Assembly (NCBI GenBank): GCA_002726935.1
Contig: PBTC01000042.1
Coordinates: 1 to 43,991, forward strand
Direction: 5' to 3'
Origin: Candidatus Saccharimonadota bacterium
Lineage (GTDB): Bacteria > Patescibacteriota > Saccharimonadia > Saccharimonadales > Saccharimonadaceae
DNA length: 43,991 nt
In this document: positions 1-43,991 of the stretch, piece after piece
How the letters are laid out: each line of letters opens with the position of its first letter
Position numbering within the stretch: position 1 is the stretch's first letter
Translations under genes and position numbers: made by a program
Notes under the pieces: generated by a model
What the model saw: the letters and a program-made list of their open reading frames with translations, nothing else
What the model was told of the DNA's origin: nothing
Databases searched by the model: none

Positions 1-190
1 CAAGAATTTCGATGATGCGGTCGTCGGCCTGAGGTGAAGATCGATTTTTGCGGTGCTTTGCAAACTGGCGCCGGCTTTCGTCGATGACTCGGACAATTCC
101 CTTCTTGTCGAGCGCGCCGCTTGCGCCTGCGCTCTCAAAGATAAGCTGAATCAATATGTCGTCTAATTTTTTGTTAAAGTCATCTTCCAT
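1..190 (-). CDS. Hypothetical protein, N-terminal part (runs off window)
   Basis: An open frame on the minus strand starts at the ATG at 190-188 and continues past the window edge, so only about 63 codons are visible. An AAGGTG ribosome binding site lies a few bases upstream, which supports this start. The visible part is charged and hydrophilic (it begins MEDDFNKKLDD) and rich in Lys, Arg and Asp, with no signal peptide or membrane segment. I do not recognise a family. It is divergent from the nuclease-like gene at 313. Confidence 0.55.
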   Translation of the reverse strand, partial: MEDDFNKKLDDILIQLIFESAGASGALDKKGIVRVIDESRRQFAKHRKNRSSPQADDRIIEIL

Positions 191-312
191 TGGTCGCACC
201 TTAACGCTGCAGTTATTGATCACTAAAGTTTAGGTACTTATTTTCTTTGTGTGTTAAAAAAACTCGATCCGACGAACTAAATTTGAAACCTTAAGGCTAC
301 AAGGGCAGGGAA

Positions 313-819
313 ATGCGTATTCGCCTCTATTCAGCGATCCTAAATTGGTGGCGGCTGCTTTTTGCATCATCTAGACACCGTAGAAATGTTCATCGCTCCA
401 AGGGGTTAATTGGCAAGTTACAGTGGATCCGAACCAATTCGGGAGAAGGTGCGGTAATCGCATATCTTAGAAAGACGGATCCATATGTCTTTGAGGAGTT
501 GATTCTTACGGCGTTTGAGCGAAGGGGGCTCTTGGTCCGGCGGGGTACTCATTACTCAGGTGACGGTGGTATTGATGGGATGGTGCGCTTCAAGGGGGAG
601 TGGTACCTTATCCAGGCCAAACGTTATAAGTCCCATATTAACGGACAACATGTCAGGGATTTTGATGATCGACTCGAGCGCGAAGACAAAAAAGGTTTCT
701 TTATCCACACGGGGAAAACCGGTGATGGCGCGCGGAGCGGCGTAACTCGGGGCAGGTCGAAGATAATCTCCGGAGGTCGAATGGTCGACCTCCTCTTAAG
801 CGACGAACGCTTTGCCTAA
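313..819 (+). CDS. Mrr-like restriction endonuclease domain protein
   Basis: The 168-residue product has a short basic N-terminus (about 45 residues) and then a restriction-endonuclease-like core: a helix (DPYVFEELILTAFERRG), the GDGGIDG segment carrying a catalytic-type Asp, and YLIQAKRY carrying the QxK motif. This D...QxK order is that of the Mrr_cat/type IV restriction family (PD-(D/E)XK fold). Family members cut modified or foreign DNA, but the substrate here is unknown. The length is short because there is no separate DNA-reading domain. It stands alone with no methyltransferase beside it, so a defence role is inference. A nuclease for DNA repair or plasmid maintenance is also possible. 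Confidence 0.7.
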   Translation: MRIRLYSAILNWWRLLFASSRHRRNVHRSKGLIGKLQWIRTNSGEGAVIAYLRKTDPYVFEELILTAFERRGLLVRRGTHYSGDGGIDGMVRFKGEWYLIQAKRYKSHINGQHVRDFDDRLEREDKKGFFIHTGKTGDGARSGVTRGRSKIISGGRMVDLLLSDERFA

Positions 820-866
820 CACTCTCCCGCGGTCCATGACCAGCTTCCTTTGGGCTGTGTAACCGA

Positions 867-1361
867 TTACATGAGTGGGGAGGCGCGGAACTCCCTTCCG
901 TATTGTGACACGGTCACCTTAACTCCTGTTCGATACGGAAAGTCCTTTTCTTGAATTAGAGACATTTGCCGCCCGTCATCAAGCTGAATAATGAGCTCAA
1001 CGCCGTTAGATTGCCGGATGTTGCGCTCGATGGCTGAACCCGCCATCCCTCCAGCCACCGCACCTAGGATCGAGCCGGCGATCCGTCCGCTACCGCCCCC
1101 AACCTTTGATCCGGCAAGTCCCCCAATGGCCGCTCCAGCTAAGGACCCGATTGACCCGTTTTGGCTCTGGATCACGACGTCTCTTGCCGCAATGATGGTC
1201 CCGATCTTGACGTGTCCGGCTTGCCCAACCGCCCTCTGCGATACAAAGGAAGCACCCCCAATCCTATAGGCAACGGTCGGGTCGTATTGCGGGGACGCGC
1301 AAGCGTTAATCGTCGCTAAAGAAAGCACAATTGAGGTTAGTTTCAGGGTTTTTTTGAACAT
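867..1361 (-). CDS. Glycine-zipper outer-membrane lipoprotein (SlyB-like)
   Basis: The 164-residue product starts with a lipoprotein signal peptide: Lys residues, a hydrophobic stretch and a lipobox-like TINAC around residue 21. Residues about 70-115 are a Gly/Ala-rich glycine-zipper segment (GAAIGGLAGSKVGGGSGR and similar), as in the SlyB/PcpY and OsmB-type 2TM glycine-zipper lipoproteins. A C-terminal beta-rich tail follows (ELIIQLDDGRQMSLIQ). Such proteins sit in the outer membrane and affect envelope integrity. An AGGAG site lies just upstream of the ATG. It is a single gene convergent with the nuclease gene at 313. Confidence 0.75.
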   Translation of the reverse strand: MFKKTLKLTSIVLSLATINACASPQYDPTVAYRIGGASFVSQRAVGQAGHVKIGTIIAARDVVIQSQNGSIGSLAGAAIGGLAGSKVGGGSGRIAGSILGAVAGGMAGSAIERNIRQSNGVELIIQLDDGRQMSLIQEKDFPYRTGVKVTVSQYGREFRASPLM

Positions 1362-1504
1362 TTCTATCTCCTTTTTGCTTTTAATTATACACTGTTTTTA
1401 TTGCTTTTGCAATTCTATAAGCCGGTTCGCAGAAAGGTGCTTGGTGTTGTGTTTTTTATTATTTGCTGCTATGATTATTTCATTCGAGAAACCTGGAGAG
1501 TCAA

Positions 1505-1675
1505 ATGATGGACTGGACAAGCGTGAGCGAAGAGATGAATCAGAAGTTCATGGGTTACTTTTTTGCAGAGGATCCCGCAGCAATTGAGAAGCATGCAGAA
1601 CTTCAGCAATCTGAGATCGTAAGTCTATTAGCTCAGGATGGCGTGCAAATAGAAGACTTCTTGCTCGGTAAATAG
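1505..1675 (+). CDS. Small hypothetical protein (56 aa)
   Basis: A short frame starts with two successive ATG codons (1505 and 1508) behind a good GGAGAG ribosome binding site and ends at TAG 1673-1675. The product is acidic and mostly helical by appearance (MMDWTSVSEEMNQKF...), without a signal peptide, membrane segment or cysteine pair. I do not recognise it. It precedes another same-strand unknown gene by about 80 bases, so the two may share a transcript. Support is the ribosome site and clean codon structure only. Confidence 0.5.
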   Translation: MMDWTSVSEEMNQKFMGYFFAEDPAAIEKHAELQQSEIVSLLAQDGVQIEDFLLGK

Positions 1676-1754
1676 CGGTGCTTTTTAGACAGTGCTTTTT
1701 GTATTCTGAAAAACGGGGATTGGTTAGTCTGTGTTTAACAGATATGAGGTCTTC

Positions 1755-2582
1755 ATGAAACATTGTCCGGATCCTAAATCAGCTAACGTCTACTCCTTCG
1801 GCGAGGAAGGCCTTCTTATCAACGGGGTCCCGCTTGACTGCGAGGCCATTGTCCAGGCGGCAAAAGCCTTGCTTGCTGACCAACGGTGTGTGCATGCGAC
1901 CGCGGATGTCCGTCACGATGTGTATAAGAAGGCAGTATTTGGCAAACTGGAGGCAAAAGACGCTCATGCGTACCCGGCCGTTTACTGTATCGAAAAAGTC
2001 AAAAATCAAATCACCAAGTTGAACGAAGACCTGTACCTGAGGGCTCAACTGGATTTTCTGCAACTTACTTTTGCCGAGAATCTAAGCCTCCTGAATTCCA
2101 TGGGGTATACGGAAATTTCTCTAAGCGTTGAAAAAACAGAAAACGAAAAGCTGGCGAGCCGACTTATGGTTGAGCGTAAGTCCCCTATTACCGGTCGACC
2201 AGAGAAAAGTCTGGCTGATGCGAAGGTTGGACCATCTTACCCCGCAATGAAGGGCATCAAGGTTGCGATGGAAGAGGCTCTTGCAGCTTTCAGCGTTAAA
2301 TCCCGAGAAATCATCTCTAGCGGCACCGCGGGTGCGGGACAGATATCAGTAAAGACCGACGGGACATCAGTTCTTTTTGAGTCTCAGACCCATGCCGCAA
2401 TCGGTTCGCTGTTTCCTCCAGAGAAGACCAGTTTTGCTGGTGATGCCGCTGAAGTCTTGGCGTTCTGTGAAGAGAAGCACGCGAAAGTTGTGGCTGCAAC
2501 TCATATAAAAAACAAAGAAGCTGACACACAGTCAGCTCCAATTGCCTCCAGAAAGTGGGGTAAGGCTTTCTCGATCGCCTAA
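1755..2582 (+). CDS. Hypothetical protein (275 aa)
   Basis: The frame can open at GTG 1731, but ATG 1755 has a TGAGG site at the right distance and is preferred. The product looks soluble and helical, with a Lys/Glu-rich middle and no transmembrane segment. The cysteines (near the start and at CEEKHAK near the end) do not form an obvious zinc site. I cannot assign a family. It is the first of three same-strand genes (1755, 2666, 3115), of which the last two overlap and are clearly co-transcribed. Codon use resembles the neighbours. Confidence 0.6.
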   Translation: MKHCPDPKSANVYSFGEEGLLINGVPLDCEAIVQAAKALLADQRCVHATADVRHDVYKKAVFGKLEAKDAHAYPAVYCIEKVKNQITKLNEDLYLRAQLDFLQLTFAENLSLLNSMGYTEISLSVEKTENEKLASRLMVERKSPITGRPEKSLADAKVGPSYPAMKGIKVAMEEALAAFSVKSREIISSGTAGAGQISVKTDGTSVLFESQTHAAIGSLFPPEKTSFAGDAAEVLAFCEEKHAKVVAATHIKNKEADTQSAPIASRKWGKAFSIA

Positions 2583-2665
2583 TCGATGCTTTTTCCATGA
2601 CGTTTTTTGTTCTGATTTTGTAGTTGAGCGGTTAAGTTAAACCTAAGACATAGATTGGATGACAC

Positions 2666-3118
2666 ATGAAGCAACTTGCAAAGATTTTGGCACGAGGATT
2701 GAATGAGATGCTCAAGGGTGATATGCCTAGGTTCGCTCAAACATACAACTTCAGGCATCCATTTCTCTACTTGAGAGGCGCAAACGAGCCTCTTTCGTCC
2801 ATCTTTCCCCATGCAGCGCATTGCGCAATTCGACTGACACGACATGATCTTCAAGAAGCGTATCTGTTTGCAATGCAAGCGGAGACGGATGTTCGTTACC
2901 CGGGTGGCATCCATTTCTTGTGCCCTAGTCAACTCGACTTAGAAGGCGGCGTCGATCCATACGAATTTAGTCCTTCGAATCTGAGAATCGAGTCACGGGG
3001 GCTCAATAAAGTCCACGTGGCTTTTGAGCTGGATGGACGGCCAGGCCAGTACAGAGCGCCACTTAATCTAAAGCTCGCTTTTGAGCAAAACAAGAAAATT
3101 GAAATGAGCCTGCCATGA
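2666..3118 (+). CDS. Hypothetical protein (150 aa)
   Basis: The 150-residue frame starts at ATG 2666 and overlaps the next gene by four bases (ATGA), the usual sign of translational coupling. The product has an amphipathic N-terminus (MKQLAKILARGLNEML) and a beta-rich remainder with His and Cys scattered singly. No signal peptide, membrane helix or known catalytic motif is visible. The coupling suggests that its function is linked to the product of 3115-3516, but neither is recognisable to me. Confidence 0.6.
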   Translation: MKQLAKILARGLNEMLKGDMPRFAQTYNFRHPFLYLRGANEPLSSIFPHAAHCAIRLTRHDLQEAYLFAMQAETDVRYPGGIHFLCPSQLDLEGGVDPYEFSPSNLRIESRGLNKVHVAFELDGRPGQYRAPLNLKLAFEQNKKIEMSLP

Positions 3119-3516
3119 AAAAGATGACCTCTCTCACAGAATTGATTTTTGATCAGCCCACCAGGGTGACCTCAGCATTTCCGCAAACTTACACTCACCG
3201 AGGTTTCTTCGAGTCAACTGCTGATGAGGTGGTCTATGACAATGGAGTCCGGGTTGATATTACCCTAACAAAGGAGCAGATGGAGTCTTTGCAGGTAGGT
3301 CAGGACATCCCCATTTCGGTTGAGCAAGCAAGGATGAGTGGTTCTGATGCGCTGATGGATACGGTATTGCAAAAAGCGTCGGTTACCCTTTCTGAATTTG
3401 ACCCAAGTTTTGTAGAGTTCAAGGTAGAGGTAAGAGGCCTGGGCGAAATGATCTCCACCGCCAGGCTGTCACAGCTACTTGCTCCAAGGCATAAATCATC
3501 ATTGGCCCTAGCGTAA
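3115..3516 (+). CDS. Hypothetical protein (133 aa), coupled to upstream gene
   Basis: The start ATG overlaps the stop of the preceding gene (ATGA), so the two form an operon. An in-frame second ATG lies nine bases further (MTSL). The product is small, soluble and mixed alpha/beta with several Thr/Val-rich strands. There is no signal peptide and no Cys or His cluster. I recognise no family. It ends only 11 bases before the convergent rdgC-like gene, so no terminator fits between them and transcripts may overlap at the 3' ends. Confidence 0.6.
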   Translation: MKKMTSLTELIFDQPTRVTSAFPQTYTHRGFFESTADEVVYDNGVRVDITLTKEQMESLQVGQDIPISVEQARMSGSDALMDTVLQKASVTLSEFDPSFVEFKVEVRGLGEMISTARLSQLLAPRHKSSLALA

Positions 3517-3527
3517 AGTGCTCAGTA

Positions 3528-4544
3528 CTAAGCCTCTGTTTCCTCTTCGACTTCATCGCCAAGATCGTCCTCGGGCGCCTGCACCTCGATGATTCCGCTA
3601 TCATCGTCGTTTTCCTCGTCTCCTGGGTTCGCCCGCTTAACGCCTCCAAAACAATCCATTAAGTGATCAAAAACCTTCGTAGCGAACGCACCTTTGAGCC
3701 GAAGTAACTTAGTTCTAACTAGGTCTTCCGGAAGCTCAGACACCTGATCTTGAAAGTATTGAACAAACTGAGGAGACTCAATCTTGGAGACCGCCAAATC
3801 TGAATGAACTTTGATTGAAATCAATTCATCCAATGTTATGGCCAATTCAGTACATTGCCCGCCATTAGAAATGTGTTTGACTGAATTGGTGTCCAGGCTT
3901 TTTTTACTGATTGCAACCTTCCCTCCCATTTCAAACTTAAAGGTTGCATAGTCGTCTAAGGTAACTTTGGGTGGGGGCTCCAGAGTTTGAATCCATTTTG
4001 TCATCTCTATCACCGGCTTTTTATTTGTTCTAAATACTGCGGCCCTGAAGTCCTCTCGATTCTCCCGCTTCTCGAGAAATGCACGAATGACAGCCACACA
4101 AGCTGCTTCAGAGCTGCTTTCAAAAACAGCCATATTATTTGCGACATCAAACCAGCCCGTAGTAACACTGGACTTCTCAAATGCCCTCTCGAGCAGTTTC
4201 TTGTGAACCTGGCCGGCTATAGCCACTTTTTCGTCTGGAGTCGCGTTTTGGCCAAGTTGGGTTTCGTACTCGACAATGGCCTTCTTCACCGCCTCTTTTA
4301 GGGGCTTGGCCGGCAGATCTTTCCAGTCTCTACGAAAGTTAAAAAACACATACTCAGTTTTCCCCGCCGCGTCTTTTACTGGAAATGCGATCGCTCTGTC
4401 CTGGGGCACCTGACGAAAGAATCCTTTACTTTCTGGCGCGTCGCATTTTTCAAGCTCCACAAAAGGTCTTGAGTTGATGATATCTACAAGGATCTGAGGG
4501 TCCTTTGTTTCAAAATAGAAGAACATCAGTTTCTTTGGTATCAC
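3528..4544 (-). CDS. rdgC: RdgC-like recombination-associated protein
   Basis: The 338-residue product matches RdgC over most of its length. The shared landmarks are the KKLLERAFEKSS segment, the WFDVANNMAVFESSS strand, the MTKWIQTLEPPP segment, the GGKVAISKKSL segment corresponding to GGVIRAKKQDL in E. coli RdgC, and the C-terminal KVFDHLMDCFGG. RdgC is a ring-shaped, sequence-independent double-strand DNA binding protein that restrains RecA. This copy is longer than the E. coli protein (about 303 residues) because of a strongly acidic C-terminal tail (DEENDDDSG...EEETEA). The start is GTG at 4544 with a GGA-type ribosome site; the first ATG lies seven codons in without one. It is separated from the next upstream gene by a terminator. 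Confidence 0.75.
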   Translation of the reverse strand: MIPKKLMFFYFETKDPQILVDIINSRPFVELEKCDAPESKGFFRQVPQDRAIAFPVKDAAGKTEYVFFNFRRDWKDLPAKPLKEAVKKAIVEYETQLGQNATPDEKVAIAGQVHKKLLERAFEKSSVTTGWFDVANNMAVFESSSEAACVAVIRAFLEKRENREDFRAAVFRTNKKPVIEMTKWIQTLEPPPKVTLDDYATFKFEMGGKVAISKKSLDTNSVKHISNGGQCTELAITLDELISIKVHSDLAVSKIESPQFVQYFQDQVSELPEDLVRTKLLRLKGAFATKVFDHLMDCFGGVKRANPGDEENDDDSGIIEVQAPEDDLGDEVEEETEA

Positions 4545-4631
4545 CTTTCCGGTCCTTTTTGAAGCTGTGTATATGGCCTTGTATTGATTGACTTTTTCTA
4601 TTTCTAAGTCTACTACGTCAATTTTAATAGA

Positions 4632-4670
4632 GAAGAAAAAACCCCGATAAACCTAAGTTTTCGGGGTTCC
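4632..4670 (-). terminator. Intrinsic terminator
   Basis: On the minus strand an eight-base-pair stem (AACCCCGA at 4661-4668 read in reverse, paired with 4640-4647) is followed directly by TTTTTTCTTCT. It lies about 20 bases beyond the stop of the 408-residue gene, so it should end the tRNA-plus-protein transcript and insulate the rdgC-like gene. Confidence 0.8.
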
Positions 4671-4690
4671 TTGTCAGCAACAAACCAGTT

Positions 4691-5917
4691 TTAGGGCTGG
4701 GTTTTGATTGCTTCAGCGACCTTATGAATTCCCATCAGGCTGTAATAGGCTTCATCAACAGCCTCGTTTTCGAGCCCAATTTCCCAGGCCGGTTCGCCAT
4801 TGGCAAAAAATGTCTGTGTAACACCATTGGTTGTCTTGTTGTGCTCACGGCCCTTGTAAAAGACGAGCGCTACTGTTGGCATCCCTTCTTTTTGGAACAC
4901 CGCCGAGCAAGTGACAATCGGTGGGGTCGACATCTGGGCCACTGTTATCAAGGGCTCCTCCGGGTCCGCTGGGGCAAACAGATGGTTTTCTTCGTCCCAA
5001 ATATAAACCCTGAATAGATCCGCCTTTAGGCGGAAGGGATTAATAGCCCCATACCAGTTGGTGATGTTTTTTACCGACGGGCGACTTTCACAGTAACCCA
5101 TGGGAATGTCGATATACGGCTCCATCACACTCACGGCGTCCAGAAGTACCTGATAGTCTCCTCGAAGCGGAGTTTTCCCAAGAAAGGTTTCAAGCGAACC
5201 AAGCTTTTCAGCTCGATTTTTTGATAACTTTGTTCCATGCACATCTGCAACGCTATTTAGGCGGATATAAGCACCGCGCTTTTCCACGTCTTGTTTGTTT
5301 ACGATCGCAAAGAACCATTCGTCCTTCCGGTAGACAAGCATGTAAGTGCTAACACCACTTTCCTGGGGAAGGACGTTTAGCACTTCCTCCAAGGCACTGG
5401 CATTAATGTTCCGGTCCACGTAGAGGCTGAAGAACTCCGCATCTTTCTCCATGGTTCGGACCTGATCTACCAGGGCCTTCGCTTCGTGAGGTTCAGCAAA
5501 TTTGTTGGCGATGTGCACAACCGCATCGCTTATATGCGGGTCCCGCATAAGTGTCCCACAGATGGACCCATCATCGTTCTCATAAAGAAGGGCGTAGGGC
5601 AGGTTGTCAAGTGCGCTTTTGGCGGTTAGGCCCCATGCTATCGGCCACCCTTCTTTTGTAACGTCGTGCTCAACGTACTCCACATGGGTGCCTCGCATTG
5701 GAATATCGGCGAAAGCGCTTTTAAGGTGACCCACCGGATCCAATGTAACGCCTGCACGGTTCCATGCGGAGGGTGAATATGCGAAATGGACCTCGATCAC
5801 CCCTTCATGTCCAGAAGTGATTGCCAAAAATCTAAACTTTCGCTGGGATAACGGTCCTGGGAGTCGAGAATCAAAAATCTTGTCTCGTATGGCATTTAAT
5901 TCTTTTTGGTCTAGCAT
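4691..5917 (-). CDS. Hypothetical protein (408 aa) in a tRNA operon
   Basis: The 408-residue product starts at ATG 5917, seven bases after an AGGGG site. It looks soluble and mixed alpha/beta, with no signal peptide, transmembrane segment or nucleotide-binding loop. Aromatic residues are frequent (WYGAINPF, VYIWDEE). I do not recognise the family. The context is unusual: the CCA end of tRNA-Arg lies only 13 bases upstream of the start codon, and the nearest promoter I find is upstream of tRNA-Gly at 6352-6380. The mRNA is therefore probably released by tRNA 3'-end processing. A strong terminator follows. Confidence 0.65.
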   Translation of the reverse strand: MLDQKELNAIRDKIFDSRLPGPLSQRKFRFLAITSGHEGVIEVHFAYSPSAWNRAGVTLDPVGHLKSAFADIPMRGTHVEYVEHDVTKEGWPIAWGLTAKSALDNLPYALLYENDDGSICGTLMRDPHISDAVVHIANKFAEPHEAKALVDQVRTMEKDAEFFSLYVDRNINASALEEVLNVLPQESGVSTYMLVYRKDEWFFAIVNKQDVEKRGAYIRLNSVADVHGTKLSKNRAEKLGSLETFLGKTPLRGDYQVLLDAVSVMEPYIDIPMGYCESRPSVKNITNWYGAINPFRLKADLFRVYIWDEENHLFAPADPEEPLITVAQMSTPPIVTCSAVFQKEGMPTVALVFYKGREHNKTTNGVTQTFFANGEPAWEIGLENEAVDEAYYSLMGIHKVAEAIKTQP

Positions 5918-5930
5918 CGTAACCCCTGTT

Positions 5931-6005
5931 TGGTACCACCGACAAGAATCGAACTTGTATCTGAGTCTTAGGAGGACCCCGTTCTATCCATTGAACTACG
6001 GTAGT
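5931..6005 (-). tRNA. tRNA-Arg(CCT)
   Basis: The full cloverleaf folds with acceptor pair ACTACCG/CGGTGGT, anticodon loop CTCCTAA (anticodon CCT, read CCU), a T arm with TTCGATT and an encoded CCA. It reads the AGG codon. It is the last tRNA of the minus-strand cluster and directly precedes a protein gene. Confidence 0.92.
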
Positions 6006-6086
6006 TTTATTTTGATGATTAATTATAACATCAAAAAACCATTATGTCTATATGTACGAGGAGAATGATAGTTGTGTTTGCGACTC

Positions 6087-6120
6087 CCACCCTGCTGCCT
6101 TCTGTGGCAGTTCAGGGTGG
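6087..6120 (-). other. Strong hairpin between tRNA genes
   Basis: A seven-pair outer stem (CCACCCT/AGGGTGG) and a five-pair inner stem (CTGCC/GGCAG) close a small loop between tRNA-Leu and tRNA-Arg. No U-run follows on the minus strand, so it does not look like a terminator. It may be a processing or stability element of the tRNA precursor, or the relic of a lost tRNA gene. Confidence 0.5.
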
Positions 6121-6168
6121 TTGCAAAAAAAAACAGTCGAGACAACCGAGTGCGCGAGATGCTAACTG

Positions 6169-6253
6169 TGGTGCCGACCGAGAGACTCGAACTCTCACAC
6201 CTTGCGGCGCCAGAACCTAAATCTGGTGCGTCTACCAATTTCGCCAGGTCGGC
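6169..6253 (-). tRNA. tRNA-Leu(TAG)
   Basis: A class II tRNA with acceptor GCCGACC, anticodon loop TTTAGGT (anticodon TAG), a long variable arm, T loop TTCGAGT and encoded ACCA. It reads CUN codons, mainly CUA and CUG. Confidence 0.93.
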
Positions 6254-6263
6254 TAAAGTCTTG

Positions 6264-6337
6264 TGGAGCGGGTGAAGGGAATCGAACCCTCGTCTTAAGC
6301 TTGGAAGGCTTCAGCTCTACCATTGAGCTACACCCGC
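6264..6337 (-). tRNA. tRNA-Gly(TCC)
   Basis: Acceptor GCGGGTG, D arm GCTCAATGGTAGAGC, anticodon loop CTTCCAA (anticodon TCC), T loop TTCGATT and 3' TCCA. It is the only glycine tRNA in the window and supplies the one amino acid missing from the plus-strand array. It is first in the cluster, just downstream of a TATAAT promoter. Confidence 0.93.
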
Positions 6338-6351
6338 ATCACTAATAATTA

Positions 6352-6380
6352 ATTATAGCACTATCATCTCATAAAAACAA
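6352..6380 (-). promoter_or_regulatory. Sigma70-type promoter of the minus-strand tRNA cluster
   Basis: Reading the minus strand, TTGTTT (6380-6375), a 17-base spacer and a perfect TATAAT (6357-6352) lie immediately upstream of tRNA-Gly. The transcript would start about seven bases before the mature tRNA. Confidence 0.7.
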
Positions 6381-6396
6381 TTTATTTATATTTTTC

Positions 6397-6699
6397 TTAG
6401 TTTTGAGAAGGCGCCTTTAATTTGACCTTATCGAGAACTCTCCTTAGCAGAGACTTGCCATGAACAGAGACGATAGGAATATCAACGGTTTCAGGCAATT
6501 CACTAAAAGTTCCACGGCGGACGGTTCTTCTCTGTAAGGATGAGGGATTCTCAACAACAAGAAAAGAGCCACCCAACACAGTAATACAAGCGTCGCCCCT
6601 ATCAAAAATATAGACATTTGCTCCGTGTTCATTCACAAACGAGCTGGTGATCGAGCGCAAGCCCGGTATCTCAAGTTTTGCAAGATCGAGCAGGGTCAT
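6397..6699 (-). CDS. Hypothetical protein (100 aa) coupled to sigma factor
   Basis: The ATG at 6699 overlaps the sigma-factor stop codon (TAATG) and is preceded by GAGGA, so it is translated together with that gene. The 100-residue product starts with a helix (MTLLDLAKLEIPGL), followed by a beta-rich middle and a basic C-terminus (LLRRVLDKVKLKAPSQN). No known domain is visible. Tight coupling to a FliA-type sigma factor suggests a partner, such as a regulator or anti-sigma-like protein, but it does not resemble FlgM and this is only inference. Confidence 0.6.
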   Translation of the reverse strand: MTLLDLAKLEIPGLRSITSSFVNEHGANVYIFDRGDACITVLGGSFLVVENPSSLQRRTVRRGTFSELPETVDIPIVSVHGKSLLRRVLDKVKLKAPSQN

Positions 6700-7466
6700 T
6701 AATTTTCCTCGTCCATATTGTGCCTGTCGCTTATTTGATCTTCAGACTGAAGGGCCACGCGCACTCTACTAATTGCACTGGTGTGCATTTGTGAAATACG
6801 TGTCTCGTTAACCCCAAGAATAGTGCTGATTTCCCGGAAGTTCATCTCGTGCTCGTAATGGAGCGACATAAGCATTTTTTCTCGAGTTGGAAGGTCTTCA
6901 ATGGCCTGTACCACGGCCCTCCGGAGTTCCATCTCGGTCATGCGGGCTGTGGGATTGGCCGCTTGGCTATCGTCAGCCTCATTTTCTAGCAGGCTAAAGT
7001 CTTCCTCGTCGTCAGATGAGCTAAAGCTTCCCGCAAAGAGGATGGAAGACCCTCGGGCGTTGAACAGGAATTTCTGATACTCGTCGATTTCAAGTCCCAA
7101 GACAGCCGCCACCTGGGCGTCGGTGGCGCTCCTGCCGGCAATTTGAGAAGCCTTTCTCATCGCCGAGTCGAGTTTGGATTGATCTTTCCTGACATTGCGG
7201 GGAACCCAATCATTTGCCCGCAGCTCGTCAATCATGGCACCGCGGATGCGGCTTGCTGCGTATGTTGAGAATTGAGCGTTATCTTTGGTCTCGTAACGCG
7301 AGGCGGCGTCCATCAGGCCGATCATGCCTGCCTGAATCAAATCCTGCACGTCAACTGCACTAGAGAGCTTCGCAGCCAAGAGGTGGGCGATCTTGTTTAC
7401 CAGAGGCATGTACTCATGCACGGTGGTATTGGACTCTTTGTTGATTCGACCGGCTGCGGTATACAT
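6699..7466 (-). CDS. fliA: RNA polymerase sigma factor, FliA (sigma-28) family
   Basis: The 255-residue product has the full sigma-70 group 3 layout of FliA/WhiG. It opens with MYTAAG like proteobacterial FliA. Region 2 includes DVQDLIQAGMIGLMDAASRY and FSTYAASRIRGAMIDELRAN, region 3 follows VPRNVRK, and region 4 ends with a helix-turn-helix (MNFREISTILGVNETRIS). FliA directs transcription of late flagellar and chemotaxis genes. Here it sits on a plasmid-like replicon without flagellar genes nearby, so it may serve plasmid genes or reprogram the host. An acidic insertion (SSSDDEEDFSLLENEADD) lies between regions 3 and 4. It is in an operon with 6397-6699 and probably 7503-7877. The ribosome site upstream of ATG 7466 is weak. 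Confidence 0.85.
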   Translation of the reverse strand: MYTAAGRINKESNTTVHEYMPLVNKIAHLLAAKLSSAVDVQDLIQAGMIGLMDAASRYETKDNAQFSTYAASRIRGAMIDELRANDWVPRNVRKDQSKLDSAMRKASQIAGRSATDAQVAAVLGLEIDEYQKFLFNARGSSILFAGSFSSSDDEEDFSLLENEADDSQAANPTARMTEMELRRAVVQAIEDLPTREKMLMSLHYEHEMNFREISTILGVNETRISQMHTSAISRVRVALQSEDQISDRHNMDEEN

Positions 7467-7502
7467 TTGTGCGTTATTTTTCTTCGTCTTTTTGTACGTG
7501 GG

Positions 7503-7877
7503 TCATTGAACTGTCACTTCAAAAGTGTTTATCGCCGAAGGATTCCCTTCGGAGTGAATATAGCCTCGGAAGGCACACCCCTTTTTAGCGACTCCGTTGA
7601 GTGAGAAGACAGCTCTACCGTACTGACCTTGGCCGAGGTTAATCTTTGATACGGTAGGTCTAAACTCCACTGAAGAGCACGAAGTCGACTCAAGCATCGC
7701 TACGATATTTGCCTGTTGCCCTTTGTTTAGAACCAGAACACCAACCCTGACAGAGGTTTCCATTTGGACCAACCCAGTTTTTAACGCTAGATTTGGATTC
7801 CCAACCAATTGGGAGGACCACGCCGTGGACGTTGCTACAGAAATTAAGGCGACTGTTAAAACTCTTGATAACACCAC
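7503..7877 (-). CDS. Small secreted protein of unknown function (124 aa)
   Basis: The frame starts at GTG 7877 behind AAGGGA. The N-terminus is a typical Sec signal peptide (MVLSRVLTVALISVATSTAW) with probable cleavage before the SSQ/SQL region. The mature part is about 100 residues, predicted beta-rich, with two cysteines (STSCSS and KKGCAF) that could form one disulfide in the periplasm. I cannot name a family. It ends 36 bases before the FliA-like sigma gene on the same strand and may be the first gene of that operon. It diverges from kfrA. Confidence 0.6.
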   Translation of the reverse strand: MVLSRVLTVALISVATSTAWSSQLVGNPNLALKTGLVQMETSVRVGVLVLNKGQQANIVAMLESTSCSSVEFRPTVSKINLGQGQYGRAVFSLNGVAKKGCAFRGYIHSEGNPSAINTFEVTVQ

Positions 7878-8092
7878 AAAGGTCCCTTCTCTTATTTGCT
7901 GAACTGCCCAATTATCATAGCGTTGCTAGCGAAACTTTTTTCATTTTCCGGAAAATTAATTAGGTTTTTACAAGGTTTGTAACGATAGCAGCGCAGCAGG
8001 CCCTCCGATTACTGAGGCTTTATGACTTAAAAGTACATTTTTTGAAAAATTCTTGTATCATTATTTGCACTAGTTAACAGGTAATTAAAAAC

Positions 8093-8839
8093 GTGGCAAA
8101 AGTATCAAGTTCGCGCGAGATGGTTCCAATAGCCTATTCTCACCTTAAGGCCCAGGGTGCCAAGGTGACGGTAAAGGCTGTTCAGGAATACATATTTGAC
8201 CGAACAAATGTAACCGCTTCACCCAATCTGATTAATGATGAATTGCGAAAACTTCGCGAAGACAAGGAAGGCGAAACCGCCGGCCGAGCCGAAGTTCATG
8301 CTGACCGCATATCGCGTGAAATGTCGCCCGGTGACCCCTTGTCGCCCGAGCAACTGAATGACGAGCCAGAACATAACAGAGACTCAGTTGACTACAAAGC
8401 CAAATATTTTGAGCTGGCCGTACAACATCAGGCTTCCGAGGAAATACTGAAGATCTACAAACGTGAAATAACGACTCTTCGGGATACTGTACGGAAACAG
8501 AGTGAGTCCCTTGCGCGTTTGAATACCTATTTTGCTGAGCAAATCAGAGAAATGGCCAAGGAAGCCTCAGTCTCTATGTTGAAAACTGTTGAGGATTTGC
8601 ACCAGCAAATATCCGAAATGCAGGTTGCCAGGGAAGCAGACCAGGAGCAATGGAAAGGTCTTCGGGCGTTCTTAATGTCGGAAACAGACAGGATTCGAGA
8701 GACAGAAACTGCCAAGACGCAGCTCATGAGCAGGAAGATAGCTGACCTGGAAATGATGGTCACGCACCTCACGCAATTAAAGAATCAGGCGCAAGATGAG
8801 GCCTCTAGGCTTAAGATGCAAATCGCGGACAAGGGCTGA
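8093..8839 (+). CDS. kfrA: KfrA-like plasmid DNA-binding coiled-coil protein
   Basis: The 248-residue product begins with a KfrA-type N-terminal DNA-binding domain (residues about 8-55: IAYSHLKAQGAKVTVKAVQEY and a LINDELRKLRED helix). A polar linker follows, then a long Lys/Glu/Gln-rich helix (about 95-245) typical of a coiled coil. KfrA proteins of IncP and other plasmids are autorepressors that form filaments and support stable plasmid inheritance. The start is GTG 8093 with CAGGTAA upstream, since no ATG lies in the right place. It is divergent from the sigma-factor operon. The family assignment rests on architecture and N-terminal similarity. Confidence 0.75.
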   Translation: MAKVSSSREMVPIAYSHLKAQGAKVTVKAVQEYIFDRTNVTASPNLINDELRKLREDKEGETAGRAEVHADRISREMSPGDPLSPEQLNDEPEHNRDSVDYKAKYFELAVQHQASEEILKIYKREITTLRDTVRKQSESLARLNTYFAEQIREMAKEASVSMLKTVEDLHQQISEMQVAREADQEQWKGLRAFLMSETDRIRETETAKTQLMSRKIADLEMMVTHLTQLKNQAQDEASRLKMQIADKG

Positions 8840-8911
8840 GTCTCAGGACGACGGTTCAGTGAGTTTGCAGCGCACCTTTTTCTTCTTCGATGTACAGTGT
8901 GAGTATATTAT

Positions 8912-8933
8912 TTAATCAACACTACTTGATTAA
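8912..8933. promoter_or_regulatory. Inverted repeat upstream of 8945 gene (candidate operator)
   Basis: TTAATCAA and TTGATTAA form a perfect eight-base inverted repeat around a six-base spacer. It sits between an AT-rich TATATTATTT stretch and the start codon at 8945, a position suited to a repressor such as the upstream KfrA-like protein. An ATGTACA motif lies about 20 bases further upstream. Confidence 0.5.
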
Positions 8934-8944
8934 GGTCTTTCCCC

Positions 8945-9553
8945 ATGAAGAAAATTGATGCCGTCACACAGGATCAACCAAAGAAACCAGGAATGCCTGG
9001 CACCGTTTCCATTCGATCTCTGGGCGATCTCAAAATTTTCGGAGTCGTTGCTTTAACAGGAGAGGCTTGTAAGTTCGGGACACGAGTGCTCTGCGACGTG
9101 ACGGCCGCGGGTGCCGAAATGTTGTCGGCCTACTTCCAGGCTGGTTTAACCCTCGAGAAGAACTGGAATCAAGGTGATCCATCAGACCCTCATATTGGCA
9201 GCATTATGATTGATCGCGCGATCGCTACACCACTGGCGAAATTTGCACTGCTTCACAACGGAGCACTCCTAATTGCTGAGTCTGAAAGAATGATTGGTCC
9301 TGGATCCGTTGTCGGGATTTTCTCCGAGCACTGGAAAAAGCAATATGAAGATCACAATGCAAAGGTGATCCAAGAGTGTGCCAGCGAAAACAATGGAGAC
9401 CAAGGGGCCATTTGGAAGCCAGAGGGGGCTCAGTATCGCCTAGGGATGTTCCAACTCCAGGTCAATCCCAATCCCGGGCCTCGCATGGAAAACACGAATA
9501 CGCACGAGGCAACCGGCCGAACTATGAAGGCCCCGGCCCCATCAATGGGTTAG
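8945..9553 (+). CDS. Hypothetical protein (202 aa)
   Basis: The start ATG 8945 has an AAGG site and a candidate operator just upstream. The product is soluble, with a flexible N-terminus (KKPGMPG), a central alpha/beta part (residues about 20-150, including EHWKKQYEDH) and a low-complexity Pro/Asn-rich tail (NPNPGPRMENTNTHEATG). No signal peptide or known motif is visible and I recognise no family. It follows the kfrA-like gene but has its own regulatory region. It converges on 9558 with only four bases between the stops. Confidence 0.6.
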   Translation: MKKIDAVTQDQPKKPGMPGTVSIRSLGDLKIFGVVALTGEACKFGTRVLCDVTAAGAEMLSAYFQAGLTLEKNWNQGDPSDPHIGSIMIDRAIATPLAKFALLHNGALLIAESERMIGPGSVVGIFSEHWKKQYEDHNAKVIQECASENNGDQGAIWKPEGAQYRLGMFQLQVNPNPGPRMENTNTHEATGRTMKAPAPSMG

Positions 9554-9557
9554 GCCT

Positions 9558-10160
9558 TTACTTGGCAATCAGTCCTTGTGGAAGCGATTCTAAGAGCTCG
9601 TCTTTTTCGCTTTCATGAGGCAACCGCGTGAATTTGATATGAGTCAACTTTGCTTTAAGGTACATCTCTGTCTTTGTCGAAATCAGCGGGTCTAAGACCA
9701 CATAGCCCCCCTGTTCTGCTAGGTCACCCAAACAGATACTGAAGGACTTGTGTAGGTAATGTTTTTCCCCGTCGCCATAGATCAACGTTGAAATTTCAGG
9801 ACTGAGAACGTAAAGCGTTTTTGATCCAACGAACTTCTCTTCGAGTCTGTAAACGTTGCTAACAAGCCCCATAGAGACCTGTTCTGCAGCCATCTCACGT
9901 ATCTCATTGCTCGACTTGTCCGTAGTGACCAGATGATGCCCGTCGCGATCAATTGAATTAAGGTCCGTTCTCTTTAGCCCGAAGCGGCTTGCGTTCAATT
10001 TGTATCTTCGAGAGAAGGATATTGCGTCCCGGGTTGGACTAACCGCCAGAGGAATGCAGAATTTCCCATTGGCCTCATTGATTGAGGGGGTCTTTGCGAC
10101 AGAAATCGAAGCCCAAAGAGTGCAAGCAAGTGTTAGCGCTGCGAACGCTATGTGGCTCAT
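9558..10160 (-). CDS. Periplasmic protein of unknown function (200 aa)
   Basis: The frame extends to TTG 10184, but ATG 10160 overlaps the stop of the upstream gene (ATGA) and is followed by a clean Sec signal peptide (MSHIAFAALTLACTLWASISVA, in two parts: a short polar start and a hydrophobic core). The mature protein starts near KTPSINE and carries two cysteines (KFCIPL, SICLGD) that could form a disulfide. No known domain is recognised. Coupling to a DCC1-like thiol oxidoreductase-type gene makes a redox link conceivable, but that is inference. Confidence 0.6.
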   Translation of the reverse strand: MSHIAFAALTLACTLWASISVAKTPSINEANGKFCIPLAVSPTRDAISFSRRYKLNASRFGLKRTDLNSIDRDGHHLVTTDKSSNEIREMAAEQVSMGLVSNVYRLEEKFVGSKTLYVLSPEISTLIYGDGEKHYLHKSFSICLGDLAEQGGYVVLDPLISTKTEMYLKAKLTHIKFTRLPHESEKDELLESLPQGLIAK

Positions 10161-10585
10161 AGCGGCCCCACTCCCCGTGCCCAATTGATTAGCTGCCGTA
10201 ACTTTTTCATTAACGGGTACATTAGTTCGCTGAATGCATGTATTCCTAGAATCTTTGAAAAAAAGAGGCCTCCGGTGATTTTGGGGGCCCCTATTCGACT
10301 GAGATAGCTCATGGCACAGGCGCCAAAGTAAATTCGACCTTCATGCAGAACCAAGACCCCCTCGTTAGGGTCAAGATTGTTGGATTTCAGGTGGCCCGAA
10401 AGCTCACTCTGAGTACGAAGGTCTATCAACCTTAGCTGACCGACAGAAGCCTTGATTTGGTAGTAGTAGGCTGCATTCTGGCAAAGAATGCAGTCACCAT
10501 CGTATAGGATATAAAGGGTCCCACGATCTAGATTGAATCCTGTCAGGCTGGCCCAAAAGCCTTCAAATTCTGGCGCAATGTCCAT
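10157..10585 (-). CDS. DCC1-like (DUF393) thiol-disulfide oxidoreductase family protein
   Basis: The 142-residue product carries the family signature YDGDCILC at residues about 28-35 (DGxCxxC), followed by a helix, the LIDLR strand, and a GVLVLHEGRIYFG segment. These are all as in the DUF393/DCC1-like family, which has a thioredoxin-like arrangement. Members are about 120-150 residues long, so this copy is full length. The exact substrates of the family are poorly known. The start ATG 10585 has no clear ribosome site. The stop overlaps the start of the periplasmic-protein gene (ATGA), so the two form an operon. Confidence 0.75.
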   Translation of the reverse strand: MDIAPEFEGFWASLTGFNLDRGTLYILYDGDCILCQNAAYYYQIKASVGQLRLIDLRTQSELSGHLKSNNLDPNEGVLVLHEGRIYFGACAMSYLSRIGAPKITGGLFFSKILGIHAFSELMYPLMKKLRQLINWARGVGPL

Positions 10586-10639
10586 TAAAAGTAAAATGAA
10601 AAGAGTCAGTTTTCAATCTTAGCTTTTTTGTCTGGGCAA

Positions 10640-11788
10640 TTAAAAATTGAACTGGATTTGCTTGTCTTTTTTAGTTTCCTGGTACATTGTGCGGCTATCC
10701 AAATCACAGCACTGGGCGACAATTTTAAAAAATGGAGTCGGATTTTTTCTGTCGACGAAGACCCCTTTCCTTGCCCCATCAAGGATGAAAGACGCCTTTT
10801 GCTCGAACTCTTTCGCTGTAAGTTGATCGGACGCTGGTCCAAGTGATGCAATGTTTCTTTGCAGTCTAACAAACTCATCTGACAAAGCGCCATGCATAAG
10901 CTCGACCTCAAACCCATGGAGATCAATTGGGGGAAGGAAGTCCGGATGCGCCTCTTTAGTTAAATAAAGCCCAATTGTCGAGACATTCGCTCCGGACTCT
11001 CTGAAAGTGTCTTTTTGGTTGAATGGCCCGTCTACGTCTACCGCCCCTTTAGAGCGCACGATGCGTTCTAGTAAGCTAAATCTCTTCTCGTCGGCTGCAT
11101 CAAGTAGTGACTTCGGAACAATGGCGGCAAGATCACCCTCTGGCGAGAGCATGTAAAGCGCATGGTTAACATGCTCAACATAGCAATCTTTCTGGCCTTT
11201 TAATGAGAAAGGCGGGTTCATTAGGACAAGGTCATATGGATGGTCAGGGACGCATGCCAAAAAATCACCTTCAGTGACGCTATACCCTTTGCTCTTTAGA
11301 ACACCGGCATTAACAGGGTCGATTTCAACGCAGTCTATCCAAAGGGGGTTAGAGGGGAATTCCTTTTTAAACCTGGCTACGAACGCATCAACAAGCGCGC
11401 CGTGCCCCGCGCTAGGTTCTAGCACTTTGAATGGCAGCCCAGGGTCTTGACGGAGCTTGAATGCTTGATAATTGTGCTGCATTTGGAACAGTGGAAGATT
11501 GTTGATCAGATACTCGGCTGCAGAGTTGGGTGTAGCGTAGAAGTCGAGCGCTTCTTTTTTGTTAAAGGTGCCGGTTTCTTGCAACTTAGAAAAAGAAGCG
11601 TGAAAACTCCGATCAAATACAAATGCATCAATAGATCTTTGGTACCTCCCCCCGATATTCTTAAAGGCAGAGGCGACCTCAAGGTAAAGCCCGCGGTCGA
11701 GTATGCCCTCGGTGATCCGAATGCAATTCTGTTCGTCAAGGGTGCACGATTTGATCACATCATGAGCTTGGGGGGATAGCTTTATCAT
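10640..11788 (-). CDS. N6-adenine DNA methyltransferase (class I SAM-dependent)
   Basis: The 382-residue product has the SAM-binding motif I VLEPSAGHG (residues about 122-130), an acidic motif II strand (WIDCVEIDP, about 150-158) and the catalytic NPPF motif IV (191-194), the pattern of N6-adenine methyltransferases. Residues 1-80 form an N-terminal domain of unknown role and the C-terminal 150 residues may recognise DNA. No restriction enzyme gene adjoins it, so it is probably an orphan methyltransferase that protects the plasmid or regulates it. ATG 11788 has a GGAA-type ribosome site nine bases upstream. It lies just upstream of the thiol-oxidoreductase gene on the same strand. Confidence 0.85.
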   Translation of the reverse strand: MIKLSPQAHDVIKSCTLDEQNCIRITEGILDRGLYLEVASAFKNIGGRYQRSIDAFVFDRSFHASFSKLQETGTFNKKEALDFYATPNSAAEYLINNLPLFQMQHNYQAFKLRQDPGLPFKVLEPSAGHGALVDAFVARFKKEFPSNPLWIDCVEIDPVNAGVLKSKGYSVTEGDFLACVPDHPYDLVLMNPPFSLKGQKDCYVEHVNHALYMLSPEGDLAAIVPKSLLDAADEKRFSLLERIVRSKGAVDVDGPFNQKDTFRESGANVSTIGLYLTKEAHPDFLPPIDLHGFEVELMHGALSDEFVRLQRNIASLGPASDQLTAKEFEQKASFILDGARKGVFVDRKNPTPFFKIVAQCCDLDSRTMYQETKKDKQIQFNF

Positions 11789-11859
11789 AGTTACATTTCC
11801 ATGAGTTCGATGTGATTATGTTAGTTCACGGTTCCTGGCTTTAAAAATGAAATTGACAC

Positions 11860-11920
11860 TCGAAAAGCAGCAATCTCGGAAAGTGCTTTTCGATACCTTT
11901 TTTTGCTTTGGTAAAAAGGT
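11860..11920 (+). promoter_or_regulatory. Two successive inverted repeats upstream of 11967 gene
   Basis: TCGAAAAGCA (11860-11869) pairs perfectly with TGCTTTTCGA (11884-11893), and ACCTTTTT (11895-11902) pairs with AAAAAGGT (11913-11920). The first stem is followed by TACC and seven T, so it resembles an intrinsic terminator or attenuator. Both lie between a possible upstream ATG (11847) and the preferred start at 11967. Confidence 0.45.
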
Positions 11921-11966
11921 TGCTGTGGTTATTCTTGACCTGTTACCAAAAGGAACCGAGGCGGAA

Positions 11967-12266
11967 ATGAAATCACTACAGGCAGAACCAGCAGTTGCAG
12001 TCGTAAAAGATCGTGCTATTCGGGCGAGCGGAGACTACAGGAGCTCCCCATTCTTTCTACGATCAAGAGAAAACGGTCGCCTGAATTTAATGCCTTTGGG
12101 TGATTCCAGGACGCCTGAAGAAGCCCTAAGGATAGCCCGAGAACGAGGGTATGAGCCAACTCACTTGATCACTGTCGATAATGGGAAGAGGTATATCACC
12201 AAGTTCGCCGATCTGCCCGTGGCCGGCACGCCGACAAAGCCGATGAAGATTGGGATGGCCGCCTGA
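11967..12266 (+). CDS. Hypothetical protein (99 aa)
   Basis: The frame is open from ATG 11847 (139 codons), but ATG 11967 has a clear GAGG ribosome site, whereas 11847 has none and the intervening DNA contains two inverted repeats. I therefore prefer the 99-residue form. The product is basic and soluble, with the segment TPEEALRIARERGYEPTH and a Pro-rich C-terminus. No family is recognised. It is divergent from the methyltransferase gene. The longer form cannot be excluded. Confidence 0.5.
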   Translation: MKSLQAEPAVAVVKDRAIRASGDYRSSPFFLRSRENGRLNLMPLGDSRTPEEALRIARERGYEPTHLITVDNGKRYITKFADLPVAGTPTKPMKIGMAA

Positions 12267-12303
12267 TTTTTCCAGGTCGTTCCCTACTCCGCTTGGATGA
12301 GTT

Positions 12304-12579
12304 TCATTTATAGGCCAAGCAGGCCAGTCGCATCTTTTCTAGGCGGTCCAGATAAACGCCGATCTCTCTTTTCTTCAGATCGTCTTGCTCCGTGCTGTAG
12401 AGTTCTTCAATTTGAGAGCATGCCCACCGTAGCGCCTGGACGTCTACGATATCGGCTCTTAGGGCCAGAGATGCATCCCAGGCTGCTTGAACTTTTTGCT
12501 CTTCCGTTAATTGTTCCCACTTTTTCCCGCTCGGCGCCTTGGAGTTCCACCAAGCTGCTGTTTTTGCTAAAGAGCTCAT
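12304..12579 (-). CDS. Hypothetical protein (91 aa)
   Basis: A 91-residue, mostly helical product with many Trp, Lys and Glu residues (AAWWNSKAPSGKKWEQLTEE). There is no signal peptide, membrane segment or zinc motif. The ATG at 12579 lacks a clear ribosome site, so the start is uncertain. It converges with the gene at 11967-12266 and its 5' side faces the AT-rich region that holds the small RNA promoter. I do not recognise a family. Confidence 0.5.
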   Translation of the reverse strand: MSSLAKTAAWWNSKAPSGKKWEQLTEEQKVQAAWDASLALRADIVDVQALRWACSQIEELYSTEQDDLKKREIGVYLDRLEKMRLACLAYK

Positions 12580-12662
12580 CGGTTAGACCATCGCAAGTTT
12601 CAATATATCAATGATACACGATTTATTGGTATTTTGCAATTTACAACAATCAATACTTTTAA

Positions 12663-12691
12663 TTGACTTTTTATTTAAATACGATTATGAT
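12663..12691 (+). promoter_or_regulatory. Sigma70-type promoter of a predicted small RNA
   Basis: TTGACT (12663-12668), a 17-base AT-rich spacer and TATGAT (12686-12691) make a strong promoter match. No coding start follows before the terminator at 12757-12788. Confidence 0.65.
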
Positions 12692-12697
12692 TTAAAC

Positions 12698-12788
12698 ACT
12701 GGATTCTTGCAGCAGCTAGATCTAGTTTGTCACCTCCCCCTCCTAACAAGAGGTTCGGCCAGAGCCTGGAGTTCTGGCCAATTTTTTG
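12698..12788 (+). ncRNA. Predicted small RNA (about 90 nt)
   Basis: A strong promoter (12663-12691) and a strong intrinsic terminator (stem 12757-12779 plus U-run) bracket about 90 bases with no convincing coding sequence. The middle, probably unpaired, contains the C/U-rich stretch 12730-12743. Its TCACCTCC matches the anti-Shine-Dalgarno end of 16S rRNA and could pair with ribosome binding sites. Function, partner mRNAs and Hfq dependence cannot be judged from sequence. It lies directly upstream of the tRNA-array promoter. Confidence 0.5.
12757..12788 (+). terminator. Intrinsic terminator of the predicted small RNA
   Basis: GGCCAGA (12757-12763) and TCTGGCC (12773-12779) form a perfect seven-pair stem with a nine-base loop, followed by AATTTTTT. 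Confidence 0.75.
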
Positions 12789-12837
12789 GTTACGAGGCGA
12801 TCGACGAAACAATTTATTTGTTTTTTGTTCAAAATAC

Positions 12838-12866
12838 TTGACGAACAAAAATAATGTGTTTATAGT
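12838..12866 (+). promoter_or_regulatory. Sigma70-type promoter of the tRNA-array leader
   Basis: TTGACG (12838-12843), an exactly 17-base spacer and TATAGT (12861-12866) give a near-consensus promoter, with A/T-rich DNA upstream that could act as an UP element. It is the nearest strong promoter ahead of the tRNA array, about 540 bases before tRNA-Thr. Confidence 0.7.
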
Positions 12867-12897
12867 TTGGACACTAACCAGATTAGAGAGATTTGAA

Positions 12898-13074
12898 ATG
12901 AACGCAACGATTACACAGACAGGAGCACAAGTGCACGCCGCACTGCGGGCGTCCGTTTGTCGTATCCAGCGCTCTTTCGATCAAAAGTCATTTAATAAAC
13001 CGATGCCCTCGAATTATTGGTCATTTAACGAGCCAGCAATTAAGAGTTCATCGGAAGTCAAAATCCCGGGATAA
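12898..13074 (+). CDS. Possible small leader protein (58 aa)
   Basis: An ATG at 12898, behind AGAGAG, opens 58 codons ending at TAA 13072-13074. It lies about 30 bases after the leader promoter. The product is polar and slightly basic (MNATITQTGAQVHAALRA...), without recognisable motifs. It could be a translated part of the tRNA-array leader or only a chance frame. Its position ahead of boxA is the main reason to list it. Confidence 0.35.
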   Translation: MNATITQTGAQVHAALRASVCRIQRSFDQKSFNKPMPSNYWSFNEPAIKSSSEVKIPG

Positions 13075-13210
13075 GTAGGCCAAGCGGTCTGCAGGCTCCC
13101 CGGGAGGGGAACCAAGACCTTAAGCAGCTTAGCCTGGCACCAGCCACAAGCCTCCAAAGTTTTAAGACCCCAAACAACAGAGCCGCGTTTGAGCACTATG
13201 CTTGAGCGTT

Positions 13211-13222
13211 TGTTCTTTAACA
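13211..13222 (+). promoter_or_regulatory. boxA-like antitermination element
   Basis: TGTTCTTTAACA differs by one base from the TGCTCTTTAACA boxA of E. coli rRNA leaders, which recruits the NusB-NusE antitermination complex. It lies between the leader promoter and the first tRNA gene. Confidence 0.65.
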
Positions 13223-13246
13223 GTCTGAATTTCGTTGTCGTTTGAG

Positions 13247-13294
13247 TAAGTTAGGCAAATGGATTGCGCGTACGCAGTCTGTTTGCCTAACTTA
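13247..13294 (+). other. 22-bp leader stem (RNase III-type) before the tRNA array
   Basis: TAAGTTAGGCAAA (13247-13259) pairs perfectly with TTTGCCTAACTTA (13282-13294). The inside continues with two wobble pairs and a seven-pair GATTGCG/CGCAGTC helix around a CGTA loop, giving a 22-pair hairpin. Long stems like this next to boxA are RNase III processing sites in rRNA operons. The rest of 13075-13409 shows no gene I can support. Confidence 0.7.
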
Positions 13295-13409
13295 AAAGGT
13301 CGAACAATCAATTAAACGCGAATTGCCTAAGGCTCTTTTTTGTCGCAACAGGAGAGATGCGCTTAATCTCGTTCAAATTTATTGAATAAGTAAACCTCTC
13401 AAGCGTTTT

Positions 13410-13486
13410 GCCGGTTTAGCTCAGTTGGTAGTAGCAATCGCCTTGTAAGCGATAGGTCGTCCGTTCGAGTCGGACAACCGGCACCA
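13410..13486 (+). tRNA. tRNA-Thr(TGT)
   Basis: Acceptor GCCGGTT/AACCGGC, anticodon loop CTTGTAA (anticodon TGT), T loop TTCGAGT and encoded ACCA. It is the first tRNA after the boxA leader. Confidence 0.93.
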
Positions 13487-13680
13487 ATGTTGATTTATTT
13501 AGTAAGCGCTTTGTTTTAAGCGGGTGATTTTTGTGCAGGGAAATCGGAACGGCCTCGTGTTGAGGTTAGGTACGTGTCGCTACAGACCCACCGCCCAGGC
13601 AGCAGATGGGCCTGTTTCTAACAGAGTGCTTACCAAATCGATCGTGATTCCGAAGTGATTTAATAAGTGAGGGCTTAAGT

Positions 13681-13854
13681 ATGAAGATCGTACTAAAGGG
13701 GAAAACAAAGAAGCCTCGAAAAAGCAATGCCGTTTTGTTCCGCTCGGGTTCGGGCTGGCATAAGAAAAACGAGAAGACACTCCGCAGGCAAGCGCAAGTG
13801 CGCCTAAAGAAAGATCAGGAGGTTTTTCAAAGCACATTGTTCAGTGTTCTTTGA
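13681..13854 (+). CDS. Small, very basic protein within the tRNA array (57 aa)
   Basis: ATG 13681 has a GAGGG ribosome site and opens 57 codons ending at TGA 13852-13854. The product is rich in Lys and Arg (MKIVLKGKTKKPRKSN...), which suggests RNA or DNA binding, and it has no membrane segment. Its stop codon overlaps a second boxA-like element. No family is recognised. It sits between tRNA-Thr and tRNA-Glu on the same strand, so it should be co-transcribed with them. Confidence 0.55.
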   Translation: MKIVLKGKTKKPRKSNAVLFRSGSGWHKKNEKTLRRQAQVRLKKDQEVFQSTLFSVL

Positions 13855-13856
13855 AA
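13845..13856 (+). promoter_or_regulatory. Second boxA-like element
   Basis: TGTTCTTTGAAA resembles the boxA form seen in rRNA operons of other bacteria (TGTTCTTTGAAAA) and lies 30 bases before tRNA-Glu. It overlaps the end of the 57-residue gene, so its conservation may be partly due to coding. Confidence 0.45.
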
Positions 13857-13886
13857 AGCCTGTTTGATCGAATAAGAAACAACCGT

Positions 13887-13963
13887 GCTCCCATCGTCTA
13901 GATGGCCAAGGACTCCGCCCTTTCACGGCGGTAACAGGGGTTCGAATCCCCTTGGGAGTGCCA
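13887..13963 (+). tRNA. tRNA-Glu(TTC)
   Basis: Acceptor GCTCCCA/TGGGAGT, D arm GTCTAGATGGCCAAGGAC, anticodon loop CTTTCAC (anticodon TTC), T loop TTCGAAT and GCCA end. Confidence 0.93.
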
Positions 13964-13991
13964 AATAATCGCCCAATTAATGGAGGCAAAA

Positions 13992-14297
13992 ATGCTTAAA
14001 AAAACAAAGGGAATTGAAATCGTGCTTCGCCCAAGCGTCTCCATGTTGGGAGAGGTAAAGCACGAAGTAATCAACGCAAAAGAACTCAAAAGCTGGCGCG
14101 TTGAAATTCGAGTAAATGGGAAGGTCAACCAGTCCCAAAGGGTGTATTGCCAAAGCGACGTTGCATTGGCCACCAAAACAATGCTTCGTACCGAGCACCT
14201 CTTGGGGAACTTTTCTTCCTTTACTCGAGCTGCCACTAAAGGTACCAAATCCTATTCTCATGACTATGAGAGCAGACTAAGGCCGGTTGCGGCCTAG
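13992..14297 (+). CDS. Hypothetical basic protein within the tRNA array (101 aa)
   Basis: The frame also contains ATG 13980, but that ATG is part of the GGAGG ribosome site serving ATG 13992, which is the better start. The product is basic and Lys-rich at the N-terminus (MLKKTKGIEIVLRPS) with a beta-rich middle (LKSWRVEIRVNGKVN) and no membrane segment. I recognise no family. It lies between tRNA-Glu and tRNA-Met on the same strand, so it is probably expressed from the tRNA transcript and freed by tRNA processing. Confidence 0.6.
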   Translation: MLKKTKGIEIVLRPSVSMLGEVKHEVINAKELKSWRVEIRVNGKVNQSQRVYCQSDVALATKTMLRTEHLLGNFSSFTRAATKGTKSYSHDYESRLRPVAA

Positions 14298-14368
14298 AGC
14301 AAACAAAAACCTTGGGGAGCGAACTGGCGCAGAAGCCAGCGCACCCAAGGCAGCTCTAAAAAATCAGA

Positions 14369-14446
14369 TGCGGTGTAGCTCAGCCTGGCAGAGCAGAGGG
14401 CTCATATCCCTTTTGTCGTCGGTTCGAATCCGACCATCCGCAACCA
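14369..14446 (+). tRNA. tRNA-Met(CAT), initiator-like features
   Basis: Anticodon loop CTCATAT (anticodon CAT), D-loop AGCCTGG and encoded AACCA. The anticodon stem ends in three consecutive G:C pairs (GGG/CCC), a hallmark of initiator tRNA, but positions 1 and 72 (T, A) can pair, unlike a typical bacterial initiator. Acceptor pairs 6-67 and 7-66 are mismatched. CAT could also be an Ile(AUA) tRNA after TilS modification, which the sequence alone does not settle. Confidence 0.85.
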
Positions 14447-14455
14447 ATTTAACCT

Positions 14456-14542
14456 GGGTAAGTATGCAAACGGCTGAAGCAAGCGGTCTGTAAAACCGTG
14501 ACATAAGAAACATTGCTGGTTCGAGTCCAGCCTTGCCCACCA
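14456..14542 (+). tRNA. tRNA-Tyr(GTA)
   Basis: A class II tRNA with acceptor GGGTAAG/CTTGCCC, anticodon loop CTGTAAA (anticodon GTA), an extended variable arm, T loop TTCGAGT and ACCA. Confidence 0.92.
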
Positions 14543-14545
14543 AAC

Positions 14546-15175
14546 TCACATGGTCATTCTGGACTTAAGATTCGATCTTTGAGCCTCGCCCATGCAGACA
14601 TGATCATAGTTAGCGCGCCCTATTCGCCGTACTTCCGCTGCGGATATAGGTGCTAGGCTGTAATCAAATTCGAATTCATGTGAGAAATCTTGAGAGTTTC
14701 CAAGTTGACCTTTGATGGTGACCTTGGATTCGTTATATAGCTTATCGACACGCTGTGTAAGCACAAAATTGCCAGACCTGTTCATCTCGAACGCCGTAAC
14801 CGTTGTTGTACTTTGCTGAGGGGGTGGCTTCCCTGTCTCGATGCTTATGCCCTCTTTTATCAACGCGATAATACTTTGAGCGCGCTCAGTCCACAGTGAG
14901 CTTATCTCCGGCGTCTGGCCGTCAATGCTTGCAACTCCGATAGAGCCTGACTCGCTTGAAAAATATTGCAGGTGATCAATCCCCTCAATATTCACAATGT
15001 CCAGCATATCTTTGCACTGTGAAAGAAGATCAAATCTACGTCGACTCTCAATTGCAGCAGCCTGAATATCAAATTCTACCGAACTGGAATTCGGTTCGTT
15101 GCTCTTCTGTTCAAACGAAGGTTCAGCCTTATCTCGAAGTAGATTCATGGCTTTCTTAAAAATGTTGACTTTCAT
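14546..15175 (-). CDS. Hypothetical protein (209 aa), antisense within the tRNA array
   Basis: ATG 15175 follows a strong AGAGGTG site. The 209-residue product starts with a Lys-rich amphipathic helix (MKVNIFKKAMNLLRDK), a Ser/Asn-rich linker and a mixed alpha/beta body ending in a basic tail. No signal peptide or known motif is seen. It is the only minus-strand gene between the tRNA genes and splits them into groups of 4 and 16. The second group may therefore have its own promoter in 15176-15262, where I see only a weak TTGGTC/TTATTC candidate. Confidence 0.55.
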   Translation of the reverse strand: MKVNIFKKAMNLLRDKAEPSFEQKSNEPNSSSVEFDIQAAAIESRRRFDLLSQCKDMLDIVNIEGIDHLQYFSSESGSIGVASIDGQTPEISSLWTERAQSIIALIKEGISIETGKPPPQQSTTTVTAFEMNRSGNFVLTQRVDKLYNESKVTIKGQLGNSQDFSHEFEFDYSLAPISAAEVRRIGRANYDHVCMGEAQRSNLKSRMTM

Positions 15176-15262
15176 CGTTCACCTCTTTGGTCCTTTTATC
15201 GTATTTAGAGACTACATGTTGGTCAACTTTTTCCGCCACTGATTATTCAGTTAATAGTTTCT

Positions 15263-15339
15263 CTCCGATTAGCTCAAGTAGGTAGAGCGCGTGCTTTGGG
15301 AGCATGAGGTTGCAGGTTCGAGGCCTGTGTTGGAGACCA
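15263..15339 (+). tRNA. tRNA-Pro(TGG)
   Basis: Acceptor CTCCGAT/GTTGGAG, anticodon stem CGTGC/GCATG, loop TTTGGGA (anticodon TGG), T loop TTCGAGG and ACCA. Confidence 0.92.
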
Positions 15340-15349
15340 TTTTTTCAGC

Positions 15350-15428
15350 GTCAGAGGAAGACGATGGCAGTCGGCCGGCCTCCAAATCCGTGCAGTCATG
15401 GGTTCGATTCCCTGCTCTGGCGCCACCA
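15350..15428 (+). tRNA. tRNA-Trp(CCA), irregular
   Basis: Acceptor GTCAGAG pairs fully with CTCTGGC and is followed by G73 and CCA, as in bacterial tRNA-Trp. The anticodon loop is CTCCAAA (anticodon CCA). The anticodon stem has only three clear pairs and the T stem seems to carry one bulged T. It may be divergent or decaying. The downstream bases read CCACCA, so the 3' end (15425 or 15428) is ambiguous. Confidence 0.65.
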
Positions 15429-15451
15429 AATTTCTTTCAATCATTAACTTC

Positions 15452-15527
15452 GCACCTTTAGCTCAGTTGGTAGAGCAGTGGCCTGAAGAGCCATGTGTCG
15501 CTGGTTCGATTCCAGCAAGGTGCACCA
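15452..15527 (+). tRNA. tRNA-Phe(GAA)
   Basis: Acceptor GCACCTT/AAGGTGC, anticodon loop CTGAAGA (anticodon GAA), T arm GCTGG/CCAGC and ACCA. Confidence 0.94.
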
Positions 15528-15535
15528 TTTCCCCC

Positions 15536-15611
15536 GGGGCCATAGCTCAGCCGGGAGAGCGCCTGCTTTGCAAGCAGAGGGTCGTCGGTTCGACCCCGAC
15601 TGGTTCCACCA
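15536..15611 (+). tRNA. tRNA-Ala(TGC)
   Basis: Acceptor GGGGCCA/TGGTTCC with the G3:T70 wobble that marks alanine tRNA, anticodon loop TTTGCAA (anticodon TGC), T loop TTCGACC and ACCA. Confidence 0.94.
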
Positions 15612-15621
15612 TTGTTCAATT

Positions 15622-15715
15622 GGAAATCTTAGCCGAGTGAGGACTAGCGGCGACTGTCTTGAAAACAGAAGGCCCAGCGATGGGTGTCAGGGTTCGAGCC
15701 CCTGGATTTCCGCCA
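15622..15715 (+). tRNA. tRNA-Ser(TGA)
   Basis: A class II tRNA with GGAAATC acceptor, anticodon loop CTTGAAA (anticodon TGA), a long variable arm, T loop TTCGAGC and GCCA. Confidence 0.93.
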
Positions 15716-15724
15716 CTTTTTATC

Positions 15725-15802
15725 CCTTCCTTAGCTCATTTGGATCAGAGCGCCTGGCTACGAACCAGGGGGTAGCAAGTTCGATTCTTGCAGGAAGGTC
15801 CA
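15725..15802 (+). tRNA. tRNA-Arg(ACG)
   Basis: Acceptor CCTTCCT/AGGAAGG, anticodon stem CCTGG/CCAGG, loop CTACGAA (anticodon ACG) and TCCA. A34 must be deaminated to inosine by host TadA to read CGU, CGC and CGA. Confidence 0.94.
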
Positions 15803-15812
15803 CGTTTTCACA

Positions 15813-15889
15813 CTCGGAGTGCCAGAGCGGTCTAATGGCCTCGCCTGCAAAGCGATTGATCCCCGGTTCGAATCCGGGCTCCGAGTCCA
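15813..15889 (+). tRNA. tRNA-Cys(GCA)
   Basis: Acceptor CTCGGAG/CTCCGAG, anticodon loop CTGCAAA (anticodon GCA), T73 (the cysteine identity base) and CCA. Confidence 0.92.
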
Positions 15890-15902
15890 ATTTTAATCTT
15901 TA

Positions 15903-15977
15903 GGTCCCATCGTCTACCGGCTAGGATCGCGCCCTGTCACGGCGCAGAAACGGGTTCGACTCCCGTTGGGACCGCCA
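15903..15977 (+). tRNA. tRNA-Asp(GTC)
   Basis: Acceptor GGTCCCA/TGGGACC, anticodon loop CTGTCAC (anticodon GTC), T arm ACGGG/CCCGT, G73 and CCA. Confidence 0.93.
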
Positions 15978-15988
15978 TTTTCGTTTGT

Positions 15989-16063
15989 TGTGATGTAGCT
16001 CAGCGGTAGAGCGCCGTCTTGATAAGGCGGTGGTCGTTGGTTCGATTCCATCCATCACAACCA
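15989..16063 (+). tRNA. tRNA-Ile(GAT)
   Basis: Acceptor TGTGATG/CATCACA, anticodon stem CCGTC/GGCGG, loop TTGATAA (anticodon GAT), A73 and CCA. Confidence 0.92.
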
Positions 16064-16072
16064 CAACACATC

Positions 16073-16148
16073 AGGGGAGTAGCTCAGCGGTAGTAGCGCC
16101 TGCCTTACACGCAGGAGGTCCACGGTTCAATCCCGTGCTTCCCTACCA
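16073..16148 (+). tRNA. tRNA-Val(TAC)
   Basis: Acceptor AGGGGAG/CTTCCCT, anticodon stem CCTGC/GCAGG, loop CTTACAC (anticodon TAC), T loop TTCAATC and ACCA. Confidence 0.93.
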
Positions 16149-16160
16149 AGTCTTCGTTGT

Positions 16161-16247
16161 GCCCAGATGGTGGAATTGGTAGACACACCATCTTGAGGGG
16201 GTGGCGCCAGAAATGGCGTTCGGGTTCGAGTCCCGATCTGGGCACCA
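16161..16247 (+). tRNA. tRNA-Leu(GAG)
   Basis: A class II tRNA with acceptor GCCCAGA/TCTGGGC, anticodon loop TTGAGGG (anticodon GAG), an extended variable arm, T loop TTCGAGT and ACCA. It is the second leucine tRNA in the window after Leu(TAG). Confidence 0.93.
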
Positions 16248-16261
16248 GTTTTGATTTCAAT

Positions 16262-16337
16262 TGGGGGTTAGTTCAGTGGTTAGAACACCGGATTTTGATT
16301 CCGGGTGTCGCAGGTTCGAGTCCTGCACCCTCTGCCA
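16262..16337 (+). tRNA. tRNA-Gln(TTG)
   Basis: Acceptor TGGGGGT/ACCCTCT with a non-pairing first position (weak 1:72 is typical of glutamine tRNA), anticodon loop TTTTGAT (anticodon TTG), G73 and CCA. Confidence 0.92.
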
Positions 16338-16345
16338 TTTTCCGT

Positions 16346-16422
16346 GGCGTCCATCATCTAGAGGCCTAGGATCCCGGGTTGTGATCCCGGCAACATGGGT
16401 TCGAATCCCATTGGACGCCCCA
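16346..16422 (+). tRNA. tRNA-His(GTG)
   Basis: An extra 5' G (position -1) faces C73, the histidine identity pair. Acceptor GCGTCCA/TGGACGC, anticodon stem CCGGG/CCCGG, loop TTGTGAT (anticodon GTG) and CCA. Confidence 0.94.
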
Positions 16423-16433
16423 TTCTTCTTCTC

Positions 16434-16511
16434 GGCGGTATAGCTCAGTGGTCTAGCAGCACCCGGCTTTTAACCGGATGGTCCTGGGTTCAAATCCCAG
16501 TGCCGCCACCA
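16434..16511 (+). tRNA. tRNA-Lys(TTT)
   Basis: Acceptor GGCGGTA/TGCCGCC, anticodon loop CTTTTAA (anticodon TTT), T arm CTGGG/CCCAG, A73 and CCA. Confidence 0.93.
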
Positions 16512-16519
16512 TTTTTAAT

Positions 16520-16594
16520 TCCACGAAACGCACCGGGTGTGCGGCCGGACTGTTAATCCGTGTGAGTTTGGTTCAAGCCCAAATCGTGGAGCCA
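16520..16594 (+). tRNA. tRNA-Asn(GTT)
   Basis: Acceptor TCCACGA/TCGTGGA, anticodon loop CTGTTAA (anticodon GTT), T loop TTCAAGC, G73 and CCA. Confidence 0.92.
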
Positions 16595-16629
16595 TCATTT
16601 CTGAGCGCTTGAGTCGCTCAACCTCCCAT

Positions 16630-16721
16630 AGAGACATGGCCGAGTGGCCTAAGGCGCCTTCCTGCTAAGAAGGAACTGGGTGTATGCCTGGTCGAGGGTT
16701 CGAATCCCTCTGTCTCTGCCA
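16630..16721 (+). tRNA. tRNA-Ser(GCT)
   Basis: A class II tRNA with acceptor AGAGACA/TGTCTCT, anticodon loop CTGCTAA (anticodon GCT), a long variable arm, T loop TTCGAAT and GCCA. It is the last tRNA of the array and the second serine tRNA, after Ser(TGA). Confidence 0.93.
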
Positions 16722-16822
16722 TACCCCCAAAAAAGACCTTTTTCATTTTTGAGTATCAGTCGACAACGGAATTTGGCCTGTTTTTCTGACCTTTAACTCT
16801 GGAAAAACAATGCGGTGAAGCC

Positions 16823-17299
16823 ATGGCTAAAAATACGATCACAAGACAATCTATAGTTGAGCACCTGGGACGATGTGGTCCTGACACGCGTATCTACCTG
16901 GGGTGTGACAGTCGTAGATTTCGTGAAAAAGGAAAATGGATGGCGGACTATACTCTGGTGATTGTGATCCATGAAGATGGCTGCAAGGGAGCAAAGATTC
17001 TTGGTCACACTGTTCGTGAACCCCTATACGACAACTCTCCGGACAAGCCGGCATTTCGTTTAATGAACGAGGTCTACAAAATAGCCGCCCTATGGCTTGA
17101 ATTTGGGGATCTATTTGCTGGATACCAGACAGAAGTTCATTTGGACTTGAACCCGAACAAACGATTCAAGTCGTCTGGTGTTGTCTCTGAGGCGATTGGG
17201 TATATTCGAGGTGTCTGCCAAATTGAAGCCAAGCTCAAGCCAGATGCATGGGCAGCTAGTTTTGCTGCTGACCGCTATCTGAGCTTGAAGGCGGCCTGA
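16823..17299 (+). CDS. YkuK/DUF458 family RNase H-like protein
   Basis: The 158-residue product matches the Bacillus YkuK (DUF458) family, which has a ribonuclease H-like fold. It shows a first strand with an acidic residue (RIYLGCDSRRF, about 23-33), a central strand with paired acidic/Asn residues (VHLDLNPNKRFKS, about 104-116) and the C-terminal KPDAWAASFAADRY. These Asp residues are placed like the metal-binding residues of RNase H-like enzymes. Family length is about 150-170 residues, so it is complete. Biochemical activity of the family is not well established. GGTGAAG precedes the ATG. It is the first gene after the tRNA array on the same strand, so a role in RNA handling is conceivable. 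Confidence 0.8.
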   Translation: MAKNTITRQSIVEHLGRCGPDTRIYLGCDSRRFREKGKWMADYTLVIVIHEDGCKGAKILGHTVREPLYDNSPDKPAFRLMNEVYKIAALWLEFGDLFAGYQTEVHLDLNPNKRFKSSGVVSEAIGYIRGVCQIEAKLKPDAWAASFAADRYLSLKAA

Positions 17300-17323
17300 C
17301 ATGTTTTTGAAGGAAGGCCTGGT

Positions 17324-18556
17324 TTAAATTCCGGGCCCCTTAATTACATAATTCTTTGGGAGAACCAGTTTTGAATCATCCATCGCCTTCTCGCGACCTA
17401 CCAGTGTTGGAGCAATCCATACTGGTTTGACAAGTCCGAGCTTTTCACCATACCTCTGGTTCCTAAAATGCCCACGACGCCAGTGAGCCGATATGCCCCC
17501 GTTTGCTGTGAGATCCGACGCGGAGGGTGTCCCCTCAGGATATTCTTGATGACGTATGACAATACGATCTGCGAGCCTGTAGCCGGCGCGAATTGCCTTT
17601 TCTTTCTTTGATGGATTTGTGATTGCCGCGACCGCCTTCAAATGGGCTGTACGCTCGTTAACAGGGACCTGATCATACTTTCCGTGGTTCAAGTAAAGAA
17701 CGCATTTCGCAGCGAGTGACATAAGCTTTTGAAGCAGAGGCCTCGTGCTGTCAAATAGGACTCGGTTGGTAACCACCCTAGAGGGCAACTCCGTGCATTT
17801 ATCGAGCGCAAGATCAATAGACTCATTGAGGGTTTTGTTACTGAAACCCTCCCCCGTCTCGAGCATGATCATTTGGGTTGCATCATCTAGGATGTTTTCT
17901 TTCGGCTCTCCAACGAATACGAAAGTTATCGTGCTGCCGGTATAGGGATTGGGCGGCACATCAGATCTTAATACGTAAAAGCCCTCAAGTTTGTGCATGC
18001 CAGTTTGTGTGTTAAATACCTCGTAATCCAACATCCTGGATGCGCCCATCTCAACGTAGAAAATTCCAAAGGGAGCGTTTTCAAGAAAACTCACGGTAAG
18101 ATCGTCTCCAATGTCAGATTGGTCAAGGAGACTCAACAACCGATCTTCTATTTGAAACACTGGGATTTTGGAGCATGCGTTCCTAAGACTCAACATGTAA
18201 GACATGGAGTTGCCCATGAAGGTGCCGGATGCAGCCTGATCGCTTTTCCTTATTATGGTCTTGATGCTTGGGCTAAAAGAATACTCAGTGCTGGTCCTTA
18301 GATGCCAAAGGTAAAAGTCCTGTTCAGCGGCAGTCATTTTCAGATAATCGGCAATATCTCTTACGGGCGAGTCAACAAATAAGGGGGCCGCCATCAAGTT
18401 TTTGACTAGGGCACTTCGATCTGGATGAGCAAGTTTTGATCCCTCATTAAACTGATCGATTCCTAGATATTTTTCAGGATTCTTTTGAATAAGCCTTCCT
18501 GTCTCGATGAAGGCTTCAGCTTGTTTTAAAAAAGGGTCTTTCCTTAGATTCTTCAT
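17324..18556 (-). CDS. Protein with AcrVA2-like C-terminal region (410 aa)
   Basis: The C-terminal half resembles the anti-CRISPR AcrVA2 family in order of motifs. It has a VSFLENAPFGIFYVEMG strand pair, a KLEGFYVLR strand, a helix LMSLAAKCVLYLNH, the YRLADRI segment and the terminal GISAHWRRGHFRNQRYG...VKPVWIAPTLVG block (residues about 356-387). This block parallels RPHIRRGHWHGYW...FRVRWQPAVFV in AcrVA2. AcrVA2 lowers Cas12a levels by acting on its mRNA during translation. Wider relatives occur on plasmids and phages. The N-terminal 130 residues are extra. No signal peptide or membrane segment is visible. An iteron-like sequence (17494-17510) lies inside the gene. Anti-CRISPR activity is not shown. 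Confidence 0.55.
   Translation of the reverse strand: MKNLRKDPFLKQAEAFIETGRLIQKNPEKYLGIDQFNEGSKLAHPDRSALVKNLMAAPLFVDSPVRDIADYLKMTAAEQDFYLWHLRTSTEYSFSPSIKTIIRKSDQAASGTFMGNSMSYMLSLRNACSKIPVFQIEDRLLSLLDQSDIGDDLTVSFLENAPFGIFYVEMGASRMLDYEVFNTQTGMHKLEGFYVLRSDVPPNPYTGSTITFVFVGEPKENILDDATQMIMLETGEGFSNKTLNESIDLALDKCTELPSRVVTNRVLFDSTRPLLQKLMSLAAKCVLYLNHGKYDQVPVNERTAHLKAVAAITNPSKKEKAIRAGYRLADRIVIRHQEYPEGTPSASDLTANGGISAHWRRGHFRNQRYGEKLGLVKPVWIAPTLVGREKAMDDSKLVLPKNYVIKGPGI
17494..17510 (+). repeat. Iteron-like sequence inside a coding region
   Basis: TGCCCCCGTTTGCTGTG is identical to bases 28242-28258 of an origin iteron, about 10.7 kb away. It lies within the 3' part of the AcrVA2-like gene, on the strand opposite to its transcription. 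Confidence 0.75.
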
Positions 18557-18618
18557 CGCAGATTGCCAAGTGATTTGTTGCCGAACGCCTTATTTTAACA
18601 CCTAGGTGTAAGGGCATT

Positions 18619-18990
18619 TCAGAAGCTTATCGATCGAGGGCGAGAACGACCCCCTGATTCGTTTAGCAAAACTGGAGCCTGAATGAAAGTCTGGAAAAAC
18701 GCCTCAGCCTTAAGAAAAGCAATCTCTTCGTGATTTAAATCACTTAAGTCGGAGCCTGAGTAGTACATCTCGAATGCACTTTCTAACTGGTCTCTGGGGA
18801 TTTTCTCAAGGTTTACGGCCACCGCCACATTATCGAGCTCCTCCTTGCTTGGAGAGAAGTCCTCTTCCCAGGTTGCAAAATGAAACTCTGTTTCACTGAC
18901 TTGCTTGCTGAATTGGGTTTGTTCAGTGTTACTCGGAACCCAGGGGTCGTAGGTGTAAAGTTTTTTGACGAGTTCGATTAAGCTTTTCAT
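18619..18990 (-). CDS. Hypothetical acidic protein (123 aa)
   Basis: The 123-residue product is acidic in the middle (EEDFSPSKEELDNVAVAV) with predicted helices (QLESAFEMYYSG, HEEIAFLKAEAFFQTF) and a basic Arg/Ser tail. There is no signal peptide or catalytic motif and I recognise no family. ATG 18990 lacks a clear ribosome site. It lies 62 bases upstream of the AcrVA2-like gene on the same strand, so co-transcription is likely. Confidence 0.5.
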   Translation of the reverse strand: MKSLIELVKKLYTYDPWVPSNTEQTQFSKQVSETEFHFATWEEDFSPSKEELDNVAVAVNLEKIPRDQLESAFEMYYSGSDLSDLNHEEIAFLKAEAFFQTFIQAPVLLNESGGRSRPRSISF

Positions 18991-19118
18991 GAGTCAACGT
19001 GTTTTTTAGTTCGATAGTTGACTCTATCAATCTTGCGCGATTGAGCAAATGAATACCCTGCTTAGAAATACAGTGCATTAAAAAGCTAGGTAGACCCAAG
19101 CAATTTGCTCTAGAGGTA

Positions 19119-19295
19119 TCAGGAAATAAAGCTAATCGACACCAAGAATGAGTAGGAAATATATGTCGAAAGTGACGCGGCCAGAATTGTCTTTCTGGTG
19201 CTTCGAACCCCGTCCGTTTGCCACACCACATAGATACAGAACAGAATGGCGCTAAGCAGAATCAAAGCCACAGATGAATAAAGGGCTTGCATCAT
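19119..19295 (-). CDS. Small membrane protein with two transmembrane helices (58 aa)
   Basis: ATG 19295 overlaps the stop codon of the upstream gene (ATGA) and follows an AGGGG site, so it is translationally coupled and probably real despite its size. The 58-residue product has two hydrophobic stretches (about residues 7-25 and 36-57) joined by a short polar loop with positive charges (WQTDGVRSTRKT), the layout of a hairpin inner-membrane protein. I cannot assign a family; its coupling partner (19292-19861) is also unknown. Confidence 0.6.
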   Translation of the reverse strand: MMQALYSSVALILLSAILFCIYVVWQTDGVRSTRKTILAASLSTYISYSFLVSISFIS

Positions 19296-19861
19296 CGAGC
19301 CCCTATTCTTAAATCGTGAGGAGCCATAGGCGCTTGCCCTTTGTCGAGGGTTTCAATAACTTTCGTAATGCAGGCGGGAAAGTTGGATTCGTTGTTGGCA
19401 GCAGTCCTAGATACATTAAGAACTTCAACCATACCTCGAACTTCTTTGCCGCTGAAAACCGCAATGTCGTTATTGAGTACGGCATTGCCTATGCCGGTGA
19501 TTTCAAAATAGTGCCCTCGTAATTTTTTTACGAGTCCAAGATTGGCCATGATCTCCATACGATGTATTGGAACATCGTTGACCAACCGAAAGGATTTGCA
19601 CTCAGCAAAGCGTTGAAGGTCCCTATAGTCCTCTGAAGAAATCAGAAGCCTGATCGGTTCGGGAAGCTTTTGGACGAGCCTTTTGCGAACTCCGCCAGTG
19701 TGCAACCCCTCGATCATTTTTGCTTTCTGCATTTTCTTGACTATTCTCTTTTGAATAGAAATTGCCGCAGAAAGCCAGTCCGTATCACCATTGTCGAATC
19801 TAGATTCAGCCATAACCGACTGAAGCTCTGCGATAGTGAGTCCGATGTCTAAGCTGTTCAT
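19292..19861 (-). CDS. Hypothetical protein (189 aa), coupled to small membrane protein
   Basis: The 189-residue product is helical at the N-terminus and has a KKLRGHYFEITGIGNAVL segment (about residues 113-130) that looks like the wing of a winged-helix domain, so DNA binding is possible but unproven. It has no signal peptide. ATG 19861 has only a weak ribosome site. A possible promoter (TTGATT, 17 bases, TACGAT) lies about 60-90 bases upstream, overlapped by an ATGTACACATG motif. Its stop overlaps the start of the 58-residue membrane protein. Confidence 0.55.
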   Translation of the reverse strand: MNSLDIGLTIAELQSVMAESRFDNGDTDWLSAAISIQKRIVKKMQKAKMIEGLHTGGVRKRLVQKLPEPIRLLISSEDYRDLQRFAECKSFRLVNDVPIHRMEIMANLGLVKKLRGHYFEITGIGNAVLNNDIAVFSGKEVRGMVEVLNVSRTAANNESNFPACITKVIETLDKGQAPMAPHDLRIGAR

Positions 19862-20198
19862 AAGTTCGTTGCCAGGGTTTGGAGGTTAAAATTTGGGCCT
19901 GTTCACATTGTAGTTTGTGCTCATGTGTACATCGTAGCGTGTTTTAGTGGCACAATCAAGGCGCTATCAACCCAAGAGACCCGTGGTGTTGGTATGATCG
20001 CACGCAGAACCTGGGCGGTAAATGCGAAACGAATGAGGTTTTCAGATACACTCTTCGCGGCCTGCTCGACGACGAGTCTAATAAACAACAAGCATTAATT
20101 AAAATTTACTTTAAATTTTTACTATGCTATTATTTGCTCGCCTTCGTTGGCTTTATTTAATAGTGGGAATCCACTTAATTTTCTATGAGATTCGTCTA
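19862..20198. other. Non-coding divergent region
   Basis: About 340 bases separate the divergent genes at 19861 and 20199. It holds an ATGTACACATG motif near 19921-19932 with a candidate minus-strand promoter, and a plus-strand promoter at 20105-20133. Otherwise I see no gene or RNA structure here. Confidence 0.5.
20105..20133 (+). promoter_or_regulatory. Sigma70-type promoter of PEGA lipoprotein gene
   Basis: TTTACT, a 17-base AT-rich spacer and TATTAT lie about 65 bases before ATG 20199. The -10 box falls inside the longer possible reading frame (from 20124), which supports the shorter start. Confidence 0.6.
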
Positions 20199-20585
20199 AT
20201 GAAAAAAACAATGATTTCTTCGGTTTTGGCCGCCATGGTTTTGGCGTCTGGTTGTTCAACCATCATGTCTGGCAAAGAGCAGCAGATCTCTGTCAACAGC
20301 AACGTTAAAGGCGCCACGGTACTCGTGAATGGCGCAGAGATCGGCAAGACCCCCTTCGTGGGCAAAATTGCCAAGCCTCAGTCGGGTAGCGGAAATACGC
20401 TGACATTGCGCGCACCAGGCTACGAAGAGAAAACCGTCGCGGTGGAAACGGCTATCGAGCCTACATTCTTCGTCAATATCTTGAGTGGCGGCCCGTTTGG
20501 CTCGACCACAGACTACTCTACAGGCTCAATGTATAAACTGGGCGATGGCAACTTCAACGTCGACCTGGAAAAATCGGGAAAGTAA
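20199..20585 (+). CDS. PEGA-domain lipoprotein
   Basis: The product from ATG 20199 (128 residues) has a lipoprotein signal peptide (MKKTMISSVLAAMVLASGC, lipobox LASGC with Cys19) and a PEGA-type beta domain at about residues 28-75 (VNSNVKGATVLVNGAEIGKTP, then LRAPGYEEKTVAV). PEGA domains are short extracytoplasmic beta modules found in surface proteins. The C-terminus has a small Gly/Phe-rich stretch (FVNILSGGPFGS) that may touch the membrane. The gene has its own promoter and is followed by a perfect GAGCGAC/GTCGCTC inverted repeat without a T-run. Confidence 0.75.
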   Translation: MKKTMISSVLAAMVLASGCSTIMSGKEQQISVNSNVKGATVLVNGAEIGKTPFVGKIAKPQSGSGNTLTLRAPGYEEKTVAVETAIEPTFFVNILSGGPFGSTTDYSTGSMYKLGDGNFNVDLEKSGK

Positions 20586-20832
20586 TAGAGAGCGACTGTC
20601 GCTCGGGGGTAAATCACTGGGTTCTTTCGAACTTTGTGTACATTGCCTCCGAGTGGCATCAGCACGATGGACCCTATCTCCGCGCTCTCTACAATATGAC
20701 GAAAACTCAGGGTCAAAATTTTCGTGAATGGTTCGAATCAAAAACCCGGCTCCTTAATGAATACAGGCCCGTGAAGTTAGCCGATTTTTCGTGCTTGCTG
20801 TCGTTTTAAAACAAGAATAACACTCACAGAGC

Positions 20833-22281
20833 ATGCGTTTTAATAACCTTAGTTGCGCACGAATCGGCGGCCACACTCACTGGGTGCGCCTTGCGTATTC
20901 TTTTCTGTTCATTTTGTCACTTGCCTTTTTCGGCGCAAAATCGAACGCCGCGGTTGAGCCTCACGCGAGGCCCATCGATGCCTCAATGCTGGAAAATTAT
21001 CAGCACGTAAGCGTCGTTTTCTCAGCGGCCGACCTGTCTAATCCTGAAAGTGTTTTTGGGCATGTTTTCATCGTTTTCCATAATGCTGAAATCCCAAACC
21101 CTTTGGACCCTGTGGTGGAATTCTACGGAATGATGTCAGAGGTAGAGATGGGTATGCTCAAAACAGTAGCATCGAGCATCCCAGGGGTATATAAGCTTTC
21201 GACATTTGAAGAGAAGGTAAGGGTTTATGACAAGGAGGGACGAGACCTCTTCGTACGCCGGACACGTTCGTCGATTAACCCACGAGATCTCGCTGGAAAA
21301 ATCGGTAGGCTATCAAAGGGGGTGCACCCGTACGACTTCTTGGACAGAAACTGTGCTTTCTATCTGGAATACCTCCTCACCTCAAGTGAGCGATTCTCGG
21401 ACGCATCTTGGGCTATACGACAGCCTGCAGATGTGTTCTATGAGTATGGAGACCCATTAACTGAATACGCCATAAAGTCCACTGAGCGACGTCGAATCGA
21501 ATTCAAGCAAGCTCTTTATGATGGCAGATTCAATGCAAACCAAATCGATGAATTAAGACTTGGGCTCAAGTTCTACGAGGCCAGATCAGTTGTTCTGGCT
21601 GGTAGCGTGAGCAGTGACCTGGATTCCTCCGCGGTGGCAATGTTCGATTCTCCGCCACCCCAGGACGTTTACCCTGCTCCAAAAGCTGCGGGGCATAGGG
21701 AGTACGCGGCGGTGGCGATCTCCAAAAGAGGGTTCCTTCTTCAATATGGTGGCTTTGACACAAGAGGTTTAAGCACGAACGACAGTGTTCCCTCATTAAG
21801 TCGCCTCAAAGTAGGAGAGGTAACGCTTCGCTGTAACAAGGGAGATCAGTGTGCAAGCCAGGTGCTGGCCTTTGAAACCTTGACGTTGCCAAAAGAAGGT
21901 TTTGGGTTATCTAAGTTTTTGTCGACATCAGGCAGACTTGACCAAGAAGGTGTCGGTGTTAACGCACAAATAGGTATGGGCATAGGCTATAGGTCGGGAT
22001 CCTTGGGTGTTGCCGTTGTACCTGGGCTCGGCGTCGACAATAAATATTGGAGCAAAAGGTCTTCATTGACTGATGGTTTGCTGGCGAATCGGCTTGTTTT
22101 CACGTATCTCCATGCGAGGACCTCGACTTATCTCGACTTGATGCTGTCTGACACAGTCAAAATTGATCCGATAGGAAAACAAAAGCGGTCTTTGCAAATC
22201 ACGTTTGATCGCCAGGGCTTGTTCTTTCGAACATCTTTTGCGGATGACTTTCTCTTGGGAGTACAAAGGCGATTCGACTAA
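20833..22281 (+). CDS. DUF4105 (Lnb N-terminal periplasmic domain) protein
   Basis: The 482-residue product has an N-terminal signal sequence (basic start, hydrophobic core YSFLFILSLAFFG, cleavage near SNAA) followed by the DUF4105/Lnb_N domain. Landmarks are NPESVFGHVFIVFH (about 73-86) with the conserved S-x-FGH, and HPYDFLDRNCAFYLEYLL (about 169-186) with the conserved Asn-Cys. The conserved Cys and His suggest a papain-like hydrolase fold; the function in bacteria is poorly known. The C-terminal third is beta-rich and may be a barrel-like or outer-membrane-facing part. A CAGAG site precedes the ATG. No partner gene on the same strand follows. Confidence 0.75.
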   Translation: MRFNNLSCARIGGHTHWVRLAYSFLFILSLAFFGAKSNAAVEPHARPIDASMLENYQHVSVVFSAADLSNPESVFGHVFIVFHNAEIPNPLDPVVEFYGMMSEVEMGMLKTVASSIPGVYKLSTFEEKVRVYDKEGRDLFVRRTRSSINPRDLAGKIGRLSKGVHPYDFLDRNCAFYLEYLLTSSERFSDASWAIRQPADVFYEYGDPLTEYAIKSTERRRIEFKQALYDGRFNANQIDELRLGLKFYEARSVVLAGSVSSDLDSSAVAMFDSPPPQDVYPAPKAAGHREYAAVAISKRGFLLQYGGFDTRGLSTNDSVPSLSRLKVGEVTLRCNKGDQCASQVLAFETLTLPKEGFGLSKFLSTSGRLDQEGVGVNAQIGMGIGYRSGSLGVAVVPGLGVDNKYWSKRSSLTDGLLANRLVFTYLHARTSTYLDLMLSDTVKIDPIGKQKRSLQITFDRQGLFFRTSFADDFLLGVQRRFD

Positions 22282-22332
22282 CGTGTCATTGTGGCACTAG
22301 GCTTTCTGGATAGAGCTTGCTTGCATCAAGCG

Positions 22333-22845
22333 CTAGGGGAGTTTTTGGTTAAGTACGCGGACATTAAACATCTCTCTGAGAACTGCATCATCCTGATGCA
22401 TCCGGCCCAAGAGAGCTTCGGTGGTTTTTTTGTGATCAGCAAAAAACGCTGATTCAGCGTCAGTTACCCTCACATAGCAAACAGGGGCAAAGCCAAACTG
22501 ATCTGCTGTGATATCGACCACCCACTGTTTTTTATCTACCTCACACAGAACCCACATATGCTTGTTTAGCTGTCCATCGGGGGATTTTATTCCAGTGCTT
22601 GGCTTGAGTCCTCCGGATTGAATTGAGATCAATGCGTCTCTTGGCCCAAATCTCTTGAGAATCATGAGTAGGTAGTGGCTGCCGAAAACACAAGATTGAT
22701 CCGTTGAGGAAAATCCTGACATTTTTAGGAAAGCCAGAAACTGCTCTCTGGCCATCACAGCTAGCTCAGAAAGAGGAAAGCTTGAATCGTTTTCAGGGAA
22801 ACGAAATTCAGACTCTACGTCCTTTCCTGTTAGGCCTCTGTCCAT
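22333..22845 (-). CDS. Transglutaminase-like cysteine hydrolase-type protein (170 aa)
   Basis: The longest frame starts further upstream, but ATG 22845, overlapping the end of the preceding gene by 16 bases, gives a sensible 170-residue protein. It has a Cys (SCVFGSHYLL, C52), a His (NKHMWVLCEV, H96) and an Asp (WVVDITADQF, D111) in the order and spacing of the transglutaminase-like/papain-type Cys-His-Asp triad. I infer a hydrolase or peptidase of that fold, without a substrate. An iteron copy is embedded in the gene and encodes FAPVCYV. It is in an operon with 22830-23225. Confidence 0.55.
   Translation of the reverse strand: MDRGLTGKDVESEFRFPENDSSFPLSELAVMAREQFLAFLKMSGFSSTDQSCVFGSHYLLMILKRFGPRDALISIQSGGLKPSTGIKSPDGQLNKHMWVLCEVDKKQWVVDITADQFGFAPVCYVRVTDAESAFFADHKKTTEALLGRMHQDDAVLREMFNVRVLNQKLP
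22473..22491 (-). repeat. Iteron-like sequence inside a coding region
   Basis: On the minus strand TTTGCCCCTGTTTGCTATG matches the origin iteron at 28975-28993 exactly over 19 bases. It is in frame with the transglutaminase-like gene and encodes FAPVCY plus the next codon's G. The distance to the origin is about 5.5 kb. Confidence 0.8.
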
Positions 22846-23225
22846 ACGCCATCGGGTCTTACTTCTGCACATTTGACGGCCCATACTGGGTCCCCGGAGG
22901 CTGTGTAAAAGTACTCGCCTCTTTCGTAAGGATTGTAGCGGATGTGCACTGGATGGGGGTGATCGGTTACCCCTTGAGAAAGATTATCCTCTGTGTAGCG
23001 AAGGGTAATCAGGTCTGCGCATTGCAAAGTGCCCTCTACAAAGGCGTGGACGTTTTTCTGCCTGGATTTAAGTACTTTTTGCCTAGAGGTTTCATAGACT
23101 ACCATTTTGCAGTTATGAAGATAAGCTGAGTTCGCATGCGCAATTACGCGGCCTTTATTTGATCCCTCCATGGCAATAATGGACATGCATTTCTTGTGAA
23201 GGTTACGAAAAACGCGAACTCGCAT
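22830..23225 (-). CDS. Hypothetical protein (131 aa)
   Basis: ATG 23225 has a clear AGAGG ribosome site and is preferred over the in-frame upstream start (23273), which overlaps the promoter. The 131-residue product is basic at the N-terminus (MRVRVFRNLHKKCMS) with a beta-rich body and a DHPHPVHIRYNPYERG segment that is rich in His, Pro and Arg. No family is recognised. It shares a transcript with the transglutaminase-like gene, whose start it overlaps by 16 bases. Confidence 0.55.
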   Translation of the reverse strand: MRVRVFRNLHKKCMSIIAMEGSNKGRVIAHANSAYLHNCKMVVYETSRQKVLKSRQKNVHAFVEGTLQCADLITLRYTEDNLSQGVTDHPHPVHIRYNPYERGEYFYTASGDPVWAVKCAEVRPDGVWTEA

Positions 23226-23263
23226 GAGGGCCTCTTTTGGTTTTGCTGCTAGAGCACACCAAA

Positions 23264-23292
23264 ATAATACCACTATTTTACATTATTTGCAA
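23264..23292 (-). promoter_or_regulatory. Sigma70-type promoter (TTGCAA/TATTAT)
   Basis: On the minus strand TTGCAA (23292-23287), a 17-base spacer and TATTAT (23269-23264) lie about 40 bases before ATG 23225. The same TTGCAA-17-TATTAT form occurs at 33672 and 36892. Confidence 0.65.
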
Positions 23293-23293
23293 T

Positions 23294-23908
23294 TCAGCAA
23301 ATTTTCAAACTTGAATTGAATGTCCTTTTAGTGCGATCTCCATCGAATCCGCAAAGTAAATGCTGGTGGAGTTTTTCAACGCACTCGAATGCTTTAACTA
23401 CGTCGCCTATGACCAATTCTGTGATGCTCTGCTGCAACATTAAATTCAGGGGGTTCGAGAAATTCTCGACAAAGCACCCTTCATGCCAATGCTGACCTTT
23501 CTCATCGATGTTCATTGGTGAAAGGCCACGTAAAAGTCTAGCTTCATTGATGGATTCAACCATACTCAATGCGCTGTCCCGATAGGCAATGATTGGCTTT
23601 CCTTGAGCGTACATGTAAGCCATCTCCCAGCACGTTCCACTGTCTGGCTCAAGCCCACGCCAGGGATTAGTGTTGGCGATCATGAAGTCTGCCTGGTCCA
23701 TTAAAGCAAGATTCCCTGCAAATATCGCCTTGGAGACCTGATGCTCTGGAATAGTCGAAAAGTCAAGGTTATCGCAGGGGAACAACGCATTTAACCCGAG
23801 AACTTTAGCGGCTGCCTTGGCGCTATGAGCGAAATCGGCGACATCACCACGAAAGACATCCGGACCCGCCATATATACACTTGGCAATGAGTTTTTTTTC
23901 TTGTTCAT
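23294..23908 (-). CDS. Nucleoside 2-deoxyribosyltransferase
   Basis: The 204-residue product is a clear member of the nucleoside 2-deoxyribosyltransferase family. It has the N-terminal VYMAGPDVF (11-19), a QADFMIANTNPWRGLEPDSGTCWE block (72-95) with the conserved DSGT and a Glu (E95) at the usual nucleophile position, and the GKPIIAYRD segment. These enzymes move deoxyribose between nucleobases in the cytoplasm and serve nucleotide salvage. The C-terminal 40 residues go beyond the usual core. On phages and plasmids such enzymes can also alter nucleotide pools for modified DNA or defence, which is only a possibility here. It is the last gene before the promoter of 22830. Confidence 0.88.
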   Translation of the reverse strand: MNKKKNSLPSVYMAGPDVFRGDVADFAHSAKAAAKVLGLNALFPCDNLDFSTIPEHQVSKAIFAGNLALMDQADFMIANTNPWRGLEPDSGTCWEMAYMYAQGKPIIAYRDSALSMVESINEARLLRGLSPMNIDEKGQHWHEGCFVENFSNPLNLMLQQSITELVIGDVVKAFECVEKLHQHLLCGFDGDRTKRTFNSSLKIC

Positions 23909-23982
23909 TGTCTTTATAGAGTTAGTTGACTTTTCGATTATAGGAGCTGATGCACTCCATCTAAAAGCGAAATAGCTCTTCC

Positions 23983-25182
23983 TCAGGCAGACACCGCAGA
24001 GGACTCGGTAAAACCCAATTTCAATGCTGCGAATTCAAACATTGGTGTCGGGGGACAAGCCCTTCTCCAGGCTTGTTCTTGATGAATGGTTACCAACGGT
24101 TTTTGCAGCTCTTGGGCAATATTCGATTCCAGTGCCCTTGCAAAACCCTCGAGGGAGTGACCAGCCCAAGGCGCCTTAATAGTTCGTTTGTAGCAGACCC
24201 AGGTCCTTTTCCAAGCTTCAGAGAGGGGAACTTTAGATGCGGCCTCGATAAATAGTTTTTCAGTTCTCGTCAATAACGCCAAGAGCTTCGATTCAGGGTT
24301 GAGCAACGCTCCGGCGGGATAGATCGCATGACTGCGGAGCAGGTGCAGCAGGTACACTGTGCACTCGCTTGCATAGACATGAGCAAGGAAGCTTTGAGTG
24401 CCCCGGCTGTTCGTGAAATTCCTCGTTTTGACTTTCTCGTCGAATGCTCTTTGTATTGTGCCGCCTTGGCTCTTAAATGGAAGTTGAAACTTTATTGCCC
24501 CTAGATCAATAGGCTCGAGCTTGGTGCCACAACCGCTCAGCTTGAACTGTTCGTAGTCCATTTTGTAAGGGTCTTGCCTAAGGACTTTTTGTTCGACAAG
24601 AAAGTCCAACAGAGCTGCGCGTGGCCAACCGAATATTTTATAGACGTCAGAAGACGCTAGCCTTTGGTCTCTCCACACCGAGCCGAGTGAATGTTCAAGG
24701 GTTCCGATGCAAAGAGCTAGTGTGTCATCGGGTTGTTCGAGGTCTGTTTTCTGCGAACAAAGGTCGTTAAATCTCTTCTTATAAAGAGCGCGCTTTTGAG
24801 CCTCAAGGACAGCGAGCCTTGCGACCTCTGCCTCCTTTTCTTCAATTAAACGCTTCTTTTGTGCGTCTTGACTCATCTGGGCGCATTGAACACATGTATT
24901 AAGCCCAGGGTCTCTTATCTTGCTGATTGCGTCCGTTCGGCTGTCCGCGGTAAGGCGTCCTTTACATAACGAACAGATTCTTTTGGGAAGCCAGGCGGTG
25001 GCGTAGAGTGCTACCGTGTGCGCAAGCTCCCGTTTGCTTTTGTTGTGGTGCAATACAAGCAGTTCATCAAGGTCAAAAATGAAAGATCCTTTTTCATATG
25101 TCCAGTACTTCATGGCCAATGCGATCTTCTCGACATCGTCGGTCAGGAATTCAATTTTGATAACGGGATCTTTAAGGTTCAT
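23983..25182 (-). CDS. Hypothetical zinc-ribbon and coiled-coil protein (399 aa)
   Basis: ATG 25182 has a GAGAAG site; the frame extends to a TTG at 25206 that is less likely. The product contains a possible Cys4 zinc ribbon (ICSLCKGR at about 73-79 and TCVQCAQ at about 100-106), then a Lys/Glu-rich helix (QKKRLIEEKEAEVARLAVLE) likely to be a coiled coil, and a C-terminal helical domain of about 230 residues. No signal peptide is present. I do not recognise the family; nucleic acid binding through the zinc ribbon is plausible. It has its own promoter at 25210-25238. Confidence 0.6.
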   Translation of the reverse strand: MNLKDPVIKIEFLTDDVEKIALAMKYWTYEKGSFIFDLDELLVLHHNKSKRELAHTVALYATAWLPKRICSLCKGRLTADSRTDAISKIRDPGLNTCVQCAQMSQDAQKKRLIEEKEAEVARLAVLEAQKRALYKKRFNDLCSQKTDLEQPDDTLALCIGTLEHSLGSVWRDQRLASSDVYKIFGWPRAALLDFLVEQKVLRQDPYKMDYEQFKLSGCGTKLEPIDLGAIKFQLPFKSQGGTIQRAFDEKVKTRNFTNSRGTQSFLAHVYASECTVYLLHLLRSHAIYPAGALLNPESKLLALLTRTEKLFIEAASKVPLSEAWKRTWVCYKRTIKAPWAGHSLEGFARALESNIAQELQKPLVTIHQEQAWRRACPPTPMFEFAALKLGFTESSAVSA

Positions 25183-25209
25183 GATTAATGCTTCTCTGGT
25201 ACCCAAACA

Positions 25210-25238
25210 TTAATATCACATTTATATTTCCCGATCAA
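25210..25238 (-). promoter_or_regulatory. Sigma70-type promoter
   Basis: On the minus strand TTGATC (25238-25233), a 17-base spacer and TATTAA (25215-25210) precede ATG 25182 by about 28 bases. Confidence 0.55.
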
Positions 25239-25331
25239 TTTATATATTAAAATTAACCACTTAATTTCAAATTCTTGATCGGAACGCACATCCAGGCGTT
25301 ATCATGTACACATACAAAAAGTACATTAACC

Positions 25332-26543
25332 ATGCCTACGTCTACTTCATCAGAAATTTCTTTTTTTCGCCCTTTGAGTCATGTTGATTGCGAAATAGCA
25401 ATTGGGACCCTACCCTTCCTTTATCAAGAAAGGGTTCTTGAGCTCGATAGCGAATGGCCGCAATATTTCTTAAGAAAACTAAGGGATGGATTTGGAGTTA
25501 ACAGGATAGTCTGCATAGGATCCGACGCGGAATATTTCTCATCCAGGTTGCCGAAGCTTGAAGTGATCGCAAAATCCCACCAAGTGGATTTGATCCGCCT
25601 TCCTGTTTTGGGTGTGTCCGGTTTTTCCGAGCTGAGTTTTAGTAGCTTGAGGTCTCTATCTTCCTTTCTTGCCCAGAGCAATGGCGAGATCGGCAGAACT
25701 CTGTTGCTTTGTTCACTAGATGGGGAGAGGTCGACTACCTTGGCTGGTGCCGTTTCGATTTGTCTTGGCTCCGGGATTGATAGCGTTCTTTCGCGATTGA
25801 GAATGCTTCGCTTGAGCGCCTTTTCGAACCCAACAGTAGAAAAGTTTCTTCGCGCTCTTCATGAGTACGCTGAGGAGCAAAAATATACAGCGGACAGCAT
25901 CACTTGGGAATTTAATAACTCCAAGGTTTTCCATGCTGGAAATGCCGCGGATTTTTTCTCTTCAAGCGAGATGGACATCATTCTGAGTTCAGACAGGACT
26001 CTGGTGCCGGTAGATCTAACTCACGAGGAGCGTCACAGGATTGCTAACTCAACTTTTGAGTTGCACCTAGCTGGGTCAAATTTAGCAAAGCAGTTGAATC
26101 TCGAATTAAAACCCCTTTACATTGAACCGGGAGCACACTCGAGCTACCTCAAGGCCTTAATTCCTGCAGCGATGGACGTCTATGATCCCTCGGCTGGCTT
26201 TGTTACATACACGGCGAACCCTGCCGAGGGTACAAGTGGCATGGATTCTGAAGGGTATGTGGATGCTGATCTGAATAAAATCCAAGGGCTGATGGAAGCT
26301 CTCGGCCTCTTCTGTGCCACCGCACAGGTACATTATCGTTGCGCTTTACCTATGGGGCGTAAAAAAACAACTCGAGCGATTCTAGCCGGCCCAATGCGAA
26401 GCTCTCGAGCCGCCGAATTTGCGTTGATGTACAAGATCGATGGATTTTTGTTCTCTCCAGTGGGCGAAACTTCGCGTTATATCAACTGCAGAGTGCACAG
26501 CACTGAAGGAAGCAACGATTTCTCCCGAAGAGTCATTTACTGA
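25332..26543 (+). CDS. Protein tyrosine/dual-specificity phosphatase-like protein
   Basis: The product from ATG 25332 (403 residues) has an N-terminal domain with the phosphatase loop CSLDGER followed by Ser (C127-x5-R133), preceded by the strand GRTLLLC. An upstream IAIGTLPFL strand is like the start of dual-specificity phosphatase domains. The C-terminal 220 residues are unrelated to known phosphatases in my reading. The missing HC dipeptide (LC instead) makes it a divergent member. No signal peptide is seen. An ATGTACACATAC motif lies about 20 bases upstream and may be an operator. TTG 25275 would be a longer, less likely start. Confidence 0.55.
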   Translation: MPTSTSSEISFFRPLSHVDCEIAIGTLPFLYQERVLELDSEWPQYFLRKLRDGFGVNRIVCIGSDAEYFSSRLPKLEVIAKSHQVDLIRLPVLGVSGFSELSFSSLRSLSSFLAQSNGEIGRTLLLCSLDGERSTTLAGAVSICLGSGIDSVLSRLRMLRLSAFSNPTVEKFLRALHEYAEEQKYTADSITWEFNNSKVFHAGNAADFFSSSEMDIILSSDRTLVPVDLTHEERHRIANSTFELHLAGSNLAKQLNLELKPLYIEPGAHSSYLKALIPAAMDVYDPSAGFVTYTANPAEGTSGMDSEGYVDADLNKIQGLMEALGLFCATAQVHYRCALPMGRKKTTRAILAGPMRSSRAAEFALMYKIDGFLFSPVGETSRYINCRVHSTEGSNDFSRRVIY

Positions 26544-26577
26544 CTCAAGCGGGTGAGATGACCTGCATTCGTTTGTG

Positions 26578-27966
26578 TCATTTCGTTTTTTTCTCAAGCC
26601 AAGACTGAAACTGTTCTTCATCGAATGGCTTTTTTAATGTAGTTCTTAACCAGTTGTTAAATTTCAGGTTTTCTGCTGCATTTTTGAATTTCAAGGAGTC
26701 AGGGTCAAAACTCGAGGTTTTTCTCCCCTCAGTCGTACCCAAGAACATTTCAGTGTAAGTTTCGAGATCCTTATTGGTTAGTGCTGCCCTCGTTTTCTTC
26801 CAGCTTTCTCTAGCGAAGTCCTCTCGAAGGCTTTGCATCTGCTCCTCGCGCTTGCGCTCGGCGGCCGTTAGCTTTGCCTCGGCGGTGGACTTTTCCTTTT
26901 TCTCGGCGTATTTTGTAGCGCCCAGTGGCGAGCCACTCTCGATCAAGGTCCTAATATACCCTGCGGTGTTGCTTTTTATCTTGCCCTGCCTGTCAAGTAG
27001 TTCGGCCTTAGAGACTGCATCCAATGCCCTCTGCTCATCAGTGGTCACCCAACTCAGTGCCAAAAGCTCTGATATACCGTGTTCAATCAGCTTCTTGAAC
27101 GCCGGCTTTTCCTTGATTTCGCTGAAGTCCGCACGGTTAAGTGGGTTGAGCAGCGTTTGTTGTGCCCCTTCTTTTACAAAGAACTTGATGGCCACGACCT
27201 TGACGCCCTTCTTTTTCAGCTCGAAATCGGCCTCAATATCAGATACACGATTTATCTCTTTTACAGAAGGTACGATCACTTTTTCCTTCAGCCGGCGAAA
27301 TTCGCTGTAGTACTCCTGCTGCGCTCCGATGATGTTGCGGAACTTATCAAGCTCCCACCAGCCGGTCTGACCTACGTTCTTATATCTAGCGATATTTTCG
27401 TAAAGGGTAAGAGCATATCCGCCTTCAAATTGTTTCTGCATTTGAAGGTTTATGGTCGCGTACATCTCAGGATCGTAGAGGCGCTCTGCCAGGGCCTCGT
27501 CGTACCGGTAAGAACAGACGCCATCCTTTATTCGGCCAAAAGAAAGCAATGAGGTGATCTGCCAGTCTTCTTTGCCATCATCAAGCAAGTTAAACTCAAT
27601 CGATTTTGAGACCAGCCCTCTAAGTGCTCCGCGCAGATCCTCCAGATTGTTGGAAGTGGTCCACCCCAACATGCCACAGAGTATCTTGACATTGATTTTA
27701 TGGAGTCTTTCAGTGAGCAGGTTGTCGTAAGCGTTCAAGAGGAGCACGTTGGCCATCTTACGTTCCAACAGCGACAGTTCGCCGCTGGTATGAATGGCGG
27801 CGACGTGCTTACGAAGTTGCTTGGCCCGCAACGTATTGATGTCCATCTCTGTGCGAGAATTTTTTTCTCGCCCCAAGCGTTTAGGAACGACGCTAAATAC
27901 GTTGTCAGAATATAATTCTGCGCTCTCCAAAAGGTTTCCTTGCGCGTTCGCCAAAATAGTCCCCAT
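26578..27966 (-). CDS. repB: Replication initiation protein (Rep_3/RepB family)
   Basis: The 462-residue product is a Rep_3 (initiator replication protein) family member. WH1 begins near ELSLLERKMANVLLLNAYDNL and includes MQKQFEGGYALTLYENIARYKNVGQTGWWELDKFRNIIG; WH2 follows (FRRLKEKVIVPSVKEINRVSD...ADFELKKKGVKV). An unusually long C-terminal part (about 200 residues) follows, with a Lys/Glu-rich segment. Rep binds iterons, opens the origin and loads the host helicase. The adjacent iteron region is the obvious target. ATG 27966 is preferred because the longer start (28014) overlaps an iteron. The iteron next to the start suggests autorepression. Confidence 0.9.
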   Translation of the reverse strand: MGTILANAQGNLLESAELYSDNVFSVVPKRLGREKNSRTEMDINTLRAKQLRKHVAAIHTSGELSLLERKMANVLLLNAYDNLLTERLHKINVKILCGMLGWTTSNNLEDLRGALRGLVSKSIEFNLLDDGKEDWQITSLLSFGRIKDGVCSYRYDEALAERLYDPEMYATINLQMQKQFEGGYALTLYENIARYKNVGQTGWWELDKFRNIIGAQQEYYSEFRRLKEKVIVPSVKEINRVSDIEADFELKKKGVKVVAIKFFVKEGAQQTLLNPLNRADFSEIKEKPAFKKLIEHGISELLALSWVTTDEQRALDAVSKAELLDRQGKIKSNTAGYIRTLIESGSPLGATKYAEKKEKSTAEAKLTAAERKREEQMQSLREDFARESWKKTRAALTNKDLETYTEMFLGTTEGRKTSSFDPDSLKFKNAAENLKFNNWLRTTLKKPFDEEQFQSWLEKKTK

Positions 27967-27992
27967 GACGTTCTTGTTCAGTGAATTACTGC

Positions 27993-28994
27993 TTTGCCCC
28001 CAACTTAATACCATGACATGGGGGCTTTTGAAAGGGAAATTTCACACCTTTTTTTTCATAGCAAACGGGGGCTAAACGTGCGAGCTTGGCCCCGCTTGAG
28101 GAAGATTGAGATGTCCATAGTAAACAGGGGCAAACAAATAGTTCGGGTCCAAGGTAAAACGGAGTGCCGCCCCATATAGGAAACAGGGGCAAAGCCTTTT
28201 TTCTCTCATTTTCAACTCTAACCAAGTCCTCAGTTCATATTTGCCCCCGTTTGCTGTGCCTGGGAGGGAAATTTGACCTAAATATTGCCCCCTTTTCCTA
28301 TGCGTTTGAGGTCGAGCAGCAGTATTTGAATCCTTCATGACCAGAATCCAGTGCACATCCATAGAAAACGGGGGCAAAGAGCACTGATGGATTGCCCCTG
28401 TTTGCTTTGTAAGCTAGGCAACGATCCTTTGAGCGGTGCCGTGGCGCGTCTCTCTGCAGGGTCAGGCACGCCTAATGCATAGTAAAGCGGGGCCATTCAA
28501 CACCGGAAAACAATCTTTCAGGGCGTATTGCCCCCACTTGCTATGCAAATTAGGTTTCTTGGGCCTTTCATGACATCAGCCCTTTTAAAAATGAGGATTT
28601 CTACACAGTAAAAGGGGGCGAGACGTTTGCTCACCACATAGAATACCGGGGCAAAAGTCTCTGCTCCCCACAACATCCAGTCTGTTTTTTCCTTTATTTT
28701 CAGTGACATACGTCGCTTCAGTTGTATCCAATGCTGCTCATAGGATACAGGGGCAAACTGAAAGTAAAACGGGGCAATCTCAGTGAAACTGGATAGCAAA
28801 CAGGGGCAAATAACATAGAACTTGGGGGCAAATGCCATTCCAAACCATTGAATTTATTGAGTATTTAGAACCTTAAATTTGATATAAAAGGTTGTTTATA
28901 TTAAATACATCAACAAGAGGTGTTGTTGTTCCTCTTATTCAAATCTTCTCGTAGACAGCTATCAGAGACGATTTCATAGCAAACAGGGGCAAAA
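27993..28994. other. Predicted iteron-type replication origin
   Basis: About 17 copies of a roughly 19-base iteron (consensus TTTGCCCCYGTTTGCTATG) lie in this 1-kb non-coding region. Five have GCCCC on the plus strand (27993, 28240, 28284, 28391, 28527) and 12 are inverted (28057, 28116, 28173, 28360, 28478, 28602, 28637, 28739, 28760, 28791, 28814, 28975). Some are degenerate. An AT-rich stretch (28836-28915) with nested inverted repeats (TATTTA/TAAATA around AACCTT/AAGGTT) is a candidate unwinding element. I did not find a convincing DnaA box. Confidence 0.8.
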
Positions 28995-29089
28995 CATCCC
29001 ACCAGGTGCTTTAAGGGGACAGCATTTACTTTGGAGAAAAGCGCCGAGGATTTATTCTGGTTTGAGTTTATAGAACACAGGCCTGAACC

Positions 29090-29848
29090 ATGAAGAATTC
29101 TGAATTCGCAGTAGGCGATCAAGTGCGCTTTAATCCATACGGCGTTGAACACCTTTGCGCTGTTACAGACATCTGCCCTCCAAGTATCTACTCCGAGGGA
29201 CTGGTTGAGTATGAGCTGCTACGCTCCGATGGTGTTAAAACACGTGCATCTGGGCTAACAATCGTAGAATCGCAGCATTATGAAAAATACCCCAGTCTCG
29301 TTGATGCGCCAGCATCGATCAGATGCCTGAAAAACCTAGAAGACAAAGAGATGCACTTAATTGCGGCACGCTTTGAAAATGGCAGGCGCTCTGAGTGCGC
29401 AGATGAAGCCAAGCAAATGGCAGAAAAACACCAACACAATGGAAGAGTCCAGTTTATGACCGCTGCAATTCTTGATGCATCTGGCCAGAGAAACTCTGCT
29501 ATGGATTATTACAGAAGAGCTCACTCACTGGGAATCGCCGAGGCTGAGTCAAGAATTGATCGTGAATTTCCTCTGATTGAAATAATGCTTCGTTCACCTG
29601 GAGCCCGCACGGCAGCCACTCATGTCCTGGTCTGCAATAAGGCCGATTTAAATGACGTCTCAAAAAAAGCTACGCGACTGAGGCTGGAGATTGCCGATAT
29701 AAATCCCAAGCAGCTTGAGAAAGAAGAGCGTTTTCAAGTAAAGGACGTTTTTTGCGCAGACGCTAAACGTATTGGATTAAAGAGGTTCCTTGCGCTACCG
29801 GATGCTCCTTCGCCCACCCGAGGTGCCACTAAATCACCAAGCTTATAA
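29090..29848 (+). CDS. Hypothetical protein next to the origin (252 aa)
   Basis: ATG 29090 has an AGG-type ribosome site. The product has an N-terminal beta domain that looks like a small barrel (FAVGDQVRFNPYGV...YELLRSDGVKTRASGLTIV, residues about 6-55), then helices including AMDYYRRAHSLGIAEAESRI (about 144-163), which resembles a tetratricopeptide/Sel1-like hairpin. No membrane segment is seen and I recognise no full-length family. It starts at the far side of the iteron region, divergent from rep, which suggests a link to replication or copy control. Confidence 0.6.
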   Translation: MKNSEFAVGDQVRFNPYGVEHLCAVTDICPPSIYSEGLVEYELLRSDGVKTRASGLTIVESQHYEKYPSLVDAPASIRCLKNLEDKEMHLIAARFENGRRSECADEAKQMAEKHQHNGRVQFMTAAILDASGQRNSAMDYYRRAHSLGIAEAESRIDREFPLIEIMLRSPGARTAATHVLVCNKADLNDVSKKATRLRLEIADINPKQLEKEERFQVKDVFCADAKRIGLKRFLALPDAPSPTRGATKSPSL

Positions 29849-29875
29849 CAGTGAGCAGTTGAGCCCTGCGCTGTA

Positions 29876-30253
29876 TCACAGCGACAGGGACCCGGGATTT
29901 TTCTTTCCCATGGTCCCCAAACTAACGTCCAGGCCCGTTTCGTCTTTGAATAGTGACCGCAATTGGTCTGCATAGACTTGTTCATGTACTGAAATCTTTT
30001 TGTACACGGGCATTTTAACGCCATATTGAGGATCCTTTTGTTTTAGGATCTTCCCAAATTCCATGCTGTACGTGTCTGAGGGCAACAAAGTAATTCGGAC
30101 AACACTAATGTTGTTCTTGGCGAAGTTTTGCGGCAGTTTGAATTGGAGCCCATTCGCGATGGTAAGGAAATTTTTCGCGCCGGTCATGGCGGTGAACTTT
30201 GACCCCCCCAATTGGTCGAGGATGGTTTGAGCGATATTTGTGGTCGTGTTCAT
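29876..30253 (-). CDS. Conserved phage/plasmid-type hypothetical protein (125 aa)
   Basis: ATG 30253 has a GGAAGGAAA site and is preferred over the in-frame ATG at 30268. The product begins MNTTTNIAQTILDQLGG and has the pattern SKFTAMTGAKNFL...LQFKLPQNFAKNNIS...VRITLLPSDTYSMEFGKIL...VYADQLRSLFKDETGLD. I associate this with a small protein family widespread in prophages and plasmids but without a known function. It is cytoplasmic by appearance. It forms an operon with 30278-30508. Confidence 0.6.
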   Translation of the reverse strand: MNTTTNIAQTILDQLGGSKFTAMTGAKNFLTIANGLQFKLPQNFAKNNISVVRITLLPSDTYSMEFGKILKQKDPQYGVKMPVYKKISVHEQVYADQLRSLFKDETGLDVSLGTMGKKNPGSLSL

Positions 30254-30277
30254 GACGTTTCCTTCCATATAGATCTC

Positions 30278-30508
30278 TCAGTGGTTTTGACGAAGGTATT
30301 CTGCAAGCGCTCTATCTAAGGCCTCACCCTTCAGCAGATAGAAGCTACCGTCATCGGCCAGCCGGGTAATGTCTTCGTCACAACTGTCATTGCGAATCGT
30401 TTCGTACAGTTGTGCCTTTTTAAAGACCTCTTCGATCTTCCCGGCTAAAGCTGGATCCTTTTCGGCAAGCTGCTCACGTAATTTAGTAAGGGATTCTGTA
30501 TTGTTCAT
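30278..30508 (-). CDS. Small hypothetical helical protein (76 aa)
   Basis: ATG 30508 follows a strong AAGGAG site and gives a 76-residue acidic, helical protein (LTKLREQLAEKDPALAGKIE and DRALAEYLRQNH); the longer frame to 30535 lacks support. There is no cysteine-rich motif or signal peptide. It lies 25 bases upstream of the phage-type gene at 29876-30253 and 50 bases downstream of the HNH-like gene, all on the minus strand, so it probably shares their transcript. Confidence 0.6.
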   Translation of the reverse strand: MNNTESLTKLREQLAEKDPALAGKIEEVFKKAQLYETIRNDSCDEDITRLADDGSFYLLKGEALDRALAEYLRQNH

Positions 30509-30557
30509 ATAAACTCCTTTTGATAATTGTAGCATTTTTATTAAATTTTATCAACAC

Positions 30558-31721
30558 TCAGAATTTACATGAGTACCCTGCGGATGAGGCCTTGGAGATG
30601 AGCTTTCTGTCCATGTCTCCGAGGTCCTTTATCTGCTCGCGATAATCTAATCCGAACACTTCCTTTGCGAGCTCCTCAAGCATTTGGCGGTTGAAGTCAT
30701 TGATGCCTACGGATATAAGATTCACGTCGGTAGGGCCAGAGCACCGATCTTCAATGTAGGCGCACTCACTCTTAAAACGCTTAGCCAAATATAAACTTTC
30801 GCCTTCTTTCTTCCCAGCTTTTCGAAAATACTCAGCAATTAGTTCGGCGGGAGCATCAATTCGAGTGAGGCCGGGTTCATATGGGTTTGCTATGGCATGC
30901 GTTAATTGCCTGATATCCCCCTCGAAAAACCTAGGCGGTTTCCAGGTGATGGGCGGATCTAGCTTCCTTATGTAAGGGTTTTCTAGTCGTAAGCTGGCAA
31001 AATGATGATTAAAAAGTCGGCACCATTGAATTTGAGTGAGTTGGTCATCGATAACGACCCCGGCAGCACGCTCCAGGATCTCTTCAGCGTTTAAATTGTT
31101 CCTTGCCTGGTTAGCTGCTGTGGAGATTACGGCGATATTTTCCTTGGCGTAGCCTAAGCTGTTGCACATCCTCTCGACGGACCACTGGTGTCGCTCGTCG
31201 TGGTGCAGTTCATCTGACATCATATTGACCAAGCGTGTTCCTAAAATTGGGCAAAACTCAGGTGTGATTTTCTTCAAGTCATCCGGCGTCATATCCAGAT
31301 CACAAAACCTCCCTTTTACAAAAGCCCTGGCCCTAAGAAAAAGCAACTTGCTTGAGTGTGGCGTTAGTGGCTGCTTGGGAGCATCGAGGCCTTTTTTGTA
31401 GCCAGACTCAATGTGGGCTCGAATCTCCGACCCCAAAGTTTCAAACCGCGAGTCCAGTTCTCTTCTTGCTGCGCCAAAGTCGAAGCCAAGTTGATCTGCG
31501 AAACCAATACGTTCAAGCCGGCGGCGGTCTCTTTCAATTGGGCTTATGGTCCTTGAGAAATACGCGACTTCATTGGGGGCGTTTGGATGGAGCTGCTTTT
31601 GCTTGAGATAAGCGTTGTAAAAAGAGCGATAGGCATTTAGCGTCATATTCATGGCGCTAGTGTCTTTCTCTTCGAAAAACCTTGTGCTTGGCTTAAGCTC
31701 GATTGGATTGAGCGCTTTCAT
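30558..31721 (-). CDS. HNH/endonuclease VII-like protein (387 aa)
   Basis: The product from ATG 31721 contains a block (about residues 168-235) resembling the phage HNH/EndoVII pattern: EFCPILGTRLV (Cys-Pro-x-Leu-Gly), WSVERMCNSLGYAKENIAVIS (usually SxDRI...GY..GNV.VIS) and ANQARNNLNAEEIL. In this family the block forms a small zinc-assisted nuclease core. Here the usual Asp is replaced by Glu (VERM), so activity is uncertain. The ribosome site GGGGG of this gene lies inside an iteron copy (31725-31743). It could be a nuclease or a recombination factor. Confidence 0.6.
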   Translation of the reverse strand: MKALNPIELKPSTRFFEEKDTSAMNMTLNAYRSFYNAYLKQKQLHPNAPNEVAYFSRTISPIERDRRRLERIGFADQLGFDFGAARRELDSRFETLGSEIRAHIESGYKKGLDAPKQPLTPHSSKLLFLRARAFVKGRFCDLDMTPDDLKKITPEFCPILGTRLVNMMSDELHHDERHQWSVERMCNSLGYAKENIAVISTAANQARNNLNAEEILERAAGVVIDDQLTQIQWCRLFNHHFASLRLENPYIRKLDPPITWKPPRFFEGDIRQLTHAIANPYEPGLTRIDAPAELIAEYFRKAGKKEGESLYLAKRFKSECAYIEDRCSGPTDVNLISVGINDFNRQMLEELAKEVFGLDYREQIKDLGDMDRKLISKASSAGYSCKF

Positions 31722-31724
31722 CGA

Positions 31725-31743
31725 TTTGCCCCCGTTTACTATG
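31725..31743 (+). repeat. Iteron-like sequence overlapping a ribosome binding site
   Basis: TTTGCCCCCGTTTACTATG is one base from the origin iteron consensus. On the minus strand its GGGGG acts as the Shine-Dalgarno of the gene starting at ATG 31721, so Rep binding could repress translation or transcription of that gene. Confidence 0.7.
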
Positions 31744-31851
31744 AAGCTGACGGAGTTCCAGCCTGCGCTTCCAGAGGCGCACCACCTCTTGGCTGAGCGC
31801 ATTGGAACGCAGTCGGGATACCTGTCAACTGACTTCTAGTGCTAACAGCAC

Positions 31852-32400
31852 TCACATTGAAGGAGCCTTGCTTTTCGCAAGCTTCTTTGTGGCCGACGGA
31901 TCAACCATCTCCATTGATACAAAAGAATCAGGGTTGTCAGTAACACTGGCCAAAAAGTCGTCAAGCTCGGAGACTAGATTCATTTTCCACCCAGGCCCAA
32001 CAGCACGCGCAGTGGCCCTAAGGTTCAGAATCGAAGTCTTCAGATTATCAAGGTATTCGTCTCGAATTTCGACAAGCTCAGCTTGACATTCTTCTCTATC
32101 CATTAAGTAGGACGGTGAGGTCAAGAATCGGTCATTCCGGCCCGATCCAAGTGATGACCTCACACGCTGGCAAACCAAAGAATCTCCGTGGAGCCTGAGT
32201 ATTTCTACTCTGTTAAGGGTCCCTTTGACTGTGCAGGGCATCTCCGGGTATTCGCGGTTGTCATCATCAATGTCTACAAGTGCCTTTCCAGTCAATTTTG
32301 AAACTACTTCGACACTCATTTCGAACACTTGAATTTCGCGAAGGGCTTCTTCACCTTTATCCTCGACTAGTTCCTTGAGTTCCCTTATTTCCTGCTTCAT
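31852..32400 (-). CDS. Hypothetical protein (182 aa)
   Basis: ATG 32400 has an AAGGAC site. The product begins with a charged helix (MKQEIRELKELVEDKGEEALREI), likely to be a coiled coil, followed by a mixed domain with single cysteines (MPCTVKG, LVCQRV, EECQAEL) and a basic end (KKLAKSKAPSM). There is no signal peptide, transmembrane segment or known domain. It lies about 130 bases upstream of the HNH-like gene on the same strand and is divergent from the GNAT gene at 32644. Confidence 0.55.
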   Translation of the reverse strand: MKQEIRELKELVEDKGEEALREIQVFEMSVEVVSKLTGKALVDIDDDNREYPEMPCTVKGTLNRVEILRLHGDSLVCQRVRSSLGSGRNDRFLTSPSYLMDREECQAELVEIRDEYLDNLKTSILNLRATARAVGPGWKMNLVSELDDFLASVTDNPDSFVSMEMVDPSATKKLAKSKAPSM

Positions 32401-32643
32401 CGCATTTTGTCCTTGTTGTCTGTTTGCATTTTGCGTCTAACTTTTTGCGACGCCTAATTTTCAAAATTCTTTTTGATGATCAAATTCAATCCTAAGTCCT
32501 CATATCAAAAAAATGAAGCCAATTCGACCTCTCATAAGCGTCTCTATCGCATAACAATGTGCTGCTTTTTTGAGGTTTAGATTTCTTGTTAATTCGCGGG
32601 GTACACACGATCATTTCATCTGTAAGAAAATTATCTGACGACG

Positions 32644-33651
32644 ATGAAAAACCTAAGTTCGTACAAAAAATTGGGCGACAAAGGCATGGGCAATGCCCAA
32701 GGAGCTATTCTCAGTAGGCTAAGAGAAGATCTGCTCCTAGGGGTGGCATGCCCAATTATTGTCGACGGTAAAAGTATAGGTATTGAGTCGGATCTTTATA
32801 GCGTTCAAATGGCTGATAATGGGTATGTCTTTTGTGAGTTTGATGAGCCGGCAATTCTAAGCGCGGGAGAGAACTACCTGCTTCAGAGCGTTTATGCGGC
32901 GAAGTTGTCCATGAACCACTTTGGAACGTCGGCCTTTCAAGATTCTTTGCGGGAACTTTTACGTACCGAACTGGGGACTGCCCGTCTCCCGCAATCTGAA
33001 CGTGTCAACAGTTTCTCCATTCGCCCTCTTCTTCTTGATGATGCGAAACGTGTTTTTGATTTTTTGCGAAACGAGAAAGCTGTCATTGAGGACACCGGCT
33101 TTGAATGGCATCCAAGCAGCGTGGAAGACACCCTACTTTGGCTCAGGAGATCCGCACCATTACACACCATCGCTGTAAGAGACGATGGCGAGGTAGTTGG
33201 TGTCTGCGGCGTGATGCCGGATCTCTGCGGAATCCCAGGGACTAAAAGCGTCTCGCTATTCTACGCTGTCGGCACAGGGGCTCAGGGTAACGGTATCGCC
33301 GGTGCGATGGTTGTCGAAGGCATTAAAACACACCAGGATGTGCACCCAGAGTATACCCATGCTGTGATTCACACAGAACTTCACAATATTGCTTCGAAAG
33401 CTGTGGCTAGAAAGCTTGGTTTTCAACGAGACGAAAGTACGGATTACAGATCGACGTCGCATGGGAAACCATGCACTGTCTACGGATCTTCCGCGAGAAT
33501 CGACGATGCCATAGGCTTTTATCTAGTTGGGAAAATTAAAGACTCAATGTCTAGAAAGTCACGCGCTCAAGTCCCTCCCGCAGACAAAGAGGGTCGCTCC
33601 CCAAGCGCGAATGTCAAGCCGACCAGGAGTGTAAACCCAGCTTTCAACTAG
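32644..33651 (+). CDS. GNAT N-acetyltransferase domain protein
   Basis: The 335-residue product has an N-terminal region of about 120 residues with no recognised fold and then a GNAT domain (about 123-285): FSIRPLLLDDAKRVFDFL at the start, IAVRDDGEVVGVCGV, and the acetyl-CoA loop region around GTGAQGNGIAGAMV (Q/RxxGxG/A-like) followed by NIASKAVARKLGF. Such enzymes transfer an acetyl group from acetyl-CoA; the substrate is unknown. The C-terminus is Pro/Ser/Arg-rich. ATG 32644 has no strong ribosome site; ATG 32689 (after AAAGG) is an alternative. It precedes the PAPS-reductase-like gene. Confidence 0.75.
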   Translation: MKNLSSYKKLGDKGMGNAQGAILSRLREDLLLGVACPIIVDGKSIGIESDLYSVQMADNGYVFCEFDEPAILSAGENYLLQSVYAAKLSMNHFGTSAFQDSLRELLRTELGTARLPQSERVNSFSIRPLLLDDAKRVFDFLRNEKAVIEDTGFEWHPSSVEDTLLWLRRSAPLHTIAVRDDGEVVGVCGVMPDLCGIPGTKSVSLFYAVGTGAQGNGIAGAMVVEGIKTHQDVHPEYTHAVIHTELHNIASKAVARKLGFQRDESTDYRSTSHGKPCTVYGSSARIDDAIGFYLVGKIKDSMSRKSRAQVPPADKEGRSPSANVKPTRSVNPAFN

Positions 33652-33671
33652 ATTTCAATGGATTGCTTATA

Positions 33672-33700
33672 TTGCAACGATAATATTAATGTGGTATTAT
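33672..33700 (+). promoter_or_regulatory. Sigma70-type promoter (TTGCAA/TATTAT)
   Basis: TTGCAA (33672-33677), a 17-base spacer and TATTAT (33695-33700) lie directly before ATG 33730. This shows that the in-frame ATG at 33658 is inside promoter DNA and cannot be the start when this promoter is used. Confidence 0.7.
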
Positions 33701-33729
33701 TGTTTCAATCAGGTAACCATTGGAATGCT

Positions 33730-35562
33730 ATGAAAAAGCAAATTGGAATTTCAAAATTTGACCCAATTTGGGAAAAATTTATGTCCGGTGTTGAAGTTCT
33801 TTATGGAATTCTGGTAAGCCGGGATTACGTGCTTCAGGCGGCTACGTCATTCGGAAAAGACAGTTCCGTAATGCTGGCCATGGTACTTGAGGCTTGCAAA
33901 ATTGCCTCGCAAAGAGGTGTCGATTACCCAGCGATTATTATTTCTCATGCCGATACTGGAATTGAGAACCCTGAAATTCTCAAGTTGAACAAAGGGGAGA
34001 TCGCTAAGGTTCACTCGTATTGCCAGCACCATCGGATCAAGTACGTCTTTTCACACGCTCGGCCTCGCTTAATGGAAGGTTACTTAGTGCGAATCATTGG
34101 CGGCAACAAGATGCCTACCTATGAGGACGGGGATGCTGAGTGCTCGAAAATGTTGAAAGTAGAACCCCAGATTCGGCAAGCCAAAGCGATCGCAAAGCAC
34201 GTTAGCACGAAGTATCCTGATGCCGTGCTTTGTGGTGTGACCGGGGTGAGGTTCGATGAGTCAGCTACGCGTCGTGCAAATATGATTGCGCGAGGGGACA
34301 GCGATATTGCCCCCGTTTGCTATAACAATCGTTGGTCTATTGCGCCTATCGCAAACTGGAGTGAAGAAGACGTTTTCTCCTTCCTGTACAAGGCGAAAGA
34401 CTACAACCTCTACTCCAGTCTTGAGAAGACGCTTGAAATCTACGCTGACGCAAGCGGAAGTGGTTGTGTTGGGGTGGGCATGGCGATCTCGGACGATCAA
34501 AAGTCGAAACGCGAGTCAAAAGGCTGCGGTGCTCGGTTTGGTTGCGCCGTATGTGTCCGGGTGGGCGAAGATAAAAGCATGGAGGCCATGCTTCAGCTTG
34601 AGCAGTACTCCTACATGAAGGAGATCAACGCTTTTCGTAATTTTCTAACGAAGATCCGTTGGGATCTGTCTCGTCGCTGTCATTTGGGTCGAACGATCAG
34701 TGATACGGGTGTAGTCACAGTTGGACCTGATAACTTCCATTCTAATGCGCTTGAAGAAATGTTCAGAATGGTGCTGAGCATCCAATATTTGGAAAATGAG
34801 GCTGCGGCAAGTCTGGGTATTGAGCCCCGAATCGAAATTGTCAATGACCAATTCATTGCGGCCATCGACCTGCAGTGGTCTCGTTATGGCCGAGCCAAGC
34901 CTTTTCATGCGTGGGCGGTGGCACGGGACGTTATGAATAACGGGAACCTGCTGCGACCTTCTGAGGTTGAGGTCGACCATCACCCTAGGGTGAAAGGATT
35001 CGATAAGAAGTCAGGCGGTATTCAGGTGGATTCTTTTGGCATCGGTGAGTTTTCCTCCTTTCGTAACGTTTTCGCAGAAGCCATGGACGAAGGTAAGTGT
35101 ACCGAGTTAACCCCAGCGCAGCTTGGTAAAAGTGGCAGTATCGTGACGGCCCCGCTGAATTTCGATGAGACCTTTGCATTTGATCAAGAAGGCCTGGCCA
35201 TGTTTATCGATTACGAACTTGACCGGTGTCTTGATTTGTATCATAACGATCAAACCAACCCCACCGCCGCGGCGAAATTTTACGCCCAATACGGTTGCCT
35301 GTCGGCAAACTCAAGGGGGTTCCTAGGAACGGACAAAATCATCCAAACTGCTGACATTTTCTGGTTGAACAAACTAACTAAGCTCAGTAATGAGGAATTA
35401 ATCGGCCTGGCCGATCCAGATCTACTGAGCACAAAGAAGTCTGAGGATTCGACCGATAGCGGTCTATTGGCAGCACTTAGTATGATCGAAGATATCGCCT
35501 TAGTGGTCGAGAAAGAAGTGCCTGTTTTATCGGCCGGAGCTCAGCTTGATTTAGCCTGGTGA
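33730..35562 (+). CDS. PAPS reductase-like (DndC-type) protein
   Basis: The product from ATG 33730 has 610 residues. It has the PP-loop SFGKDSS (40-46), IISHADTGIENPE (about 70-82) and GVRFDES, as in phosphoadenosine-phosphosulfate reductase-type enzymes. A cysteine cluster (CVGVG...GCGARFGCAVC, about 248-278) may bind an iron-sulfur cluster, which is typical of DndC and related proteins. PAPS reductases use adenylated sulfate; DndC acts in DNA phosphorothioation together with DndA, B, D and E, none of which is nearby. The C-terminal 330 residues are unlike the standard family. An iteron is embedded near 34306-34323 and encodes IAPVCY. A promoter with TTGCAA/TATTAT precedes it. Confidence 0.8.
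   Translation: MKKQIGISKFDPIWEKFMSGVEVLYGILVSRDYVLQAATSFGKDSSVMLAMVLEACKIASQRGVDYPAIIISHADTGIENPEILKLNKGEIAKVHSYCQHHRIKYVFSHARPRLMEGYLVRIIGGNKMPTYEDGDAECSKMLKVEPQIRQAKAIAKHVSTKYPDAVLCGVTGVRFDESATRRANMIARGDSDIAPVCYNNRWSIAPIANWSEEDVFSFLYKAKDYNLYSSLEKTLEIYADASGSGCVGVGMAISDDQKSKRESKGCGARFGCAVCVRVGEDKSMEAMLQLEQYSYMKEINAFRNFLTKIRWDLSRRCHLGRTISDTGVVTVGPDNFHSNALEEMFRMVLSIQYLENEAAASLGIEPRIEIVNDQFIAAIDLQWSRYGRAKPFHAWAVARDVMNNGNLLRPSEVEVDHHPRVKGFDKKSGGIQVDSFGIGEFSSFRNVFAEAMDEGKCTELTPAQLGKSGSIVTAPLNFDETFAFDQEGLAMFIDYELDRCLDLYHNDQTNPTAAAKFYAQYGCLSANSRGFLGTDKIIQTADIFWLNKLTKLSNEELIGLADPDLLSTKKSEDSTDSGLLAALSMIEDIALVVEKEVPVLSAGAQLDLAW
34306..34323 (+). repeat. Iteron-like sequence inside a coding region
   Basis: ATTGCCCCCGTTTGCTAT matches the origin iteron over its 16-base core. 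It is in frame with the PAPS-reductase-like gene and encodes IAPVCY, the same peptide as the copy at 22473. It lies about 5.3 kb from the end of the origin array. Confidence 0.75.
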
Positions 35563-35637
35563 TTCGTTAGAGTTTTTAGAAGCTCTAGAGTGTACCTATT
35601 TAGAGCCAGGGATGCACATCGAACGTTAATCTTCTGA

Positions 35638-36183
35638 TCAGATCCACCCTCGCTTTTTTTGAGCGCGCAAGTGCTCTTTTACGAAATCTGCCCGGGCGAT
35701 TCGTGCGTTTTCAAGTGCCTTGGCATACTTTTCCGCATTCACGGTATTTTCGGTTCCCACATAGAATCTCTTCGGTGAGATTGTGTTGGTTGGTGCCATT
35801 GCCTCCAGGTATAGCTCTTTAACCTTCTTGCCTTTCTTCCTTGTCCAAGCCTCACGAATTCCAGCCTCCAAAGCCTGATTTTGCTTGTTCTTCATGGGTT
35901 CGCTGCGAATTAACACCTTTGGCCCTTTGTAAATCCCTGCGAGGTACTCGATCGCAGCATCTAGGGATGCCTTTGGAGAGCCACGTTTAGCCGTTCCATA
36001 ATGCACATCACTGAAAAACTTGCTTGGTTTTTTTAATCTCACCTGCCAGCCGTGTGTACCGATTTTGCCTAATATATTGATGTCTACTCTTACAATGTGG
36101 CGAGGAACATCGAATCCCCTAAACCAACCAGGGACGTGAATTCGCCTTCTTGGGAAATCATGTGGAAGTTTTTCTGTTGCCAT
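35638..36183 (-). CDS. AP2-like DNA-binding domain protein (181 aa)
   Basis: The 181-residue basic protein has an AP2/ERF-like segment at about residues 42-85: GTHGWQVRLKKPSKFFSDVHYG followed by the helix ASLDAAIEYLAGI. This is similar to the integrase/AP2-like domain of phage and plasmid proteins that bind DNA. The rest is Lys/Arg-rich with the helical C-terminus RIARADFVKEHLRAQKKRG. I infer DNA binding. It may be a regulator or homing-type partner rather than an enzyme, as no nuclease motif is visible. ATG 36183 has no strong ribosome site. Confidence 0.6.
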   Translation of the reverse strand: MATEKLPHDFPRRRIHVPGWFRGFDVPRHIVRVDINILGKIGTHGWQVRLKKPSKFFSDVHYGTAKRGSPKASLDAAIEYLAGIYKGPKVLIRSEPMKNKQNQALEAGIREAWTRKKGKKVKELYLEAMAPTNTISPKRFYVGTENTVNAEKYAKALENARIARADFVKEHLRAQKKRGWI

Positions 36184-36202
36184 CGGCTAAGTGAGTGAGG
36201 GA

Positions 36203-36490
36203 TCAAAAATTGATGTGAATTGTACCGTCGTCAGAGACTCTACGCCCAGATCGAGGATGCCTATGCCAGCCAGCAGGCTCAGCACCTTTGCCGCCCCACT
36301 CTTCGAGGGCTTTTCTTGCCTTCTCTTCCGTCGCATAGCACCAGCGGTCAACATAACCCATCTCGTGAATATCCGAAATAATGGCCCAGGTAAACATGAA
36401 TTGGACTAGGGCGCACCACCCGTGTTCTTCGCTATAAATAGGATTTGAATAACCCATTTTGATAATCTCGGGCTCAGTAAGTCTGCTCAT
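36203..36490 (-). CDS. Small conserved plasmid-type hypothetical protein (95 aa)
   Basis: The 95-residue product has the pattern VQFMFTWAIISDIHEMGYVDRWCYATEEKARKALEEW, which I associate with small proteins of unknown function on plasmids. The N-terminus has a short polar leader (MSRLTEPEIIKMGYSNP). A helix-rich core and a His/Arg-rich end (GWHRHPRSGRR) follow. It has no signal peptide; the FMFTWAII stretch is hydrophobic but short. It lies on the minus strand beside the AP2-like gene and may share a transcript with it. Confidence 0.6.
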   Translation of the reverse strand: MSRLTEPEIIKMGYSNPIYSEEHGWCALVQFMFTWAIISDIHEMGYVDRWCYATEEKARKALEEWGGKGAEPAGWHRHPRSGRRVSDDGTIHINF

Positions 36491-36617
36491 ATTCTGCTGG
36501 TAAGGCTCAATTTTCTACGTTTTGTGATTCTTTATTCGGTGCAAACTCGGGCCAAACGGCCACATCCCTCTTGTGCTGCAGTAGATATTGGCGATGGGGC
36601 AGGAGTTTGTCAAATTG

Positions 36618-36836
36618 CTAAGAAACCTGAATTGATGACTGGACTGAGCTGCTAATCCAACTGAAGTCCTTTATTGCACCGCTAAGCTCTCTGTCAACGG
36701 TGCTTTGATCAAGATATTGCAATCCCTCTTTGGCTCGCAACAGGCTTACGGTTGCAGCCTGTAATGCAGCCTTGACGCGTTTAACCTCGATCTCTTTTTC
36801 AGTTGGAAGATTTTCTTCGGCCTGGTCTGTAGACAT
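36618..36836 (-). CDS. Small hypothetical helical protein (72 aa)
   Basis: ATG 36836 has an AAGGTG site; the alternative GTG 36845 overlaps this site and is unlikely. The product is acidic at the start and then helical (EIEVKRVKAALQAATVSLLRAK). No cysteine motif, signal peptide or membrane segment is visible. It has its own promoter (TTGCAA/TATATT, 36869-36897). I recognise no family. Confidence 0.55.
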   Translation of the reverse strand: MSTDQAEENLPTEKEIEVKRVKAALQAATVSLLRAKEGLQYLDQSTVDRELSGAIKDFSWISSSVQSSIQVS

Positions 36837-36868
36837 GCTTGACACCTTGGGTACATTTTCTTAAGCCA

Positions 36869-36920
36869 AATATACCCTTTATTAACATAAATTGCAATTA
36901 AAATAATATAATTGTATTAT
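36869..36920. promoter_or_regulatory. Divergent promoter pair sharing a palindromic -35 box
   Basis: The palindrome TTGCAA at 36892-36897 serves two promoters. To the right a 17-base spacer leads to TATTAT (36915-36920, plus strand). To the left a 17-base spacer leads to TATATT (36874-36869, minus strand). The minus promoter precedes the 72-residue gene; the plus one is about 170 bases before the gene at 37095. Confidence 0.6.
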
Positions 36921-37094
36921 TGCAGCCAACAATTCGATGCGCCCACAACCTATCGAAAGAAACCTTTGTTCCAATTGAGCTCTATCGATGTTGCGCTAAG
37001 ACCCCTTTCTATTAAGTGGGAAAAATGTCAAGCAATAGGGATGGATTTTTAGTGCGGCATATTTTAGTATCCAAAAAAACGAGGGGGATTTGAT

Positions 37095-37460
37095 TTGTCA
37101 GCTTTGTTTCTCATTCAGCAAGAACACAAAAAAGCCGCGCTCCGATATTCAGCGGATGTCCGTGCGGTAAAGGTGGCTCAGGACCCCGAGCGCGTCGCTA
37201 GCTTGCTTAGAAGTCACCATGGGGCATCTTGGGCGATGCTAGAGAGTAGCCCTGAGGTACGTTTGGCCAAGAGTCAAAGGCTTGAAGCTGCTGGATCCCG
37301 GCTCAAAGAGATTTATGAGAAGTCTCCGTCTGTGGAAATGGCACAGCGATGCTGGCAGGCGAGTCGGGGTGAATTGCCTCGGGAGGCTACGTTTTTCTAT
37401 CGCGAAATGAACCGTCTAAAGGGTGTCCAAAAACCCCAAGGGCCCGATGGCCAGATTTAA
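37095..37460 (+). CDS. Hypothetical helical protein (121 aa)
   Basis: The start is TTG 37095 behind a strong GAGGGGGA ribosome site; there is no ATG nearby. The product is basic and helical (MSALFLIQQEHKKAALRYSADVR, then repeated Leu/Arg/Glu helices), ending in a Pro/Gly-rich tail. No membrane segment or catalytic motif is visible and I recognise no family. It converges on the metallopeptidase gene (37472) with 11 bases between the stops. Confidence 0.55.
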   Translation: MSALFLIQQEHKKAALRYSADVRAVKVAQDPERVASLLRSHHGASWAMLESSPEVRLAKSQRLEAAGSRLKEIYEKSPSVEMAQRCWQASRGELPREATFFYREMNRLKGVQKPQGPDGQI

Positions 37461-37471
37461 GGTATCAAAGA

Positions 37472-38257
37472 CTACATTGAAAGGCCTACTGATTTATGTG
37501 GGGCGACTATCTCAGCGGGGATCTCTGTAGGTCCCGTGCCGCCAGCATGCTCAATTCCATAGGTCTCTGTTTTAGCTGGTTTCCCCGTTAAGTTAAATAG
37601 CCTTGATTCACTGAAAAAAGTAAATGTTGAGTTTTTATCACTCATTCGTTCGTCAATTTTCTGCATGGTCTCGGCGTTTAAGTACTTCGCAGTGTTGTAC
37701 TGACTGCTAAATACATGTCCGGATCTCTTGTCCCGTAGCCACGCCAACGTTTGTTCGGGGTCCGCGCCCTTTTTGATCACGAATACCGCGCCTAAGAGGT
37801 CTGCAATCGTTTCCTGGCTGTGAACTTGGTCTTTGACATCAAGCCCCATCTCCGTAAGATTGTTCATGGAGTCTTCTCGGGTGAAAAGACAATGGCTTAG
37901 TTCGTGTGCCACAAGAAATTGCCTAGCCACCTCTTGATTTGGAGCTCCTTTTAGAAAGCTCAGAGCAGAGAAAACTTTCCAGTCCCTAGAGTTAATAACT
38001 ACGCTGCACGCATTTAGCTTTTGTGTGCGGATGGCACCGACAGGCCCTTTGTTTGACAGCCTCGGTTCATCATAGAAAATGTGAACATGCCTAAGATTAA
38101 TCCCGAAGGTTTTTTCGTAGTCGGCTTTTATATCAAGCATTTCGGAGGCCGTTGGGAGGCGGACCTCGTCACTGGCCAACCCCGGTGTTGTGCTTAATGA
38201 CATCGCGGCGACCAACGCAGCCGTACCTTGCTTTCTAAGAAAACCAAGATTTTTCAT
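37472..38257 (-). CDS. Secreted zinc metallopeptidase-like protein (HExxH)
   Basis: From ATG 38257 the product (261 residues) has a Sec signal peptide (basic start, GTAALVAAMSLSTTPGLAS) and a mature part with the zinc-binding motif HELSH (in VAHELSHC, about residue 141), followed by QETIADLLGAVFVIKKG. The Glu of this QETIAD segment may be the third ligand. It is probably a periplasmic or secreted metallopeptidase; the substrate is unknown. The longer start (38287) lies in the ATGTACA-rich promoter region and is less likely. It diverges from the helicase gene. Confidence 0.7.
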   Translation of the reverse strand: MKNLGFLRKQGTAALVAAMSLSTTPGLASDEVRLPTASEMLDIKADYEKTFGINLRHVHIFYDEPRLSNKGPVGAIRTQKLNACSVVINSRDWKVFSALSFLKGAPNQEVARQFLVAHELSHCLFTREDSMNNLTEMGLDVKDQVHSQETIADLLGAVFVIKKGADPEQTLAWLRDKRSGHVFSSQYNTAKYLNAETMQKIDERMSDKNSTFTFFSESRLFNLTGKPAKTETYGIEHAGGTGPTEIPAEIVAPHKSVGLSM

Positions 38258-38323
38258 AAAATACGCTACTATGTACATAATGTACAAAAATAGTACAGCT
38301 ATTTAGGGCTTCGAGGAAGAAAA

Positions 38324-38350
38324 ACCGATGTCCGATGATCGGTCTTTTTT
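38324..38350 (+). terminator. Attenuator-like hairpin in the helicase leader
   Basis: ACCGAT (38324-38329) pairs with ATCGGT (38338-38343) and is followed by CTTTTTT. A T-run also flanks it on the minus strand. It lies between the divergent promoters of 38257 and 38504 and could attenuate the helicase transcript or end a short RNA. Confidence 0.55.
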
Positions 38351-38503
38351 GATGGACAGCTTTTTCACGCTGCCGAACTGATCGCCTAATTCCTGTTGAA
38401 AAAGCAGAGGTCAAACTAAAATCTTTTTAGTTGGCCGGGTGTCAGAGGGTTCAAGTGGCGAGCTTGTGCCAGGTGGCAGTGTTTAAGCAAACGGAAATTT
38501 CAA

Positions 38504-41500
38504 ATGCAGAGTTCAAACAAAAATATTTCTAAGTATTTCATCAAGTCATTGACTGATGGAGCAACGATTAGCCCGGACCACAAGAGCGTACTTGCTGCGC
38601 TTGGGAAAGAGCCAATCAAAGCAGAAGTTAAAGACGGTCAGTGGTTTTCTGTTGACTCGTTTGTTTGGAGTTCAGGGATGATGAGCAATCCGAGTGGAAG
38701 AGTTCGAGAGTTCGTCTTGTTCCCTGTCGTTTTTACCCAAAAGGTCGTGGACGCCGTACGTAACACATCTTTGTCGACATTAGTCATGCCGGTGGGATTG
38801 AAGGCCCGTGTCGATGAGCAAGGGAACTTACACCCTGCCGATTGCCCCCCTTGGGTACCGCGAGAACACATTGGCGAGCATGAAGGTACTCATTTGCCAT
38901 TGATTGAACAAGAGGATGAAGACGCTTTCTACACAGAACACCCATATGAGTCGGTGTCTAATTGGGAAGACCTCAAGAGCTACGCAGATCTGCTAATCGA
39001 TTACGTTTTGACTCGACAACGCAAGGGGTTTGATGCCTTCGAAAGCAAAGATGGCGCCTCTGAAAACCCACTAGAGAGCCACTACGTAAAATCAGAGCGC
39101 ATGGCGGCGATGTTTACTGACGCTCCATCGAACATCACCGAATCGCTTGTGAAAATACTGCAGGTGATCGTCAATGGCGAAGCCAATTCACCTTTGAAGC
39201 TTTACGGCGAGCTGACGAACCCGCAATCGATTGCAGAGCGACCTGCCTTTTCAAATCAAGGGGTATTTCCGGCGAACGCCGAGAGCCATGTCGCGCAGAT
39301 GACTTCCTCTTTCGGCCTGTCTGAAAAGCAAAGAAACGCTCTTGCTTACCAGGTAGCAATGCGAGACGGTGGAATATTGCCGGTGAACGGCCCGCCCGGG
39401 ACAGGGAAAACTACCTTACTGCGCTCGATTGTCGCAAACGAATGGACAAAGGCGGCCTACGAAGGAAGACCCGCTCCCGTTATCTTTGCTGCATCTAGTA
39501 ACAATCAGGCGGTCACCAATATTATTGATTGTTTCAGAGATTCTGATGAATCGACGGTGTCTGAAACTTTACAAGGTCGATGGATTCCTGAAGTTTCTAG
39601 CTACGGCACCTACGTATGCGCTCAGTCGAAGGCCCCCGAAGCTCTTCGCAATGAATACCTGTTCCAAACGTCTGACGGCCAGGGCCAGCAGTTGGCCTGG
39701 CACACGCCAGATGCTTTGGTGCGTGCGGAAGCTTATTTTGTGGATAAAGCAAAAATCTGGAAGCCTTTTGGTGGACAGACTTCGATACAGAAAATTAAGG
39801 ATGCTTTGCAAATTGAGTTGCGATCTGTTGTTCAAGGCATTGAGCGCAAAATCAAGCTCTTGCATCGCTATAAAAAGCAGTGTGACGAGATTGGTCCTTA
39901 TGGCGGTGTAGATAAGGCGCGCATGCGAGCAGAGGCCCTTCTGACCGAGAAGTCCTCTCTATCGGAAAAGTTTTCTCAGGTTTCTTCTTTGCGCACCAAG
40001 TTTATGGGGCACCTGGCTCAGCGTAGTGCCTTGGTAAACTTTTTCTTATGGCTCCCCCCGGTAAGAAATGCTGACAATCTAAAAAACATCGCTTTTCTCC
40101 ACGCCAACGACGGTACTTGGATTTCAGCACAAAGAGATACAGAGGTCTTGTCTCAGCTTGCAGAGCGGCTCGAAACAATGGGAAAGGGTTTAAAGAAAAT
40201 AGAGTCGGAGCTTGTTTTACTTGCGCACCACATCGGCGCTATTGATCAGCTCCAGGCAGAGGTTATAAACTCCTTCCCTTCCGAGCTTTCGTCAACAGAA
40301 AGACTCGATCCCCTTGTGGCCTGGCAAAAGCGGCTTGACACTTACGATAGAGTCACAGCGTTCAAGTTAGCAACCCATTATTGGGAGGCCTGCTGGCTCA
40401 TTGAAGCGAAGGCCTCCCCCACGTTAATGCAAGACAACAAGAAAAGTGTATGGGCTGTTCAGCAGAAACTGCAGCGCCTTGCAATGTTGACGCCATGCAT
40501 GGTGTCGACATTTTTTACAATGGCTGGATTTCTAACAAGCTATTCAAAAGAGAATGAACACTGGAAGCCTGTTCCTTTATTTGATCAAATTGACCTTCTC
40601 ATAGTTGATGAGGCTGGCCAATGCCTTACTTCTGTCGCGGCGGCATGTTTTGCCTTGGCTAAGAAAGCGGTTGTTGTGGGCGATACATATCAGATAGACC
40701 CCGTCTGGAATATTCCAGAGTCTATCGATAGAGCAAACTTAAAGGTCACCGGTTTGTTCAAAAATGACGAGGACTACAGGCTTCACTGGACGAAGAGCGG
40801 GTTGTTATCTTCTCAGGGTAGCCTGATGGAGCGCGCGCAAAACCGTACCACGCTACACCAGTGCCCTGATCTTTGCCCAGGTCTTTACCTAACCGAACAT
40901 CGTCGCTGCTTTGATTCGATCATCAGATATTGCAACGAGGTGATTTATCACGGGGTTTTAGAGCCAATGAGGGGCGACCCCTCCGTGGAGTCATCCTCAA
41001 ACACCATGGAATTTATACACGTTCCCGGTGAGTCTGAGCGACTGGGAAATAGCAGAGTAAATAGAACTCAAGCGGTTTACATTGCCAGATGGATCGATGC
41101 AAATCGAACTGAGCTGCTTGAATTAATTGGAAAGTCCGTTCCCATTGAAAACGAAATAGAGGCTATCTGCTCGATGGTGGCGGTGGTAACTCCGTTCAAG
41201 TCTCAAGCAGAGCTAATAAAGCGAGAGCTTAACAAGTATGCCTATGGCTCTATGACAGTTGGAACGACCCATGCCCTACAGGGTGCTGAGCGTACTGTTG
41301 TTCTGTTCAGCTCGGTTTATGGTCTAAGCGACAAAACGACGAAGAAGTTTTATGAGAATGGCGCCAATCTTCTTAACGTGGCTGTGTCTCGTGCGAAAGA
41401 AAGATTCATTGTTTTTGGCCATCAAGATGTATTTGGATCCAGTCCGACGGACCGTTACTCTTACGCGCTAAGAAAATATCTTGCTGATGTGAACTCTAAC

Positions 41501-41515
41501 AAACTGGCTGCCTGA
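38504..41515 (+). CDS. SF1 helicase, UPF1/DNA2-like (1003 aa)
   Basis: The product has the SF1 motifs in order: Walker A GPPGTGKT (296-303), Walker B LLIVDEAGQ (about 699-707) with motif III VVVGDTYQIDP, then motif IV TEHRRC, VAVVTPFKSQAELI, motif V GTTHALQGAERTVV and motif VI LLNVAVSRAKERFIVFG. DEAG(Q) and the VSRAK motif are characteristic of the UPF1-like SF1B group that acts on RNA or DNA. A 295-residue N-terminal region and a 390-residue coiled-coil-like insertion (about 305-695) between the helicase halves are extra. Such large helicases occur in defence and plasmid systems, but no nuclease domain is visible. A GGAAA site precedes ATG 38504 and a terminator follows the stop. Confidence 0.85.
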   Translation: MQSSNKNISKYFIKSLTDGATISPDHKSVLAALGKEPIKAEVKDGQWFSVDSFVWSSGMMSNPSGRVREFVLFPVVFTQKVVDAVRNTSLSTLVMPVGLKARVDEQGNLHPADCPPWVPREHIGEHEGTHLPLIEQEDEDAFYTEHPYESVSNWEDLKSYADLLIDYVLTRQRKGFDAFESKDGASENPLESHYVKSERMAAMFTDAPSNITESLVKILQVIVNGEANSPLKLYGELTNPQSIAERPAFSNQGVFPANAESHVAQMTSSFGLSEKQRNALAYQVAMRDGGILPVNGPPGTGKTTLLRSIVANEWTKAAYEGRPAPVIFAASSNNQAVTNIIDCFRDSDESTVSETLQGRWIPEVSSYGTYVCAQSKAPEALRNEYLFQTSDGQGQQLAWHTPDALVRAEAYFVDKAKIWKPFGGQTSIQKIKDALQIELRSVVQGIERKIKLLHRYKKQCDEIGPYGGVDKARMRAEALLTEKSSLSEKFSQVSSLRTKFMGHLAQRSALVNFFLWLPPVRNADNLKNIAFLHANDGTWISAQRDTEVLSQLAERLETMGKGLKKIESELVLLAHHIGAIDQLQAEVINSFPSELSSTERLDPLVAWQKRLDTYDRVTAFKLATHYWEACWLIEAKASPTLMQDNKKSVWAVQQKLQRLAMLTPCMVSTFFTMAGFLTSYSKENEHWKPVPLFDQIDLLIVDEAGQCLTSVAAACFALAKKAVVVGDTYQIDPVWNIPESIDRANLKVTGLFKNDEDYRLHWTKSGLLSSQGSLMERAQNRTTLHQCPDLCPGLYLTEHRRCFDSIIRYCNEVIYHGVLEPMRGDPSVESSSNTMEFIHVPGESERLGNSRVNRTQAVYIARWIDANRTELLELIGKSVPIENEIEAICSMVAVVTPFKSQAELIKRELNKYAYGSMTVGTTHALQGAERTVVLFSSVYGLSDKTTKKFYENGANLLNVAVSRAKERFIVFGHQDVFGSSPTDRYSYALRKYLADVNSNKLAA

Positions 41516-41522
41516 GCTTAAA

Positions 41523-41553
41523 AAAACACCCGTCAACCTGGCGGGTGTTTTTA
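41523..41553 (+). terminator. Intrinsic terminator after the helicase gene
   Basis: AACACCCG (41525-41532) pairs with CGGGTGTT (41542-41549) with a nine-base loop and is followed by TTATTT; the left side is A-rich, so it can act in both directions. Confidence 0.85.
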
Positions 41554-41574
41554 TTTATCCGCGCTCACATAAAA

Positions 41575-41602
41575 CCCCGTCCTTCAGGCGGGGAGAATGT
41601 CA
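41575..41602 (+). mobile_element. Solitary IS200/IS605-type end hairpin (right-end-like)
   Basis: CCCCGTC (41575-41581) pairs with GGCGGGG (41587-41593), followed by AGAATGTCAA. This hairpin plus ATGTCAA tail is typical of the right end of IS605-family tnpB elements, where it forms the 3' scaffold of the omega RNA. No tnpB lies upstream of it here, so it looks like a remnant. Confidence 0.5.
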
Positions 41603-42049
41603 AGCGGCTGCCTTTTCCTCTTCATCCCAGAAGACATCCTTCAAGAGCCTTGCGTTGGGCGTCCCCTGTTCATCTTTGACTCTGACGAACACTCGGGGGT
41701 GTGAGCCTTGATCTTTCAGGCCAGGCCAAACGTAATAACCGACAACGGTGACCTTTTGGCGCTTTTTCGCCGATGCCAGCTCGATGTACACCAGAGAGCC
41801 AAGGGGTGGAAGAATATCTCCTTCAACTGGATCAAGGGCATGCGTCAGTGGCTCTGTTGAAAGCATCTTAATGCTCGACGACAGCTTTTCGATCTGCTCG
41901 CTAAGGTCGGAGATTGACTTTGTTACCTGTAATGTTCGAATTCCAGATTCTGCAAGCTTTATCAACGATTCCAAAGCGGACTGTGTCGTTTTTAAAGTCT
42001 CATTCAGCATGGCCATCTGAAGATCGAGATTTGATTTGCTTTCACTCAT
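41600..42049 (-). CDS. Hypothetical coiled-coil protein with SH3-like C-terminus (149 aa)
   Basis: ATG 42049 has an AAAGGA site. Residues about 8-65 are helical with heptad-like Leu spacing (LNETLKTTQSALESLIKLAE...ISDLSEQIEKL), likely to be a coiled coil. Residues about 83-140 are beta-rich (GSLVYIELASAKKRQKVTVVGYYVWPGL...VFVRVKD), similar to a small SH3-like barrel. No known family is named. The stop codon lies inside the IS-end-like sequence at 41594-41602, so the original C-terminus may have been altered by an insertion. Confidence 0.55.
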   Translation of the reverse strand: MSESKSNLDLQMAMLNETLKTTQSALESLIKLAESGIRTLQVTKSISDLSEQIEKLSSSIKMLSTEPLTHALDPVEGDILPPLGSLVYIELASAKKRQKVTVVGYYVWPGLKDQGSHPRVFVRVKDEQGTPNARLLKDVFWDEEEKAAA

Positions 42050-42144
42050 AGGGAGTCCTTTGGTGCAGATAGTAATTGATTAATCGTAGCATAAGTTGCA
42101 TTGGTGGAATAATATAGTATTAATAAATCAAATGGATTCGAGTA

Positions 42145-42975
42145 ATGGCAGCACCCTTTTATTCTCCAAGCATTGTTCGCCTATCCGAAAATACGATGGG
42201 ACGTGATTTCATTGTTGGCGACCTTCACGGAGCCTTTGATGTTCTGAAGTTAGCTCTTCAAGATGTGAAATTCAACACAAGTCAGGATAGGCTCTTTATC
42301 GTTGGTGATCTGGTCGATCGTGGAGCCTATTCTTATTATGCGAGTCGGCTGCTTGCCAAAGAATGGGTCTACAGTGTCAGAGGAAACCATGAGGACATGT
42401 TTCTTGAGCTCTACGAGGACAGCGATACCCCAGACCCTGCGATTGTAAATTTTGTGTGCTCGCGCAACGGGATGGATTGGTGGTTAAGTTTGGACCAGAA
42501 TTCGAGAATGGAAACGCTACAAGCGTTTCGTAAGTTGCCCCTAGTCTATGAAGTCCCTACCCCGCGGGGTCTTGTGGGGATCTTACATGCCGAGGTGCCG
42601 CAAGGAATGTCATGGGAGCAGTTTAAGACTGGGATCGAATCCGGATCGAAGCGGGTCATTGAGTCTGCTTTGTGGGGTCGTACTCGTTTCACACAGCGTG
42701 ATGAGAGCGGAGTTAGAGGTATTGACCGCCTATTTGTAGGACATACTGTACGCCACGAGGGCATTCAAAGACTGGGTAATGTGTACGGGATAGACACAGG
42801 GGCGGTTTTTGCGATGTCGGGGTTTGACGGCACCAGGCTTTCTTTCGCTGATCTGGCCTGTGAAACACAGGTGTTGTGCACCCCAAAACCAAATAACGAA
42901 GGGCTTATAGACCTGAGGGGTGAAAGCTCCGGAGCTCCCAGGGTCTCATACCCCTTTGGTAAGTACAGTATTTAG
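42145..42975 (+). CDS. Serine/threonine protein phosphatase (PrpA/lambda-type)
   Basis: The 276-residue product has the PPP metallophosphatase motifs: GDLHGAF (27-33), GDLVDRG (54-60) and RGNHED (78-83), then HAEVPQG and VGHTVRHEG. The order matches the E. coli PrpA/PphA and lambda phosphatases, which dephosphorylate Ser, Thr and His with two metal ions. It is longer than PrpA (about 218 residues) with an extra C-terminal 40 residues. ATG 42196 (MGRDFIVGDLHG) is an alternative start. It is just upstream of the IS element. Confidence 0.85.
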   Translation: MAAPFYSPSIVRLSENTMGRDFIVGDLHGAFDVLKLALQDVKFNTSQDRLFIVGDLVDRGAYSYYASRLLAKEWVYSVRGNHEDMFLELYEDSDTPDPAIVNFVCSRNGMDWWLSLDQNSRMETLQAFRKLPLVYEVPTPRGLVGILHAEVPQGMSWEQFKTGIESGSKRVIESALWGRTRFTQRDESGVRGIDRLFVGHTVRHEGIQRLGNVYGIDTGAVFAMSGFDGTRLSFADLACETQVLCTPKPNNEGLIDLRGESSGAPRVSYPFGKYSI

Positions 42976-43067
42976 TTTACTTACCCGGAAACGCCGTAAA
43001 GCCCCGTCGTTTAGGGCGGGGATATAAGGCGTGATTATTCAGGGTTTTTGGTTTCTTTTTCTCTTTG

Positions 43068-43084
43068 CAGTATAAAATATACTG
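43068..43084. promoter_or_regulatory. Palindrome before tnpB (candidate operator)
   Basis: CAGTATA and TATACTG form a perfect inverted repeat with a three-base A spacer, ending one base before ATG 43086. It overlaps where a -10 box or ribosome site would be, suggesting strong repression or poor translation of tnpB. Confidence 0.5.
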
Positions 43085-43085
43085 T

Positions 43086-43991
43086 ATGGATAACCAGCTA
43101 CCCACTAAAACCTTGAAGCTTAGAATTCGAGACAAGCACTCGAATTTTTTGCTCGCCCAGAGCAAAGAAGTCAACTTGGTTTGGAACTATGTGAATGACC
43201 TGTCCATGCAGATCCTCAAGCGGGAGCAGCGATTTTGCTCCGCATATGATTTATCAAAGTACACGGCTGGCGCCAAAAAAGCAGGTTTGTCTTTGCACAG
43301 CCAAACAGTTCAAGCCATTGGTGATGAATTCGTCACACGCCGCAAGCAATTCAAAAAAGTAAAATTGAAGTGGCGCAAATCCGGTGGCTCAAAGAGATCA
43401 CTAGGCTGGATTCCATTTAAGTCTTCTGCCATTCGATACAAAAATGGCCAGGTGTTTTACTGTGGCAAAGCCATTGGCCTGTGGGACAGCTACGGCCTGT
43501 CAAAATACCAACTCGGGACAGGGTCGTTTTCTGAAGACTCCCGCGGGCGGTGGTATCTGAACGTGACGGTGAAAGTAAATCAGAAAACCGAGTCCGGCGG
43601 GCAACTCACAGGTGTTGACCTGGGTTGCAAGGAGGCTGCCACCGCCAGTGATGGCTCGCAAGTTCATGGTCGTCGCTATCGTGCACTGGAGCAAAAACTG
43701 GCCCTGGCGCAGCGGGCCAGAAACAAGTACCGAATTAAAAACATCCATGCGAAGATCAAGAATCAACGCAAAGATGATCTACACAAATTCAGCTCCGCAT
43801 TGGTTAAGCGAAGCGGAGCAATCTTTGTTGGCAATGTATCTCCAACCGGTATGGCCAAGACTAAAAATGCAAAGTCTAGCCTGGATGCCGGATGGGGAAT
43901 ACTCAAATCAATGTTGGAATACAAGTGCCGTTGGGCAGACGTTGTGTTTGGTGAAGTCAATGAGGCGTATACCACCCAGACTTGCTCGTGC
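43086..43991 (+). CDS. tnpB: TnpB RNA-guided nuclease (partial, 302 codons visible)
   Basis: The frame starts at ATG 43086 and is open to the window end. The N-terminus (LVWNYVNDLSMQIL) has the usual TnpB start region, and residues about 175-192 (TGVDLGCKEAATASDGSQ) hold RuvC motif I with Asp178. The RuvC II region reads IFVGNVSPTGMAKTKNAKSSLDAGWG; the expected Glu is replaced by Asn, as in a TnpB subgroup. Later VFGEVNEAYTTQTCSC starts the zinc-finger and RuvC III region. TnpB uses an omega RNA made from the element's right end to cut target DNA. The missing Glu suggests rearranged catalytic residues or inactivity. Confidence 0.85.
   Translation, partial: MDNQLPTKTLKLRIRDKHSNFLLAQSKEVNLVWNYVNDLSMQILKREQRFCSAYDLSKYTAGAKKAGLSLHSQTVQAIGDEFVTRRKQFKKVKLKWRKSGGSKRSLGWIPFKSSAIRYKNGQVFYCGKAIGLWDSYGLSKYQLGTGSFSEDSRGRWYLNVTVKVNQKTESGGQLTGVDLGCKEAATASDGSQVHGRRYRALEQKLALAQRARNKYRIKNIHAKIKNQRKDDLHKFSSALVKRSGAIFVGNVSPTGMAKTKNAKSSLDAGWGILKSMLEYKCRWADVVFGEVNEAYTTQTCSC

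Follow-up and report, generated by a model that had tools for sequence, protein, structure and literature searches.

A putative plasmid-borne small RNA resembling the betaproteobacterial double-hairpin toxic small RNAs

A group of B. cenocepacia small RNAs is described as consisting of two hairpins with CU-rich stretches, some of which are reverse complements of ribosome-binding sites, and overexpression of one of them, ncS27, is reported to slow growth, an effect that is reversed in direction when the complementary strand of its CU-rich region is expressed instead (PMC5688073, PMC4603805, PMC11722255, PMC8780938). B. pertussis S17 is described as an Hfq-dependent RNA that RNase E cleaves and that represses BP2158 directly; its short form, S17S, is reported not to be similarly toxic (PMC11722255). 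Both ncS27 and the long form S17L are said there to begin with extra 5′ sequence that is lost by processing (PMC5688073, PMC11722255). According to these papers, the targets of the published relatives are repressed, with the same kind of CU-rich elements lying over ribosome-binding sites (PMC5688073, PMC11722255).

We analyzed a 43,991-nucleotide stretch of DNA (the window) in which an earlier note had pointed to a strong promoter and a strong terminator framing about 90 bases. Both signals were recovered. A sigma-70-type promoter (TTGACT-17-TATGAT, positions 12663 to 12691, plus strand) carries 10 of the 12 consensus bases, and an intrinsic terminator on the same strand (12757 to 12787) forms 9 pairs, 6 of them G-C, in GGCCAGAGCCTGGAGTTCTGGCC, followed by AATTTTTT. 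With the start placed from the −10 box and the end from the T run, we infer a small RNA of about 90 nt (12698 to 12787, plus strand) that would be made from its own promoter and stop at its own terminator. Taken separately, neither type of site is commoner in the region than expected by chance (5 promoter-like sites versus 6.1 in shuffles; 8 terminator-like sites versus 7.7). When a promoter of at least 10/12 was required to be followed, 40 to 140 nt downstream, by a terminator with 8 or more pairs, this was the single case in 333,829 bases (the window contig C42 and its sister contigs C14 and C19, both strands); five order-1 Markov controls yielded 0, 0, 1, 0, and 0 cases. The 90-nt RNA has a predicted fold of −30.1 kcal/mol (z = −2.4; 3 of 200 shuffles were equally good) that comprises a 5′ leader hairpin (12698 to 12726, plus strand), a CU-rich hairpin (hairpin 1; 12732 to 12754, plus strand), and the terminator hairpin (hairpin 2). 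The earlier description of this interval as lacking a gene was fair, since none of the three mechanical open reading frames spanning it had a Pfam match over the cut-off, but not absolute, since these frames, of 57 to 115 amino acids, do cross it.

When the region was scanned with cmscan using lax filters, the Rfam family RF02278 (Betaproteobacteria_toxic_sRNA) matched over its full length (model positions 1 to 64 of 64) at 12728 to 12786 on the plus strand, leaving the 5′ leader hairpin outside the match. The score of 27.3 bits is below the Rfam gathering cut-off of 50, and its E value is 0.0031 for 841 bases against 4,227 families or 0.16 for the whole window against the same 4,227. A pattern for the family consensus retrieved at least 120 stretches, mostly from Burkholderia, Paraburkholderia, and Caballeronia. 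Ten Burkholderiales-type genomes gave 85 RF02278 matches at E ≤ 0.1, 32 of which exceed the Rfam cut-off; 70 of the 85 were read, and the 42 with at least 43 bits were aligned. Of the 16 pairs predicted in this alignment, 12 are kept through two-sided changes in at least one sequence. A family model built from these 42 members (R1), run with filters off, gave the small RNA the top place in the window (18.8 bits, E = 0.0056), the second-best place scoring 14.9 bits (16.0 bits in a default-filter search). This score is only 2.3 bits over the best control, as R1 reached maxima of 16.4 bits in 99.8 kb of E. coli and 16.5 bits in 91.6 kb of other loci, a family copy on contig C14 being set aside. 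R1 searches with default filters missed the small RNA in the window; a search of the bin's genome with RF02278 also missed it, although this search found the C14 copy. Low-scoring RF02278 matches at E ≤ 0.1 were also obtained in 6 of 14 control genomes.

The resemblance can be followed along the sequence. The stretch TGTCACCTCC (12728 to 12737, plus strand) differs from the family 5′ end, TGTCTCCTCC, at a single base; written against the family's nearly invariant UGUCUCCUCC in the 42 members, the 5′ end UGUCACCUCC agrees at 9 of 10 positions. As in the family, a second CU-rich stretch (CCTCCT, 12739 to 12744, plus strand) falls within the hairpin 1 loop under the favored register of the predicted fold, a short linker follows hairpin 1, and the terminator serves as hairpin 2. 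The family's hairpin 1 closure, UCCA...UGGA, is absent from the small RNA, whose predicted stem is ACCUC/GAGGU or CCUC/GAGG. Because the hairpin 1 stem differs, membership in RF02278 is probable on these comparisons rather than proven.

We also compared the small RNA with the family after excluding the terminator. Beginning at UGUC, a 30-nt segment aligned to the 42 members with a mean score of 7.87, compared with 3.62 ± 0.95 for mononucleotide shuffles, none of which reached the observed value (0 of 3,000). With a swap-type dinucleotide shuffle, 367 of 1,500 sequences reached it; this procedure was judged to alter a 30-mer too little, and on that ground the Altschul-Erickson dinucleotide shuffle was substituted, with which 11 of 3,000 did so. 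When 90 terminators on C42, C14, and C19 were ranked by the 30 nt that precede them, the small RNA came out at 8.12, the C14 copy at 8.07, and the next at 7.21, while 110 control terminators ranked in the same way did not exceed 6.06. The third-ranked plasmid terminator (7.21) was rejected as a family member, since it does not start with UGUC and its likeness seems fortuitous.

The earlier note had drawn attention to eight bases identical to the end of 16S rRNA and had called this match weak by itself, with which we agree. Relative to the E. coli rrsD tail (...GGATCACCTCCTTA), the stretch TCACCTCC at 12730 to 12737 is the sole copy in the window, where 1.2 are expected by chance; some 8-mer of the 16S tail was present in 204 of 20,000 mononucleotide shuffles of the 90-nt RNA (1%). 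The match is thus at chance level in the window and by itself is no evidence. It is also half hidden in the predicted structure: within TCACCTC, ACCTC (12732 to 12736) pairs with GAGGT (12750 to 12754) about two-thirds of the time, in rivalry with the second CCUCC. The alternative register pairs the second CCTC (12739 to 12742) with the same GAGG and lies 0.5 kcal/mol away (−20.8 and −20.3 kcal/mol for a 60-nt form; −30.1 and −29.6 kcal/mol for the 90-nt form), and CCTCCT in loop 1 has an unpaired probability of 0.74 to 0.98. Since both CU-rich stretches pair with one GAGG, the two anti-Shine-Dalgarno-like stretches are mutually exclusive in the predicted stem.

These observations lead us to favor a reading in which the small RNA is probably a plasmid-borne, diverged relative of the RF02278 RNAs. 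A housekeeping promoter would yield an RNA of about 90 nt that stops at the terminator, and a cut after the 5′ hairpin, in a short U-rich gap, could then produce a shorter form, about 60 nt long and starting with UGUC, as reported for S17 and ncS27. As UCACCUCC and CCUCCU would vie for one GAGG, one stretch would always be free; it may, probably together with Hfq, pair with Shine-Dalgarno sequences on several mRNAs, and such pairing would exclude the 30S subunit and so repress these targets. The covering of Shine-Dalgarno sequences is borrowed by analogy from the published relatives. The earlier suggestion of a translation regulator that pairs with ribosome sites is partly supported, its original grounds being weaker: the 8-mer is at chance level in the window and its ACCTC is predicted to be mostly paired. 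Pairing with ribosome-binding sites has the best support among the readings, as the predicted RNA resembles an experimentally studied family for which that action has been proposed. Target prediction, which the note had recommended, proved uninformative. Across the 358 genes of C42, C14, and C19, 68 start regions were predicted to pair at ≤ −14 kcal/mol compared with 57 ± 14 for shuffles of the CU-rich stretch, and 22 of 100 shuffles matched the observed count.

The window corresponds to contig C42 of a 1.34-Mb bin, whereas sixteen relatives of the same genus measure 0.6 to 0.9 Mb. It encodes a Rep_3 initiator, 14 kb from the small RNA, whose nearest relatives belong to Paraburkholderia and Cupriavidus plasmids, and the contig is presumably a betaproteobacterial plasmid that was binned with another organism. 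A phage origin was rejected: there was no phage match, three window proteins had no relatives among viral contigs, and the Rep_3 initiator indicates a plasmid. Many otherwise unrelated predicted proteins of C42, C14, and C19 end in short tails such as GPSM, GPSL, SPGM, and APSM; those in the window are encoded at 8945 to 9553, 29090 to 29848, 29876 to 30268, and 31852 to 32400, and others lie on C14 and C19. Tails of the GPSM/GPSL/SPGM type, a pattern picked after the tails had been seen, terminate 16 of 358 open reading frames on the three contigs. None was present among the controls, which comprised 80 frames on four further contigs of the bin, 98 in E. coli, and 178 in 20 of 120 Burkholderiales-type loci. 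By sequence, these shared tails appear to connect the window contig to C14 and C19; they may mark proteins for sorting, export, or degradation.

The copy on C14, in the same bin (49085 to 49141, minus strand), is a solid assignment to RF02278 by its sequence scores, with 34.6 bits for the Rfam model and 38.8 bits (E = 8.8e−8) for R1. It likely shares a host or element with the small RNA and has the UGUC start, hairpin, and terminator. Its clear family score sets it apart, as does its own CU-rich UCUCCUC followed by a UU-rich part, with no second CCUCC stretch; like the small RNA, it lacks UCCA...UGGA. Plasmid records show that the family is already known from plasmids, with members in 31 of 72,556 records, all from Paraburkholderia, Caballeronia, or Burkholderia, and the small RNA is a diverged version. 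This version is not described in the accessible parts of the literature that names RF02278 or bdhR1 or that joins toxic small RNA, Betaproteobacteria, and plasmid. A 23-mer core of the small RNA had 0 matches in genome_contigs and viral_contigs, a looser 18-base core identified no direct ortholog, and blastn against plasmids and phages returned nothing convincing. The bin's 60 relatives contained no ortholog, the best other match having an E value of 0.0104; most of the short matches lay in the AT-rich part that holds the promoter. The variant pattern TGTCACCTCC..CCTCC occurs in 3 of 399 Burkholderiales genomes, with a terminator after 1 of the 3. That copy (TGTCACCTCCCAACCTCC, with a UUUGUCA/UGACAAA stem and the terminator) was rejected as an ortholog: it lies in the 3′ region of a gene, and 6 of 297 genomes of its family match it, itself counted, with one other genome among the six matching over most of its length. 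Five of the 399 Burkholderiales genomes share the Rep; all five have R1 matches at E ≤ 1, strong in four (49.8 to 60.7 bits), and on the rep-bearing contigs there was none but one, about 110 kb from rep.

Merging Aragorn (21) and Rfam (20) predictions gives 22 tRNA genes in the window. An array of 19 (13410 to 16721) begins about 620 bases downstream of the small RNA on this plasmid-like contig and includes a gene at 14370 to 14442 that Rfam detected and Aragorn missed. The earlier note had found the position just upstream of this array suggestive. The proximity is real but gives no support by itself, since the predicted RNA ends at a terminator of its own and another promoter (TTGACG-17-TATAGT, 12838 to 12866, 10/12), which precedes a 58-amino-acid open reading frame (12898 to 13074), lies between the two. 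About 190 bases ahead of the first tRNA of the array is TTGTTCTTTAACA (13210 to 13222), which we take to resemble boxA, an antitermination element found in rRNA operons. Between this element and the array is an inverted repeat, AAGTTAGGCAAA ... TTTGCCTAACTT (13248 to 13293), to which Rfam assigns only weak, sub-threshold miRNA matches.

A different account of the likeness is that an unrelated small RNA acts on Shine-Dalgarno sites through the same kind of CU-rich loop, the resemblance being convergence among CU-rich, terminator-ended RNAs. We regard this as rather unlikely. The missing family stem, the sub-threshold RF02278 scores, the failure of the searches above to find an ortholog, and the rarity of the exact 5′ variant would all fit convergence, whereas the agreement of UGUC-CCUCC, the second CCUCC, the GG-UUC linker, and the terminator in both order and spacing would not, nor would the rank of the small RNA next to a solid member among the 90 terminators. 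Homology is preferred mainly because of the terminator-free 30-nt comparison, in the shuffles and in the terminator ranking. It is improbable, in turn, that no functional small RNA exists and that the promoter-like and terminator-like sequences insulate or punctuate a divergent intergenic region ahead of the tRNA operon. The chance frequency of each type of site and of the 8-mer favors such punctuation, and about 0.2 pairs per 334 kb are expected from the Markov controls; yet this is the sole pair in 334 kb, the fold is more stable than most shuffles, and family-like sequence lies between promoter and terminator.

Antisense and copy-number RNAs are common on plasmids, and open reading frames do cross the region, but a dedicated RNA of that type, or a short translated leader, is very unlikely here, given that the opposite strand holds only a 57-amino-acid mechanical frame, that rep is distant, and that none of the frames has a Pfam match over the cut-off. 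Hardly credible at present is a translation take-over module, in which a small RNA mimicking the 16S tail damps initiation on host mRNAs next to an array of 19 tRNA genes that serves the plasmid's own genes, with the competing registers as its switch. If the favored reading, a diverged RF02278 relative, is right, a mainly chromosomal family of RNAs that block ribosome sites would have been acquired by a mobile element that carries a tRNA array, where it then diverged. This would open the question of whether plasmids tune host translation with such RNAs, and it suggests that RF02278 extends below the Rfam threshold.

Among RNAs with related modes of action, the alphaproteobacterial CcsR/alpha-r14 RNA and the staphylococcal Rsa RNAs also pair with Shine-Dalgarno sites through CU-rich loops, but they belong to other lineages and are unrelated to the small RNA in sequence and structure. 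For B. pertussis S17, published accounts describe a long form, S17L, that is cut to a short form, S17S, starting at the T before the CU-rich site, and, like the small RNA, S17 ends in a terminator; S17 itself is described as repressing through pairing near ribosome sites. Positions 2 to 28 of S17S, reported in the same accounts to be identical in many Betaproteobacteria, have diverged in the small RNA. The RF02278 RNAs themselves (ncS03, ncS05, ncS27, and ncS62 of B. cenocepacia; bdhR1) differ from it in the sequence and register of the hairpin 1 stem and in having UCUCCUCC in place of its UCACCUCC, and the small RNA stands apart in scoring 27.3 bits where the cut-off is 50 and in lying on a plasmid-like contig with a GC content of 47.5%. 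It shares with them a length within the published range (57 to 92 nt), the UGUC-CCUCC 5′ end, a second CU-rich stretch in hairpin 1, the UUC linker, and an intrinsic terminator, and with ncS27 it also has in common extra 5′ sequence, which in ncS27 is reported to be removed by processing.
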